Shown in pieces: positions 1 to 64,000 of a stretch of 64,000 nt of DNA. This DNA is from an uncultured Chromatiaceae bacterium (GTDB lineage: Bacteria > Pseudomonadota > Gammaproteobacteria > Tenderiales > Tenderiaceae), in NCBI GenBank assembly GCA_945787785.1, contig CALZIO010000009.1:1-64000 (forward strand), written 5' to 3'. Every line of letters begins with the position of its first letter. Position 1 is the first letter of the stretch. A program made the position numbers and the translations under genes. The notes under the pieces were generated by a model. It searched no databases. It was not told the DNA's origin and worked only from the letters and a program-made list of their open reading frames with translations.

Positions 1-199
1 TTTCTCATTATTTTCAATGTGTTAGATAACAAGGATAGCAAACATCACCGGAACTTTTTACTCGCATATGCCGATTTTTGTATTTAATTTCATGGTGTTA
101 GTGTTTATGGACGGACACTAGATAGCAATTATAATCATTCTTAGAACTATTTCGTGTAGACTGCGAAATTTTTGACAACAACTTAGAGGGTAAAACAGA

Positions 200-745
200 G
201 TGTATAAAAATAATAAAGTGCTAATCAGGATGAGCCTTGTTATGGCTTGTACGTTACAGCCTTTGGCTGCGCAGGCCGTATTTTGTACTGACGATGAGAA
301 ATTGACTCGCCTTACAGGCAAAATTTTTAATAACGCGGTTCAACCTGGAACAACCTTAGGCACGGTAAATCTCAAACTGGGCAGGAAATGGATGAAGTGT
401 GGCGTGCTTGGTCAAGGTGCAGCAAGCAGTGATGGTTCACTCAATTTCGTTCACACGATTGTGTGTAATGATAAGGTCATTTTCCCGCTGACCGGGGAGA
501 TTATCCATTCTCAGGTCACTCTGAATAGCACAGGTTTTGCTAACGTTCAGGCGTGTCCTGCGGGTTTTCCCCCGGGTTCAATGTCTGGAACCTTTCAGGA
601 GAAATCCAAGCCTATCCCAGGCACGGGCCGAGGGGTATTCGCGGATATTGGTCGTGGGGTGATCAATCTAAGAGGCACAATAAACTGTCTATCCACCATC
701 GATATAAGCTTTTCGGGTGCTGTCTGCCTGAAGAAGCCGGAATAG
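200..745 (+). CDS. hypothetical secreted protein (alternative start near 230)
   Basis: ORF with N-terminal hydrophobic signal-like segment ending AQA and several Cys; no recognised family. Confidence 0.55.
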   Translation: MYKNNKVLIRMSLVMACTLQPLAAQAVFCTDDEKLTRLTGKIFNNAVQPGTTLGTVNLKLGRKWMKCGVLGQGAASSDGSLNFVHTIVCNDKVIFPLTGEIIHSQVTLNSTGFANVQACPAGFPPGSMSGTFQEKSKPIPGTGRGVFADIGRGVINLRGTINCLSTIDISFSGAVCLKKPE

Positions 746-763
746 TTTGTGGGAAATAAAAAT

Positions 764-854
764 CCCCGCCGCAAGCGGACGGGGTATTGCTAAGGAGTTG
801 CCCGGGAATCTAAAGACTCCCATCGCAACAGTTTTTCTCTCGTGGCAAGCCACG
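764..854. repeat. pair of short hairpins CCCCGCCGCAAGCGGACGGGG (764-784) and CGTGGCAAGCCACG (841-854)
   Basis: Direct reading of inverted repeats sharing a GCAAGC-type loop; terminator or mobile-element relic. Confidence 0.4.
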
Positions 855-1209
855 GGGAATTACACCCTCAGAGATTTAAGTTATAAATTAAATATTGGCA
901 TCGTAACTGCTCAAAAAGTTTTCTATGGCCTTGTCAAAAAGACAAAGACTGGCTGTGCATTTTATGAATTGTCCGGACTAATGGAACCTTTCAAGGTTAT
1001 TTTTCGTTATTCCTGTGGTGAGACAAGGTACGGTTTTGATAACTTCGAAGAACTTAGGGGGAGTCCAATGAACCAAACATCACGAAATATCTCATTTAAA
1101 GTGTTATTAGTGCTTGAATCCGATCGATATTCTGAATAATTCGCGTATTCAGGTAACGTGAAATGCGATTTCAATTGTATGTGCATGATTTCCACGAGGG
1201 AGGCACAAC

Positions 1210-2217
1210 ATGGATGTTCATGTTAAGAAACTAAGGGAGATATGTCGCAATGGCTTGCCTAATCACTCACAGAAACAAGACTACCCGTTAGGCATTTCAT
1301 CCTCTATGCGTCTTGTGGATGAAAAAATCCAAGTTCTGGCGCCCTACATCCAAACCCCTGTATTAATTTCCGGTGAGTCAGGGGTTGGCAAAGAAGTGGT
1401 GGCACGGCGGCTACATGCGATACAAAACTCTCCTGGTCCGTTTGTTGCCATAAATTGCGCAGCGATACCGGTTTCTCTAATAGAATCTGAACTTTTTGGC
1501 CATGAAAAAGGGGCTTTCACCGGATCAACAAAGATGCATAAAGGTGTATTCGAGCAGGCTAATAGTGGGACCTTGCTCTTGGACGAAATTGGTGAGATGC
1601 CGCTGGAGACTCAAGCAAAGCTACTCCGCGTTATCCAAGAACAAATAGTTGTTCGGCTCGGTGGGGAGCAAGATATCCCAGTCAATCTTCGCATTATCTG
1701 CGCGACCAATTGCGATCTTCGATCTAAGGTCGAATGTGGTGAATTTCGAGAAGACCTGTATTACAGAATTAACGTCATCGAACTTAATATTAAACCAATA
1801 CGAAATCGCCAAGAGGATATCCTCCCGCTGGCGAACAAATTCTTGAATGTTCATGCTGAAGTATATTCTGGTGAAGTTAAAAAACTTGATGCATTAGCCA
1901 GTCAGGCGTTACTTGAACATTCTTGGCCAGGAAATGTAAGAGAACTAAAAAATACTATGGAGCGCGCATGCATAATGACGCCAGGGTCAACAATTTTTAC
2001 CCATGATATTTTTCCTCAACAACCAGAGCTCGCCAATGAAGAAGAAAATAGAACGCTTAAAATTTTTCTCCAAGCTAGAGAGCGTACATACATCGACGTA
2101 ACTTTAAGAGAAAATAATTGGAATATTACGGGCACTGCGACGATTCTCGGCATTAGCCGAAAATCTTTATGGGAAAAGATGAAGAAATACGATATGCAGA
2201 AATCTACTGTAGAATAG
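1210..2217 (+). CDS. sigma54-dependent transcriptional activator without receiver domain (AAA+ plus HTH)
   Basis: GESGVGKE Walker A, GAFTGS sigma54-contact loop, C-terminal HTH ([13 protein letters not shown]). Confidence 0.9.
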
Positions 2218-2297
2218 AAGATAAATACTAAAAGCGTTTCTTTATCCCTTTTTGTTGCCGGGCTTGCGGTATTTTTATTTCCTCATCAATAATCTTA

Positions 2298-3563
2298 TTA
2301 ACTTGCGATAACTGCATCCGGTAGAATCTGGACTGAAACTCGTTCACCCGCCTTAAAGTCGCTACGCTCTTCCGACAACACCAACAAGCTATTGGCCTGG
2401 ACCATCGATGTCAGTATGCCACTGCCAAGGGGACCGCTTAATCTGGTTTTATAACAACCCGCATCATAATCATAGGTTGTTAGTGCACGGGCAAAATGAC
2501 GCCGCCCTGGTCGTTGCCGGATATCTTCAAGCAGCTCTGCCTCTACTTGTGATAATTGTAAATTCTGCAAGCCCTGCATTTTCCGTAAGGTGGGATATAC
2601 AAACTGATAAAAGGCCACCATGCACGAGACAGGATTGCCGGGCAGCCCGAACAACAAAGTTGGGCGATGCCCTGCCCGTCCCTTCAATGTGCCGAACGCC
2701 ACCGGATGACCGGGACGCATCTTGACACGCCAGAAATGCATTTCACAGCCAAGCTCTTTCAATACTTCTTTTACGTAATCGTATTTACCAACTGAGACGC
2801 CACCGACAACAATTGCTATATCGGCAGCAGAGGCCTCAAGTATCTTGGCTGTTAACTCTTCACGATTATCTCCGGCAGTGTGCAACATCAATGGTTTGGC
2901 ACCACTTTCATGTACTAGACCGGACACTGAGAATGCATTGCTGTTAATAATCTTTTCAGGCCCCAAATCATCCCCAGGTTCTGCCAGTTCGTTGCCCGTT
3001 GCAAGAATCGAGACACGTGGCTGCTGATAAATCTGTGTCCAGACATGGCCAGCAGTGGCGAGCATGCCTAATTCTGCCGGACGAACTTGTTGGCCTGCTG
3101 AAATCACGGTCTGCCCGGTTTGAATGTCTTCGCCATGTAGTCGAATGTTCGCTCCCTTTTTTGGCGCCTTGATGATGGCAACATGTTCACCCTCGTGCGT
3201 TGTATCCTCAACACGCACAACGGTATCGGCATTCTCAGGTACCGGTGCCCCGGTCATGATTGAGACGGCCTCACCCTCAGCCAGCGCCTGTTTCGGCATC
3301 CCACCTGCAGCAACTTCATCGACGATTGGTAAGATCGCAGGGGCATCCGCGTTGGCTGACTGAATGTCGTGCCAGCGTACGGCGTAACCATCCATTGCCG
3401 AGTTATTCCAGGGCGGATGCTCACGCTTGGATATGATGTCCTCAGAAAGCACTTTGCCAAGTGTGTCGGTGATTGCAACGCGCTCGGTTCCCATAACCAC
3501 GGTTTGCGCCAGAACTATTTCAGTTGCCTCATCAACAGACAGCATGGTCAGCATTTCATCCAT
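2298..3563 (-). CDS. moeA: molybdopterin molybdenumtransferase MoeA
   Basis: MoeA motifs (NNSAMDGYAVR, GDN, LPGNPVSCMV). Confidence 0.93.
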   Translation of the reverse strand: MDEMLTMLSVDEATEIVLAQTVVMGTERVAITDTLGKVLSEDIISKREHPPWNNSAMDGYAVRWHDIQSANADAPAILPIVDEVAAGGMPKQALAEGEAVSIMTGAPVPENADTVVRVEDTTHEGEHVAIIKAPKKGANIRLHGEDIQTGQTVISAGQQVRPAELGMLATAGHVWTQIYQQPRVSILATGNELAEPGDDLGPEKIINSNAFSVSGLVHESGAKPLMLHTAGDNREELTAKILEASAADIAIVVGGVSVGKYDYVKEVLKELGCEMHFWRVKMRPGHPVAFGTLKGRAGHRPTLLFGLPGNPVSCMVAFYQFVYPTLRKMQGLQNLQLSQVEAELLEDIRQRPGRRHFARALTTYDYDAGCYKTRLSGPLGSGILTSMVQANSLLVLSEERSDFKAGERVSVQILPDAVIAS

Positions 3564-3650
3564 TACACCCCTCCTTTATCACTGAGTACGTTACGTTTTA
3601 CCTTTGACCTTGTTGGATAAGCATACTATTAATAACTTACAGCAGGATGC

Positions 3651-4706
3651 TTATTTTCTCATGGCTGACATTAAATCGTCTGGGCTATTGACGTTTGTCC
3701 AGGCCGATGTCAGTTCGGCAGGAGGACGAGGTGTGCTGATTTTTTCATGTTGCGCGACTAGGTGTGGTGCACACCTGCCCTTGGCAGCAATATCTTCACA
3801 CAATCGTCCCGCACGCCAGTCATAATAGGCCAGCAATGGTTCTACTCCCTCGTTTCCAAGACGCGGCAATACACCCCAGTGGCCCGGAGCACGTGCATTC
3901 AACAACCAACGTAAAGCATCAGAGGAAAGTTGAGGCAAATCGCAGGCACACATCAGCCAGGAGGCATGTGGTGCCCAGCGCATGGCGGCGAGTATTCCTG
4001 ATAACGGCCCGGACAGGCCCGGCACGTCAGGCAGACGAACAACAGAAATATGCGCAGGAATGTCTCCAGCGCCGACAATAACAACTTCATCCACCACAAC
4101 TTTCAATTGTTCAATGGTATCTTCAAGCCAGACCCTACCATTCACCTTGATAAGGTGTTTGGGCTGGCCCATACGCGTACTCTTGCCACCAATCAGTATT
4201 GCACCAAACACCTGAGTCCGCTGCCATTGCGTCGGCAACCATTCGTCAATATAGTCAAGCAGCCATGCTGCGCGATCAATATTCCGGTCTAGCACGCTTA
4301 CTATATTTTGTCTCTCTACGGGCGGCTCCTCACCATCTCCCAACAGCCAAATCTTTTGTAATGGCGATTGCTTAAATCCTTCTACTACTACTAGATCATA
4401 CATTGGAGCGAGCCGTAAGATGGATGTGCAAAGCGAAGCAGACTGACCATCATGGCTCCGTAGCAAACATTCATCCGGACCTTGTAAAAAAGCATCAGCC
4501 CCAGCTTCAAATAGCCTGGCGCTATCCTTACCAGGGTGATCCACATTGAGCCCATGGACATCATGCTTGATGACTACAACACGCAATCCCTTGCCAATCA
4601 ATTCTGGCAACACCTTCTCGATCAGCGTAGTCTTACCCGAACCGCTATTTCCCGCGACAGCAAGCACGGGAATATTATATTTATGCAATTCTAAGCCCTC
4701 TGTCAT
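3651..4706 (-). CDS. MobB-MobA fusion (GTP-binding adapter plus molybdenum cofactor guanylyltransferase)
   Basis: N-terminal MobB P-loop GNSGSGKTTL; C-terminal MobA GAILIGGKSTRMGQPK; likely start at MTEGLELHKYN, overlapping the upstream stop as TGATG. Confidence 0.88.
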   Translation of the reverse strand: MTEGLELHKYNIPVLAVAGNSGSGKTTLIEKVLPELIGKGLRVVVIKHDVHGLNVDHPGKDSARLFEAGADAFLQGPDECLLRSHDGQSASLCTSILRLAPMYDLVVVEGFKQSPLQKIWLLGDGEEPPVERQNIVSVLDRNIDRAAWLLDYIDEWLPTQWQRTQVFGAILIGGKSTRMGQPKHLIKVNGRVWLEDTIEQLKVVVDEVVIVGAGDIPAHISVVRLPDVPGLSGPLSGILAAMRWAPHASWLMCACDLPQLSSDALRWLLNARAPGHWGVLPRLGNEGVEPLLAYYDWRAGRLCEDIAAKGRCAPHLVAQHEKISTPRPPAELTSAWTNVNSPDDLMSAMRK

Positions 4707-5680
4707 CAACCGGGCTGGGCGCGCTGCTGTTCCTTCACCAAGCGCGGCTGACAACAAGCGCAATCTGCAGGATCGCCACGCAGCTTTTTGATGCCATGCG
4801 GCAATGCCTTGATGATTGCTTCCATGTTCTCTACTGCGCCACGTTCGGAGCCTGGCAGATTAACGATGAAGGTCGATCCACGTATACCTGATGTCCCTCG
4901 TGACAGAATGGCTGTCGGTGTTTTGGCCAACGATGCCAGTCGCATCGCTTCATCAAATCCGGGGGTGGCTCGTTCGACTACTTCACTTGTTGCTTCGGGT
5001 GTTATATCTCGCGGTGCAGGCCCGGTACCACCGGCTGTCACCAGCAGGTCAATGGAATAGTGATCACAGTAACGCTGCAGTATTTCACTTATGGCAGCTT
5101 TATCATCAGGAACCAAATCGATATGCTGTATGTGTGCCTGAAGTTCGTGACGCAACAGGTCAGCAACGGCAGGGCCCGCAGTATCGACTGTTTCGCCTCG
5201 AAAGCAACGGTCGCTAACCGTGATAACGACGGCCTGGGGTACTGAGCGCGGCACCTCTTCAAACACTTCGATGGTGTCGTTTTGTAACACCTCACCCTCT
5301 TGTTCGACGGTGGCAAACACTCCGGCATGAGCCATCAGGTATTCACCGCTAATTCGTTCGACGTGGTCAGGCTGATGAAAATGTTTACCGATCTGGCTGA
5401 TTGTTAGAATCGCATTTTTTCCTAGACGTAGGCGCGTGCCAACACCAAGGGTCGCCAGAGGAAAATCCCGACAAACGATATTTTCTGAAAACGTCCCAGG
5501 ACGCCACTTGCCATTGGTCAGTGAATGTAAATCCTCCTCGGCAAGCAGACTTACTTGTCGATGGCCTAGGCCGGCATGCCAATCACCATCTATTCCCGAC
5601 CCCACTATGAGCGATGCTCTTTCCACTGAGTGTTTGATTCCTGGCCGATCACTTACACATATGTGTTGAATAGTTGCCAT
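4706..5680 (-). CDS. MOSC domain-MogA (MoaB/Mog) fusion protein
   Basis: N-terminal MOSC-like region (LIVGSGIDGDWHAGLGHRQVSLL), C-terminal Mog domain (VITVSDR, TAGGTGPAPRDITPEAT, LPGSERGAVE). Confidence 0.83.
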   Translation of the reverse strand: MATIQHICVSDRPGIKHSVERASLIVGSGIDGDWHAGLGHRQVSLLAEEDLHSLTNGKWRPGTFSENIVCRDFPLATLGVGTRLRLGKNAILTISQIGKHFHQPDHVERISGEYLMAHAGVFATVEQEGEVLQNDTIEVFEEVPRSVPQAVVITVSDRCFRGETVDTAGPAVADLLRHELQAHIQHIDLVPDDKAAISEILQRYCDHYSIDLLVTAGGTGPAPRDITPEATSEVVERATPGFDEAMRLASLAKTPTAILSRGTSGIRGSTFIVNLPGSERGAVENMEAIIKALPHGIKKLRGDPADCACCQPRLVKEQQRAQPG

Positions 5681-5982
5681 GTGTTCCTCCTATCAGATGG
5701 TAAGATTCATACATTAGTATTACAGATCTTCAATTTTTTTAGCACCTTTAATAATCCATATTTTTCAACGTAACTTCTCGTGCGCTTGCTTTCCATGAAG
5801 TTACAAGCCTCACGCTCTTCATTGATTAGCTGAAAAGCATCATCGGGTAGTTGTCAAATCATGTTTAACCAAATCGGTAAGCGAGAATCTTGCATCACTA
5901 CAATCAATAATCCGCTCGCTCATATTCCTTCCACTATCTATTACTGCGCAAATGACAGCACCAATACTATTGCTATTGTCAT

Positions 5983-5999
5983 AGCAAATTCTGTTCCAG
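5983..5999 (-). promoter_or_regulatory. putative sigma54 (-24/-12) promoter of the MOSC-mogA/mobBA/moeA operon
   Basis: Minus strand CTGGAACAGAATTTGCT: GG-N10-GC spacing and close match to YTGGCACGRNNNTTGCW. Confidence 0.65.
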
Positions 6000-6097
6000 A
6001 GGATCTATTGAGATTTTGGAGGGCAGATATGCAATTGATTGTTATAAAGTAATACCCATACCAGGAAAGTGAAGTGAGCAACGGAGAGCCCTGCAGT

Positions 6098-6113
6098 GTT
6101 ACCAAATGGTAAC
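6098..6113. promoter_or_regulatory. putative upstream activator site GTTACCAAATGGTAAC
   Basis: Perfect 5-bp arms GTTAC/GTAAC with 6-bp spacer, about 100 bp upstream of the sigma54 element. Confidence 0.65.
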
Positions 6114-6363
6114 AACGCAAACATTAAGAAACCCTACTCGTACTGAATGTACATTGTTCAAAAAGTTGTTTTAGCTGATTAATCAATAATCAAAAGAAAT
6201 GGAAGATCCTCAAGTCTATCACCTACTTTCAGCGTCTCATCCAGCAAGGCAATTTCTACAGTCAGGCCTAGCAAGGATGAAATCTAAGCTCTTTGCAGAG
6301 AATTATTAGGTTCCGTGTACGGTGTTTTTAAGTTTCAGTAATATTTTCAGCCTAAGAGTAAAC

Positions 6364-6379
6364 GTTACTCATTTGTAAC
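6364..6379. promoter_or_regulatory. putative upstream activator site GTTACTCATTTGTAAC
   Basis: Same 16-bp inverted repeat as at 6098, 21957 and 22047. Confidence 0.55.
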
Positions 6380-6460
6380 ATCTACGTGATATATCGAAGA
6401 TATAGTAGAGCAACCATATTACTTTGCTTGATACATAGCAGAAATCAACATTGCTAGAAA

Positions 6461-7828
6461 TTAAAATGTAGAAACCTCACCATTTTCATGCAGACCGTAC
6501 TTACGCATCTTTTCCCAAAGGTTTTTACGACTGATGCCAAGTATCGAGGCGGTTTTTGAAACTTGCCAGCCATTTTCAAGAAGGTGACTCAACAGATGCT
6601 CGCGTTCACACAACGAGAGAAAAGCTTTCAAGTCCGGTTCATCTTTGATATCCGCATTCTCAGAATTGGTTGAACCTAATTCTGCTGGTCCGAGCATCTC
6701 ATTATAATTAAGCACACAGGCACGTTCTATTGCGTGGCGCAGTTCGCGTATGTTTCCAGGCCAATTCTGCTGCAATAAATATTTTTCACAGTTTGGCAAT
6801 AAGAAATGCTGTTTTTTATGCTGCTCGTAAAATTCTTGCAAGAACTTATGCGCAAACCAGATGATATCCTCTTTTCGTTCACGTAACGGCGGCATATGCA
6901 CATGAATCACGTTGAGACGGTAAAACAAGTCCTCTCTGAATTCGCCTCTTGCGACCATCGCTTTCAGATCACGATTAGTGGCGCAGACAAGTCGCACACC
7001 CACCTGAATGGATTTCTCTCCGCCGACTCGCTGTACTTTCTGATCCTGAATCACACGCAATAATTTGGCTTGCATAACCGACGTCATTTCCCCTATTTCA
7101 TCAAGAAACAAGGTTCCACCATTCGCTTGCTCAAAAACACCATGGTGTGTTCGTGTGGCACCGGTGAATGCGCCTTTTTCATGACCAAACAATTCCGCCT
7201 CTAACAAGCTTTCACTAAGGGCGGCGCAATTGATCGCGACAAACGGTTTCATATCTTTAGAGTTTTCCGGCCGCTCTGGATTTCCCTTGCAATGCATATA
7301 GTAAGCGGCATATTCTTTACCTACGCCGGATTCTCCAGTAATTAGCGTACTGGTCTTGTGATCAGAAAGGCGCGCTAGCATTTCTTGTATGGAGCGCATC
7401 ACAGGGGAAATTCCCAACACTGGTTCCAGGCCATCTTTCTCACTCGAGCTGAAAAGAGACGGAGATAAGTCATGTAATTTATCAAGTAGCTCATCCAAGT
7501 CAAAAGGTTTGGTTATATAATCTCGCGCCCCTAGTTTTAATAGATTTACTGCCTGATCGATAGAACCAAATCCAGTAATAAAGATTGTGGCAGGGGGAGG
7601 AGCATCTCCTTCAAGCAAGCTGGCAAATAATTCCTCCCCGCTTATATCCGGCAACCGTATGTCACTCAACAAAGCAGAATATTTATGCTTAATGAGCGCA
7701 TTTAAAGCATTTTTACCATCTTTAAACCAGTCACACTCAACTCCTTCAAGAGAAAATCTTTGGGTTAATGACTCGCCCATAATGGGGTCATCCTCTACCA
7801 GACATAGCCGTCCACGTTTAGTTTTCAT
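6461..7828 (-). CDS. sigma54-dependent response regulator, NtrC type (ArxR/AioR-like by context)
   Basis: Receiver domain ([23 protein letters not shown]), [30 protein letters not shown]. Confidence 0.93.
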
Positions 7829-9324
7829 GCCGCACGCTCCAGGGGTAAGCTAACAGAAAATATTGTTCGACCAGTGTCATTCTTTACGTCAATTTCGCCA
7901 TTCAGTTGTCTTACCAGTTGATAAGTAACCCAAAGCCCAAGTCCATGGCCATTTGGATTATCATGTACAAGTGGTTCAAACATATTGCTGATTCTATTCT
8001 CATCAATATGGCCGCTATCATTTTCTATATTGATTCGCAGATCATTTTGTTCACGATTGATATAACACCAGACACTACCACCTTCTTCTGATGCCTGAAC
8101 GGCATTCATTGAAAGGTTGATGAGAATCTGGCGTGTCTGCGTAGAAGGTATTGCAACTGTTTCATGAAGATTGTTTTGCCATTCTATGTTTATGGTACGT
8201 AGCCGGGCATCAGATTGTATCAACGTATAAATATCATCCACATCCTGTGGTGTCAGAGGATGACCTTCTACGCGAGCCTCTACTAACAATGCTGATACCG
8301 TTTCTCGAATTTGGCAGAGTCCCCTTTCGAGTAGAGACATTGTGCTATCAGAAATATCATTGCTTGATCCATGATGTTTAAACGTATTAATGGAATTTAG
8401 CATCCCCCCCAAGGGATTATTGATCTCGTGTGCCACACCTGCAGCTAACCTACCCACTGCAGCCAGCCGCTCTGATTCAACCATTTTCTTTTCCAGACTT
8501 TCTTTTTCTGCAAGCTCTTTGATCATGTTTCGAAAATTAACCCCAAGCTGACCAACCTCATCATCCCCTTCATGCAAACTGCAGCTGATTTTTCCTGGCG
8601 GTTCCTTCCCAACACGGCTGAGACAGTGCGCAAGCTTGGTTAACGGCTTGGCCATTCGCTTACCCATATAGGCCCCTAGAGGCACGAGAATCAGCATCAC
8701 CGCGAGCAATGCAAAAATCACCCTTTTCACAATTGCATAAAAACGTGGCAACAAAATGGAACGTGAATAACCAACAATTAACGTCCCCAACGCCACACCA
8801 TCATCAATTATGGGTGAAACAATATAGATACGCAGATTACTGGGATGCTCATATGTATAAGGTTCTAAAGAATTAAATTTAAGAAAATGTGCTTCCAAAC
8901 GAGCCATCTCTGCATTAACTGAGCGTAACTCACTATTTAAAGGAAACAGTTTGGGGTGATCAGATGCGTATACTGTATAGTCATTAGTAAGCATTATAAA
9001 TACACGCTCATCCAGACCATCATTCTGGGCGGACGCATTTTCAAGAGTCTGGTAGGCCAGCCAGACATTGTCTTGTTTCAATGCAGATACCAACGTGTCG
9101 TTTATGACCGTACCCACCTTAATTGCATTGTGAAACAGCTCGTCACGTAGATCTTCCACAGTGCGCCATGTCATGATAACTGTAACAATAAGTCCAGTGA
9201 ATATAATGGTAAAAACCATTACCAATGGCACTTTATAGCGATAACTCATTTGTCCCAACATAGTGCTAATCCTCACCAATCGAATTCGCCGCGGCGAGAA
9301 TGTCAAAATAAAGCCTGTCATCAC
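7825..9324 (-). CDS. membrane sensor histidine kinase (likely start near 9261)
   Basis: TM segments, HAMP-like region, H-box AAGVAHEINNPLGG, degenerate N/G boxes (NLSMNAVQAS, GHGLGLWV). Confidence 0.92.
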   Translation of the reverse strand: MMTGFILTFSPRRIRLVRISTMLGQMSYRYKVPLVMVFTIIFTGLIVTVIMTWRTVEDLRDELFHNAIKVGTVINDTLVSALKQDNVWLAYQTLENASAQNDGLDERVFIMLTNDYTVYASDHPKLFPLNSELRSVNAEMARLEAHFLKFNSLEPYTYEHPSNLRIYIVSPIIDDGVALGTLIVGYSRSILLPRFYAIVKRVIFALLAVMLILVPLGAYMGKRMAKPLTKLAHCLSRVGKEPPGKISCSLHEGDDEVGQLGVNFRNMIKELAEKESLEKKMVESERLAAVGRLAAGVAHEINNPLGGMLNSINTFKHHGSSNDISDSTMSLLERGLCQIRETVSALLVEARVEGHPLTPQDVDDIYTLIQSDARLRTINIEWQNNLHETVAIPSTQTRQILINLSMNAVQASEEGGSVWCYINREQNDLRINIENDSGHIDENRISNMFEPLVHDNPNGHGLGLWVTYQLVRQLNGEIDVKNDTGRTIFSVSLPLERAA

Positions 9325-10180
9325 TCACCATGAAACCATCGAGATTGAGACGCTGCAGTAACAGTTGGCCTTCGGAATCAGAAGACATGGATAGAAATGC
9401 TTTTTGTAATTTGTTAAGACGTTCGGGCTTAATCCCCAAGTAAGTGGCGATAGGTGGAAAACCAAATTTTTTTGATTTCATGACGACGCGGGTACGTTTT
9501 ATTAAAGACGGATCAATCGTTTTCAAGGTTTCCCACACGTAACCATCTACTGCCCCACCCTGCGCCAATTCAACGGCAACTGCTTCGATTACATCACGGT
9601 GCGACCAGGCAAAAAAAGTTCGTTGGAAAAAATGCTTGGGATCGAAGCCTTTGGAGGTTATTGCCACTTGCGCCACCAAATATCCTGAGTTTGAATCAGG
9701 GTCCGAATAGGCAAAAACTTTCCCCTTAAGATCGGATATATCACGGGTCTTGTTATCACTGTTCGGTACAATAAGGTATGACTGGTACAACGGTTCGCCC
9801 TCATATACCGGAACAGCCACTAATTGCAAAGAAATATTATGCCTGACATAGGGGAAGCCGCAGATCCATGCTGCATCCAGGTGCCGCCCCAATAGCAAAT
9901 CTGTAATTTCACCATAGGTATCACGCTGAACAAATTCGACTTTTGCATCCAGTTGGCGTTCGAGATAAGACTGCCACTGCTTCAATGCAGAAGATTGATC
10001 GTGGAGAAAAACGGGGGTCAAACCAATACGGTAGGTATCATGACTGGCGATAGCAATGGTCGAAAAAGAAAATAGACACAAGGCATAGAAAACCGAAATT
10101 AAGGCAGCATAAATAAGCTTTACCTTCAGAAAAGGTTTTGGGCCATGCAGATCGAATCGTGCCTTCGTAGACAGAATCAT
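9266..10180 (-). CDS. PhnD-like periplasmic binding protein (ArxX/AioX/TtrS-sensor-like)
   Basis: Signal/TM segment then YRIGLTPVFLHDQ, DAAWICGFPYV, DPDSNSGYLVA typical of phosphonate-binding-type proteins; overlaps or abuts the HK gene. Confidence 0.85.
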   Translation of the reverse strand: MILSTKARFDLHGPKPFLKVKLIYAALISVFYALCLFSFSTIAIASHDTYRIGLTPVFLHDQSSALKQWQSYLERQLDAKVEFVQRDTYGEITDLLLGRHLDAAWICGFPYVRHNISLQLVAVPVYEGEPLYQSYLIVPNSDNKTRDISDLKGKVFAYSDPDSNSGYLVAQVAITSKGFDPKHFFQRTFFAWSHRDVIEAVAVELAQGGAVDGYVWETLKTIDPSLIKRTRVVMKSKKFGFPPIATYLGIKPERLNKLQKAFLSMSSDSEGQLLLQRLNLDGFMVSDDRLYFDILAAANSIGED

Positions 10181-10216
10181 TTGTTACTCCCCACCCTTGA
10201 TACCCGCTTTCCATTT

Positions 10217-10222
10217 ATTATA
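10217..10222 (-). promoter_or_regulatory. possible sigma70 -10 element (TATAAT) for the sensor operon
   Basis: Perfect TATAAT on minus strand upstream of the PhnD-like gene; no convincing -35. Confidence 0.25.
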
Positions 10223-10263
10223 GTTCGTATAAGATTATGCGTGTTGTCACACAAAAAGTACGC

Positions 10264-10761
10264 CTATTCAAAGCGTTGAGCCGGCTCCCTCATGTCACAC
10301 AATCCCTTCGGCACCACAAAAGGCACTGTACCTGGTTCAACATATACTTCCTCGACTATCTCAACCGGAAATCCCGCTGCTTGCCAAGCATTGATACCAC
10401 CCTGAAGCAAATAAACCTTATTTTCGGGAATATCTATCCGTTGAATCCAGGAACGAATGTTTGCTCCGGTATCAGGATCATCTGTTATCAGCACCATCGA
10501 TTTGCCTGATTTTCTGGGTAAATACCCTTGTGGGTCCAGCCCCGCATCCACTGCGCCCATGATCGTTCCCGTCATGTACACTTCATGTCCGCGAATATCG
10601 AGTAAGAGTGGTGGTTCATTTGAGTTGAGCCAACGCATCAGTTTTTCCGGCGAGATTGTCTGATGTGCTGCACTAATAAATGGAAGGCCAAACAGGAATA
10701 GTCCAAGGCATGCATGTACAATAAAATTTTTTTTGTAATAACTAAACCTTGCCTTATCCAT
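10264..10761 (-). CDS. exported rhodanese-homology-domain protein lacking the usual catalytic Cys
   Basis: Signal-like N-terminus; LLLDIRG, VYLLQGGINAWQAAGFPV; active-site loop position reads ITDDPDTGANI. Confidence 0.78.
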   Translation of the reverse strand: MDKARFSYYKKNFIVHACLGLFLFGLPFISAAHQTISPEKLMRWLNSNEPPLLLDIRGHEVYMTGTIMGAVDAGLDPQGYLPRKSGKSMVLITDDPDTGANIRSWIQRIDIPENKVYLLQGGINAWQAAGFPVEIVEEVYVEPGTVPFVVPKGLCDMREPAQRFE

Positions 10762-10792
10762 TATCCTTCCTGTTGCGTCGCGCTTACTTCTC

Positions 10793-11515
10793 TTAAGCCA
10801 TAAACTTTATCGGGATTTCCGAAACCTGGCACTTAAGCACCGTAGACAGTGTTGAACAATCATACTTCTGCACCAAATCCTCAGTCACGATTACTGCTTC
10901 CACACCTCCTTCTGTGGCAAGATTTTCAAAGTGTTTTACTGTGGTTGCACCTCCAGAAAGCCAGATGTCTCCAGAAAACCAGCGACGCGCCCGCTCGAGC
11001 ATGTCCAGATCGAAACCCGAGCCTGCACTTTGCGCATCCAGTGCATGTAACCATAAACGTTTGAAGCCCAGGCGTGATGCTTTGGTTAGTGCTTCCTCAA
11101 GGCTTGAGTCGCTATCACCATCAGTCACTCGATAACCGCGAATAGTCGTAGTATCCGGAGCGTAGACCTTAAAACCCTCACCGTGACTGACATTGGAAAA
11201 GTCATAACGCCTGGCTGATTTTTTAATGTCCAGCCGAGGCACCCAGGTCAGTCCAGAAAACTCATCACACAATCGGGCGCTTTCAGTCAGTCCACAGTCT
11301 GTCGTCCACACCACATCGTCATGCTCCGACCATGCTTGGTTAATATCAGGGTCTTCGGCGCGCAATATAATCATTGATGTTGAAATATTTGCTACCTCAT
11401 TGGGTGACACCAATGCAGGATCGATAACAAGACCATCCGCACCATCGAAGAGTTCTATTGATTTCTCTGTTATTGGGTTTGTTGTCTTTTCTACAAAAAG
11501 TCGGATCTGATCCAT
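10793..11515 (-). CDS. HisA/HisF-like TIM-barrel protein of unknown function
   Basis: C-terminal phosphate-site-like IWLSGGATTVKHFENLATEGGVEAVIV; start MDQIRLF. Confidence 0.5.
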   Translation of the reverse strand: MDQIRLFVEKTTNPITEKSIELFDGADGLVIDPALVSPNEVANISTSMIILRAEDPDINQAWSEHDDVVWTTDCGLTESARLCDEFSGLTWVPRLDIKKSARRYDFSNVSHGEGFKVYAPDTTTIRGYRVTDGDSDSSLEEALTKASRLGFKRLWLHALDAQSAGSGFDLDMLERARRWFSGDIWLSGGATTVKHFENLATEGGVEAVIVTEDLVQKYDCSTLSTVLKCQVSEIPIKFMA

Positions 11516-11579
11516 AACAACCTCCACAGCATCTATTGACCTATCCAGGACAGCTTTCTATCTATAACTTTAAATAATA

Positions 11580-12533
11580 TTAGTCGAGCAAGCGTTCCCA
11601 AAACGCCTCATGATCTTCCCGGAGCGAAGTATCAGCATCGCGCTCACGATAGAGTCGTTCACGTTCCACCGCTTTTGCAACTTGCCCGGCGAGATTCGTA
11701 AATGCAGTTGCAGCCTTACCTTGATCATTGGATATCACCAGTGGCTGGCCTCTATCGGCGGCATCCTGACCGGCAGGATCAAGAGGTATACCACCTAGAT
11801 AGGCTACATGTTTTCGTGACGCCAATGATTTGGCACCGCCTACAGGAAAGAGGGCCTGTTCCTCACCACAACAGGGACATACGTATCGATCCATATTCTC
11901 TATGATCCCGAATACAGGAATATCAAGCTCATGAAACAAGGCGATGCCGCGCTCAGCATCCACCAGCGCCAGCTGTTGCGGAGTGGTGACGATAACAACG
12001 CCACTCACAGGCACCTGTTCCAGTATCGTTAACTGAACATCACCGGTGCCAGGCGGAAGATCGACCAGCAAAATATCCAGGTCAGGCCATACCACTTCAC
12101 GAAACATCTGCACCAAGGTTTGCGCCACCAGTGGTCCCTTCCATGACAGCGCAGCCTCGGGTGGCACGACGTTGGCGATGGACACCGCGTAGATGTCATG
12201 GTTTTCAGCCGGCAGGGTCATACCATTATCATCTCGATCCAAGCCGACATTCACACCCAACATCCGGGTAATCGATGGTCCGTAGAGATCTGCATCCAAG
12301 ATCCCCACCCTCATGCCTTGACGTCGCAATGCACAGGCCAGGTTTACCGTTACCGTAGATTTACCCACTCCACCTTTGCCACTGGCAACCAATATCACAT
12401 CATCAACACCTTGGATCGGCTCCTCGGGTTCGGCATACCAGGGTTCATCAGTGTCACCTCGGTGTTGACTATCATTGCCTGTGGATTCAGCAATGACGGG
12501 GATCGGGAAAGGGCGATTGGCATCCCAGTTCAT
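11580..12533 (-). CDS. Mrp/NBP35-family Fe-S carrier ATPase (paralogue 1)
   Basis: Deviant Walker A ASGKGGVGKST, DADLYGPSI, LPPGTGDVQLT, CPCCG. Confidence 0.9.
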   Translation of the reverse strand: MNWDANRPFPIPVIAESTGNDSQHRGDTDEPWYAEPEEPIQGVDDVILVASGKGGVGKSTVTVNLACALRRQGMRVGILDADLYGPSITRMLGVNVGLDRDDNGMTLPAENHDIYAVSIANVVPPEAALSWKGPLVAQTLVQMFREVVWPDLDILLVDLPPGTGDVQLTILEQVPVSGVVIVTTPQQLALVDAERGIALFHELDIPVFGIIENMDRYVCPCCGEEQALFPVGGAKSLASRKHVAYLGGIPLDPAGQDAADRGQPLVISNDQGKAATAFTNLAGQVAKAVERERLYRERDADTSLREDHEAFWERLLD

Positions 12534-12544
12534 ATGTCGTCTCC

Positions 12545-13636
12545 TCAGTTTGTTAACGATGCATCCTCAGCACCTTGAGTGCGCGGCAAGCCCAGAAGAA
12601 GGGTAAGCTGGGCTGCTATATTTGAATATAGCCGCGTAAACAACGTGTCTTGAGACACACTCACAAGGGGTACACCCTTGTCTGAATGGTGCGCGACATC
12701 CGGTTCAAATGGGATACTTGCCAAAAGTGGAATACCCATTTGTTCTGTCAACTGGACGCCACCGCCCTCCCCGAATACTGACCCAATGTGGCCACATTGC
12801 CGACAACTTACACCGGCCATATTTTCCACCACACCCAGGCATGGAACAGCGAGATCTGCAAACATTTCCATACCCCGGCGCACATCATCTATAGAGACCT
12901 GGCCTGGCGCAGTAACCGTGATGATTCCTGACAGTGCTACCTGACGGGCTGATGCTAAGTGCACGTCAGAGGTGCCCGGGGGCAAATCAATCAACAGCAG
13001 GTCAAGCTCACCCCAATCCACATCCGTGAACAGTTGCGGTAGTCCCTGATCCACCAGAGAGCCACGCCACATCAACGCCTGCCCTGCCGGCAACAAAAGC
13101 CCGAGCGACATGAACTTTACTCCATGAGCAATGAAGGGTTGGACACGATCGCCGTCATCGGTAGTGCTAGCTCGGCCAGATTTACCTAATAGAGTTGGCA
13201 CGGAAGGCCCGTAAACATCCGCGTCGAGCAGTCCCACTTTCAGACCTTTGGCAGCCAGGGTCACTGCCAAGTTGACTGCGACCGTGGATTTACCAACACC
13301 GCCTTTGCCACTGTGTACGCCAACAACATGCGCAATGCCAGGCAGTTTCTGGCGCAAGGCGACAGAGCGCGGCCGTGGTTTTATCACGGCTCTCTGCACA
13401 CCCGGCACTGACTCCACCAGTGGTGTAATAAATTCCGCCAGCGTTTGTTGATCCTGTTCGTTAATACGCTCCTGATCCAGCAACACCCGCACAGCACCAT
13501 CGGTGGCGACAACATCAAAAACCTGACCTGTTGATACAATATCCGGACCATCCGGACGATCGCTAACTGTCTGCAAAACAGACATCACCGCATTTTCCAG
13601 CTCAGTTGAATCCATTGTTGCTTGATTCATGGACAT
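12545..13636 (-). CDS. Mrp/NBP35-family Fe-S carrier ATPase with N-terminal MIP18-like domain (paralogue 2)
   Basis: HSGKGGVGKST, DADVYGPSVPTLLG, LPPGTSDVHL, CRQCG. Confidence 0.9.
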   Translation of the reverse strand: MSMNQATMDSTELENAVMSVLQTVSDRPDGPDIVSTGQVFDVVATDGAVRVLLDQERINEQDQQTLAEFITPLVESVPGVQRAVIKPRPRSVALRQKLPGIAHVVGVHSGKGGVGKSTVAVNLAVTLAAKGLKVGLLDADVYGPSVPTLLGKSGRASTTDDGDRVQPFIAHGVKFMSLGLLLPAGQALMWRGSLVDQGLPQLFTDVDWGELDLLLIDLPPGTSDVHLASARQVALSGIITVTAPGQVSIDDVRRGMEMFADLAVPCLGVVENMAGVSCRQCGHIGSVFGEGGGVQLTEQMGIPLLASIPFEPDVAHHSDKGVPLVSVSQDTLFTRLYSNIAAQLTLLLGLPRTQGAEDASLTN

Positions 13637-13935
13637 ACCATCCCCTCCTTCAGATAATTCTTAATCACCTCAGCCTCGCTATCATTGATCACGTCTGCAG
13701 CACCTTGCTGTTCACGCATGGTGTCGACAATCGTCACACGCTTACTCCGGGAGAACTGACACATATCCGAGAGCGTGTGGCAAGCCGAGCAACGTGTGAC
13801 ATAGATCTCCTTTGCTGTACGCGGTTGTTTTGTCCACCACCAGACCACACTGCACAACAGCGATAGCAGCACAACCACAACAGCCCACTTAACTTTCCAA
13901 CATTGCCATCCATTCGTCATCGAGTTCTTGTTCAT
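13627..13935 (-). CDS. small membrane-anchored c-type cytochrome
   Basis: N-terminal TM helix followed by CSACH heme motif; overlaps both neighbours. Confidence 0.75.
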   Translation of the reverse strand: MNKNSMTNGWQCWKVKWAVVVVLLSLLCSVVWWWTKQPRTAKEIYVTRCSACHTLSDMCQFSRSKRVTIVDTMREQQGAADVINDSEAEVIKNYLKEGMVCP

Positions 13936-15031
13936 TGCTGCATGTTAAACATAGCGTTTCTGTTTCTGTCTGCGGGATAAAGGGATGCCTGCATTGGCTA
14001 CACTCTTTTTGGTGTCGATACATGAGTAGAGTTCGAGGCGCGACTACTTCATCCACATTCGCGACTGGGTGAGGTTCAACTGCATTCATTGGACAAAGCT
14101 GGGTACATAGCCCGCAATCGGTGCATAGGACAGGTTCAAAACTGATACCCCGCCCCGCCTGGCTCTCTTCTGCTTGAAGGGCACCGGTAGGACAACGTTG
14201 CCCGCAGCTTAGACATGCACTGCATTCATCATTAAGGGTACGGCTTCGCCATGGTAGTTCTGTGGTAGTCCAGGGCAATTCAGCGACATGTTCAGCGAGC
14301 AGTGACTGATAAACTTCGGCTTGTTGGCGGTCAACCTCCCCCTGATAAAATCCCTGCAGCGCTAAAGTTTCCTCTTCTTCCTCGATTGGCACTAACCATT
14401 GAGTTGCACTCTCTAAAGCCTGCACACCAGCAAATCTTAGGAAGTTACGCCGGCTCATCTGAGGTTGATTCTGGTACTGCCGATCTCCCTCAACTGTAAT
14501 GCATTCTTCGGCCAAAACCAGCTGAGGCGCCTCTTCACCAAACCAATACTCCAACTGCTGTTGTACCTCAGTCACATAATCGATGGCATTGCCTTTGTCG
14601 CATGCCTCGCAATGGGTAAGTCCATGTAGATGAAATGTGTTTGTGCCACCACTGGCAAAAGCTGCCGCTATAAGACGTGCATCCAGCACACGATGACAGG
14701 GAATGACAACACCCCCGCCTTTGTCGGTGCTGGCACTGCAATGAATATGCGCCTCGTCTTTACTCTCAAGCACCTCCACAAATCGCCGTGGTGAGAAACC
14801 ACTGAGCTGTAAGACACCTGCTGGGCAGGATGGTAGGCAGGCACCGCAACCTGTGCAGGATTCGGAATTCAGTTCAATGGCGTCTTCAGTCAGGTCGAGC
14901 GCATCTACATTGCAGGCGTCAGCACAGGAATTGCACGACAAGGTGCGACCACGCAGGTTCAGACACAACTCTTCGTCGATAAGCAGCGCCTCACCACTCC
15001 AGACTGAACTCATGTCGGGACGCTTGCTCAT
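13889..15031 (-). CDS. multi-cluster 4Fe-4S ferredoxin-type protein
   Basis: Several CxxCxxC/CxxxC motifs (CNSCADAC, CTGCGACLPSCP, CSACLSCGQRCP, CTDCGLCTQLCP) and SRRNFLRF motif. Confidence 0.88.
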   Translation of the reverse strand: MSKRPDMSSVWSGEALLIDEELCLNLRGRTLSCNSCADACNVDALDLTEDAIELNSESCTGCGACLPSCPAGVLQLSGFSPRRFVEVLESKDEAHIHCSASTDKGGGVVIPCHRVLDARLIAAAFASGGTNTFHLHGLTHCEACDKGNAIDYVTEVQQQLEYWFGEEAPQLVLAEECITVEGDRQYQNQPQMSRRNFLRFAGVQALESATQWLVPIEEEEETLALQGFYQGEVDRQQAEVYQSLLAEHVAELPWTTTELPWRSRTLNDECSACLSCGQRCPTGALQAEESQAGRGISFEPVLCTDCGLCTQLCPMNAVEPHPVANVDEVVAPRTLLMYRHQKECSQCRHPFIPQTETETLCLTCSNEQELDDEWMAMLES

Positions 15032-15054
15032 GATCGTCAGCCTCCCATTACCAT

Positions 15055-15492
15055 TCAGCCACCACTCGTGGCTACAATCTTGTCTGGTTCAGTAGATTCA
15101 GTCTGTGAGTTGAGCTTCCTGCCCAACCAGTAAGTCAAAGCAACACCACTGACCATGTTTGTGGCCAAGGGAATATTGTTGAGATCACAGGCGCGGTAAA
15201 AAGGTGTAATGTCTGGCTCATCAAGGCGATTGCTTTCTGGATCGCGGATAAAATAAACGGCACGGATGGTATTGGTGCAGATCAAACCGCACAACTGCAA
15301 TTCACCACCACGGCGGCCTGAGAACAGGTGCGTCACTTCCAAGCCCAGGGCTTCCTCAATCGCCTCCCCGGTCTCTGTGGTTGCCAGTAAACGATACTCC
15401 TCAAACACATCGCGCCGTTTGCTCATCAGCTTGATAAGGTCGCCTACCTTATTGTCGTGAGCGATGAGTATGATAGTTTTTCCTAAACCCAT
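15055..15492 (-). CDS. methylglyoxal-synthase-fold (MGS-like) protein, divergent
   Basis: IAHDNK, LATTETGEAIEEALGLEVTHLFSGRRGGELQLCGLI, RDPESNRLDEPD, NIPLATN correspond to MgsA motifs. Confidence 0.7.
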   Translation of the reverse strand: MGLGKTIILIAHDNKVGDLIKLMSKRRDVFEEYRLLATTETGEAIEEALGLEVTHLFSGRRGGELQLCGLICTNTIRAVYFIRDPESNRLDEPDITPFYRACDLNNIPLATNMVSGVALTYWLGRKLNSQTESTEPDKIVATSGG

Positions 15493-15500
15493 AATTCAGA

Positions 15501-16643
15501 TCACCCTTCGCTGTTTAATGCCTTGCCTGACAATATCTCCAACGACACATCTGCGTTCAGGTTTTCAAATACACTTTTGTACAGACGAGTGTGGGAGCCA
15601 GCCAAACGTTGGATCGCCGCAGTGACAGATTCCTCCTGCATCAGTGTTGTCTGCATAGTCTTAAGTTGATCAGCATGAGTGGACAGCTGATAAAGCGTTT
15701 CTGACCAGGCATGCCTATCATCGTATTTCAGCGTAAAACCGTGATGCCCCTCCTGAAACCATGCCCCCTGAACCCGGTCTGAACGTAACAGTGGAACGGC
15801 GAATGCGGCTGCAAGATCTGTTAAAGGGCTCTTGCAAAGCTTGGCATAAGGCATGACAGAAAGATGTGTCTTCATAAACAGGTCGGCCACACATTCCGCT
15901 TCCACATAACGATCAATCACCGTTATCCTCAGCCGTTCCCTGGCCCGGGCCAAGAGATCAGTTGCCACACCCCGCATCACGCCTTCACCAGCAATTACAA
16001 AATGGAGCTGCGCTGGCCACTCTTTTCTGTTACCAAGCACATCCAACAAGAAAGACAAGCCCTTGCGTGTACTGCCATGACCAAAATAGAGCAAGCGGAA
16101 TTCATCATCTACAGGCATGGGTAGTTCCGTCAGCCTGCGTCTAGGTGCAGCGGGATGTGCCATAAGATTTGGACTACCAGGTAAAAAGATCAGCCGTAGC
16201 TTCGATAGATCGAAGATTTCCTCAAGTCCCCAGGCAATGTGCCTGTCTCGCGCAACCACCCGATCAACAAGCCGATAAATGGCCCGGTATAGAGGCATGG
16301 TAGCCCAGCGTGCACGATGGGGCAGAATGTTATGGGGCGTATAGATGACACGGATTCCACGTCGATGTGCCCATTGAATGAACAACAATACGGCCAGGGC
16401 ATTATCTACCCATTGTATGTGGACCACATCCACAGGTGTCTTCTTGATATGGCGTTTCAGTTCACTCCAGACGCGCCAGCCCTCGGTTTTACATGCGTGT
16501 TTGGTGAAAGGCACTGGCCAGCTGGAAAGTTCATCCCGTTTCCCTGTTATCAATGTCACCTGATGCCCTTCCTCATGCAGTCCTAACGACAGCGCGTGAG
16601 CGTAGTGACACAGAAAACCACGGCCAGAGGATTCAACAAGCAT
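15501..16643 (-). CDS. glycosyltransferase, GT4/GT1-like
   Basis: N-terminal VMLVESSGRGFLCHYAHALSLGLHEEGHQVTLITG; LLYFGHGSTRKGLSFLLD, FVIAGEG. Confidence 0.8.
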   Translation of the reverse strand: MLVESSGRGFLCHYAHALSLGLHEEGHQVTLITGKRDELSSWPVPFTKHACKTEGWRVWSELKRHIKKTPVDVVHIQWVDNALAVLLFIQWAHRRGIRVIYTPHNILPHRARWATMPLYRAIYRLVDRVVARDRHIAWGLEEIFDLSKLRLIFLPGSPNLMAHPAAPRRRLTELPMPVDDEFRLLYFGHGSTRKGLSFLLDVLGNRKEWPAQLHFVIAGEGVMRGVATDLLARARERLRITVIDRYVEAECVADLFMKTHLSVMPYAKLCKSPLTDLAAAFAVPLLRSDRVQGAWFQEGHHGFTLKYDDRHAWSETLYQLSTHADQLKTMQTTLMQEESVTAAIQRLAGSHTRLYKSVFENLNADVSLEILSGKALNSEG

Positions 16644-16662
16644 CACTCTCACGGCAGAGCTC

Positions 16663-17409
16663 CTAAAGACCGGAGGCCTTGCGAAAATCGGCGTCGTAGT
16701 CCAACTTCCTTGGTTCACGTCGATTCAGTTGTGCCAGCTCGCGCAGCTGACGCCGGTCTGCGCTGGCCGCCAGCTCTGTCCAGAGCAATTGTTCGGTGAG
16801 TGCAAGTATATTCTGGTAAAAAGGATGTAGCGCTGCAGCTGCTGCCCGCTGACACCAACTAGGTGCCCAAGACCCGATCTCCTTAAGCAAAAACTGGATA
16901 CGTTGCTCGGCCCATTGTTGCGCCGCCTGATGATCGCCCTTTTCCAGAGCATCCGCTTCCGCATTGGCGAGCACACCGACAAAGGACAGCATAGTACCGA
17001 TATGGTCGGGAAACTCACCACTCAATAGATGCTTATAATCCCACCCTGCCTTGCGGTAGGCAGCCACGGCACGGTCACAAGCTTCACGATACATTGCGCC
17101 GGTCTCGAATACTGATGCATAGGGACTCAAGCCCCCCGGCGCAACGAACAGGCCGGTGTATTCCACAGCAAGCGTTTCCAGCAGTTCAGTCTCAGGCACA
17201 GAATAGAAATCCGCATCTAGATTAAAACCCGCTTCTGCCAATGGCAGGCGCAGGTCGCCACGCAACAGCATAAGCAGTTCGCTGTCGACCTCTTCTTCCA
17301 GGCACCGCCCTGCCAATTGAAAAAGACCTGCACGTGCCCTTTGCGCCTCTATCTCATCATCTATTGTTACCGTTGTGCTTACCTTTTCAACCACCTGCTC
17401 TGTTTGCAT
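16663..17409 (-). CDS. TorD/DmsD-family molybdoenzyme chaperone
   Basis: All-helical TorD-like sequence (YTGLFVAPGGLSPYASVFETG, DHIGTMLSFV) immediately downstream of the catalytic subunit. Confidence 0.85.
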   Translation of the reverse strand: MQTEQVVEKVSTTVTIDDEIEAQRARAGLFQLAGRCLEEEVDSELLMLLRGDLRLPLAEAGFNLDADFYSVPETELLETLAVEYTGLFVAPGGLSPYASVFETGAMYREACDRAVAAYRKAGWDYKHLLSGEFPDHIGTMLSFVGVLANAEADALEKGDHQAAQQWAEQRIQFLLKEIGSWAPSWCQRAAAAALHPFYQNILALTEQLLWTELAASADRRQLRELAQLNRREPRKLDYDADFRKASGL

Positions 17410-17440
17410 CACATACCCTCCCTCTAAAAAGGCTGATTGA

Positions 17441-20116
17441 CTAATGGCTGCTGCCGTGCAGTTCTGGTTTGGGTAAATTATCCCAGTCGACGTCGACCTC
17501 CTTGTGATTGCTCCGGTGTATGTCACCGGTATACGCGTAACGCAGAGTCTCTTCATAATCTTTCAAGGACTGTTCCACACTAACTTTGACGTCGCCATAT
17601 TTATCTCCAGCCTCCGCCTTGGCTACCGTCACTACAGTGTCATACCAGCCTTGCGAGCCGCCAATTGGGTCGATTGCCAACTGAATGATGGGGTTGGGAT
17701 GGACACCCTTGTCATTCCACCAGACGTTATGGCTGACATCAGGGTCTCCGCCTTGTGCCCATTCTGCTGCTGCTTCACGCTGTTTAAGCTGCGCAAGTCT
17801 GCCGTAGGCAGAATGACCACAGGCCGTGGATATCGCGACCACTTCTGGGTGAATCCCTTCGGTCACATGGGCGCGGGTAACGAGATAACCCAGCTTGGAT
17901 GTGACCCGGATTAAATCGCCATCGTTGATGCCGCGTGCTGATGCGGTTTTAGGATTAATCCAGGCGGGATTTTTGTGATAAAGCTCCGCCAGGTATTTCA
18001 CTGAAGCCGTACGGCTCTGGGTGTGCACATTGACCTTGTAGGTTGTCAGCACTAACTCACTGTCTTTTTTACTGCGCGAAGGTAAGGGCTTATAGACTGG
18101 CAAGGGATTAAAGCCGTATTTCTTGTAGCTATCTTTATACAGCTCAATCTTCCGCGATGGTGTGCCAAAACCGACATAGTTTTTACCGTCTACGCGCACA
18201 CCAATAGAGTGGTCACCTTTTCTGATTGTGCCATGGTTACCAACGTCAGCTCCTTGCATATCACCACTGGACAGTTCACTTTTGTACAACTCATAGTCAG
18301 GCTCGACTTCGTTGTTGTTGCGGTCGACGATCTTGGCAGTCTCGGGATCCACTTTGCCGTAGATAGGCCACACGCCCTTCTTCTTCAGAAAGTTGTAACC
18401 GCCCTCTTCCTTGAGGCCGGGAATGTTATCGAAATGCGCCCGCATCCAGTCCTCGACAGTGTTGAAGGCAAAGTATTTTCTCATACCCATCGAACCATCC
18501 TGATCAAGCTTGTGTATGGTATCGATGAGCGTCTGGCGAAACTCCTGAGTCCCGCCCAATGGTTTGATTACCGGTTGACGGATAGACAAACATGGATACA
18601 AACCACCAGGCATGGATTCAGGGTCATGGCGTTCCAGATAGGTCACATCCGGAATGATGAGGTCAGACAATTCCGTTGTTTCCGACATATAAGGGCTAAA
18701 GGAAACAAGAAACGGGACCTGCTTTTCATCTTTTAAAAAGCTTTCCCAGACGTGGCTTGATGGATAGGTATAAACAGGGTTGTCGTAATATGTCATCCAC
18801 ACCGAAACCTTTGCTTCACCCTTCATGATCATATAGGGTGCATTGGTAGAGACATGATGAGATGCCAATGGATACAACGGCGGAGTAGCGATTGGACTCG
18901 GCGTCGCTGGTCCATGTGGGACAGGTTCGGGTTGAGGCCAACCCATGCCCCGTGGTAAACAGTAACCTCCCTTCTTCTCTACATTGCCGGTGATGACATT
19001 GAGCATATGAATGGCGGCTTCCTGATAACTGCCATAGACATGTTTACATGGGCCGCGGTATGAGAAGGTCGTCGCTGGTTTGGTAGTGGCAAACTCACGT
19101 GCAATGCGGCGAATATCCCTGGCTGACATGCCTGACTCCTGCTCGGCATATTCGGGCGTATAGGGTTTTAAATGATCGATGAGTTGTTTTGACGTGACAT
19201 TGGTCCAATCACGAATGAAATCCTCATCATAGAGTCCCTCATTCATGATGACATGCGCCATGGCCAGGGCAATCGCACCATCAGACCCGGGAAAGGGGTA
19301 AAACGCTTCGTCGGCAAAGCCTGATGTGTTTGACATACGCACATCGAAGCTCACCAGTTTAGCCTTGTTACCCACCACCCCATCCACCAGCCGCTGGGCA
19401 TTGGGATTCATGAAATAGGCAGTTTCAAGAATATTTGAACCGAAGTTGATGATGTACTTGGTATTGGCCCAATCACAGGACTCAATATCCGGCCCCCATG
19501 ATGGCTCCAGGCCTACTTTTTTGGACGATTCGCAGACGTTGGTATGGTTCAGCATGGCATTGGAACCCAGTGTGTGCATAAAGCGCTGCACTGCACCCCC
19601 GGTACGATCGCGTCCCCACTTGAAGACGATCTCGTTGCGGATGCCAGGATCATGCTCAGCCTCGGCACGATCAATCACTTCCTTAAGCTTTGTTGCTAAC
19701 AGAGTCGTCGCTTCATCATAGGAAATGCGTTTCCATTTACCTTCGCCACGAGCACCTGTACGAACCAGTGGTGTCATGATCCGGTCCGGGTCATAAACAT
19801 GCAAGAAACCCGCGTTACCCTTGGCACAGAGTTTACCGCGGGTGTTGGGGTGATCCATGTTTCCTTCGAGTTTGACAACGCGGCCATTTTCAACATAAGC
19901 CACGCCGCCATCCTCGATGTTACAGGCCAGACAAGTAAAGGGAATGGCCTCGCGTTCCGCTCCCGTCATTGATGAGTAATCCGTCCCGCCCAGATCCTGT
20001 TCCATTGCCCGAAGACGTTTGCTTCCAAGCGTCAAAGCTCCCGCCGCACCACCTGCCGCGAGCCCTAATTTCATAAAGTCTCGGCGGCTTATGTAATTGA
20101 TACCCTTCGTGCTCAT
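17441..20116 (-). CDS. Tat-exported molybdopterin oxidoreductase catalytic subunit (CISM alpha subunit; substrate unresolved)
   Basis: Tat motif SRRDFMKLGLAAGG; FS0-like CLACNIED...LCAKG; molybdopterin oxidoreductase fold; NVCESSKKVG at probable Mo-ligand region. Confidence 0.92.
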   Translation of the reverse strand: MSTKGINYISRRDFMKLGLAAGGAAGALTLGSKRLRAMEQDLGGTDYSSMTGAEREAIPFTCLACNIEDGGVAYVENGRVVKLEGNMDHPNTRGKLCAKGNAGFLHVYDPDRIMTPLVRTGARGEGKWKRISYDEATTLLATKLKEVIDRAEAEHDPGIRNEIVFKWGRDRTGGAVQRFMHTLGSNAMLNHTNVCESSKKVGLEPSWGPDIESCDWANTKYIINFGSNILETAYFMNPNAQRLVDGVVGNKAKLVSFDVRMSNTSGFADEAFYPFPGSDGAIALAMAHVIMNEGLYDEDFIRDWTNVTSKQLIDHLKPYTPEYAEQESGMSARDIRRIAREFATTKPATTFSYRGPCKHVYGSYQEAAIHMLNVITGNVEKKGGYCLPRGMGWPQPEPVPHGPATPSPIATPPLYPLASHHVSTNAPYMIMKGEAKVSVWMTYYDNPVYTYPSSHVWESFLKDEKQVPFLVSFSPYMSETTELSDLIIPDVTYLERHDPESMPGGLYPCLSIRQPVIKPLGGTQEFRQTLIDTIHKLDQDGSMGMRKYFAFNTVEDWMRAHFDNIPGLKEEGGYNFLKKKGVWPIYGKVDPETAKIVDRNNNEVEPDYELYKSELSSGDMQGADVGNHGTIRKGDHSIGVRVDGKNYVGFGTPSRKIELYKDSYKKYGFNPLPVYKPLPSRSKKDSELVLTTYKVNVHTQSRTASVKYLAELYHKNPAWINPKTASARGINDGDLIRVTSKLGYLVTRAHVTEGIHPEVVAISTACGHSAYGRLAQLKQREAAAEWAQGGDPDVSHNVWWNDKGVHPNPIIQLAIDPIGGSQGWYDTVVTVAKAEAGDKYGDVKVSVEQSLKDYEETLRYAYTGDIHRSNHKEVDVDWDNLPKPELHGSSH

Positions 20117-20134
20117 TATCGTACCCTCCTATAC

Positions 20135-21010
20135 TCAAAAATAGAGCTGTGGCAGCTGTCCGGCGAAAATCAACACCTCGCGAAAACTGTAAGCCCCAAC
20201 AGCGCTTAACACACCGGCCAGTGTCACCATCTTCGGATCCTTGGCCAGTTTAGGTAAGGCCACTAAGAGCAGCGGAATAAGAATGCCTACGACTAAGGTC
20301 AACAACCAGAACTTTATGCCAAACTCATTCATGATGAATTGCCCGGCATGTTGTTGTTCTTCAGTACCATAGGAAAGCACTACCCATTCCGCCAGGAACA
20401 AGGCAAGTGTTGTCCCCACAGAAACAAACAGGATAATACGCAGTAGTTGAGTCACTGGTGGTGTCAAACCCTTACCCAACAACAATATTAAGGCTGACAA
20501 ACCAGTGCCAGAACTCATGGACAGGATGACAAACAAGACTGGTATTGTTGGGCTGCTCCACAGTTCGCGCGCCTGATTTACCATTAGATCGAGTCCTGTG
20601 TATAGCGGCATGCTCAGTGCCAACAGACTACCGATGATTCCGAGTGGTTTAAGCAAGTTAGGCTTATTAAAGGCCAAGCCATACAAGAAACCAATAATGC
20701 ACAAACCAAACAATGGTAAAAATAACGTGCCCCAGGACAACGGTGAGGTCCAGTGAAAATAGATGATAGGATAAAGGAAACGCGCAGGTTGCCCGATATC
20801 GGCAATCAATAATGGAACACATATCATCAGAATAACCAGGGCAACCAATATGCCCTTTTTCTGAAATGGCTCCATTACCTTGGTAACTCCACCAAACACA
20901 TTGGGTGCCGCCGCCAATACAAACACCATACTGGCGGTGCCGATGAGAAAGAAGTAAGCCACGATCTCATAGCCCCAGGGAGCGATGTTGTATTCTGTAT
21001 ATTCGAACAT
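20135..21010 (-). CDS. NrfD/PsrC-like polytopic membrane subunit
   Basis: Multi-TM protein starting MFEYTEYNIAPWGYEI, between Fe-S and catalytic subunit genes. Confidence 0.88.
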   Translation of the reverse strand: MFEYTEYNIAPWGYEIVAYFFLIGTASMVFVLAAAPNVFGGVTKVMEPFQKKGILVALVILMICVPLLIADIGQPARFLYPIIYFHWTSPLSWGTLFLPLFGLCIIGFLYGLAFNKPNLLKPLGIIGSLLALSMPLYTGLDLMVNQARELWSSPTIPVLFVILSMSSGTGLSALILLLGKGLTPPVTQLLRIILFVSVGTTLALFLAEWVVLSYGTEEQQHAGQFIMNEFGIKFWLLTLVVGILIPLLLVALPKLAKDPKMVTLAGVLSAVGAYSFREVLIFAGQLPQLYF

Positions 21011-21023
21011 GGTGACACCCTCC

Positions 21024-21746
21024 TTACAGGACGCCGGAGAAGAACTTGCTTCCCCGGTTATGTTGGTAGAACGCATGAGCATCTGATCTTGCTGCATATG
21101 ATACCGGGTGACTTGCAATCTGCTCGGTCATCACCCTGTCAGGTTTGATGTAATACACCTGTGGTTGAGTACCTTTTTCCGGTTTGAGCACTACGGTGCT
21201 GTTCCGAGCTACCAGGCGTGACACCTCACTCTTTGGATCATTGAGATCACCAAAAATTCGAGAGCGGCCAAGACAGGTCTGTACACAGGCGGGAACCAAT
21301 CCCTTTTCCACTCGGTGATTGCAGAATGTGCATTTGTCGATTACGCCGCTGATCTTGATCCGATCACGGTTTTTAGGCAGCACGTGGCGTGCATTGTAAG
21401 GACATGCGGCGATGCAGGTACGACACGTAATACATCGATCGTAGCGTTGTAACACGAAACCGTCCTCATGCTTATAGGTCGCCTCAGTAGGACAGTTACG
21501 CACACAAGGTGGATTATCACAGTGATTACATAAGCGCGGCATGAAATGTCGTTTGGTATTGGGGTAATTCCCCGTATCCTTGACCTTGACTATAGTGCGC
21601 CACACTCCCAAAGGCACATCAAACTCAGCCTTGTCGGCGCAGACACAGGCCATGCAACCAATACAGCGTCTTAAGTCGATGACCATTGCCCATCTTTTCT
21701 TTCCCGGAACGCCTAACGACGGCTCCGCTTGGAGACCAATTGGCAT
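21024..21746 (-). CDS. 4Fe-4S electron-transfer subunit (DmsB/PhsB/TtrB-like)
   Basis: Four Cys clusters (CIGCMACVCADKAEF, CNHCDNPPCVRNCP, CITCRTCIAACPYNARH, CTFCNHRVEKGLVPACVQTC). Confidence 0.93.
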   Translation of the reverse strand: MPIGLQAEPSLGVPGKKRWAMVIDLRRCIGCMACVCADKAEFDVPLGVWRTIVKVKDTGNYPNTKRHFMPRLCNHCDNPPCVRNCPTEATYKHEDGFVLQRYDRCITCRTCIAACPYNARHVLPKNRDRIKISGVIDKCTFCNHRVEKGLVPACVQTCLGRSRIFGDLNDPKSEVSRLVARNSTVVLKPEKGTQPQVYYIKPDRVMTEQIASHPVSYAARSDAHAFYQHNRGSKFFSGVL

Positions 21747-21852
21747 GGCAGATCCTCCTCAAATTGAGTTCTGAGTTTTTGCCGAGGAGTAACGACATGG
21801 TATGCCCGGCAATTGCCCGATAATTCGTTATAGATACCCTCGACAACTCATG

Positions 21853-21869
21853 TGCACGAGCCATACCAG
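21853..21869 (-). promoter_or_regulatory. putative sigma54 (-24/-12) promoter of the CISM operon
   Basis: Minus strand CTGGTATGGCTCGTGCA; GG-N10-GC spacing, matches most of YTGGCACGRNNNTTGCW; about 107 nt upstream of the first ORF. Confidence 0.6.
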
Positions 21870-21956
21870 ATAACTGGCAATCGTTTTTAACTATTGATTT
21901 TCTTGAGCTTATTTAGGAATAAAGCGCACTACTGAAAATGGCTACAAAATGAATAT

Positions 21957-21972
21957 GTTACTGACTGGTAAC
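21957..21972. promoter_or_regulatory. putative upstream activator site GTTACTGACTGGTAAC
   Basis: 16-bp inverted repeat, about 88 bp upstream of the sigma54 element. Confidence 0.65.
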
Positions 21973-22046
21973 AATATCTCTTTAGATAGATAGTAACTGC
22001 TTGAAATATAACAAAAGGTATAAATATTTTAGATGACAAGAGGTTT

Positions 22047-22062
22047 GTTACGGATTGGTAAC
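22047..22062. promoter_or_regulatory. putative upstream activator site GTTACGGATTGGTAAC
   Basis: Second copy of the inverted repeat, start-to-start spacing 90 bp from the first. Confidence 0.65.
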
Positions 22063-22161
22063 CATACTCTTTCCTGCAGGATGTCTTCAAAGAAATAGGC
22101 GATAAAGATAAAAGCTTATGGTTAAGAAATATCTACATACATTCTGATTATCGCTGTTATC

Positions 22162-22617
22162 TTAAGCATCCAGAATGCAATAAAGTCTTACACCCTCTTC
22201 ACAATCTGTCACTTTAAGGCGAGGAAGTAACACGGCCTTGACGGGGAAACGCATCTTATGCCGTGAATCATCAAATAGTTCGCCATAGGCCACACCGGTA
22301 ATCTTCATCTGCTTGCGGCGATGACGCTCATCAAGATCATCTACCTCTTCAAGCTTTTGGGTAACAAATCGCTTGAATATCCACCCCTCTGCATCCATGC
22401 GATATAGCATCTCTGATAATAGCCCTATTACAGTTGTCGGAATATCAAATCCATACCAAGAGATTTCAATTTCCTCTCTTTCCTCAACAGTATCCTGGTC
22501 CCACATAAACAAACACATGGCTGCCGCAGCCGCGTTGAACATTTCAAAATGATCTCGGGCTACAATTTCCATTCCCACTCCACCCTTGGGATCTTCAACA
22601 AATGAGTATTGTGCCAT
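22162..22617 (-). CDS. archease-like protein
   Basis: Pattern VGMEIVARDHFEMFNAAAAAM ... LLSEMLYRMDAEGWIFKRF ... resembles archease family; no RtcB gene visible. Confidence 0.55.
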   Translation of the reverse strand: MAQYSFVEDPKGGVGMEIVARDHFEMFNAAAAAMCLFMWDQDTVEEREEIEISWYGFDIPTTVIGLLSEMLYRMDAEGWIFKRFVTQKLEEVDDLDERHRRKQMKITGVAYGELFDDSRHKMRFPVKAVLLPRLKVTDCEEGVRLYCILDA

Positions 22618-22756
22618 TCAATAACCCTTCTGAATTTTTTTGGATTTACAATTATACGCAGGAGAACTTTAAATTGGCATGCCAATAGGGGTAGGGTCTA
22701 TGGTTTTGCCGTAAACAGTTCCACAGGTTGAGAAAAGGTTGTACGTAATCTGACGC

Positions 22757-22942
22757 TCAATCGACCAATGCATAGAAAAAATCCTCAGGCGATGTGTAGT
22801 CGCCTGCCATCTTTTTCATTTGTCGTTTCTTTAACATTCGCATGAGTTCAATCTCCACTAATGTAGTTTGAGCACAGCGTAAAGCGGATTTTTTATCACG
22901 CTGGGCTGTAAGCAAAAGTCTCGAACGCCATCGTACGTTATC
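22757..22942 (-). pseudogene. C-terminal fragment of a DDE transposase
   Basis: Hand translation DNVRWRSRLLLTAQRDKKSALRCAQTTLVEIELMRMLKKRQMKKMAGDYTSPEDFFYALVD*, preceded by an in-frame stop; transposase C-terminus-like. Confidence 0.5.
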
Positions 22943-22973
22943 CGCTTAGATACAGGACATAAACAGCCAAAGG

Positions 22974-23201
22974 CTAGTCCTTTTTCACAACGTCGTGGCT
23001 CTTTTCCTTCTTGAAGACGTTGCTGATATCAATGCCAAAGTATCTCAAACAAGAAAGTAGCAGCAGTACCGCTGCGGCCTCATCCAGATTTCCGATAATG
23101 GGTATATTGTCTGGGATTAGTTCAAATAGTCCTGCGCCAGGATTGAGCAAGTACACTAATGATAACAACCCAATCACGATGACAACGATGTTCTTTAACA
23201 T
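22974..23201 (-). CDS. DUF1232/YkvA-like small membrane protein
   Basis: FELIPDNIPIIGNLDEAAAVLLLL motif. Confidence 0.7.
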   Translation of the reverse strand: MLKNIVVIVIGLLSLVYLLNPGAGLFELIPDNIPIIGNLDEAAAVLLLLSCLRYFGIDISNVFKKEKSHDVVKKD

Positions 23202-23234
23202 GACTTATGTCCAATCACTCAGTATTTATTATGA

Positions 23235-23600
23235 CTAGCTACGTTGCTTCAATTGCAGCCTGACTTTATCAAGAAACTCCTGACACTCCTGTTCCAGCAC
23301 CTTGTCACCGCCGGCAAACTGCGTGGCCTTCAGCGCGAACTGTTCTGCTTTGTTTAAATCGCCCGAGTCAAAATGCAATTTGGCCAGGTGCAACCAGGCA
23401 TAACCGTTACGTGGTTCGATGCGCACCGCTCGCTCTAGCAAGGCGATGGCTTGGGCATTCTCACCATTTGCCGCTTGTTGGTCGGCTTGTGCCATTAATT
23501 CCGCGGCAGGCCCACTCGTGGTTTCTTGAGTTTGTTGGGGTGGTTGCACAGCGCAGGAGTTCAACAAAAATATAGTCAAAACAAGAATAAGTTTTTTCAT
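23235..23600 (-). CDS. TPR-repeat lipoprotein
   Basis: Lipobox LLNSC; TPR-like AIALLERAVRIEPRNGYAWLHLAKLHFDSGDLNKAEQFALKA. Confidence 0.8.
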   Translation of the reverse strand: MKKLILVLTIFLLNSCAVQPPQQTQETTSGPAAELMAQADQQAANGENAQAIALLERAVRIEPRNGYAWLHLAKLHFDSGDLNKAEQFALKATQFAGGDKVLEQECQEFLDKVRLQLKQRS

Positions 23601-25921
23601 CTGAACAATCCTTTAACCCGGTCGACAAAACTTCCCACTGAACGCTTCACCGCTCCGCCTGCGCACGGGGCGTATTCGGCAGGCGCCGTGTTGGTGATAA
23701 AAGGTAAATCATAGCGTTGATTACAGCCTACGTCTGCCCGCAGGCCTGTTTCTGGATCAATCGAGACATATTCGATATCCACAGGCTGCACAGCCGCAGC
23801 GTCGGTAACATTGATCTGGCGCATGATGTCTGCCCACACTGGCAACGCACCGCTGGCACCGGTCAGTCCTATGGCGGCATTGTCATCATTGCCAAGCCAA
23901 ACGACACCAACATAGTCACTGCCAAAACCAGCAAACCAGCTATCGCGCAGGCCATCGGTGGTACCTGTTTTACCTGCCAGGAACAGTGCCGTTGGCAGCT
24001 GTTGGCCCACGCTCTGCCCTGTTCCCTGGTGCAGCGCCATGCGCAAAGTCTCTTTGACCAGAAAGGTCTGACCGGGAGCGAAGCGTTGTTCGGTATCGAG
24101 TGAATATCGATGTAATGGCTGGTGTTTGGCATCCAGCACCTCGCGTACGGCGCGCAGCGGAGTAAAGAATCCCTCGTCACCCAGGGTCTGATACATCTGG
24201 GTTATATCCAGCGGCGACAGTTCCAACGAGCCAAGCATCACTGCGGGATAGGGTGGAATTTTCTTTTCAATACCAAGTGCGTGTAATGTTTCAACCACCT
24301 GAGGCAGACCCAACTCAAGTCCTAGCTGAACGGCGGCCTGGTTGTATGAGTGGATCAGTGCCTCGGCAAGCAACACATTGCCATGGTTCTCATGATCATA
24401 ATTAGCCGGTGACCAGACGCTGCCATCGGACTGTTTCAATTCAAGCGGCGCGTCGTCGATGAGACTCGCCAAGGTATAACGCTGTGGTTGCGACAATGCC
24501 GTCAGATAGAGCGCCGGTTTCAACAATGAGCCGACAGGGCGTTGCATATCAACTGCGCGGTTAAAGCCTTCAAAACGTGGATGACGGCCGCCCACCACCG
24601 CACTGACCTCGGCACTGCCCAGACGTGAGATCACCACCCCACCTTCGAGCATGCCGGGCTGACGTTCAAGGCGTTTTATCTGTGTGATCAATGTATCTTC
24701 AGCCACGTGCTGGATGATCGGGTCCAGGGTGGTAAAAATGCGCAAGCCTTCACTGCGCAAATCTTCGTCGCGGTAATCCTTCTGAAGCTGCCGTTTCACC
24801 AGTCCAATAAAGGCGGGATAACGGCTGTTGCCGAGATTGGGTTTCGGCGTGACGCCAAGTGTTGCTGCCTGGGCGGCTTTGGCCTGTTGCCGATCGATCT
24901 GGCCATCACGCCACAGGATCTCGATCACATGGTTGCGCCGTTCAAGAGCACGCTCGGGATGACGGCGTGGGTTGTAATAGGCCGGGCCGCGCAGAATGGC
25001 AACCAACAAGGCGGACTCGGCCACAGTCAACTCTTGCGATGGTTTGTTGAAATAAAATTGCGCCGCCAAGCCAAAACCATGGATGGCACGATTGCCGTCC
25101 TGGCCCAGATAGATCTCGTTGGCATAGGCCTCAAGAATCTCTTGTTTGTCATAACGCAGCTCCAGCAGCACAGACATAATGGCCTCGTTGAATTTGCGTG
25201 TCAGGGTGCGCTCGCTACCGAGATAGAAATTTTTAACCAGCTGCTGGGTCAGGGTACTACCACCCTGCACTACTTTACTGGCACGCAGATTGGCCCAGGC
25301 GGCACGGGCAATACCTTGCAAGTCGATGCCGTGATGACTGGCAAACTTACGATCTTCAATGGCTTGCAGGGCGAGCGTCAGTTCGGACGGCAGGTCATCA
25401 AGGCGAACCAGAATCCTGTCTTCGCGGTGGGCTGGATAAATAAGACCGATCAGCATGGGTTCGAGCCGAATCAATGTCAGCGCTTCGGCTGTCGCGGCAT
25501 CGGCAAGTGTTGCCAGTTGATTGTTGCTGCTTTCAAAACTGAGCGCGATGGAACGGCCGGGTTCTACGCTATCCCAGTGACGAAATGCGCGTGTCGTGAT
25601 GACAAACTGCTTACCGTTGTGCAGATACGTGCCGGGCACCCTACCATCGACTGACGGTTGATATCCGATCAGCTTGAGTTCGGCTAATAAGTTCTCAGCC
25701 GTCAGCAGTTTTTGCGGATAAAGCTCGATTGCGCGGGCATAGACCCGAGACGGCACCGACCAGCGTTTGCCTTCGAATTTGGCTTGCACCACCTGATCGA
25801 GATATAGCACATACAGTGCCAGCGCGAATGAGAGCGGCACAGCCAGTAATAAAGGAATCTTCAACCAGAGGCGTTTGCGGGGTGGTTTTGACTTCGCCCG
25901 ACGGCGGCGTTTAGTTGGCAT
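23597..25921 (-). CDS. mrcB: penicillin-binding protein 1B
   Basis: GT51 domain (EDRKFASHHGID, QGGSTLTQQLVKNFYL), transpeptidase (AGKTGTTDG). Confidence 0.92.
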   Translation of the reverse strand: MPTKRRRRAKSKPPRKRLWLKIPLLLAVPLSFALALYVLYLDQVVQAKFEGKRWSVPSRVYARAIELYPQKLLTAENLLAELKLIGYQPSVDGRVPGTYLHNGKQFVITTRAFRHWDSVEPGRSIALSFESSNNQLATLADAATAEALTLIRLEPMLIGLIYPAHREDRILVRLDDLPSELTLALQAIEDRKFASHHGIDLQGIARAAWANLRASKVVQGGSTLTQQLVKNFYLGSERTLTRKFNEAIMSVLLELRYDKQEILEAYANEIYLGQDGNRAIHGFGLAAQFYFNKPSQELTVAESALLVAILRGPAYYNPRRHPERALERRNHVIEILWRDGQIDRQQAKAAQAATLGVTPKPNLGNSRYPAFIGLVKRQLQKDYRDEDLRSEGLRIFTTLDPIIQHVAEDTLITQIKRLERQPGMLEGGVVISRLGSAEVSAVVGGRHPRFEGFNRAVDMQRPVGSLLKPALYLTALSQPQRYTLASLIDDAPLELKQSDGSVWSPANYDHENHGNVLLAEALIHSYNQAAVQLGLELGLPQVVETLHALGIEKKIPPYPAVMLGSLELSPLDITQMYQTLGDEGFFTPLRAVREVLDAKHQPLHRYSLDTEQRFAPGQTFLVKETLRMALHQGTGQSVGQQLPTALFLAGKTGTTDGLRDSWFAGFGSDYVGVVWLGNDDNAAIGLTGASGALPVWADIMRQINVTDAAAVQPVDIEYVSIDPETGLRADVGCNQRYDLPFITNTAPAEYAPCAGGAVKRSVGSFVDRVKGLFR

Positions 25922-26113
25922 GAAGCGATTATATCAAGCCGCCGGATGGCCAACATGGGTTTTTGCCTGAAACAGCACCGTTCACTTTACTGATATGATC
26001 TTTCATTACATTTCCCTCTACCGAGCCCACTCATTGCAGGCGACATTGTTCTCGCAGCGTGTCTCCTATATCCTTCCTCAGTATGCCGTTTCACGTTAAT
26101 ATGGGTTAGCTGT

Positions 26114-27922
26114 TTGATTGTTGTCAGTAGGAATATGCAGAAACTTACAAAACACTTATCGTTACTTGGGCTTTTGCTGATGTTTGGCCAGAACGAGGTT
26201 GGGTTCGCCAAAGACGTCAATGTTCCGGGCACGTACGCTACCATTCAAGAAGCAATCGACGCCATCGATGAAGATCCCGATGAAGGCGACACCATTGTTG
26301 TTGCGCGCGGCAGCTATGAAGAAAGCCTGACGCTTATAAGCGACATTACCCTGCGAGGTGAAGAGACTGCTGGCACGATATTAAAACCAGCCGTTCAGGT
26401 TGAAGCTCAGCCCATTGCCACCATCACAAACTTGAACGACGTTATTATCCGGAATTTTACATTTACCGATGCTGGGACCGGAATCCGCGTGACCAATAGT
26501 GTTAACGTAAGAATCGAGAACAACTCGTTAAATCTCGGCAATGACAGTACCGCCATCAATGTGACTGATAACTCTACAGTCGATGTCATCAATAATACGT
26601 TTTATGACAACACCACTGCGCTTGTACGTGCCTCTATTGATGTTGAGATCACTAATAATATTTTTTCTAATAATGATATTGCCATTAGTCCTGCCAACTT
26701 CATTGACAATATCACCAACAATTGCTTTATCAACAATGACGACGATGGAGTGACTGGTGATAATCCTGAGGCTGCTGACGATGCCTTGTTTGTTAATCCA
26801 GCCCTACTGGATTTTCATCTTAAACAAGATTCACCCTGCATCGACAAGGGGATAGGCACGGACATCATCGATGGCACCGACGCAGATACCGGGGCTTATG
26901 GAGGTGATTTTGCCGACACGCTTCCATTCCCAGTTCAGAATGTTACAGCTGCGGATGCAAGCGCTGAAACCGGAACACCATCCATCAGGATCAACTGGGA
27001 GGCCAATGAATCGTACCTGGTAACCAATACCGAGACGCCAGTAGGTGGGTATAAGGTCTACTACGATTCAGACGAGTCGCTGCCACCGTATGAAGGGACG
27101 GATGCGGGCGCCGGCAGTCTGCCATCGCCAATCAACGCGGGCAACGTCACGACATACACATTAACTCAACTGTCACCCATTCACGGTGCGCCGGGGATTC
27201 CCACTATCACTTCGGTTTCACCCAGCAATCAGAGCGTGGCCGTAAGCTGGACGGCATCCGACAATGCCACTAGTTATAAGTTGTATTGGGGTATAGCAAG
27301 CGTCAATGAAAAAAGTGAAAACGTCGGTAATGTTACGCAATATACATTGACCGGATTGGAAAACGGAGCCACCTATATCATTGCAGTGTCAGCGCTTGCG
27401 CAAGCAACGTATTACATTAGCGTCACGGCCTATGACAGCACGGGAAATCCTAGCCATGAAAGTAATTATTCCTCAGAAGTCAGTGTGCCGCTGGGGGATT
27501 CATCCGAGAGCGGATTATCAGCCTCAATGACCGCCATTCCAGAAGAAGTGTTTGCATATCCCCTACTTTCCGGCGAGGGCTGTTTTATCGCTACGGCTGC
27601 CTACGGTAGTTACGATGCTGCACAAGTGCAAGCCTTGCGTGATTTCAGGGATCAGTATCTTCTCACCAATGAGTTCGGGCGTAGTTTTGTGAGCTGGTAT
27701 TACCAGCACAGCCCGGCTGCCGCGCGTTACTTGGAAGCACACCAGGAGTGGAAACCGATCATCAGTGCGCTCTTGGCACCGTTGGTGATATTGGCGCTGT
27801 TTTTCACGCAAGCATCCTGGCTAATAAAATCCGTTGTCTTGATACTAAGCTGTGTTGTGCTTACCCGTTTTTATCTGCGCCGGCGACGCCGCAGACGTAT
27901 ACACGCCATGGCGCCAGTCTGA
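26114..27922 (+). CDS. right-handed beta-helix/fibronectin III surface protein with CFI-box C-terminal sorting-like region
   Basis: Signal peptide; NNSxxxxNNxF repeats; Fn3-like segments; GCFIATAAYGS...; TM and RRRRRRR tail. Confidence 0.82.
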   Translation: MIVVSRNMQKLTKHLSLLGLLLMFGQNEVGFAKDVNVPGTYATIQEAIDAIDEDPDEGDTIVVARGSYEESLTLISDITLRGEETAGTILKPAVQVEAQPIATITNLNDVIIRNFTFTDAGTGIRVTNSVNVRIENNSLNLGNDSTAINVTDNSTVDVINNTFYDNTTALVRASIDVEITNNIFSNNDIAISPANFIDNITNNCFINNDDDGVTGDNPEAADDALFVNPALLDFHLKQDSPCIDKGIGTDIIDGTDADTGAYGGDFADTLPFPVQNVTAADASAETGTPSIRINWEANESYLVTNTETPVGGYKVYYDSDESLPPYEGTDAGAGSLPSPINAGNVTTYTLTQLSPIHGAPGIPTITSVSPSNQSVAVSWTASDNATSYKLYWGIASVNEKSENVGNVTQYTLTGLENGATYIIAVSALAQATYYISVTAYDSTGNPSHESNYSSEVSVPLGDSSESGLSASMTAIPEEVFAYPLLSGEGCFIATAAYGSYDAAQVQALRDFRDQYLLTNEFGRSFVSWYYQHSPAAARYLEAHQEWKPIISALLAPLVILALFFTQASWLIKSVVLILSCVVLTRFYLRRRRRRRIHAMAPV

Positions 27923-27924
27923 GC

Positions 27925-28605
27925 ATGGTCATGATGATAATGCATTCAACAAAGTTGACACTCACCACAACAGGCATTATTACGTGTTTGTTTATGATGA
28001 TTGCGTGGTCAGGCAAGGCACTTGCCGACGATGACGTCAAAGATAGACCCCACTGGTCCTTTGAATTCAAAGGCGGCGTTTATTATCCCGAAGAAGATCA
28101 GTGGGATCGCTTCTACGGCAATGACCACACCGGCCAAATTGGCATGGCGCTGGGCTATAAATTCAAAAGGCGCTTGGAGTTTGGTATTGAGAGCTATTAT
28201 ATTCAAGATAGAGGTATGGGCTTTTTACCGTTAAACGACACCACCGGTGGCGAGGTCTCCATAAATTTGTATCCAGTCAATCTATTCCTGCTGTATCGCG
28301 CTGTGTTTAATGAAAATCAAATAGTGGTTCCTTATATCGGCGGTGGTTGGACACACATGTTTTATAATCAGAAAATAACCGGGCAGGACAATTTTGATGG
28401 ATCGGTAGATGGATACCACCTTAGGGCCGGCATTCAGTTTTTGCTGGACAATTTAGACAAAAGCGGCACATACAGGTCCGCGAGCCGGGGCATTAATAAC
28501 ACTTATTTTTTCATTGAGGCGGAGTCAATCCAGGCTGAGGAAAAAAAGACTTCGTCTAATTTAGGTGGGCAACTCTATACCCTGGGCGTACTAATAGAGT
28601 TTTGA
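27925..28605 (+). CDS. outer-membrane beta-barrel protein
   Basis: Signal peptide then alternating aromatic beta-strands (YIGGGWTHMFYN), C-terminal F. Confidence 0.7.
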   Translation: MVMMIMHSTKLTLTTTGIITCLFMMIAWSGKALADDDVKDRPHWSFEFKGGVYYPEEDQWDRFYGNDHTGQIGMALGYKFKRRLEFGIESYYIQDRGMGFLPLNDTTGGEVSINLYPVNLFLLYRAVFNENQIVVPYIGGGWTHMFYNQKITGQDNFDGSVDGYHLRAGIQFLLDNLDKSGTYRSASRGINNTYFFIEAESIQAEEKKTSSNLGGQLYTLGVLIEF

Positions 28606-28683
28606 CCACTGATTGCCTGTATTCAGTAGGGTGTGACAAAGCTTCAACAAACTATTCACACGAAACTCAACTTTGCATTCAGA

Positions 28684-29151
28684 TTAAACCCCATCACTGA
28701 CAACCTCGCCCCCTAACATTCTTAACTTCACACTCAGGCGGCGAAAGGTCGTGCTATCAACACTATCCGGCATCACGACTGCTGGCAACATCCGCCCACC
28801 TTGTTCCGGTTTGAAGTTGAGCACAATCAGCCAGGGATTCACAAAGCTGCTGCCCATCAACCGGGCATTTATGGTATCGCCGGTCGCAGTTTCCAACCGC
28901 CATTGATCCTGCTCTTGCCAAATCATGCTCTTGACCGCTCGCTTACTTGTTTTAAACAGATATTGGCGCGCGTGGTAAATGAATCCCACGATTAGTGCTG
29001 TAAGCAAAATTAATTTTATCAATGCGTTTAATTCAAATACCCAGAGCCAATAGAAGGCACCGAGATACATTATGAGCAATGCGCCATTAAGTAGAAACGA
29101 TGTTTTAAGTGTAATTCTAAACGGTACTGCGAACTTTGCTGATGATGCCAT
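28684..29151 (-). CDS. ygfX: YgfX/CptA family membrane protein
   Basis: Two TM helices plus YgfX-like beta region; directly after sdhE. Confidence 0.7.
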   Translation of the reverse strand: MASSAKFAVPFRITLKTSFLLNGALLIMYLGAFYWLWVFELNALIKLILLTALIVGFIYHARQYLFKTSKRAVKSMIWQEQDQWRLETATGDTINARLMGSSFVNPWLIVLNFKPEQGGRMLPAVVMPDSVDSTTFRRLSVKLRMLGGEVVSDGV

Positions 29152-29377
29152 TGAGTCTCCCATCCTCCGGTTTCTTTTGTAACATGAGACATTCCAGTAA
29201 CTCCTGATCCTGGAAGTCGAGCAGCGCGTGAAATTGTTGTTTTTCTTCTTCGCTAAGTTTGTCGTAAACGTTTTCGACAAAGGGTTCTAGCAGCAAATCC
29301 AGCTCGAGCATGCCGCGGCGGCAACGCCATTGCAGACGTGCCTTATCTCTCTCACTTGTTTCTGGATTTGCGCCCAT
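29117..29377 (-). CDS. sdhE: FAD assembly factor SdhE
   Basis: RLQWRCRRGMLELDLLLEPF signature. Confidence 0.92.
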   Translation of the reverse strand: MGANPETSERDKARLQWRCRRGMLELDLLLEPFVENVYDKLSEEEKQQFHALLDFQDQELLECLMLQKKPEDGRLNGIISKVRSTV

Positions 29378-30073
29378 TTAGGTGTTGTTTTTAAGCATGA
29401 TCTTTTTGATTTCGCCAATCGCCTTGGTTGGATTCAGCTCTTTGGGGCAGACATTGGTGCAATTCATAATCGTGTGACAACGAAATAGCCTATATGGCCC
29501 TTCCAGTTCTTCGAGCCGCTGGGCAGTCGCCTGGTCGCGGCTGTCAGCAATAAAACGATAAGATTGCAACAGTGCTGCCGGACCGCGGAATTTATCTGGG
29601 TTCCACCAAAACGAGGGACAAGCAGTCGAGCAACAGCCGCACAGAATACATTCATACAGGCCATCAAGCTTTTCACGTTCTTCCGGAGACTGGCGGTACT
29701 CCTCTTCCGGCTCAGGATCATGCACTATCAAATAAGGTTTGACTGACCGGTATTGATGATAGAACTGGGTCATGTCGACCACCAGATCACGAATCACTGG
29801 CCGACCGGGCAAGGGCCGCACTTCAACCGGTTCTTTCAGTGGCGAGATCGGTGTGATGCAGGCCAGACCATTGGTGCCATTAATGTTGAGCGCATCCGAT
29901 CCACATACGCCTTCGCCACATGAATGGCGGAATGTAAAACTTTCATCCTGCTCTTTGATATTCAATAGTGCGTCACGCAACATCATGCCTGCGTTAACGA
30001 CAACCTCAAAATCCTGCATGTAGGGTTTGTTATCAGTTTCAGGGTTGTAACGGTAAATTGAAAAACGCATCAC
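29378..30073 (-). CDS. sdhB: succinate dehydrogenase iron-sulfur subunit
   Basis: 2Fe-2S (CGEGVCGSD) and 4Fe-4S motifs (CILCGCCSTACP). Confidence 0.95.
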   Translation of the reverse strand: MMRFSIYRYNPETDNKPYMQDFEVVVNAGMMLRDALLNIKEQDESFTFRHSCGEGVCGSDALNINGTNGLACITPISPLKEPVEVRPLPGRPVIRDLVVDMTQFYHQYRSVKPYLIVHDPEPEEEYRQSPEEREKLDGLYECILCGCCSTACPSFWWNPDKFRGPAALLQSYRFIADSRDQATAQRLEELEGPYRLFRCHTIMNCTNVCPKELNPTKAIGEIKKIMLKNNT

Positions 30074-30226
30074 GACACCTCAAAAAAATTCGCTGAAGCT
30101 GCGCTGGCGGCGTTACAAGCGAACTCAAAATGCTCATTTACTCCATGTAAATTCCGCTTTCTCGCTCGCTTGTGCCTTGCCATCATCAGCTTGATCAAAT
30201 TTTTTTAACACGCATTCTAAAAGCCT

Positions 30227-31996
30227 TTAATAAACTCGTGCCTTGGGTGGGAAGGAGTCAACCGACAAAGGTTTCATGCGTACGGGTTTATAGTCGAGCC
30301 TGCGCTCTTCCTTAAAAAACAGGGTATGTTTGAGCCAGCGCTCATCGTCACGATCCGGAAAATCAATTCTCGAATGGGCGCCGCGGCTCTCTTTGCGGGC
30401 ATGGGCTGAACAGACTGTCGCAATTGCCACGTCCATGAGATTTTCCAGTTCCAGCGCCTCAACCCGCGCGGTGTTGAAGACCTTGCTGTGATCTCTAAGT
30501 CGTGCGTTTTCCAGCCGTTGTTCCAGTTCGATAACTTTGTCTACACCCTCAGCCAGAACCTCATCGGTCCTGAAGACACCGCAGTAATCTTCCATGGTCT
30601 TTTTAAGATCATCTCTAACCTGCTTGACTGATTCGCCCTCACCCTTCTGGTCCCAACGGGCCAGTCGTGCCATGGCTTTATCGACGCTGTCTCCGGTGAG
30701 TGGACGATGGTAACGATTCTCTTCAAGAAATTCGATAATATGATTACCAGCAGCGCGACCAAACACAACAATATCGAGCAACGAATTACCGCCTAAGCGA
30801 TTAGCGCCATGCACTGAAACACAGGCGCACTCACCCGCGGCATAAAGACCAGGCACAGTCTCTTCAGCGGTATTCCCCAACGGCGCCACCACCTGGCCAT
30901 ATCGATTGGTGGGAATTCCACCCATGGTGTAATGTGCAGTGGGATAAATGGGGATAGGCTCATTAATCGGATCAATATGTAAAAAGGTTTGGATGGTTGC
31001 GCGAATACCGGGCAGGCGTTTTTGAATAACTTCCGGCCCAAGGTGCTCAAGCTTGAGCATGACATGATCAGCATTCGGTCCGCAGCCACGGCCCTCTTTC
31101 ACTTCAGTATAGATAGCACGACTGACCACATCGCGACTCGCCAGGTCTTTGGCATTGGGTGCATAACGCTCCATAAAGCGTTCACCATCTTTGTTTAACA
31201 GGTAACCACCTTCGCCGCGCGCCCCTTCGGTAATCAACATGCCTTTACCAGCAATGCCGGTGGGATGAAACTGGAAGAACTCCATGTCTTGTAGTGGAAT
31301 TCCTGCCCGCAATGCCATACCCAAACCATCACCGGTATTGATATGAGCATTGGTATTGGTACGAAAGATTTGGCCCGCGCCACCAGTAGCTAGCAATGTC
31401 GCCTTTGCTTCGATAATTAAAGGCTCGCCGGTTTCAATCTCGATGACCACCGCACCAAGGATATAACCGCTTTCATCCCTGATTAAATCAAGCGCCAGGT
31501 ATTCATCAAAGAAGTGGGTCTTGGCATGAATGTTTTGTTGATAAAGCGAATGCAGAATGGCATGACCGGTACGGTCGGCAGCGGCACAGGTGCGGGCGGC
31601 CTGGTCACCACCGAAGTTCTGGCTTTGACCACCGAAAGGGCGTTGGTAAATCTTGCCATTATCCAGACGCGAAAATGGCACGCCGGCATGCTCCAGCTCC
31701 ACTACTAATCTGGGTGCGGCACGGCACATATATTCAACTGCATCCTGATCAGCCAGATAATCACTGCCTTTAATGGTATCGAACATGTGCCAGTGCCAGT
31801 TGTCCGGTAAGACATTGGCCAGAGCGGCGTTCATGCCTCCCTGCGCTGCGACAGTGTGAGAACGGGTTGGAAAAACTTTTGAGACTACCGCCACATGAGA
31901 CTCGGCCTGGGCAAGCTGAAGTGCAGCCCTTAAGCCACCACCCCCGGCACCAATAACCAAGGTATCGAATCTTCGTACCGGGATAGAGCTACTCAC
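30227..31996 (-). CDS. sdhA: succinate dehydrogenase flavoprotein subunit
   Basis: GAGGGGLRAALQLA, RSHTVAAQGGMNAAL. Confidence 0.96.
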   Translation of the reverse strand: MSSSIPVRRFDTLVIGAGGGGLRAALQLAQAESHVAVVSKVFPTRSHTVAAQGGMNAALANVLPDNWHWHMFDTIKGSDYLADQDAVEYMCRAAPRLVVELEHAGVPFSRLDNGKIYQRPFGGQSQNFGGDQAARTCAAADRTGHAILHSLYQQNIHAKTHFFDEYLALDLIRDESGYILGAVVIEIETGEPLIIEAKATLLATGGAGQIFRTNTNAHINTGDGLGMALRAGIPLQDMEFFQFHPTGIAGKGMLITEGARGEGGYLLNKDGERFMERYAPNAKDLASRDVVSRAIYTEVKEGRGCGPNADHVMLKLEHLGPEVIQKRLPGIRATIQTFLHIDPINEPIPIYPTAHYTMGGIPTNRYGQVVAPLGNTAEETVPGLYAAGECACVSVHGANRLGGNSLLDIVVFGRAAGNHIIEFLEENRYHRPLTGDSVDKAMARLARWDQKGEGESVKQVRDDLKKTMEDYCGVFRTDEVLAEGVDKVIELEQRLENARLRDHSKVFNTARVEALELENLMDVAIATVCSAHARKESRGAHSRIDFPDRDDERWLKHTLFFKEERRLDYKPVRMKPLSVDSFPPKARVY

Positions 31997-32011
31997 TGGC
32001 GTACCTTCTCA

Positions 32012-32353
32012 CTAGACTGAACCTCCTGCCAATAGAATGCGTATCACCCACAAAGCCATAAATGCCAGGCCCGAGGCTAAAATAACTAAAAGTGTAAGCC
32101 TCAGAGTAAAAGGCTTTACGTAATCCAGTAACACATCACGTATTCCAACCCAGGCATGGGAAAAAAGTGCCAGGAAAAAGAACGTCATCGCCAGGGACAT
32201 AACACCGGACGTGATCCAGGCATGCCAGTCAGCATAGGATTTGGGAGTGCAAATCATCAGTGTGACCAGGAAATAAACCAGAAAACCGGCAAGGTAAACG
32301 GCGCTGACACGTTGTATCAACCATGCCGTCATTCCACTCATGCGCCAGCTCAT
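32012..32353 (-). CDS. sdhD: succinate dehydrogenase membrane anchor
   Basis: Three TM helices, position in operon. Confidence 0.88.
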   Translation of the reverse strand: MSWRMSGMTAWLIQRVSAVYLAGFLVYFLVTLMICTPKSYADWHAWITSGVMSLAMTFFFLALFSHAWVGIRDVLLDYVKPFTLRLTLLVILASGLAFMALWVIRILLAGGSV

Positions 32354-32736
32354 AAAATGATTACCATCGCAAATAACACGCCAACTACACCGAGCGCATT
32401 TACAATCATGGCACTCTTGCGGGCGGTCTCCAGATCAATCCCAATATCAATATCCAGTAAAAGAAAACGGATACCGGCAAAGAGATGATGCGCGACAGAC
32501 CATGCAATAAGTAGGGCGAATAGTTTCACAAGACCGTTGTCGAGCAATGAGATTACTTGCGCGTACCCTTGTGGACTTTGGAGTGATCGATCAAGCAACC
32601 AGATGACAAACGGAATAGAAATGAACAACAACACGCCAGATATACGGTGGGCAATCGACGCAATCGCAGTAACGGGCTGACGAATGCTCAACAGATTCAG
32701 ATTAACCGGCCTAGTGTCGGGTTTTTTGTCTTTCAT
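32350..32736 (-). CDS. sdhC: succinate dehydrogenase cytochrome b556 subunit
   Basis: SIAHRISGVLL, HHLFAGIRFLLLD. Confidence 0.93.
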   Translation of the reverse strand: MKDKKPDTRPVNLNLLSIRQPVTAIASIAHRISGVLLFISIPFVIWLLDRSLQSPQGYAQVISLLDNGLVKLFALLIAWSVAHHLFAGIRFLLLDIDIGIDLETARKSAMIVNALGVVGVLFAMVIIL

Positions 32737-32855
32737 ACAGGCTCTTAGTGTATCTGAGTAAAAATATTAGTCCATTATTACTTATACGCCAAGACTACTG
32801 TTATTATGTCGGCCTAAATTAGAATCAATCTTAATCCTTTGGTGAATAAAAAATC

Positions 32856-33809
32856 ATGAATGAATTTGATGCCGTATTAAAACAAGACACTGCCGTCGAG
32901 CTATCTGACTACGGTCTAATCAAGGTCGAGGGAGACGATGCACAGACATTCCTGCATAACCAATTCACCAATGACCTTGAGCATGGGGTAACAGAAACCA
33001 CGAGTCAGCTTAGTGCATACTGCAGTCCCAAGGGGCGCATACTGGCGCTGTTCCGCATTTTCTTATCAAATGGCGCTTATTATCTGGCCATGCCCAAGGA
33101 ACTGATTGAAGCAACCCAGAAACGATTGAGCATGTTTGTGCTTATGTCCAAGGTTAGCCTTGAAGACGTCAGTGACAGTGTCAAACAACTGGGGGTTGCC
33201 GGTCGGGGCATTGAGGAAAAACTCAGGGCCTTAGTGGGCCAGCCCCCGGAAGAGATGAACGGTGTGGCCACATCAGAGAATGTAAGCATTATTCGTATTC
33301 CTGGTCCGTTTCCTCGTTTTCAACTGGTTGGCCCTGCCGATGAGATCAGCTCCCTTTCCAGTAAATTGACTACTTTTGCCACAGAAATTTCACCTAATGC
33401 CTGGGAGTTGCTCGATATTCGTACAGCCATACCCGTAATCAAGCAGGCGAATGTTGATGCGTTTGTGCCACAAATGGTCAACCTACAGGCAGTCGACGGC
33501 CTGAACTTTAAAAAAGGCTGTTATCCCGGCCAGGAAATCGTCGCCCGCATGCAATACCTGGGCAAATTAAAGCGGCGCATGTATCTGGCCCATAGCAATA
33601 GTGAGCCAGCGGCGCCAGGGGATTCAATCTATGTGCATGAAGCTGAGCCACGTAAAGTGGGTACAGTTATCATGGCCCAAACCAATCCGGAAGGCGGCTC
33701 TGACCTATTGCTGGTTGCCGAGATTGAGGCCACCGACAGCCAGCCCTTACATCTATTAGAAAATACTGATTCAGCACTGGAACTCCAGGAACTGCCCTAT
33801 TCACTTTAG
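32856..33809 (+). CDS. ygfZ: folate-binding Fe-S maintenance protein YgfZ
   Basis: KGCYPGQEIVARMQYLGKLKRR motif. Confidence 0.93.
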   Translation: MNEFDAVLKQDTAVELSDYGLIKVEGDDAQTFLHNQFTNDLEHGVTETTSQLSAYCSPKGRILALFRIFLSNGAYYLAMPKELIEATQKRLSMFVLMSKVSLEDVSDSVKQLGVAGRGIEEKLRALVGQPPEEMNGVATSENVSIIRIPGPFPRFQLVGPADEISSLSSKLTTFATEISPNAWELLDIRTAIPVIKQANVDAFVPQMVNLQAVDGLNFKKGCYPGQEIVARMQYLGKLKRRMYLAHSNSEPAAPGDSIYVHEAEPRKVGTVIMAQTNPEGGSDLLLVAEIEATDSQPLHLLENTDSALELQELPYSL

Positions 33810-33953
33810 CCAATACCCACACAACCTTTTATCGCGTGTGGATTCGATGTAGATTGAAATAAAAAGCATTTGTTAAACCCGGGATACGACTTGAGTTAAG
33901 AGAAAGCTAGCCGATAAGTTAAGCAGCTTCTTTTTAAACAGGGACTGTCACGA

Positions 33954-34799
33954 GTGAATGCTGAAGACAAATTCATCGCCACATTGATGGACGATGTCAC
34001 TAAGGGTCAACTTGATCTACCGACACTTCCTGAGGTTGCACTTAAGGTCAGAAAACTGGTCGATGACCCAACGTCATCACCCGACAAAATAGCCAAGCTA
34101 GTCGGCACGGACGCTGCGCTATCAGCAAGGCTACTGCAAGTCGCCAATAGTGCATTCTTCCGCGGACTGAACTCTGTCGAGAACGTTCGCACCGCCGTGA
34201 TTCGTTTGGGCGGTGTCTGTGTGCGCAACGTGGTTGCCAGCCTGGTCATGCGGCAGACCTACCAGGCGGATAAAATGGGGGCCATCAAAAAGGAGTTACT
34301 CAATCTTTGGGTTCATGGAGCCAGGGTTGCCGCCATCAGTCACGTAATAGCCAAACGCTTCACTGATCTCAATCCCGACGAAGCCATGTTAGGTGGATTG
34401 ATTCACGACATTGGCGTGCTGCCAATTCTGAAGCGGGCGTCAAAATTTCCCGAAGTGATCGAAGACAAGGAAATCCTCTATCGAGTCATTGATAAAATGC
34501 ATCAGGAAATCGGCAAACTGATCCTGGAAGAGTGGCACTTTCCGGAATCACTGGTATCAGTTGCGGCGGAGCACGAAAACCTGATGCGCAATACCGGCTC
34601 GGAGGTGGACTACGTGGATGTGGTGATGATCGCCAATCTGCACAGCTATATGGGACAGCCAAAGCATAGACTGAATAAAGTCGATTGGAATGAAATCCCT
34701 GCCTTTGACAAACTGATGCTGACACCAGAGCAAAGCATCCAGGCCATGACCGAAGCCCAGGCGGACATAGCTGAAATCCAAAAAATCATTTCTGGATAA
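33954..34799 (+). CDS. HDOD-domain signalling protein (copy 1)
   Basis: LPTLPEVALKVRKLV, GGLIHDIGVLPIL. Confidence 0.88.
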   Translation: MNAEDKFIATLMDDVTKGQLDLPTLPEVALKVRKLVDDPTSSPDKIAKLVGTDAALSARLLQVANSAFFRGLNSVENVRTAVIRLGGVCVRNVVASLVMRQTYQADKMGAIKKELLNLWVHGARVAAISHVIAKRFTDLNPDEAMLGGLIHDIGVLPILKRASKFPEVIEDKEILYRVIDKMHQEIGKLILEEWHFPESLVSVAAEHENLMRNTGSEVDYVDVVMIANLHSYMGQPKHRLNKVDWNEIPAFDKLMLTPEQSIQAMTEAQADIAEIQKIISG

Positions 34800-34841
34800 C
34801 AGGTTAAATAACTATTTTAATTTATTACCTAAGGAATTATT

Positions 34842-35681
34842 GTGGAACTGGAAAGCCAACTACTGTCAAAATTCCTGGATGACATCAACAATAACCGCAT
34901 CAATCTTCCCACCTTGCCTGAGGTCGCATTCAAGGTTCGCCAGGTTATAGAAGACCCTGAGTCATCAGCTGCGAAAATCGCCATTACCATAGGGTCTGAT
35001 CCGGTCTTATCTACCAAACTGCTACAAGTCGCAAATAGCCCACTCTATCGCGCTTCATCACCGATTGAAAATCTGCAGAATGCAATTGCGCGATTGGGTC
35101 AAACAGTAGTGCGCAACATTGTCACCAGCATGGTCATGCAACAGATCTATCAAAAAGGTGTCAATCCAAAGGTCGACAAGCACTTAAAACAACTATGGAT
35201 GCACAGCACCAAAGTGGCCGCTATCAGTCATGTGCTGGCACGCAGATTTACTAAATTGAAACCCGACCAAGCCATGCTGGCTGGCTTAATTCATGACATC
35301 GGGGCCATTCCGGTGTACACCGAGGCGCCAAATATCCCAGAGCTGGACGATGAAGAGGTATTGCAGCGCGTTGTGGCAAAAATTCATAACCTGGTCGGCT
35401 CAACCATCCTCGACGATTGGAACTTCCCTCAGGAGCTGATCGATGTCGTGTCAAACCACGAAGATCTGAACTACGACTCAGGTGAGAAAGTTGATTACGT
35501 CGATATTGTCACCGTAGCCAATATTCTCAGCTATATCGGCACACAACACCCTTTGACCAAAACTGAGTGGACCGAAATCCCAGCCTTCAAAAAACTGGGC
35601 TTAAGCCCGGAAGAAAGCATCGCCACCATGGAAGAGGCACAAGAAGAGGTTGTTCTGATTCAGGGTATGTTCACTAGCTAG
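34842..35681 (+). CDS. HDOD-domain signalling protein (copy 2)
   Basis: LPTLPEVAFKVRQVI, AGLIHDIGAIPVY; collinear with copy 1. Confidence 0.88.
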   Translation: MELESQLLSKFLDDINNNRINLPTLPEVAFKVRQVIEDPESSAAKIAITIGSDPVLSTKLLQVANSPLYRASSPIENLQNAIARLGQTVVRNIVTSMVMQQIYQKGVNPKVDKHLKQLWMHSTKVAAISHVLARRFTKLKPDQAMLAGLIHDIGAIPVYTEAPNIPELDDEEVLQRVVAKIHNLVGSTILDDWNFPQELIDVVSNHEDLNYDSGEKVDYVDIVTVANILSYIGTQHPLTKTEWTEIPAFKKLGLSPEESIATMEEAQEEVVLIQGMFTS

Positions 35682-35755
35682 AGCATTTATTAGAAACCAC
35701 CCCTAACTTCTTGATATAAAACATATATCTCCCATCATATCCGATTTTGTTGTTT

Positions 35756-37249
<1,494 letters not shown>

Positions 37250-37273
37250 TGCTACAACTCTTGTTTTTGTTGG

Positions 37274-38372
37274 TTACAGGCCGCTCTTGAGGCTGGCCTC
37301 GATAAATTGATCCAGATCACCGTCCAGCACGGCCTGAGTATTACCGGTCTCAACGCCGGTGCGCAGATCCTTAATGCGCGACTGATCCAGCACGTAGGAG
37401 CGAATCTGACTACCCCAGCCGATATCGGCCTTGCTGTCTTCTACTATCTGCTGGTCACCCGCACGTTTGAGCATCTCAAACTCATACAGTTTGGCTTTCA
37501 GCTGCTTCATAGCAGTAGCCTTGTTCTTGTGCTGAGAACGATCGTTCTGGCACTGTACCACGATGCCGGTCGGATTATGGGTGATACGCACTGCTGATTC
37601 GGTCCTATTAACGTGCTGACCACCGGCGCCACTGGCACGATAAACATCAATGCGCAGGTCGGCCGGGTTGATGTCGATATCGATATCATCATCCACCTCG
37701 GGAGAAACAAACACCGAGGCGAACGAGGTATGACGGCGATTGCCTGAATCAAACGGTGATTTTCTCACCAAACGATGCACGCCAATCTCGGTGCGCAACC
37801 AGCCAAAGGCATATTCGCCTTCAAAGTGGATAGTGGCGCTCTTGATGCCTGCCACCTCGCCCTCCGAACATTCGATCAGCTCGGTTTTGAATCCACTGCG
37901 TTCACCCCAACGCAAATACATACGCAACAGCATGTCGGCCCAGTCTTGTGCCTCGGTGCCACCGGAGCCGGCCTGGATATCGACGAACGCGTTGCTAGGA
38001 TCCATCTCGCCTGAGAACATGCGGCGAAATTCAAGTGTTTCGAGTCGTTTTTCAAGATCAGCCAGATCGGACTCCACCTCGCTAACCGTGTCGGTATCGT
38101 CCTCTTCCGAGGCGATTTCCAGCAGCTCTTCGGCATCCGCCAAGCTGGTATCCAGATCTGTGATGGTTTTGACGACTTGTTCCAGCTGTGAACGCTCTTT
38201 GCCCAATGCCTGGGCACGTTCCTGGTTATTCCACACCGCCGGATCTTCGAGCTCACGCTCGACTTCGATTAAACGTTCTTGTTTGGCTTCAAAGTCAAAG
38301 ATACCCCCTCAGGGCATCGGTGCGCCCTTGCATATCCTTGATCTGACGAATAATGAGATTTATTTCCAGCAT
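37274..38372 (-). CDS. prfB: peptide chain release factor 2 with programmed +1 frameshift
   Basis: [11 protein letters not shown]-type motif ([16 protein letters not shown]); upstream short [28 protein letters not shown] ending in AGGGGGTATCTTTGAC. Confidence 0.93.
38291..38309 (-). promoter_or_regulatory. prfB programmed frameshift site AGGGGGTATCTTTGACTTT
   Basis: Shine-Dalgarno-like AGGGGG plus CTT TGA C at the junction of ORF1 and ORF2. Confidence 0.9.
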
Positions 38373-38491
38373 GAATGGATCGCCTGCAAAAGTGGCGATT
38401 CTACTACAGCTGGGGCGGCGCTTAAACCACCGCTGTTAATGTCACGACCGAGATGCCCTTCTTCGATGATTTGAACAATCTGATATTTTCA

Positions 38492-39703
38492 CTAAAACAA
38501 CTCCGCTTCACCGGAATCCATATCTTCTTGCTGAATAGAACGGTGTGCCATCGCTTCTAGCTGCTGATCGATTTCTGATTTAAGATCTACCGATTTTTGT
38601 AGTAAATCAGAACTTTCATGATCTGATGCATCAACCACTTCTCTGCTTAGATCAATCAAATTATTCGTCAGTAAACGCAAAGTATTGCCTCGATAGTCAA
38701 GGCTTTCCAACAATTGCCGTGTCATATCTTCAAATTGCAGTGACCGAACAGCCATCGACACATCATTGCTGATTGCTTCAGATTCATTTGAAATGTTTTT
38801 CAATTGCGCTGACAAATATCTATTTGTATCTTCCATGTCTTTCATCATATCGAAGAAATGTTGTTGTGAGTATAGTGCCAAATCAATATCTCTTGAGGCC
38901 ATCTCACTAACGATTGCTCCAGCACGCCCCATGGTTTCTTTAGTCAGGTTACAATTTTCACGAATTTGTTCACTAAAATCTCTACTGCGTTGCGAAAGCG
39001 AACGCACTTCATCCGCTACAACAGCAAATCCACGCCCTGCTTCACCTGCTCTGGCAGCCTCGATGGCAGCATTTAGCGATAATAAATTTGTCTGGGAACT
39101 AATACCATCAATCTCTGATAATAAATTATCTGCCACATCAAGTTGGCTACTAATCTCGTTGAGCGCACCGACTAACTCATTACTTCCTTTACCCATGGCC
39201 TTGATGTTTTCAACAAACACGTCGACTATCTCGGCTGCCTCATGTGCCATTTTGTGTTGACCCGACTCATCCATCAGATGATCCGAGATGTGCTCCATCA
39301 CTGAAAATACTCTCTTAAGCTGTTCTTTTGAATGATTCTCGAGTCCGGTAAAACTGTTTACCAGCCCCTCGATTGCGTTTGCCTGTAAACCGCGTACTTG
39401 TGAAAGCTCATACAAAGCACGATCATGTTGTTCATTCATTTCATGCTGAACAGAATTAAAAATGCTCTTGATTTCATCTTTATAGGTAGATAAATGACCG
39501 AGACCACCATGCCGTATGTCAGAAAAAGATGAATGTGATTTATTGAGGCGCCAGAACCAGGCAAAGGATATCGCAACGAACACTAATGAAAGAATAACTG
39601 GGCTAGGATACAACCATGCGAGCGACACTCCCACTGCGAGAAAAGAGAGTGGTATAAATGTATCGTGGATTTTATTTCGATGCGCTCTTTTTTCCGCTAT
39701 CAA
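38492..39703 (-). CDS. methyl-accepting chemotaxis-like protein
   Basis: [35 protein letters not shown]. Confidence 0.93.
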
Positions 39704-39909
39704 AGCTTAATCCTTAGCTATAGTCAGCACCAAGTGAACAGCTAACACTCCCATTTCAGATAGCTGCCGGAATTGCCTCATTAACTACATGGAGTTTCTA
39801 ACTTGGTATATCGTGAAGAAAAGCTGAATTCTTTAGGGGAAAAGCGAGTTTAAGGATAGATAGCTTGTTATAAGCAAGGAATAGTTCACTAGCAGAAAGC
39901 AGTTCAAAA

Positions 39910-41652
39910 TTAGTCAGCCACCACTAATGGCTCGATGTGTTCAACCATAAGTTGCAGGTTTCGGCTATTCCGATAGTGGTTTATATCGAGCTTAAAGGCT
40001 ATGTTGACTTGGGATACGCCAATGGGCCAGTCATCATCGACCGTATTAAAGGCAATCGCATCTAATGGCATTGATGTCCCCTCAGCACCCAACCGTAACT
40101 TCAAATGGCGTTCACCAACGATACGACGATTCAATAGATTGAACACTCCGTCAAAGGCAGGCTCGGGAAAACCCTGGCCCCAAGGCCCTGCCTGGCGCAG
40201 TGATTCAGCCAGCTCCAGATTAAAATCAGATGGCGCCAAACCGCCATCGCTCCAAACACTGCCTTGCAGATCCTGCTCATTTAAATGGCGCCGCACCTCT
40301 TCGTCAAAGGCGACAACAAAATCTTCAAAATCGCTACGCTTGAGCGTTAAGCCCGCCGCCATGGCATGACCACCAAACTTCTGCATCAAGCTGGGATAAC
40401 GTGTTGCCACTGCATCAAGCCCGTCGCGAATATGAAATCCTGAGACAGAACGGGCAGAACCTTTAAGGTACTCATCATCCGCCGCTGCAAAAGCAATCAC
40501 CGGCCGATGGAATTTTTCCTTGATACGTGAGGCTAGAATACCAATCACCCCTTGATGCCACTCTTCATGAAACAGGCACAGGCCAGATGGCAATGATGTT
40601 GCGTCTTCTAACTGCAACGTCTGTAGATGACCAAGCGCCTGATCTTGCATCTCTTGTTCAATCGAGCGGCGTTCACGGTTTAACGCATCTAACTCTTTGG
40701 CCTGTTCACGTGCCTGTTGCGGATCATCACTCAACAAGCAGTGAATGCCAATACTCATATCTTGCAAACGCCCAGCCGCATTCAAGCGCGGACCAACGGC
40801 AAACCCCATATCTGCAGCCACACAATTTTCGCGCTGTCTGCCTGCCACGTCGAGCAAGGCGCTGATGCCGGCACAACAACGTCCACTACGAATGCGTGCC
40901 AAACCCTGAGCAACCAGTATCCTATTAATATGATCAAGTGGCACCACGTCAGCCACTGTGCCCAATGCTATAATATCGAGCAGTTGGGCAAGGTTGGGCA
41001 TCTCGATGCTGCGCCGTTCAAACCAGCCACTATTGCGTAGTACCGCACGCAGCGCCAACATGACATAAAAGATCACACCGACACCGGCAAGATTCTTACT
41101 TGGAAACTCACATCCAGGTTGATTGGGATTAACGATGGCATCCGCCTGCGGTAATGACGCACCAGGCAGATGGTGATCTGTAACTACCACCTGCATGCCT
41201 AGTTGCTTTGCCGCTTTTACTCCATCAATGCTGGCAATGCCATTATCGACTGTGACAATCACATGCGGATCTTGTTTAGCCGCGACAGCGACTATCTCCG
41301 GCGTCAGTCCATAACCATATTCAAAACGATTAGGCACAAGAAAATGAATATCGGTGGTACCAAATAGTCGTAATGCTCGTAAAGCGACGGCGGTACTGGT
41401 GGCGCCATCCGCATCAAAATCACCCACCACCAGGATACGCTTGCCTTCATCAATGGCTGAGGCCAGCACTTCAACAGCTTGCTCCATGCCTTTCATAAGC
41501 AACGGTGATGGCAGATGTTCGAGACCACTCTCTAGCTCCTTGCTCGAATCCACCTGGCGACTGGCATAAACTCGCGCCAGCACCGGATGTAAATCAGGAA
41601 ACAAGGTCTGCCAATTGTCAGGCACAGGACGACGCAGGATTTGTTTAGACAT
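39910..41652 (-). CDS. recJ: single-stranded-DNA-specific exonuclease RecJ
   Basis: GDFDADGATSTA, DHH motif VTDHHLPG. Confidence 0.95.
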   Translation of the reverse strand: MSKQILRRPVPDNWQTLFPDLHPVLARVYASRQVDSSKELESGLEHLPSPLLMKGMEQAVEVLASAIDEGKRILVVGDFDADGATSTAVALRALRLFGTTDIHFLVPNRFEYGYGLTPEIVAVAAKQDPHVIVTVDNGIASIDGVKAAKQLGMQVVVTDHHLPGASLPQADAIVNPNQPGCEFPSKNLAGVGVIFYVMLALRAVLRNSGWFERRSIEMPNLAQLLDIIALGTVADVVPLDHINRILVAQGLARIRSGRCCAGISALLDVAGRQRENCVAADMGFAVGPRLNAAGRLQDMSIGIHCLLSDDPQQAREQAKELDALNRERRSIEQEMQDQALGHLQTLQLEDATSLPSGLCLFHEEWHQGVIGILASRIKEKFHRPVIAFAAADDEYLKGSARSVSGFHIRDGLDAVATRYPSLMQKFGGHAMAAGLTLKRSDFEDFVVAFDEEVRRHLNEQDLQGSVWSDGGLAPSDFNLELAESLRQAGPWGQGFPEPAFDGVFNLLNRRIVGERHLKLRLGAEGTSMPLDAIAFNTVDDDWPIGVSQVNIAFKLDINHYRNSRNLQLMVEHIEPLVVAD

Positions 41653-41659
41653 AGCTTGA

Positions 41660-42718
41660 CTACTGCATAGCCATAAGTTGTCGACGCCGTTTCCACCAGC
41701 GTTTAAGGCCCTTGGCTGTCAGCTCATACTCGCTATTTTCAGTGACCACACGAATACTCGAAAGTGTGTTGTGTTTCAGCGATGTCATCAATGCCTGTAA
41801 CCAGTCTTCATTAATCATTTCAATTAGGTCACGCCAACGCTGTACATCATTCGTCTGCAAGGCATCGGCTAATGCTTCTATCACAATCAGATGTTGTCCA
41901 CACTGCTCTGACTGTTCCAGCCATTCGTCTGCGCTGGCGGGTAAACTAGCCAAATCACTCTGACTCAACTTGGCCAAGGCTGAACTGATGACTTCATTGC
42001 TCCAAACCTGTTGCCACTGCTTTTGCGGTAACTGTGGCAACTCACCCTCACCCCAAAACCAGATACTGTTGATCTCAGGCAGGCCTTGCTGGCGTCGCCT
42101 CTCATTCACTTGGCTGCTATAAAACAGCATTTGTACTTCATTTAGAATCTTATGCCAGTGAATGGCGTCTTTGCCCATGGGTAAGTGATCATGAATATCC
42201 TTGCCGATAACTTCTAGTAGTGGATGCGTCCTGATATCCGCTGTGCTGTTACCCTTTAGATACCAACGATTCGCCACAGGGACTTCCAATCTCAAGCCAT
42301 CCTCTGCAAACAGGCTATTGAATTCCTGCGCCAGTTGCCCTGCCTCTTCTGTACTAACCGATAAGTTCTGATTCCCAAGCATAACGATTCTGGCTCGATC
42401 CGCTTGCAGGTGCACCGGATCAGCACGCAAACACAATCCGTCGGCGGATTCACCTTGATCAATACTATGAGTTACGGCTGCAACCGGCAGTCCATGTTCT
42501 GGCACAGAGAAACCAAACAACCTGAACAAAGAAGACTCATAACCAGCTGATTTGTGACGCTTGCAACCTGAACGTGAAAGCAGCAGCTCGAGCTCTGCTA
42601 CTTCAAGCCCCTGAAAATAGCCAGGATCAGCCCATGCGTGCGCGCCCAGTAAACCCGGTATATAAAGTGTGATATGTCGATTCTGCATGAAATGCCAAGG
42701 ATACGTGACCAACTCCAT
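41660..42718 (-). CDS. RpfE-like/phosphoglycerate-mutase-superfamily-like hypothetical protein
   Basis: LYIPGLLG N-terminus, SIWFWGEG motif; adjacent to recJ. Confidence 0.6.
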   Translation of the reverse strand: MELVTYPWHFMQNRHITLYIPGLLGAHAWADPGYFQGLEVAELELLLSRSGCKRHKSAGYESSLFRLFGFSVPEHGLPVAAVTHSIDQGESADGLCLRADPVHLQADRARIVMLGNQNLSVSTEEAGQLAQEFNSLFAEDGLRLEVPVANRWYLKGNSTADIRTHPLLEVIGKDIHDHLPMGKDAIHWHKILNEVQMLFYSSQVNERRRQQGLPEINSIWFWGEGELPQLPQKQWQQVWSNEVISSALAKLSQSDLASLPASADEWLEQSEQCGQHLIVIEALADALQTNDVQRWRDLIEMINEDWLQALMTSLKHNTLSSIRVVTENSEYELTAKGLKRWWKRRRQLMAMQ

Positions 42719-42808
42719 ATAATAGAGTTTCCCACTTGGCGTGACTACTAAAAAGAAAACTGGGGGAATGGCACATCCGTGTGCCGCAGGAATGATTCCT
42801 GCCAGGGA

Positions 42809-43246
42809 TTATCCCGCTTTGATGAGCTCCATACTATCGGAGGAAACACCATTCGACTGGCTTGCCAACGCCTGAGCCGGATTTGATTCGAATTGAGCCT
42901 TGAGCTGCTGCGCGATTTCAGACGCTTGTTCAGCTGACTGAATCACCCCCTGGCCACGCTCGGCGGGTGCCTGACTTAACACTTCTGCAGCACGGCTGAC
43001 ACTAACCGCATCAGCATTCTGGTTAGTAGCGACACTGGTTTGCTGTTCAGCCACCGCTGCGTGCTCTTTGGTACCACGCTGTTCAGGACTGGCCGACTTA
43101 TTATTGGCGATCGCACTGGGGTTGTTGTTTGAAATAGGATTGGCCACGCATTTACCTCCAAAATCTGACGAAGTTTTGACGATCACAGCCAATCTGTAGG
43201 CTGAATCAATCATATACACACTTCTCTGCAACAACTGGGCCAGCAT
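42809..43246 (-). CDS. hypothetical protein, Ala/Gln/Ser-rich
   Basis: ORF only; true start may be internal. Confidence 0.4.
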   Translation of the reverse strand: MLAQLLQRSVYMIDSAYRLAVIVKTSSDFGGKCVANPISNNNPSAIANNKSASPEQRGTKEHAAVAEQQTSVATNQNADAVSVSRAAEVLSQAPAERGQGVIQSAEQASEIAQQLKAQFESNPAQALASQSNGVSSDSMELIKAG

Positions 43247-43640
43247 ATTGTGCGCATCCGTTCCTGCACCAGCAAAAACCCTTAACCATTTGTATTTTAT
43301 ATAATTATATTAATCTGCAGTCTCAATCCCGCCAGTAATGATTCAAGCTCAAGTAACTCAAATTTGACGACTTAAATGGTGAATTAGCATTAAATTATAG
43401 ACCTTACGAATTTTATGCTATTTACCCACATAAATCATGTATGAATTTTTTTTACAAACGTGTATGCTACATACACGTATTAATATAGGGGTCTTATAGG
43501 CATACTATTTATATGGACATCGACAGGAAATATGTCCGGACTAAATTTACCTGAAGCAAAGTAACTGGCCAAAAACAGCTTGATTAACAAAGCCATCCCT
43601 ACCGAGCTTCATTGTCACTACTAACCTTGGAGATGAAGAT

Positions 43641-43961
43641 ATGAACTTAAAGCGACTAATCAAACTTGCAACACCTGTTGTTGGCGCAGCTGCACTGATG
43701 GTATCCATGCCGGCAAATGCAAGCGATGGTGAAGCCGTATATAAGAAAGCATGCAAGATGTGTCACGGCTCCGGAATGATGGGTGCACCAAAATATGGAG
43801 ATCCAGCCGCATGGGCTGATCGTATTTCCAAAGGTACGGACACTCTGAATGACCACGCCATCAATGGTTTTGGCAAGATGAAACCAAAGGGCGGCAAGAA
43901 ATCGCTCAGCGATGATGATGTTAAAGCTGCAGTAGCTTATATGGTTGAGGGCTCTAAATAA
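43641..43961 (+). CDS. cytochrome c5 family protein
   Basis: Signal peptide, CKMCHGSGMMGAPKYGDP. Confidence 0.93.
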   Translation: MNLKRLIKLATPVVGAAALMVSMPANASDGEAVYKKACKMCHGSGMMGAPKYGDPAAWADRISKGTDTLNDHAINGFGKMKPKGGKKSLSDDDVKAAVAYMVEGSK

Positions 43962-44237
43962 GCATGGCGCCTTACAAGCTTTGATAAATAAGGGCACCTG
44001 ATCTGCCCTATCTGCGAATAAACATGTTGGCCACGATGGCCAACATGCGCAGATGAAACAAGGAAGATAATAAAAGATTATTCAAAGCAAAGGGCAGTTA
44101 ACATCACACACCGGACATACAACCATCTGTTAAAAACGCAGCATATAAAAACCAGGACAAGGCTGTAATTTAAGGGCCTAGGAAGGCAAACAGACGGTTG
44201 GTGTAACAAGTAACGTAAAGTTATGAATGGAGGTATC

Positions 44238-45662
44238 ATGTCCACAAACACCTTAGAAGAACCGAAATATAATTTCGAAGTCGTGAAATGGTTCACGATC
44301 ACGTCGGTAATCTACTTGGTGGTCGGTACATTAGTCGGGACGTTTATCGCGTCTCAATTAGCCTATCCCGATCTCAATTTCGACAATCCATATTTAAGCT
44401 TTGGTCGCCTGAGACCACTCCACACCAACGCTGTTATTTTTGCCTTTGGCGGCAGCGTGCTCATGGCCACGGCCTACTACATCGTGCAGCGTACCTGTAA
44501 CGTACGTGTCTGGAGCGATAAGTTAGCGTGGTTTACTTTTGCCGGTTGGAACACGGTGATTGTTCTTGCGGTTATCACCCTGCCACTGGGGCTGACCTCT
44601 GGTAAAGAGTACGCCGAACTGGAATGGCCCATCGACATTCTGATTGCCGTTGTTTGGCTGGCCTTCATGTTCAACTTCATTATGACCCTGGCAATCCGCA
44701 AGTCATCACATATCTATGTGGCGAACTGGTTCTTCCTTGGCATGATGGTCATGATCACTTACTTGCATGTAGGTAACTCGATGGCCATCCCTGTCAGCCT
44801 GATGAAATCCTACTCTGCCTATTCAGGTGTGCAGGATGCCATGGTGCAGTGGTGGTACGGTCATAACGCTGTAGGTTACTTCCTGACTGCTGGCTTCCTC
44901 GGCATCATGTATTACTTCGTTCCGAAACAGGCCGAAGCGCCTATCTTCTCATACCGTTTATCAGTACTGCATTTCTGGGCACTGATGTTTGGATATGCCT
45001 GGCTCGGTGCGCATCATCTGCATTACACTGCCCTGCCCGACTGGACCGGCTCTCTGGGTGCCGCGGTTTCCATTGCCATGATCATTCCTTCATGGGGTGG
45101 CGCCATCAACGGCATGATGACTCTGTCGGGTGCCTGGCACAAACTGCGCGATGACTACATTCTGCGCTTCCTGATAGTGTCACTGGCCTTTTACGCCATG
45201 TCGACTTTCGAAGGCCCTGTCATGTCACTCAAGACTGTTAATGCCTTGTCTCACTACACTGATTGGACAATCGGTCACGTACACTCCGGTGCGCTGGGTT
45301 GGGTTGCCATGGTCTCTATCGGTGCCATCTACCACATGGTGACACGCCTGTGGGGTGTTCAGTTGTATTCAACTGCCCTGGTTAGCCTGCACTTCTGGAT
45401 GTCAACCATCGGCGCGGTAATCTACATCTGTGCCATGTGGGTGTCCGGCATCATGCAAGGTCTGATGTGGAGAGCAACTGACGACTACGGCAACCTGATG
45501 TACACCTTTGTTGAGTCTGTCGATGCCATGCATCCGTACTATGCACTGCGTGCGCTGGGCGGGCTGATCTTCTTCCTGGGTGGCGTCATTATGCTTTACA
45601 ACGTCGTCATGACTATTCGCCAACCTGCTGGCAGTGGTGTTACAGCCACCTCTAAAGCTTGA
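44238..45662 (+). CDS. ccoN: cbb3-type cytochrome c oxidase subunit I
   Basis: Heme-copper oxidase signature [18 protein letters not shown]; start MSTNTLEE. Confidence 0.96.
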
Positions 45663-45680
45663 TAGAGGGAGGAATAAAAA

Positions 45681-46343
45681 ATGGCAAATCAACAAAAAAA
45701 CATTTCATTTCAAGAGAAAACCGAAAAAAATGTCTGGCTGTTAACCGGCGTACTGGCACTTACCTTGCTGGTAGCCGGCGTGGTGGAGATTGTTCCGCTC
45801 TACTACCTGCCAAACACCATGGAAACTCTGACTGAACAGGAAGATAACATCCGCCCTTATACAGCGCTTGAGCTGGAAGGCCGCGATGTTTACATCCGCG
45901 AAGGCTGTTACCTGTGCCATTCGCAGATGATACGTCCGTTCCGTGATGAGAAAGAGCGTTATGGCCATTACTCACTGGCGGTTGAATCGAAATACGATCA
46001 TCCCTTCCAGTGGGGTTCCAAGCGTACCGGTCCTGATCTTGCCCGTGTCGGCGGAAAATATTCCGACGAATGGCAACGTCAACATTTGATGGACCCACGT
46101 GCGCTGGTGCCTGAATCAGTCATGCCTCGTTATCCATGGTTGGCTGAAAACATGATTGACGCCTCAGGTACCGAACCCAAGATGCGTGCCTTGTCAATCG
46201 TAGGGGTGCCCTATACCGATGCCGACTATGCCGGTGCCGCCCAGGCAGTACAGGGTAAAACAGAAATGGACGCTATGGTCGCCTATCTTCAGGTGCTGGG
46301 TACCATGGTTAACTTCCAAGAAGGTAAGGACTATCGACAATGA
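45681..46343 (+). CDS. ccoO: cbb3-type cytochrome c oxidase subunit II
   Basis: [17 protein letters not shown]. Confidence 0.95.
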
Positions 46344-46549
46344 TTAGCGATTACTTTCACAGTGATTGGGCCGCGATGACCGCCACCGACTGGTGGGGGC
46401 TCTTCGTAACGATCGCAATCTTTTTCCTCATGATTGGCCTTTATGCCTGGATATTCAAACCCAGCAGCAAGGACAAACTGGAACAACATTGCGACTTTGT
46501 CCTAAAAGAAGATTCACAGAATTGGGAGAAGCACCATGGCAAATCATAA
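46340..46549 (+). CDS. ccoQ: cbb3 oxidase subunit CcoQ
   Basis: Small single-TM protein between ccoO and ccoP. Confidence 0.8.
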
Positions 46550-47393
46550 TAAACCAGAAGAGGCGCCTGATACCGGACATGTCTGGGACGGCATTCGTGA
46601 ACTGACCAATGATCCACCCAAATGGTGGACTGTCACCTTTTACCTGAGCTTGCTCTGGGTTGTGGTCTATTTTGTCCTCTACCCTTCTATTCCTCTTGTG
46701 AATGGTCCGATGACGGGGATATTAGGCTGGACTTCAATCAAAGAGTACAAAGCCGCTGTTGAGAAAGCCGACAACCTACGTGCACCTTATGTCGATAAGC
46801 TGGAAAAAATGTCTGCGCAGGAAATTCTGGCCGACCAGGAGATGCTCAACTTCGCCAACTCATACACCAATGCTATTTATGGCGACTATTGTGCAGCCTG
46901 TCACGGTGCTAATGGACAAGGTGCAGAAGGCCGCTTTCCTAGCCTGCTCGATGATGACTGGCTCTATGGTGGCAGTGTTGATCTGATTCAAGAGACTGTC
47001 ACCTATGGCCGCGAAGGTATGATGCCTGCATTCAAGGGTGAAATATCTGATGCACAGATTGCCCAGCTGGCAGACATGGTCATTGGTCTGTCTCAGGGCA
47101 ATCAAGGGGACGCTGCAAGTTGGGCACTATATGAAGAGGCTGGCTGCGGTATGTGTCATGCCGACAATGCCAAAGGTGATGTTGACGCTGGCTCTGCCAA
47201 CTTGACCGACAGCGTCTGGCGCTTTGGTAGCTCACGCGATGATGTGATACGCACCATCAGCTCAGGTGTTAATCAGGAAGATGTGGAAGGCACTCATAAT
47301 GCCATCATGCCATCGTTCGAGGGCCGTCTGACTGAAAACGACATCAAACTGGTGACCGTGCGTGTTTGGTCATTTGGTGGTGGACAACAGTAA
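46536..47393 (+). CDS. ccoP: cbb3-type cytochrome c oxidase subunit III
   Basis: Two heme motifs CAACHG and CGMCHA; HVWDGIRELTNDPPKWW N-terminus. Confidence 0.95.
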   Translation: MANHNKPEEAPDTGHVWDGIRELTNDPPKWWTVTFYLSLLWVVVYFVLYPSIPLVNGPMTGILGWTSIKEYKAAVEKADNLRAPYVDKLEKMSAQEILADQEMLNFANSYTNAIYGDYCAACHGANGQGAEGRFPSLLDDDWLYGGSVDLIQETVTYGREGMMPAFKGEISDAQIAQLADMVIGLSQGNQGDAASWALYEEAGCGMCHADNAKGDVDAGSANLTDSVWRFGSSRDDVIRTISSGVNQEDVEGTHNAIMPSFEGRLTENDIKLVTVRVWSFGGGQQ

Positions 47394-47464
47394 ACGTTGC
47401 TTACGCAAGGGGCTCGTTGTTTGAGCCCCCAAGCTAACAACCTGATCAAACTCAGGAGAAAAAA

Positions 47465-47578
47465 ATGGACAGTGTTGCAATTGGTTCAATTCTCGCGGTG
47501 GTTGGTTCCATCATTGTATTCATCTTTCTTGCGTTTAAAATTCGCAACCTGATGAATCAGAAACCAAATGATAAATAG
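47465..47578 (+). CDS. 37-aa single-TM protein downstream of ccoP
   Basis: Hand-read ORF MDSVAIGSILAVVGSIIVFIFLAFKIRNLMNQKPNDK* with AGGAG upstream and a terminator downstream. Confidence 0.6.
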   Translation: MDSVAIGSILAVVGSIIVFIFLAFKIRNLMNQKPNDK

Positions 47579-47594
47579 TCTGTAATTACAGTAT

Positions 47595-47622
47595 AAAACG
47601 GGGGCCTGGCCCCCGTTTTTTC
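47595..47622 (+). terminator. Rho-independent terminator of the cco operon
   Basis: AAAACGGGGGCCTGGCCCCCGTTTTTT. Confidence 0.9.
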
Positions 47623-47809
47623 TACCCTCTCTCACTGAAATTATATAAAATATTAGTATCAACTTATCTATATTCTGCATATCAACAAGGTCAAACAAAG
47701 CCAGAACAATCGGGGATAAACTATCAGAAAATAATTGATGGAGAACTCGAATTTATCACCAAGGTGCCACACTCTTTATCCAGGCACAGTAATTAAGTAG
47801 GCGACCGCT

Positions 47810-49222
47810 ATGGACCAGAAAAAAGCGCAAATCGACGAAAGCAATGTTCAGGAACTTTACGATGAACTAGCGCAGTGGCATATCAACACCGGCGGCCAAA
47901 CCATTCATGCCAAACGCATGCCGGGCAAATTCAGAACACTTAAATGGATCACCATGTCGACTTGGCTGGTTTTCTTTCTCGGCCCTTATTTACGTTGGGA
48001 CGGACAACAAGCGGTTCTGTTCGATATTCCCAACCGTCAGTTTCATCTGTTTGCGATCACGGTGCATCCGCAAGATGTCTGGATGTTGTCCCTGGTGCTG
48101 ATCTTGATGGCGATGGTGCTATTTGGTGTCACTGCTATCGCCGGACGTGTTTTCTGCGGCTACTTCTGTTTCCAAACCATCTGGACTGATGTTTTCACCT
48201 GGATAGAAGAAAAGATTGAAGGCCTGCCGGCACAACGGCGCAAGCTCGACAAGACATCACTGAACTTCGACAAGGCCAAGAAAAAAATCATCAAACATAG
48301 TATTTGGCTGGCTATTTCAGTGTTAACCGGCATCACCTTTGCCGCCTATTTCACCGATGCTTTTCAGCTTTGGGTTGACTACTTTACCCTGCAGGCAAAC
48401 ATGGTGGCCTACATCGTCCTGGGCCTGTTTATATTAGGCACCTATTTCCTGGCCGGTTATCTGCGTGAACAGACCTGCTTCTGGCTCTGCCCCTATGCAC
48501 GTATTCAAGGTGTTATGTATGACAAGGACACCATTCTGCCCACCTACGATGCACAACGGGGTGAACCGCGCGGTAAACTGAAGTCTAATAGCAACACCGG
48601 CGACTGTATCGATTGCCACATGTGTGTCGCGGTGTGCCCCACCGGCGTCGACATACGCCAAGGCCAACAGGAAGGCTGTATCACCTGCGGTCTGTGTATC
48701 GATGCCTGTGACAACATCATGGAAAAGATCGATCGACCCAAAGGACTGGTGCGTTATGCCTCGATCAAAGAGATCCGCGGCGGACATCTCAAGCCACTCC
48801 TTAAACGTCCGCGCGTCATTGTTTATTCGAGCATCATCATTGCCGCCTTTGCCGGTGTATTCTACGGCCTGGTCAATATTGCAGCCATTGAATGGCATAT
48901 CCTGCATCAACGTCAACCACTCTATATCATGATGTCAGATGGCTCTGTGCAAAATAAATACACCTTCAAGATCCTGAACAAGTCCAAGGAAGACATAACG
49001 GCACGCATCACCGCGCAAGGCATAGAAGGCGCCACCCTGACAGGCATCGCGGACACACTCGAACTCAAGGCTGACAAACTTGTGCCCTTCAATGTTTATG
49101 TGCGTACTAATCCGACGCAGCTGCCTGAAGAACACACGCCCATTACGTTTGTATTGCAAAACATTAATCAACCGGAAATGGTCTTCAAAGAAAAAAGCGT
49201 AATGGTACGCCCACCGCGATAA
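47810..49222 (+). CDS. ccoG: cytochrome c oxidase accessory protein CcoG (RdxA/FixG)
   Basis: CIDCHMCVAVCPTGVDIRQGQQEGCITCGLCIDACD. Confidence 0.95.
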   Translation: MDQKKAQIDESNVQELYDELAQWHINTGGQTIHAKRMPGKFRTLKWITMSTWLVFFLGPYLRWDGQQAVLFDIPNRQFHLFAITVHPQDVWMLSLVLILMAMVLFGVTAIAGRVFCGYFCFQTIWTDVFTWIEEKIEGLPAQRRKLDKTSLNFDKAKKKIIKHSIWLAISVLTGITFAAYFTDAFQLWVDYFTLQANMVAYIVLGLFILGTYFLAGYLREQTCFWLCPYARIQGVMYDKDTILPTYDAQRGEPRGKLKSNSNTGDCIDCHMCVAVCPTGVDIRQGQQEGCITCGLCIDACDNIMEKIDRPKGLVRYASIKEIRGGHLKPLLKRPRVIVYSSIIIAAFAGVFYGLVNIAAIEWHILHQRQPLYIMMSDGSVQNKYTFKILNKSKEDITARITAQGIEGATLTGIADTLELKADKLVPFNVYVRTNPTQLPEEHTPITFVLQNINQPEMVFKEKSVMVRPPR

Positions 49223-49248
49223 CAACAAGAAACCAAGGCCTGGTAAAC

Positions 49249-49926
49249 ATGAATTACAAACTGAAACTGCTGTATGCCGTATTGATTGTGTTGGCCATCG
49301 TCACCCTCTGGCCATCAGAAGCGGAACGTGATTCATCCAAGATACGTGTCTGGAAAGCCCATGTAGATGAGACCGGCCACGTAAACGTGCTGGGGGTAGT
49401 ACTCGGCCAATCCACTTTAAAAGAGGCTGAAGAAGCGCTCCACAGCCAGAGTGAACGAGCACTGTTTGTCGAGATGGAAAACCAGTCACTCAAGCGTGAA
49501 ACCATAGAGGCCTTCTTCCCCACCTCGCCCGACCGCGCCAAGATCATTGTCGAGCTCGATGCACCGAATGAGCTGCTCACACGCATCAAGGAACGCTCTT
49601 ACAAGCCCATGGCCTTCCCCTCCGGCAATGTGAAGCTTGAAATCGCGCCGGAGCACAGTGCTGAAATTGAACAGCTCAGCGCCAAATCCCTAACCTACAT
49701 TCCACCGGTTTCACTCGACACAGCAACGATTGAGCAGCAGTTTGGTGCACCTGACAAACAGCTCCGCGATACTGATGCCAACCTGCATCTGCTCTACCCG
49801 GCTCTGGGCCTGGATGTAGTGTTGCCGCCGGGAGGCAAACCGCTGTTGCAGTTTGTGCCACTGGATGAATTTGATCGTTTGCTTGGACTGATCAACGTCG
49901 GTTCCAGCGATTCGGGGGGCCAATGA
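49249..49926 (+). CDS. hypothetical membrane-anchored protein in cco cluster
   Basis: N-terminal TM; start-stop overlap with the next gene. Confidence 0.65.
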   Translation: MNYKLKLLYAVLIVLAIVTLWPSEAERDSSKIRVWKAHVDETGHVNVLGVVLGQSTLKEAEEALHSQSERALFVEMENQSLKRETIEAFFPTSPDRAKIIVELDAPNELLTRIKERSYKPMAFPSGNVKLEIAPEHSAEIEQLSAKSLTYIPPVSLDTATIEQQFGAPDKQLRDTDANLHLLYPALGLDVVLPPGGKPLLQFVPLDEFDRLLGLINVGSSDSGGQ

Positions 49927-50738
49927 CAGAACTGCTCGCCGCCAGTTTCGCCATCGGATTTCTCGGTAGCCTGCACTGCATAGGCATGTGTGGTGGCCTG
50001 GTTACCGCCATGACCATGACACGATCACACACCTGGTGGCCTGGCATTATCTCTTATCAGTTCGGCCGCATTACCACCTACACAGCGCTTGGTTTGATCG
50101 CCGGTTTGATTGGCAGTCTATTCGCTCAGGATGGCTGGTTAAGCGGCGCACAAAATATATTAAGCATTTTTGCCGGTATGATAATCATCATCCTGGCCTT
50201 GCACATTGCTGGCTGGCTGCCTGATCCTTTTTCCCGCTTAAGTACGCGCATAGCCAATGCAACAGGATTAAGCCGCGCCATCAACGCTGCGGCGACGCAG
50301 GACACCACAGGGCCCTGGTATTCTGTCGGCATCCTCAACGGTTTACTGCCTTGCGGTCTGGTCTATGCGGGCCTGGGTTTAAGCCTCACTGCTCATGCCA
50401 GTTGGCAAGGCGCAGCAGCTATGTTTGTTTTTGGCTTGGGCACTGTGCCGGCAATGATGGCTGTACCCGCGCTGATGCGAGCAGTCACACCTGCCATGCG
50501 TGGCCGGATACTTAAGGTTGGCGCCGTTTTATTGATCCTGATTGGCGTTTTTACGCTAATGCGCGGCACCACACTCGGGAAACATGATCATAACAATCAT
50601 GATGGTTCACAACACCAGCATGAACAGCATCAGCATGACATGTCGATGAATGAACTTTCAAAACTGGATCCCGACAGTTATTGCATTACCGATATAACAC
50701 CAACAAAACAATTAACAGAGAGCACAAGCGAAGAATAA
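49923..50738 (+). CDS. SafE/TauE-family membrane protein with His-rich C-terminus
   Basis: FLGSLHCIGMCGGLV motif; tail GKHDHNNHDGSQHQHEQHQHD. Confidence 0.85.
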   Translation: MTELLAASFAIGFLGSLHCIGMCGGLVTAMTMTRSHTWWPGIISYQFGRITTYTALGLIAGLIGSLFAQDGWLSGAQNILSIFAGMIIIILALHIAGWLPDPFSRLSTRIANATGLSRAINAAATQDTTGPWYSVGILNGLLPCGLVYAGLGLSLTAHASWQGAAAMFVFGLGTVPAMMAVPALMRAVTPAMRGRILKVGAVLLILIGVFTLMRGTTLGKHDHNNHDGSQHQHEQHQHDMSMNELSKLDPDSYCITDITPTKQLTESTSEE

Positions 50739-50768
50739 GCTGCAAGTTTTATAGACGGGGGTGTCTTA

Positions 50769-51359
50769 ATGAACGAGCAAGAACATAGCAATGGCAGTGA
50801 ATGGCACCCTTTTCAGGCGCACATTTATGCCGCCGTCTATGTTCATGAAAACCAGGCCATTCGAATTATCGAGCACCTGATTCAGAATGACTTCCTGATG
50901 GATCGCATATCCATTCTTGGCCGCCGCTTTTCCAAAGGCGACGATATCCTCGGTATTTATTACCCTTCGCCCAAAGAGCGCATGAAGGTTTGGGTTAAAC
51001 GCGGCGTTATTATTGGTGCTATCTGGGGATTTGTCGCCAGCCTCATCAGCACGGTTGCCTCACTTGAAGGCAGCAATCAGGATATATTAATCCATACCTT
51101 CATATGGACTACCATCTACAGTGCCTTGGTCGGTGGCTTGATGGCAGGTGCAGCAGCCTTCTCACAAATCGCCTCGATGCTGCATCGCATGGGTATCCCC
51201 CAGGATCAGATAAAACAACTCGAAACCGCCATCAGAGAACAGAAATACGTCATACTATTATTGGGCTCACGCCAGGAGTTGGAGCCGTTTCGTTATAAAA
51301 TTGAACATAGCGGCGCGGAACTGTTTCTGGAATTCGCTAAAGACAAACTGGAAGTTTAA
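50769..51359 (+). CDS. hypothetical membrane protein, glycine-rich two-TM type
   Basis: ORF with two TM segments. Confidence 0.7.
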   Translation: MNEQEHSNGSEWHPFQAHIYAAVYVHENQAIRIIEHLIQNDFLMDRISILGRRFSKGDDILGIYYPSPKERMKVWVKRGVIIGAIWGFVASLISTVASLEGSNQDILIHTFIWTTIYSALVGGLMAGAAAFSQIASMLHRMGIPQDQIKQLETAIREQKYVILLLGSRQELEPFRYKIEHSGAELFLEFAKDKLEV

Positions 51360-51383
51360 TGATTATATTTATAAAACTGTGAC

Positions 51384-51521
51384 ATGAATATTATGTGGGC
51401 AATGGCACTGTTAGAACTTGGCCTGTTAGTAATCATCGTTGCAGTTGTTGTCTGGGCCATTAGAAAAAAACCGGCAGCAAAGAATGATTCTGATCCACCA
51501 AACCCTAATGATAAATCTTAA
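51384..51521 (+). CDS. 45-aa single-TM protein
   Basis: Hand-read ORF MNIMWAMALLELGLLVIIVAVVVWAIRKKPAAKNDSDPPNPNDKS*. Confidence 0.45.
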   Translation: MNIMWAMALLELGLLVIIVAVVVWAIRKKPAAKNDSDPPNPNDKS

Positions 51522-51672
51522 GCACATGACTCCGACCCATGTGCCCTGTACGTATACGCGGAGTGACGAAGAATTGGCTTCATTACAGCCCACTATAACC
51601 TTATGTTTTCAGATGAAACCAGCAAATAATAACTACCCGAACTAACGCTGGCTGTGACAGGTCAAATAAAAT

Positions 51673-52062
51673 ATGAATGTCAGAATTTCAATTTATTTGC
51701 TGTGTTTATTGTTCCCAGCCATAGGGATGGCTGATAAATCCAGCGTCGACTCGATGAAATTGCAGAAACTAAACCAGTCAAGCCAACAAAAACTAGAGAT
51801 CATTCAAAGCCCCACTAAATCTCAGACAGGGTCGAAAACACAAAAAGATAAAAAGTCTCAGGAAAGTCTAAATTTGAATCAACAAATTGATCAGTTAATG
51901 TTGCAAGAAAACCAGAAGCGTAAGCAAGCCACATCGAAACACCGCACCAAGGCTTCCCCTTCAACCTCCCACCATCGTATAAAATCAAACGCTCAACATC
52001 AGCAATTCCGTCAAGAGCAAAAAATCCAATTGAATCGATTCAGGTTACAACAACAAAAATAA
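51673..52062 (+). CDS. hypothetical secreted Gln/Lys-rich protein
   Basis: Signal peptide followed by low-complexity polar sequence. Confidence 0.55.
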   Translation: MNVRISIYLLCLLFPAIGMADKSSVDSMKLQKLNQSSQQKLEIIQSPTKSQTGSKTQKDKKSQESLNLNQQIDQLMLQENQKRKQATSKHRTKASPSTSHHRIKSNAQHQQFRQEQKIQLNRFRLQQQK

Positions 52063-52123
52063 GCTTACTTATAATACTATAGAGACTTGAGACTCACTTC
52101 ACTGGTTTTACAATCAAACAATC

Positions 52124-53959
52124 TCAAGTTGGGTGAAATGGAAAAATCATTGGCGCAATAACCAAGGTGACCAGATAGGTCAGTAACAACAGTGGTGTCC
52201 CCACCTTCACAAAATCAGTGAACTTATACCGGCCTGGGTCAACAACCAGAGTCACCACCGGCGTCGACACTGGCGTTGAATAAGCAGCGGATGCGGCTAT
52301 CAACACTGCCACGGCAAACGGATACGGTGATACACCAGTTGCCGCGGCGACATAGATGGCAATGGGTGCGACAAGTACTGCGGAGGCGGTATTGGACAAT
52401 ACCAATCCAAGTCCTGCTGTGAGGAAAAAGATCACACTTAGCATTAAATAAGGACCAGAATCGCCTACCGTGGATATCAAATTATCAACGATAAGCTGCG
52501 TACCGCCAGTTTTGGTCAGCGCATCGGCAAGCGGCAACATGCCGGCAATGAGCACCAAGCTGCTCCAATGAATTGCCCGATAGGCATCTTCCATGGTCAG
52601 GCAACGGGTAAATACGGCAGCGAGTGCCGCCATTAACACGGCCGTCACCAACGGCACCACACCAAAAATTGTAAGCATGACCATGGCAACAAGAATTGTA
52701 AGTGCAATCGGCATGCGGCGATAAGACGGAACAATATCAGTGAGCTCAGTGGGCATTTCCAGCACCACGAAGTCGTGAGCCAGCGACTGCAACTGTTGGA
52801 TCCTGGACCAAGGCCCTATGACAAACAGACTGTCTGACGAATGCAGCTTCACATCCTTGAAGTCAGCTACTGGCTCTTTGGACCGGCGTAATCCCATCAC
52901 GTGAAGATTATAATTCGAACGAAACTCGGCTTCGCGCAACGACTTGCCGATCAATTTCGATTCTGGGTGTATCAAGACTGAAGCACCACCCAGTTCCCAT
53001 AACCAGCGTTTTCTTTCTAGTATGGATATTGGCAGTCGTGTTAATGCCTGTTCATTACACAGGCGCTCATTATCTTCAGGCGTGCCGACCACCACCAGGA
53101 CGTCCTGCGCATGCAGCTCAGTGCCGGGCATGGGTGCCGCATTACGATCCTCGCCTCCGGGTACACTGCGCATTATTCCTATTACCCTGACCTGATAGCG
53201 ACTTTCAAGCTCGGTGTCAGCGATGGTTTTACCCGCCAGGGAAGATTGGTTATCTATACGCAGTCGCTGATACTCTTCACCAATTCTAAAATCATCCCAA
53301 AGTTCCAGGATAGAGCGGCCACGCAGCCCCGAACTTGTCTTGTCAGCGTCGCCTGGTAGCATTCGACGCCCTATGAGCAGAATATAAACAACGGCCACCA
53401 CCAGCACAGCTATACCAACCAGCGTAAAGCTGAAAAAACCGAATCCGTCATAGCCAGCACTCTTAAGTTCCTCATGCACGACGATATTCGGTGTGGTAGC
53501 AATCAACGTCAGCATGCCGCTGATGAGCGCGGCATAAGACATGGGAATCAACATGCGTGAGGCATTGAGTTTTGTTTCCACAGCAATCCTCAACACGATG
53601 GGAATGAAGATAGCAACAACCGCCGTTGAGCTCATAATCGATCCCAACACCCCTGCACCCACCATGATGAGTATCAATAAATGCGTCTCATTGCTGCCAC
53701 CTTTTTTGAGGATCCAGTCGCCCACTGCACTTGCAACACCTGTGCGGGCTAGCATCTCACCCACTATCAGCAGGCCAGCAACCAAAATGACTACTGAACT
53801 ACCGAATCCCGACAAGGCTTCACCAACGGTGAGCACACCGCTGAGCATCAACGCCAACACCACCAGTAATGCGACAATATCAAAACGCACGCGGTTAGTT
53901 GCCATCAACACAGCTGCAACTGCAATTACTGCAAACACAAACATAATCTCAGTAGTCAT
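52124..53959 (-). CDS. SLC13/ArsB-superfamily transporter with two TrkA-C (RCK_C) domains
   Basis: Multi-TM halves flanking two RCK_C-like segments. Confidence 0.88.
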   Translation of the reverse strand: MTTEIMFVFAVIAVAAVLMATNRVRFDIVALLVVLALMLSGVLTVGEALSGFGSSVVILVAGLLIVGEMLARTGVASAVGDWILKKGGSNETHLLILIMVGAGVLGSIMSSTAVVAIFIPIVLRIAVETKLNASRMLIPMSYAALISGMLTLIATTPNIVVHEELKSAGYDGFGFFSFTLVGIAVLVVAVVYILLIGRRMLPGDADKTSSGLRGRSILELWDDFRIGEEYQRLRIDNQSSLAGKTIADTELESRYQVRVIGIMRSVPGGEDRNAAPMPGTELHAQDVLVVVGTPEDNERLCNEQALTRLPISILERKRWLWELGGASVLIHPESKLIGKSLREAEFRSNYNLHVMGLRRSKEPVADFKDVKLHSSDSLFVIGPWSRIQQLQSLAHDFVVLEMPTELTDIVPSYRRMPIALTILVAMVMLTIFGVVPLVTAVLMAALAAVFTRCLTMEDAYRAIHWSSLVLIAGMLPLADALTKTGGTQLIVDNLISTVGDSGPYLMLSVIFFLTAGLGLVLSNTASAVLVAPIAIYVAAATGVSPYPFAVAVLIAASAAYSTPVSTPVVTLVVDPGRYKFTDFVKVGTPLLLLTYLVTLVIAPMIFPFHPT

Positions 53960-54006
53960 TAATCCATTTACCTGTCACTCGTATGTTTTAAGCAGATATC
54001 AATTAT

Positions 54007-54921
54007 TCAATAATAGACCTTGAGGTAACCCAATAGTCCAGACAATTTCGAGTCAAATTTGCCACGCATCTGATCATTTTTTGCCTGGAAATCCATATTA
54101 ACCAAGTTCAACCCAACACCGAACCCGACATGCTTAAAAGTATTGTGTTCGAAGTTCAGCAGAAATTCCTGCCGACTGCCTCCATAGTCACCAATCTCGA
54201 GAAAAAATAACTCATAACGCATATTGGCCTGCCATTTGTCACTCATTTGATAACGTCCGCCTACGCTAGCGGTAGGTAACGGTATGTTTGCTTTGGTATT
54301 GACACTATCCTGCTCGATAGAAAACGTGTTAGTCACTTGAGCCGTATACGCAATGTCAACGTCAACAGACTGGATGTTCAAGCCTGCACCGATGTACCAC
54401 TCGTAGTCGCGTTTATTAAGGAAAGACCAGGCATAACCCAATTTCAGCAGATCGAAATTCCATTGTGTAACGACCTCTGCTCCAATAGGGATGACATCCA
54501 TACCGTCAGGGTCGTCAGGGTCGCCAATAATGGCTTCTTGTGTGGCGATGGAATGGCCCTCGCGCCGGCTATTGTAGTAGGTCCAGTCGATGCGATGCCG
54601 CTTGTTAAAGCGAAAAAAACCATCAATGCGCCCGACGGTTTCGCTGGAATCGACGTTAAAACTGTCTTCGAGAGCGATTACCGTGCCGATAGGAACCGTG
54701 CGTGAGTCAAAACGGATATTGGTGTCGAAGCTGCCGATAAAAAAGGCACCAAAACGAATTTTAAATCGCTCGGTGGGCGGGTAATCATCATAGTTGTCCG
54801 AGGCGGTAACGGGGAACACAGCGCCAACGACTAATGCCAAGCCTACAACAAGCACTCGCACCTTGTTGAATGCCATGCAATATCTCCGAGCGTCTCTACC
54901 TATCTTGACCATGCGGCCCAC
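54007..54921 (-). CDS. outer-membrane beta-barrel protein
   Basis: Signal peptide, alternating beta-strands, C-terminal YY. Confidence 0.7.
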   Translation of the reverse strand: MGRMVKIGRDARRYCMAFNKVRVLVVGLALVVGAVFPVTASDNYDDYPPTERFKIRFGAFFIGSFDTNIRFDSRTVPIGTVIALEDSFNVDSSETVGRIDGFFRFNKRHRIDWTYYNSRREGHSIATQEAIIGDPDDPDGMDVIPIGAEVVTQWNFDLLKLGYAWSFLNKRDYEWYIGAGLNIQSVDVDIAYTAQVTNTFSIEQDSVNTKANIPLPTASVGGRYQMSDKWQANMRYELFFLEIGDYGGSRQEFLLNFEHNTFKHVGFGVGLNLVNMDFQAKNDQMRGKFDSKLSGLLGYLKVYY

Positions 54922-55014
54922 ACCGCCCCTGCTGAAGAATGTAATTATTTTATCTGTTTACTCTAATGCATTCTTCCGTCATTGATCTTACTATTTTTAC
55001 ATCAGCTAAAAGGT

Positions 55015-56979
55015 TCAGGGCGTGTACCAGATAGGCGATGTATAGGCTCTATCCTGCAGTGTCGCTGGAACAATGTCGGGGCGATCTATATTAAAGAACG
55101 CTGCATCATAGGTAGTCCAACGTGGGGTTGGGATCTCTAGTACCCGCACATAGTAGAAGGCATGTTCATTGGGATCGAAATCGGGATCTTGCCAATACCC
55201 CGCCAACAATGCAGCGCCGATAGTATTGGTATAGGTCGCGGTCTCGACATCAACTGTGTTGCCGACGGACTCCTTGGCACGACCATCAGCACCAATCTTG
55301 CGGCCGTCGGAAACGGCTATGTCAAAAATACGCTCATGGGTATCGCCCTTGTTGTCCACCCAGCCTTTGATAATCTGAACACGATCCAGATTGGCGCCGT
55401 CAGGATCACGTAACGCCCGGATCATAAAGTTTGGCGCCTTACCTTCGGGCGCCTTCATCAAATCACCCCCCATGGGTACCCCACGGCGGTAACCCTGGGC
55501 GATAAAATCAGGCCGTGCCACCTCGTCCGCTTCGAATTCCCAGCCAGCAAACACACGTACCCTGATCCGGGTCCCGGTAGTTGCGTAGACCTCCTTGCGC
55601 TTCATTGCAGCAAAGATTTCACCACGGGTATTTTCACGTGTCCACACGGCGGTAAGACCAGAGGCCACCTCCTGTGAGGTCATGATTCTAAGAGCAGGAT
55701 CATCAGCAGGAATTACTTCGTTATTGTGCCGATTTGGCGATGGTTCGGTCTTCTGATACTTACCGAAATAGTTTTCTTCTCGTGTTGTCGCCAAGGCGGT
55801 GTGGGAGTCAGATGCGGCGTTCAATCCGAACTTAAAGGGATTGGCACCGATATTCTTGGCAAACTTGAGACCCAACTTAAGTGCTGAGCGTGCATATTCG
55901 TACTGCAGCATCTCTTTTGTTTTTGCTGCAGATCCATCGAGGTTGCCAACATCCCAGTTCTCGTAATCGGCAAATTCGTCCTCGGTAGACAGCAATGGGT
56001 GTGTCTCCTCGTCACCTTTAATCTGCGACATCTCGTGCAGCGGCTCCCAGCGTATCCGTTTCTCTGCATATTCACGGCTAATCTTTTTACCCGAGAATGT
56101 TTTCTCGCTGAACATCAAACCATTGCTGACATTTCCATTATGAGGTATAGCGATGACCTGTCCGCCCGTCTTATCCTCATAGCCGGCCAGAAATTCCCAT
56201 AGATCCTCAGGATCAAAACTGTCGAATGACGAGAATGGCAAGGTCTGGCTGGTCTTGTCGGCACCGTCAGCAAAGATAACAACGCGATGCAAGTTGTTGC
56301 CGTCCGGGGTAGAGGTCCATTCGAATCCGGTCATCGCCGTGAAGCGGCCTGGTTCGTTGTAGGTTTCCGCCTTGTTTACGAAATTCACCCAGATACTTTG
56401 TGCCAATTCTTCAGTTGCGAAAGGATTAGTACCCTTCACACCATGCTCAATGATGTTTCCAAACGCCTCCATCCGTCCTTCCGGACCGGCATTGAAACGT
56501 TCATGTATCCATTTTCCCCAGGGATCCGCCAACAAGAGGGGATTCGACTCACGGATCATCGGCGCCAAGCCAATTAACTCGGAGTGGTCGGTGATCACCA
56601 GAAAATCCAGCGGCCTAATGAGTTGCACTGGTTGGCCGGTGTTCGATATCACTTTCTCTCCCCGGGCGAAGCGATAACCGGCATCGACATCCAGTGTAGT
56701 CCCCACCAACCCCGCGTCGAACGAGAGATTTGTGTGGAAATGAGTATCACCAAACAAGACCTGATCGGGATAGGCCCTACCAACGAAGGGTGAATAAACC
56801 TTCTCAGTCGCGAGATCTTCGGCGCTAATCTCTCCGTGATCGTAGGGCGATGCCAACGTGGCGCCACCTGAGCACAGATAGAAAAACGTTGTCAGTGCCA
56901 TCAACCCGATTAGATAGCTGACACTCGTCTGCGGGCAATTTACCAACAAAGATTTTGATTCTAATTGTAGGCGACTCAT
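55015..56979 (-). CDS. DUF3604 family protein
   Basis: FGDTHFHTNLSFDAG, ITDHSELIGLAPM, RIRVRVFAGWEF. Confidence 0.85.
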   Translation of the reverse strand: MSRLQLESKSLLVNCPQTSVSYLIGLMALTTFFYLCSGGATLASPYDHGEISAEDLATEKVYSPFVGRAYPDQVLFGDTHFHTNLSFDAGLVGTTLDVDAGYRFARGEKVISNTGQPVQLIRPLDFLVITDHSELIGLAPMIRESNPLLLADPWGKWIHERFNAGPEGRMEAFGNIIEHGVKGTNPFATEELAQSIWVNFVNKAETYNEPGRFTAMTGFEWTSTPDGNNLHRVVIFADGADKTSQTLPFSSFDSFDPEDLWEFLAGYEDKTGGQVIAIPHNGNVSNGLMFSEKTFSGKKISREYAEKRIRWEPLHEMSQIKGDEETHPLLSTEDEFADYENWDVGNLDGSAAKTKEMLQYEYARSALKLGLKFAKNIGANPFKFGLNAASDSHTALATTREENYFGKYQKTEPSPNRHNNEVIPADDPALRIMTSQEVASGLTAVWTRENTRGEIFAAMKRKEVYATTGTRIRVRVFAGWEFEADEVARPDFIAQGYRRGVPMGGDLMKAPEGKAPNFMIRALRDPDGANLDRVQIIKGWVDNKGDTHERIFDIAVSDGRKIGADGRAKESVGNTVDVETATYTNTIGAALLAGYWQDPDFDPNEHAFYYVRVLEIPTPRWTTYDAAFFNIDRPDIVPATLQDRAYTSPIWYTP

Positions 56980-57012
56980 ATCGGTTCCCTCCTTTTATTT
57001 ACGCCAACGCTC

Positions 57013-57618
57013 TTACGGTGGAAAACTCCTCAGTATTCGCTGGATAGCATCATTAATGCGCTGTTCGTTCACCTCAGGACGACTCGATTGAGTTACCGTA
57101 CCACTAGCCGACCCTTCCCAGACAAGTTCTTTATTGTCAGCCTCGAACATCGCGATAATCAACGTGCCGACCGTGTAGTTGAACTGTGTCGTCGTGCTTG
57201 TTCCCATGTTTGTTGTCCCCCAATGCATACTACTGTGCCGGGTTGATCCACCCCAATGCGAGGGATAACGGTATCCATGGCCACTCCAACTGCTATGTAC
57301 TGTTTGAAATGAGGTGCGATCCTCGGTTGTGACCTGATAGCCTATGGCTAGGTCGGCTTTATCGCCATCATCGACCTGCTGCAGCCCCTTCGATGTCAGA
57401 TCCGCAACTATGGCAGCAACAATCCGTTGCTCATTAAAGCCATTGATAGGTTGCCCCATGTTATCCAGTAAGGCAAAGGTCTGAAATTGTGAGAAATCGG
57501 CACCGGGATCCCAGTCGTTATTGATACTAATGCCGCTACAGGCTGTTAACGTGGTGATCGCAAGAAATAATGCAGCGATTTTTATAGCAATTATCTTGGT
57601 GTCATATCCCAACAGCAT
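57013..57618 (-). CDS. DUF4136 lipoprotein
   Basis: Lipobox TACSG, DWDPGADFSQFQTFAL, C-terminal NDAIQRILRSFPP. Confidence 0.85.
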   Translation of the reverse strand: MLLGYDTKIIAIKIAALFLAITTLTACSGISINNDWDPGADFSQFQTFALLDNMGQPINGFNEQRIVAAIVADLTSKGLQQVDDGDKADLAIGYQVTTEDRTSFQTVHSSWSGHGYRYPSHWGGSTRHSSMHWGTTNMGTSTTTQFNYTVGTLIIAMFEADNKELVWEGSASGTVTQSSRPEVNEQRINDAIQRILRSFPP

Positions 57619-57792
57619 TACGACCTACCTCTCTAAAATCTGGATTATTAGCATTAAGTAAACAATCATTCTTTCTCAAACACAAGATCTGTCCTGCAAC
57701 AAATATAACCGCACTTATTTTATTTGTTTCACCTTTGCACGGCGAAATGAATTTATAACCCTACTCTGCTAATATTAATAAATTGCTTCCTA

Positions 57793-57990
57793 AGGACACT
57801 CTTGATTAATTCGTCATTCCGGGCGAAGCGTAGCGTACGAGCCCACGGATGGGCGAGGTAGACCCTGTCAGGAACATAGGGTCGAGCCCCGGAATCCAGT
57901 GCTTCTAATTCAATGCCTTGTGGATTCCGGCCCTTGTGCCCTTTGGGTATGCGCCGGAATGACGAAAAACGAATTAATCAGAGTGTCCCT
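57793..57990. mobile_element. MITE-like palindromic element about 0.2 kb
   Basis: Terminal inverted repeats GACACTCTTGATTAATTCGTCATTCCGG / CCGGAATGACGA...CGAATTAATCAGAGTGTC flanked by CCTAAG direct repeats. Confidence 0.65.
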
Positions 57991-58107
57991 AAGTATAACA
58001 AGACACAAACAGGAAGGTGTAAATAACATGACCATTGGATCTACCCACTTCGATTTCCCTAAAAGACTACAGTTGGCAGGTAATAATAATTTTCAGGAAT
58101 CCTTTTA

Positions 58108-59304
58108 ATGTTTCCCCTAAAACGCCGTACCAAAATCATAATCATCGCAGCACTCATAGTGTTAGTGATTATAGGCATCTGGCTTTATAGAACTGTTTAT
58201 GTTTCCACGGGCTCCGCCCTGTCACGTGCTGAATCATTCCTGTTCACTCGTACGACTGTCACGCAACTCGGCGAGCAAGGTGCCATGCGTTATTTTTTTG
58301 CAACCAATCGGCAGATGACACAAGAAAATGAAATTCTGAGATACCCATTTGGTAATCAACGCGAATCACTGCTCAAGTTTGGCTTTTACGATACCCGAGT
58401 AGAACCTAGTGTCGGTCTGGGTATGTTTATTAACCCAAGCGAATTCTTCCAAAACGAAGAAATAAAAATAGAAAGGATGAAGCAGCTGCAACAAGAAGCA
58501 TTTGTTCAAAAATTAAAAAAAGTTGTAGATGAATCACCGCAACGTTCCCTGTTAGTCGTTGTTCACGGTTTCAGGGAGGCCTTTCCTTCCGCCTTACGCA
58601 AAACGGCCTTTCTCGGGCATGTGCTCGATATCAATTCACCGATAATGTTATTCGACTGGCCAGGCGATCAGGGCTCAAACTTGCGCGGCTACCGGCGTGC
58701 AAGAACGGTCGCCACCGAGTCAGGTGTCGAACTGGCAAAAACCTTGGAGCTGATTATTCGCGATGTTCAACCAGATAAACTCTGGCTCATTGCCAACAGC
58801 ATGGGGGGACAAGTGGTTGCCGATGCATTCAGTCATATGTATCAAAACCCAGACTTTGCCGACGCCGAGATTGAACTTGAAGATGTTATCTTGACCGCTC
58901 CGGATGTGGGCCAGGATGATTTTGACAATCAATTCAAACATGAAATCAGCGCCATGGCGCGTAATGTTACGGTCTATGTCTCCTCGAATGACCGAGCCTT
59001 GGTGATGAGCCGTGTCATTAATCGTGAACCCCGACGCGGTGAAAGCACGCTTACGCCAGACATGCTGGATGAAGCTATCCGTGTTTCTGAGTTAATCGAA
59101 CCAAACGAAGAATTGGTGACTCTGGTTGATGTAACACCCGTCAACCGAACCCGTAATTTTCATAATTTCAGTTTGGAGACACCGGAGTTTTTTGATGATT
59201 TATACCTGCGCTTGATGAATGAAAGCAACTTGCGAACTCGACCGCTGTATCGCTTTGAAACGCCAGAAGGCGCCGCATATTTCGTACTAACCCCAGGACG
59301 TTAA
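58108..59304 (+). CDS. alpha/beta hydrolase, DUF900-like
   Basis: LLVVVHGFREAF, LIANSMGG nucleophile elbow. Confidence 0.82.
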   Translation: MFPLKRRTKIIIIAALIVLVIIGIWLYRTVYVSTGSALSRAESFLFTRTTVTQLGEQGAMRYFFATNRQMTQENEILRYPFGNQRESLLKFGFYDTRVEPSVGLGMFINPSEFFQNEEIKIERMKQLQQEAFVQKLKKVVDESPQRSLLVVVHGFREAFPSALRKTAFLGHVLDINSPIMLFDWPGDQGSNLRGYRRARTVATESGVELAKTLELIIRDVQPDKLWLIANSMGGQVVADAFSHMYQNPDFADAEIELEDVILTAPDVGQDDFDNQFKHEISAMARNVTVYVSSNDRALVMSRVINREPRRGESTLTPDMLDEAIRVSELIEPNEELVTLVDVTPVNRTRNFHNFSLETPEFFDDLYLRLMNESNLRTRPLYRFETPEGAAYFVLTPGR

Positions 59305-59319
59305 GTAAAGAATATAGTT

Positions 59320-60771
59320 ATGATACAAGTTTATCGACAACTAATCGCTTGCTGTAAAACTACCTTTACTTGCTTCATCGCGGCAACAATTATATTTTCT
59401 CTGCAAAGTTGTAGTGGCAAAGGACTTAAACCCTGGCACACAGAAAAGCTAACTGAAGAATTCACCCAAGACAAAGCCGATGAAGTGCAAAGCTTCGCGG
59501 ATTACTTGGCACTGGAAGATCGTTTATTCAAACAACTGGATGAAAAAGTCTACGCTAAAACCGAATCCGGGCCCGGTCATGAGCTCGACCGCTATAGCTC
59601 GGACAGTGCGGCCGATCCGCGCCAGCATAAACCGAACTGGAACCGCAGCTTTGAACTAAAAACCGAAAACCCACGCGGCGCTGTCTTGTTATTACACGGC
59701 ATGTCCGACTCACCCTATGCCCTGCACACACTGGGGCAGGCGCTTAACGAACAAAATTACTGGGTGGTCGGTCTGCGCATGCCCGGTCATGGCACCGCGC
59801 CATCGGGACTCAGATTCATAAATCGCCATGATATGGCAGCTGCAGTACGGTTGGGTATGACACACCTCGCTGGACAAGTGAAAGATAAACCTGTGCACAT
59901 GATTGGCTATTCAACTGGTGCGCCACTGGCCCTGGAATTCACCCTTGATGCCCTGGAAGGTAAAACAGCACCGGTACCTGGCAGTCTGATCCTGATCTCA
60001 CCTGCTATCGGGGTTCATGCAAGTGCTGCATTGGCGGGCACAAAGAACACGCTGGGTAACGTGCCAGGCTTTAGCGGGCTCGCCTTTTTACAAATCCAAC
60101 CCGAATTTGACCCGTATAAATACAATTCATTCGCGACCAATGCCGGTGCAGTGGTTCACCAGCTTACAAGTTCAGTTGCCAGTCGGATACAGTCTCGCGC
60201 CAATGCTAATCCAGATATAGTCTTACCGCCAACGCTGGTGTTTAAGTCAACAGTAGATGCAACTGTCAGCACCAATGCGGTGGTGGATCGTCTGCTTAAT
60301 CGTTTGAAACCCAATCGTCATGAACTGGTGCTGTTTGATATCAACCGTTTTGCCGTGGTGAAATCCAGGTTATTAATTGACGATCCCGCACCATTAACTG
60401 ACCGGGTTATGGATGACGCTGAGCTACCCTTCTCTGTCACCCTGGTGACTAATGAAAGCTCTAAAACAACAGATGTCGTTAGCAAACATAAACCACCGTT
60501 CACACCCGATACATCAAACACTAATCCATTAGACCTCGCCTGGCCACCAGGCGTTATCTCCCTCTCTCATGTGGCGTTACCGATTGCACCAGATGATCCC
60601 TTATATGGCCAACGTCCTCCGGAAAACCAGGATTTTCTGTTTCTCGGACAAATGGCGTTTCAAGGTGAACGTGGTTTATTACGGATCCCCAGCGACTGGA
60701 TGATACGCCTGAGATACAACCCGTTTTACGACTTTCTCGAAAGCCGCTCGATTGAATGGATGGATGGATAG
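59320..60771 (+). CDS. alpha/beta hydrolase lipoprotein
   Basis: Lipobox LQSCSG; VLLLHGMSDSPY; GYSTGAPLAL. Confidence 0.85.
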   Translation: MIQVYRQLIACCKTTFTCFIAATIIFSLQSCSGKGLKPWHTEKLTEEFTQDKADEVQSFADYLALEDRLFKQLDEKVYAKTESGPGHELDRYSSDSAADPRQHKPNWNRSFELKTENPRGAVLLLHGMSDSPYALHTLGQALNEQNYWVVGLRMPGHGTAPSGLRFINRHDMAAAVRLGMTHLAGQVKDKPVHMIGYSTGAPLALEFTLDALEGKTAPVPGSLILISPAIGVHASAALAGTKNTLGNVPGFSGLAFLQIQPEFDPYKYNSFATNAGAVVHQLTSSVASRIQSRANANPDIVLPPTLVFKSTVDATVSTNAVVDRLLNRLKPNRHELVLFDINRFAVVKSRLLIDDPAPLTDRVMDDAELPFSVTLVTNESSKTTDVVSKHKPPFTPDTSNTNPLDLAWPPGVISLSHVALPIAPDDPLYGQRPPENQDFLFLGQMAFQGERGLLRIPSDWMIRLRYNPFYDFLESRSIEWMDG

Positions 60772-60823
60772 GGCTAACGAATTAGAAAATTAATCAGAGA
60801 CTCTTTAGCTTTTTCTAGATCAA

Positions 60824-60895
60824 GTAGGGTGCACTGCGCGCACGAATCTATCGAGTAGCTTCCATAAGTGAATGCGTGCGCACAGCGCACCCTAC
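60824..60895. repeat. inverted repeat GTAGGGTGCACTGCGCGCACG...CGTGCGCACAGCGCACCCTAC (copy 1)
   Basis: Direct reading. Confidence 0.8.
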
Positions 60896-60941
60896 ATAAC
60901 AATAATACAACCAAGCATTATTTAATCCAGAGAGGGTAACA

Positions 60942-61661
60942 ATGAAAAAATCAACTTTCCTGATAACAGCGTTAGCGGTACTAGCTACCAGTGCCTTGCA
61001 TGCCGATACACTCGAACTTGCCAATGGCATGTTGCTTGAGGGCGATTTTGTGGATAGCAGTAATGGCATTGTCATGTTCAACACAGGAGATAGCATAGAA
61101 GCATTCCCAGAGAGTGAAGTCGTAGGCATTTTTTTCAGTGAGGGTGTCGCGACAGCAGAGAAGTATTCGGCACAGACCATAACAGTACCGATCGGTACGC
61201 GCCTGGTAATTCGAACATCTGATGCTGTAGATACCAATAGACACAGAGCGGGACACCGTTTCATCAGCCAACTGGAAGGGGCGCTCGTCGTAGATGGTAT
61301 AACAGTCGCGCCACGCGGTGCTTATGTTCATGGGCGGATTACACAAGCTAATCAAGCGGGCCGCCTGGCTGGCTCTTCGGAGCTAACGATCGAATTTACT
61401 GACATTATGATCGATAACCAATTATTCCCCATTTCTACAGGTGACTTAACGGCACAAACAGGTAACGAAGCGGCACGCACGGTTGGGCGTACCGCCAGAG
61501 CAGCAGCGATCGGCGGTCTCGCCCGCGGCAGTTCCGGGGCCAGGACAATGGCAAGGGTAGGTGCAGGAGTATCTATTGTTACAAGAGGTGCAAGCATTAA
61601 TATACCTGCAGGCACAATTCTTGAAACAACGCTCGCTGTGCCGTTGACTGTACAAAACTAG
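60942..61661 (+). CDS. hypothetical secreted protein
   Basis: Signal peptide, TrbI/beta-rich C-terminal region. Confidence 0.65.
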   Translation: MKKSTFLITALAVLATSALHADTLELANGMLLEGDFVDSSNGIVMFNTGDSIEAFPESEVVGIFFSEGVATAEKYSAQTITVPIGTRLVIRTSDAVDTNRHRAGHRFISQLEGALVVDGITVAPRGAYVHGRITQANQAGRLAGSSELTIEFTDIMIDNQLFPISTGDLTAQTGNEAARTVGRTARAAAIGGLARGSSGARTMARVGAGVSIVTRGASINIPAGTILETTLAVPLTVQN

Positions 61662-61762
61662 TCATACAGCCCTGAACGCCTGCATCCGACAAATGTTTTC
61701 TAATTTGTCGCTCTATGCCAGTTTCTATTGAAACGTCTACTAACGTCTGAATTTTAGCTTTT

Positions 61763-61913
61763 TAAGGAAGTTCTGAACAAGTCTTTCTGGCACCCGAAGG
61801 GCATAAACGAAGGCCAGAATCTAGTAACTTTCTGAAAACACTGGACTCCGGCCCTTGTACCCTTTGGGTATACGTCGGAGTGACGAATTGTTACTTATTC
61901 AGAGCTTCCTAAA
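61763..61913. mobile_element. MITE-like palindromic element (GGAAGTTCTGAACAAG...)
   Basis: Imperfect terminal inverted repeats GGAAGTTCTGAACAA / TTATTCAGAGCTTCC. Confidence 0.5.
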
Positions 61914-62736
61914 TATAAAGTGACAAGGTCTCGGGTAAGGTATAGATTTTTTTAGCATCATCGACTGGAGACACAAAAGATAAATAACAAGACGTTAGGC
62001 ACAGGTCTTTTTCGTCTTTATCTTTGGCATTACCAAAAAGCCTGTCTCCCACAATTGGAAACCCTACATCCGATAAATGGCGTCTAATCTGATGTTTCCT
62101 GCCAGTTCCTATTGAAACTTCCACTAACGACTTATTCATCGCAGCATCATACTCAAGACATGTGACATGGCTCAGTGCAGGTTTATCGTCAATCTGCGAA
62201 TCGAGTTTTTTATAATCAGGGAACTTACCATGCACTATCGCCTGATATTTTTTGTCGACCTGACGTTGCTGAAATAGCCTGGAAAAATAAGCTGCCGTTG
62301 ATTTACGATGCGCAATGATCATCAGACCTGTAGCGGCACGATCCAGTCTATGCACAATAAAGGCGGAACGTTGAGGTTGCAGGTTTTTTTCAACCCAACG
62401 ATTGATGGTGCAATGATCCCCCCATTTTGATCCCTGGCTCAACATCCCATAGGGTTTATACCAAATACTGTAGAGACCTTCATCAGCGATTAAAACTGCA
62501 TCATCAGGCTGCTGCTCAAGCACTTTCTGGTCATAATAAATATGTAAGATATCACCTGGCTTTAATTCTTTATCGGCACGCCTGATACGCTGCGTGTGGT
62601 TTTTTCGCGTTAGCCACACAGCACCTTTTGTCATCGCCTGTTTGATAGCCTGCTTTGTTAAATCAGTTGATTCCCCAAGAATATCAACTGCTGTTTTATC
62701 AGTGGTGTCTATTTCTATATGCTTTTCAAATTTCAT
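61909..62736 (-). CDS. RluA-family pseudouridine synthase
   Basis: S4-like N-terminus, HRLDRAATGLMIIAH, GRKHQIRRHL. Confidence 0.92.
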   Translation of the reverse strand: MKFEKHIEIDTTDKTAVDILGESTDLTKQAIKQAMTKGAVWLTRKNHTQRIRRADKELKPGDILHIYYDQKVLEQQPDDAVLIADEGLYSIWYKPYGMLSQGSKWGDHCTINRWVEKNLQPQRSAFIVHRLDRAATGLMIIAHRKSTAAYFSRLFQQRQVDKKYQAIVHGKFPDYKKLDSQIDDKPALSHVTCLEYDAAMNKSLVEVSIGTGRKHQIRRHLSDVGFPIVGDRLFGNAKDKDEKDLCLTSCYLSFVSPVDDAKKIYTLPETLSLYI

Positions 62737-62754
62737 TTATGAATAATTAACCAA

Positions 62755-62908
62755 GGAGCCTCTGAACAAGCCTGGATAATGTCATTACGAGCCTTTAGCT
62801 GCGAGCAAAGCGTAGCAATCCCGATGTAATCTCCAACCTTTTAGAATCAGTGAGTTGGGGGATTGCTTCGTCACGACGTTCCTCGTAATAACACAAGTCA
62901 GAGGCTCC
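62755..62908. mobile_element. MITE-like palindromic element (GGAGCCTCTGAACAAG...)
   Basis: Terminal inverted repeats GGAGCCTCTGA.../...TCAGAGGCTCC. Confidence 0.55.
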
Positions 62909-62986
62909 CATAATTATATGGACCGCAAATATTCTTACTTAAAATCACCTTAGTATTTGCTGTCTGAATAATTGAAATGTTGGAGT

Positions 62987-63775
62987 TTATATTTCAATCT
63001 CATCACCATACAGCATGATGCTACATTCGATTCCCATTTTCTCCACTTCGCGCTTAAACATTTGATCATCTGCTGGAACGATATTTTTTATCCAAAAAAA
63101 CGAAACATTATAATGACAGGGGATAACCTTTTTCGGCGATATAAGTTTCACCGCTTCAAGTGCATCCGACACATCCATTGTCCACGTATTATTACCCATA
63201 CCCCCTATAGGTAACATCAGCACATCCGGATTTAATCCTTCCCATTCTTTCAGTAATAGTGAATCCCCAAGATTCAATATAGTTTTACCATCGACTGTAA
63301 TTTTAAAACCCATGGAGCCGAGACCGGTTCTCTCTCCTTGACCTGGTTGTTGTTTAATATTAAACCACAGGATTGGAACACTGATAGGACCATGTACGGA
63401 CTTGACTGCTTCTACTTTAACACCATCCAGAGTGACTGACTCACCTATATCTAGTGGATGAACCCTCTCAAAAGGAACCCAGGATTTCAATCCTCCGCGG
63501 CGCGGATCGATTAAAAGGGTATTACCATCTTCAAACTTTGCCAATTCTTTTCCGCAAACAACCTGACCATTAGAAGCTTCAGCCACTCGATCTGATTGCC
63601 AGTGATGGTCGGGGTCACCATGGGTGATTAAAATATGTGTAATGTCTATCCATTCCGATTTCGGGATTAGGCTACCAAGTTTAAATACCCAGAGGTTTTG
63701 TCCTGGATCAATGGCGATTTTGTTATTACCACTTTCGATAAGGAATGCATTATAAAGAAAGTGTCTAATCTTCAT
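62987..63775 (-). CDS. metallo-beta-lactamase-fold hydrolase
   Basis: ILITHGDPDHHW, IPCHYN. Confidence 0.85.
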   Translation of the reverse strand: MKIRHFLYNAFLIESGNNKIAIDPGQNLWVFKLGSLIPKSEWIDITHILITHGDPDHHWQSDRVAEASNGQVVCGKELAKFEDGNTLLIDPRRGGLKSWVPFERVHPLDIGESVTLDGVKVEAVKSVHGPISVPILWFNIKQQPGQGERTGLGSMGFKITVDGKTILNLGDSLLLKEWEGLNPDVLMLPIGGMGNNTWTMDVSDALEAVKLISPKKVIPCHYNVSFFWIKNIVPADDQMFKREVEKMGIECSIMLYGDEIEI

Positions 63776-63830
63776 TATGCCCAGCTCCTCTAGAACTGAA
63801 TTAATAAATTGGCAATTAAATTATTACCCC

Positions 63831-63932
63831 ATAGCCAAGTAGGGTGCGCTCTGCGCACGATCTACATGATACATGTAGACCAATGCAAACAACTCGATTG
63901 ATTCGTGCGCACAGCGCACCCTACTTGGCTAT
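63831..63932. repeat. inverted repeat ATAGCCAAGTAGGGTGCGCTC...GCGCACCCTACTTGGCTAT (copy 2)
   Basis: Direct reading; same core as 60824-60895. Confidence 0.85.
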
Positions 63933-64000
63933 ATCGGTAACGAGTTTTGGGCTTATTAAAATCGCCACACTAGTTATTAAGCTCATCATATAAACGCTTG

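Follow-up and report, generated by a model that had tools for sequence, protein, structure and literature searches.

What does an aspartate do at a position where other molybdoenzyme families carry a cysteine ligand for an iron-sulfur cluster, and how did it come to be there? These questions are raised by a locus in a stretch of 64,000 nucleotides (the window) of contig CALZIO010000009.1, from an uncultured Chromatiaceae bacterium. The locus encodes a catalytic (A) subunit, its partner subunits and a series of accessory proteins (Table 1). The A-subunit translation contains CLACNIEDGGVAYVENGRVVKLEGNMDHPNTRGKLC. A Pfam search of this protein placed PF00384, PF01568 and PF04879 above cut-off, matched part of the Fe4S4 domain and gave a weak TAT match; by its Pfam domains and by AlphaFold2 modelling with Foldseek, the protein belongs to the DMSO reductase/CISM superfamily. 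The model is confident (mean pLDDT 88.3), and its best PDB matches are ArrA, the closest solved fold, and PsrA.

Table 1. Features of the locus, with positions in the window. FS0 and motif residues are numbered within their own subunit.
Feature	Position	Strand	Remark
Catalytic (A) subunit	17441..20116	-	891 aa, TAT signal (RRDF), bis-MGD molybdoenzyme
Cys62 (TGT), FS0 ligand 1	19931..19933	-	Invariant in alignment
Cys65 (TGT), FS0 ligand 2	19922..19924	-	Invariant in alignment
Asp69 (GAT), at the third FS0 ligand position, where other families have Cys	19910..19912	-	Fixed in clade
Cys97, FS0 ligand 4, then conserved Lys99	19826..19828	-	Invariant in alignment
Cys195, predicted Mo ligand (NHTNVCESSKK)	19532..19534	-	Kept in the window's branch
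B subunit, four-cluster ferredoxin, 240 aa	21024..21746	-	Pfam / family matches
Cys36-Ala37-Asp38 in CIGCMACVCADKAE, versus CIGCMACVAACKAE in relatives	21633..21641	-	Second Cys-to-Asp change
C subunit, NrfD/PsrC quinone-reactive membrane anchor	20135..21118	-	Mechanical start too far upstream
TorD/NarJ-type maturation chaperone	16663..17556	-	Mechanical start too far upstream
Group-4 glycosyltransferase	15501..16718	-	Conserved in operon
Methylglyoxal-synthase-like protein	15055..15492	-	Conserved in operon
Polyferredoxin	13889..15031	-	Conserved in operon
Mrp/NBP35 (NUBPL/ApbC-type) Fe-S carrier 1	12545..13636	-	
Mrp/NBP35 (NUBPL/ApbC-type) Fe-S carrier 2	11580..12533	-	
HisA-fold-like protein	10793..11527	-	
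Rhodanese-domain protein	10264..10761	-	
Periplasmic binding protein, PhnD/AioX type, seven arsenic-pocket positions	9266..10180	-	
Sensor histidine kinase	7825..9324	-	
Sigma-54 response regulator	6461..7828	-	

Position and conservation of the aspartate

The FS0 motif of the A subunit reads C62-x2-C65-x3-D69-x27-C97 and spans 19826-19933. The original prediction, a C-x2-C-x3-D-x27-C motif with GAT at the third ligand position, is exact in both spacing and codon (codon 69); the range that it gave, 19870-19960, holds C62, C65 and D69 but misses the fourth ligand, C97. In pairwise alignments, D69 falls on the third cysteine of PsrA (CEGCFWRC), ArrA (CQGCTSWC) and FdhF (CPYCGTGC).

We scanned a single genome of each species and found the aspartate in all 15 relatives at 71-86% identity, the hosts being Sedimenticola, Allochromatium, Thiocystis, Thiodiazotropha and several Alphaproteobacteria. 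It is also present, at 56-60% identity, in further genomes and on a plasmid of Azoarcus sp. KH32C. The original prediction had proposed an alignment of close homologues to see whether Asp is fixed, and named as refuting it either Cys at this column in homologues or a neighbouring Cys in the ligand role in a structure model: every close homologue (56-86% identity) has Asp, none has Cys, and there is no conserved nearby Cys able to replace Asp. Among 40 other molybdoenzyme hits, drawn from relatives in the same class, none was found with Asp at the third FS0 position, and 24 show the full four-ligand motif with Cys in third place, a rough base rate in that, beyond these recognised motifs, the pattern failed on or misread the rest. 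Because Asp69 is fixed among the homologues of its clade and no Asp was found among these 40 hits, its conservation is, judged by this comparison, more than chance. Three DmsA-like proteins among the hits (L139, L142, L146) read CAHNC-x3-H, with His at the third FS0 position.

Within both the window's own branch and the Azoarcus branch, Cys62, Cys65, Cys97, Lys99 and Mo-Cys195 are all invariant; across the alignment, Lys99 is almost so. Since Cys195 and Lys99 are kept, the A subunit of the window's branch looks like that of a working enzyme. No alignment column holds a Cys that is common to all Asp rows and absent from the Cys rows. Two candidates for such a compensating residue were rejected: Cys386 is present in the parent clade's Asp branches, yet half of the Cys-type rows have it as well and a second Asp lineage (below) lacks it, and Cys195 is the Mo ligand.

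Two origins of the aspartate and a later change in the B subunit

In a quick-search tree of 66 A-subunit rows, some of them long, from which the motif and Mo-ligand columns were left out, Asp sequences stand in two places, and two changes suffice to account for them. The first Asp clade comprises 34 rows (SH-aLRT 99), which fall into three branches: the window's, that of Azoarcus and a third; throughout this parent clade Asp is present wherever FS0 is kept. The second (L038 type) comprises nine rows (SH-aLRT 100), and its sister is a group of 14 sequences with Cys. Denser sampling around the second clade found Asp in 20 of 20 close sequences and Cys in relatives at about 53-56% identity. When all Asp rows were held as one clade, the resulting single-origin tree was rejected (p-AU 0.0006, with six long or decayed rows left out of the test). 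Because of this rejection, we conclude from the tree comparison that the second lineage acquired Asp separately from the 34-row clade. The suggestion that the substitution may mark a distinct subclade is therefore borne out in part: Asp is fixed in the clade, but instead of a single subclade it characterises a broad clade and, independently, a second lineage.

The first clade also contains branches in which other ligands have changed. In its third branch (L045, L060-L068; the CPYFDGG branch), FS0 reads C-C-D-C, but Ser or Gly replaces the Mo-ligand Cys; these proteins may be non-catalytic or ligand-free molybdoenzyme-like subunits. In L048, L069, L070 and L071, the FS0 cysteines and the Mo ligand are both lost; these four still adjoin B and C genes and are reminiscent of QrcB/ActB. 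The distribution of the enzyme is patchy, since none of six genomes from the window organism's own genus has it.

A second Cys-to-Asp change lies in the B subunit, whose first ferredoxin motif reads CIGCMACVCAD in the window, where relatives have CIGCMACVAAC; the codons are TGC for Cys36 and GAC for Asp38. At the Asp38 position, Psr has Cys, as do four sequences of the window's branch and every outside relative for which the motif was read. Asp38, with the new Cys36 two residues upstream, is shared by the window's genome and ten relatives present in the tree. A tree built from A and B combined makes this swap a single change nested within the clade, and one sequence (L016), which reads VSAC in the B motif, is a possible intermediate. 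The sequences show that the B-subunit swap came later than the FS0 Asp; in a nested subclade that includes the window organism, the fourth Cys of motif I gave way to Asp38 and Cys36 was gained. The nested swap is a new observation here. By analogy with NarH, where FS2 is ligated by the fourth Cys of motif I, the Asp38 position probably belongs to FS2, which would be a second cluster with a changed ligand. The AlphaFold2 model of the B subunit is poor (pLDDT 61).

Operon, substrate and the FS0 cluster

The order B-C-A-TorD-glycosyltransferase-methylglyoxal-synthase-like-polyferredoxin is kept in nearly all close homologues, the exceptions being one homologue without a detected glycosyltransferase and one whose contig ends early. 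The two Mrp/NBP35 carriers are present in most homologues whose contigs extend that far; this tandem pair (11580-13636), conserved with the enzyme, may represent dedicated cluster loaders. The glycosyltransferase and methylglyoxal-synthase-like genes are conserved in this molybdoenzyme operon, and the catalytic residues of the methylglyoxal-synthase-like protein may be altered. The set of sensor, kinase and regulator recurs in the window's clade, the Azoarcus branch and the second Asp lineage, where it adjoins L107, L108 and L109. In that lineage, the expected NrfD place is taken in L107 by a NapC/NirT multihaem cytochrome gene (Pfam-checked), and in L108 and L109 by a gene of similar size. 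In Azoarcus, arsA and a gene for arsenite efflux lie next to the locus.

The sensor bears on the substrate. The AioX/ArxX/ArrX pocket is defined by Tyr88, Cys106, Tyr131, Ser161, Ser163, His192 and Asp210, with Cys106 absent in PhnD, and we found all seven in the window's sensor (Y89, C107, Y132, S163, S165, H194, D212), spaced as published except for a shift by one residue ahead of the serines, found in Sulfuricella ArxX too. Because the operon's sensor has this pocket, a thiophilic oxyanion, of arsenic or else of sulfur, is the most likely substrate, although this is a guess from the sensor. Sedimenticola selenatireducens carries the gene and does not use arsenate for respiration (PMC5052931). 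This speaks against an arsenate reductase role in that organism and makes oxidation the likelier direction if arsenic is right. If the pocket can be relied on, the product of the operon may be an arsenic-active enzyme of sulfur oxidisers and phototrophs that is so far uncharacterised.

It is also quite possible, if somewhat short of an even prospect, that the enzyme is a thiosulfate, tetrathionate or polysulfide oxidoreductase and that its AioX-like sensor says nothing of its substrate. PhsA is the best NCBIfam match and Psr the best PDB sequence match, the gene order is that of Ttr, a rhodanese is encoded in the operon and many of the hosts are sulfur oxidisers; every family score, however, lies far below its cut-off, and the sensor pocket includes the Cys that AioX, ArxX and ArrX have in common and that PhnD lacks.

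As a whole, the locus is best explained by a quinone-linked, TAT-exported molybdoenzyme whose electron wire was remodelled by aspartate substitutions, an explanation that we consider slightly more probable than not. The B-C-A-D operon would encode a periplasmic oxidoreductase with a quinone link via the NrfD-type subunit, and the electron path would run between Mo-bisMGD (with Cys195 as ligand), FS0, the four B-subunit clusters and the NrfD-type quinone site. FS0 would most likely still be a cubane, held by Cys62, Cys65, Cys97 and an oxygen of Asp69 as ligand to the fourth iron, and this oxygen ligation would alter the potential and lability of the cluster. An Asp69-ligated FS0 is supported because Asp is fixed, the three cysteines are invariant, NXR-A provides a precedent, a second lineage made the same change and no conserved compensating Cys was found; the explanation as a whole draws further support from the conserved operon with its Mrp/NBP35 carriers, the sensor pocket and the ArrA/PsrA-like model.

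Two other accounts of the cluster deserve consideration. In the first, FS0 is a [3Fe-4S] cluster on three cysteines, with Asp69 unbound or exchanging, and the wire works at higher potential. Three cysteines suffice for such a cluster, and a high-potential [3Fe-4S] cluster replaces FS0 in AioA/IdrA-type enzymes (PMC10100899), although in AioA a different Cys is replaced, and by Ser. We consider this account unlikely, though a credible competitor: an Asp that is invariant in two separate lineages fits a ligand better than a varying non-ligand, and the NXR precedent is a [4Fe-4S] cluster with Asp. In the second, FS0 is decaying and Asp marks a stage of that process, with an unstable or missing cluster and a protein drifting towards a structural, non-catalytic subunit like QrcB/ActB. 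The decayed sister branches, which have Ser or Gly in place of the Mo-ligand Cys or have lost FS0 and Mo ligands, count against the aspartate-rebuilt wire, as Asp could be such a stage. Yet the window's and Azoarcus branches show no variation at the remaining FS0 ligands, at Lys99 or at Mo-Cys195, a dedicated TorD chaperone is kept, and the second Asp lineage has no decayed member in our sample, so that we judge decay improbable. Finally, although the window's assembly is a draft genome in 135 contigs, a sequencing or assembly error or a private mutation is refuted for practical purposes by the homologues, as the same Asp occurs in isolates and independent genomes of many genera and Cys to Asp takes two base changes.

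A broader proposition goes beyond the aspartate-rebuilt wire: that this is an arsenic-sensing, quinone-linked lineage outside the named families, in which Cys gave way to Asp at FS0 and then at FS2, and that the independent repeat at FS0 points to selection for oxygen-ligated clusters. In its entirety, we regard it as speculative and more doubtful than not by a wide measure. Few cases so far show how ligand choice tunes the wire of a molybdoenzyme. The L038-type proteins and their Cys sister clade, at about 55% identity, offer matched Asp and Cys versions of one enzyme; with this pair, the nested B swap and the losses of cluster and metal ligands, both the effect and the direction of such swaps become directly testable.

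Comparison with known families

All scores of the A subunit against the Phs, Ttr, Arr and Dms families fall below the NCBIfam cut-offs. PsrA/PhsA are similar in fold, Mo-Cys, TAT signal, and FeS and NrfD partners; the window enzyme differs in gene order (B-C-A-D versus ABC; PMC2500031) and in its third FS0 ligand, and scores 363 bits against a cut-off of 694. TtrA resembles it in that the window order is BCA and that B and C are matched best by TtrB and TtrC, but the score is 106 bits against 1750, the window's B subunit (MPIGLQAEPSLGVPGKKRW) lacks a twin-arginine signal, and FS0 differs. ArrA/ArxA are likened to it by the ArrA fold and by the ArxX-like sensor with kinase and regulator in the operon; the score is 183 bits against 1600 for ArrA, the window order is BCA, and the ArrA and ArxA in our comparison have an all-Cys FS0.

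The uncharacterised 'Unk' clade (Duval et al. 2008, PMC2500031) has BCA order and TAT on A, as does the window enzyme; its published FS0 motif, like that of PsrA/PhsA and ArrA, is C-x2-C-x3-C-x27-C (PMC2500031), from which the window enzyme departs with Asp in third place. Our literature search, whose reach left out most subscription journals, found no paper on a third-position Asp motif.

The closest counterpart at FS0 is NXR-A of Kuenenia stuttgartiensis, in the same superfamily, which likewise has three Cys and one Asp at the FS0 positions. Its crystal structure contains an Asp ligand on a [4Fe-4S] FS0 at the second position (PMC8387239), and its authors make the case that the FS0 potential is tuned by coordination to Asp or His (PMC8387239); the window enzyme, known from its sequence, also has Asp at a cluster ligand position. 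The two differ in type: NXR-A is NarG-type, with Asp as second FS0 ligand (C67-x3-D71-x3-C75-x39-C115) and an Asp Mo ligand, whereas the window enzyme is Psr/Arr-type, with Asp at the third position and a Cys Mo ligand. Aspartate on FS0 is thus already known from NXR at the second position; here it stands at the third, in a family that is unnamed.
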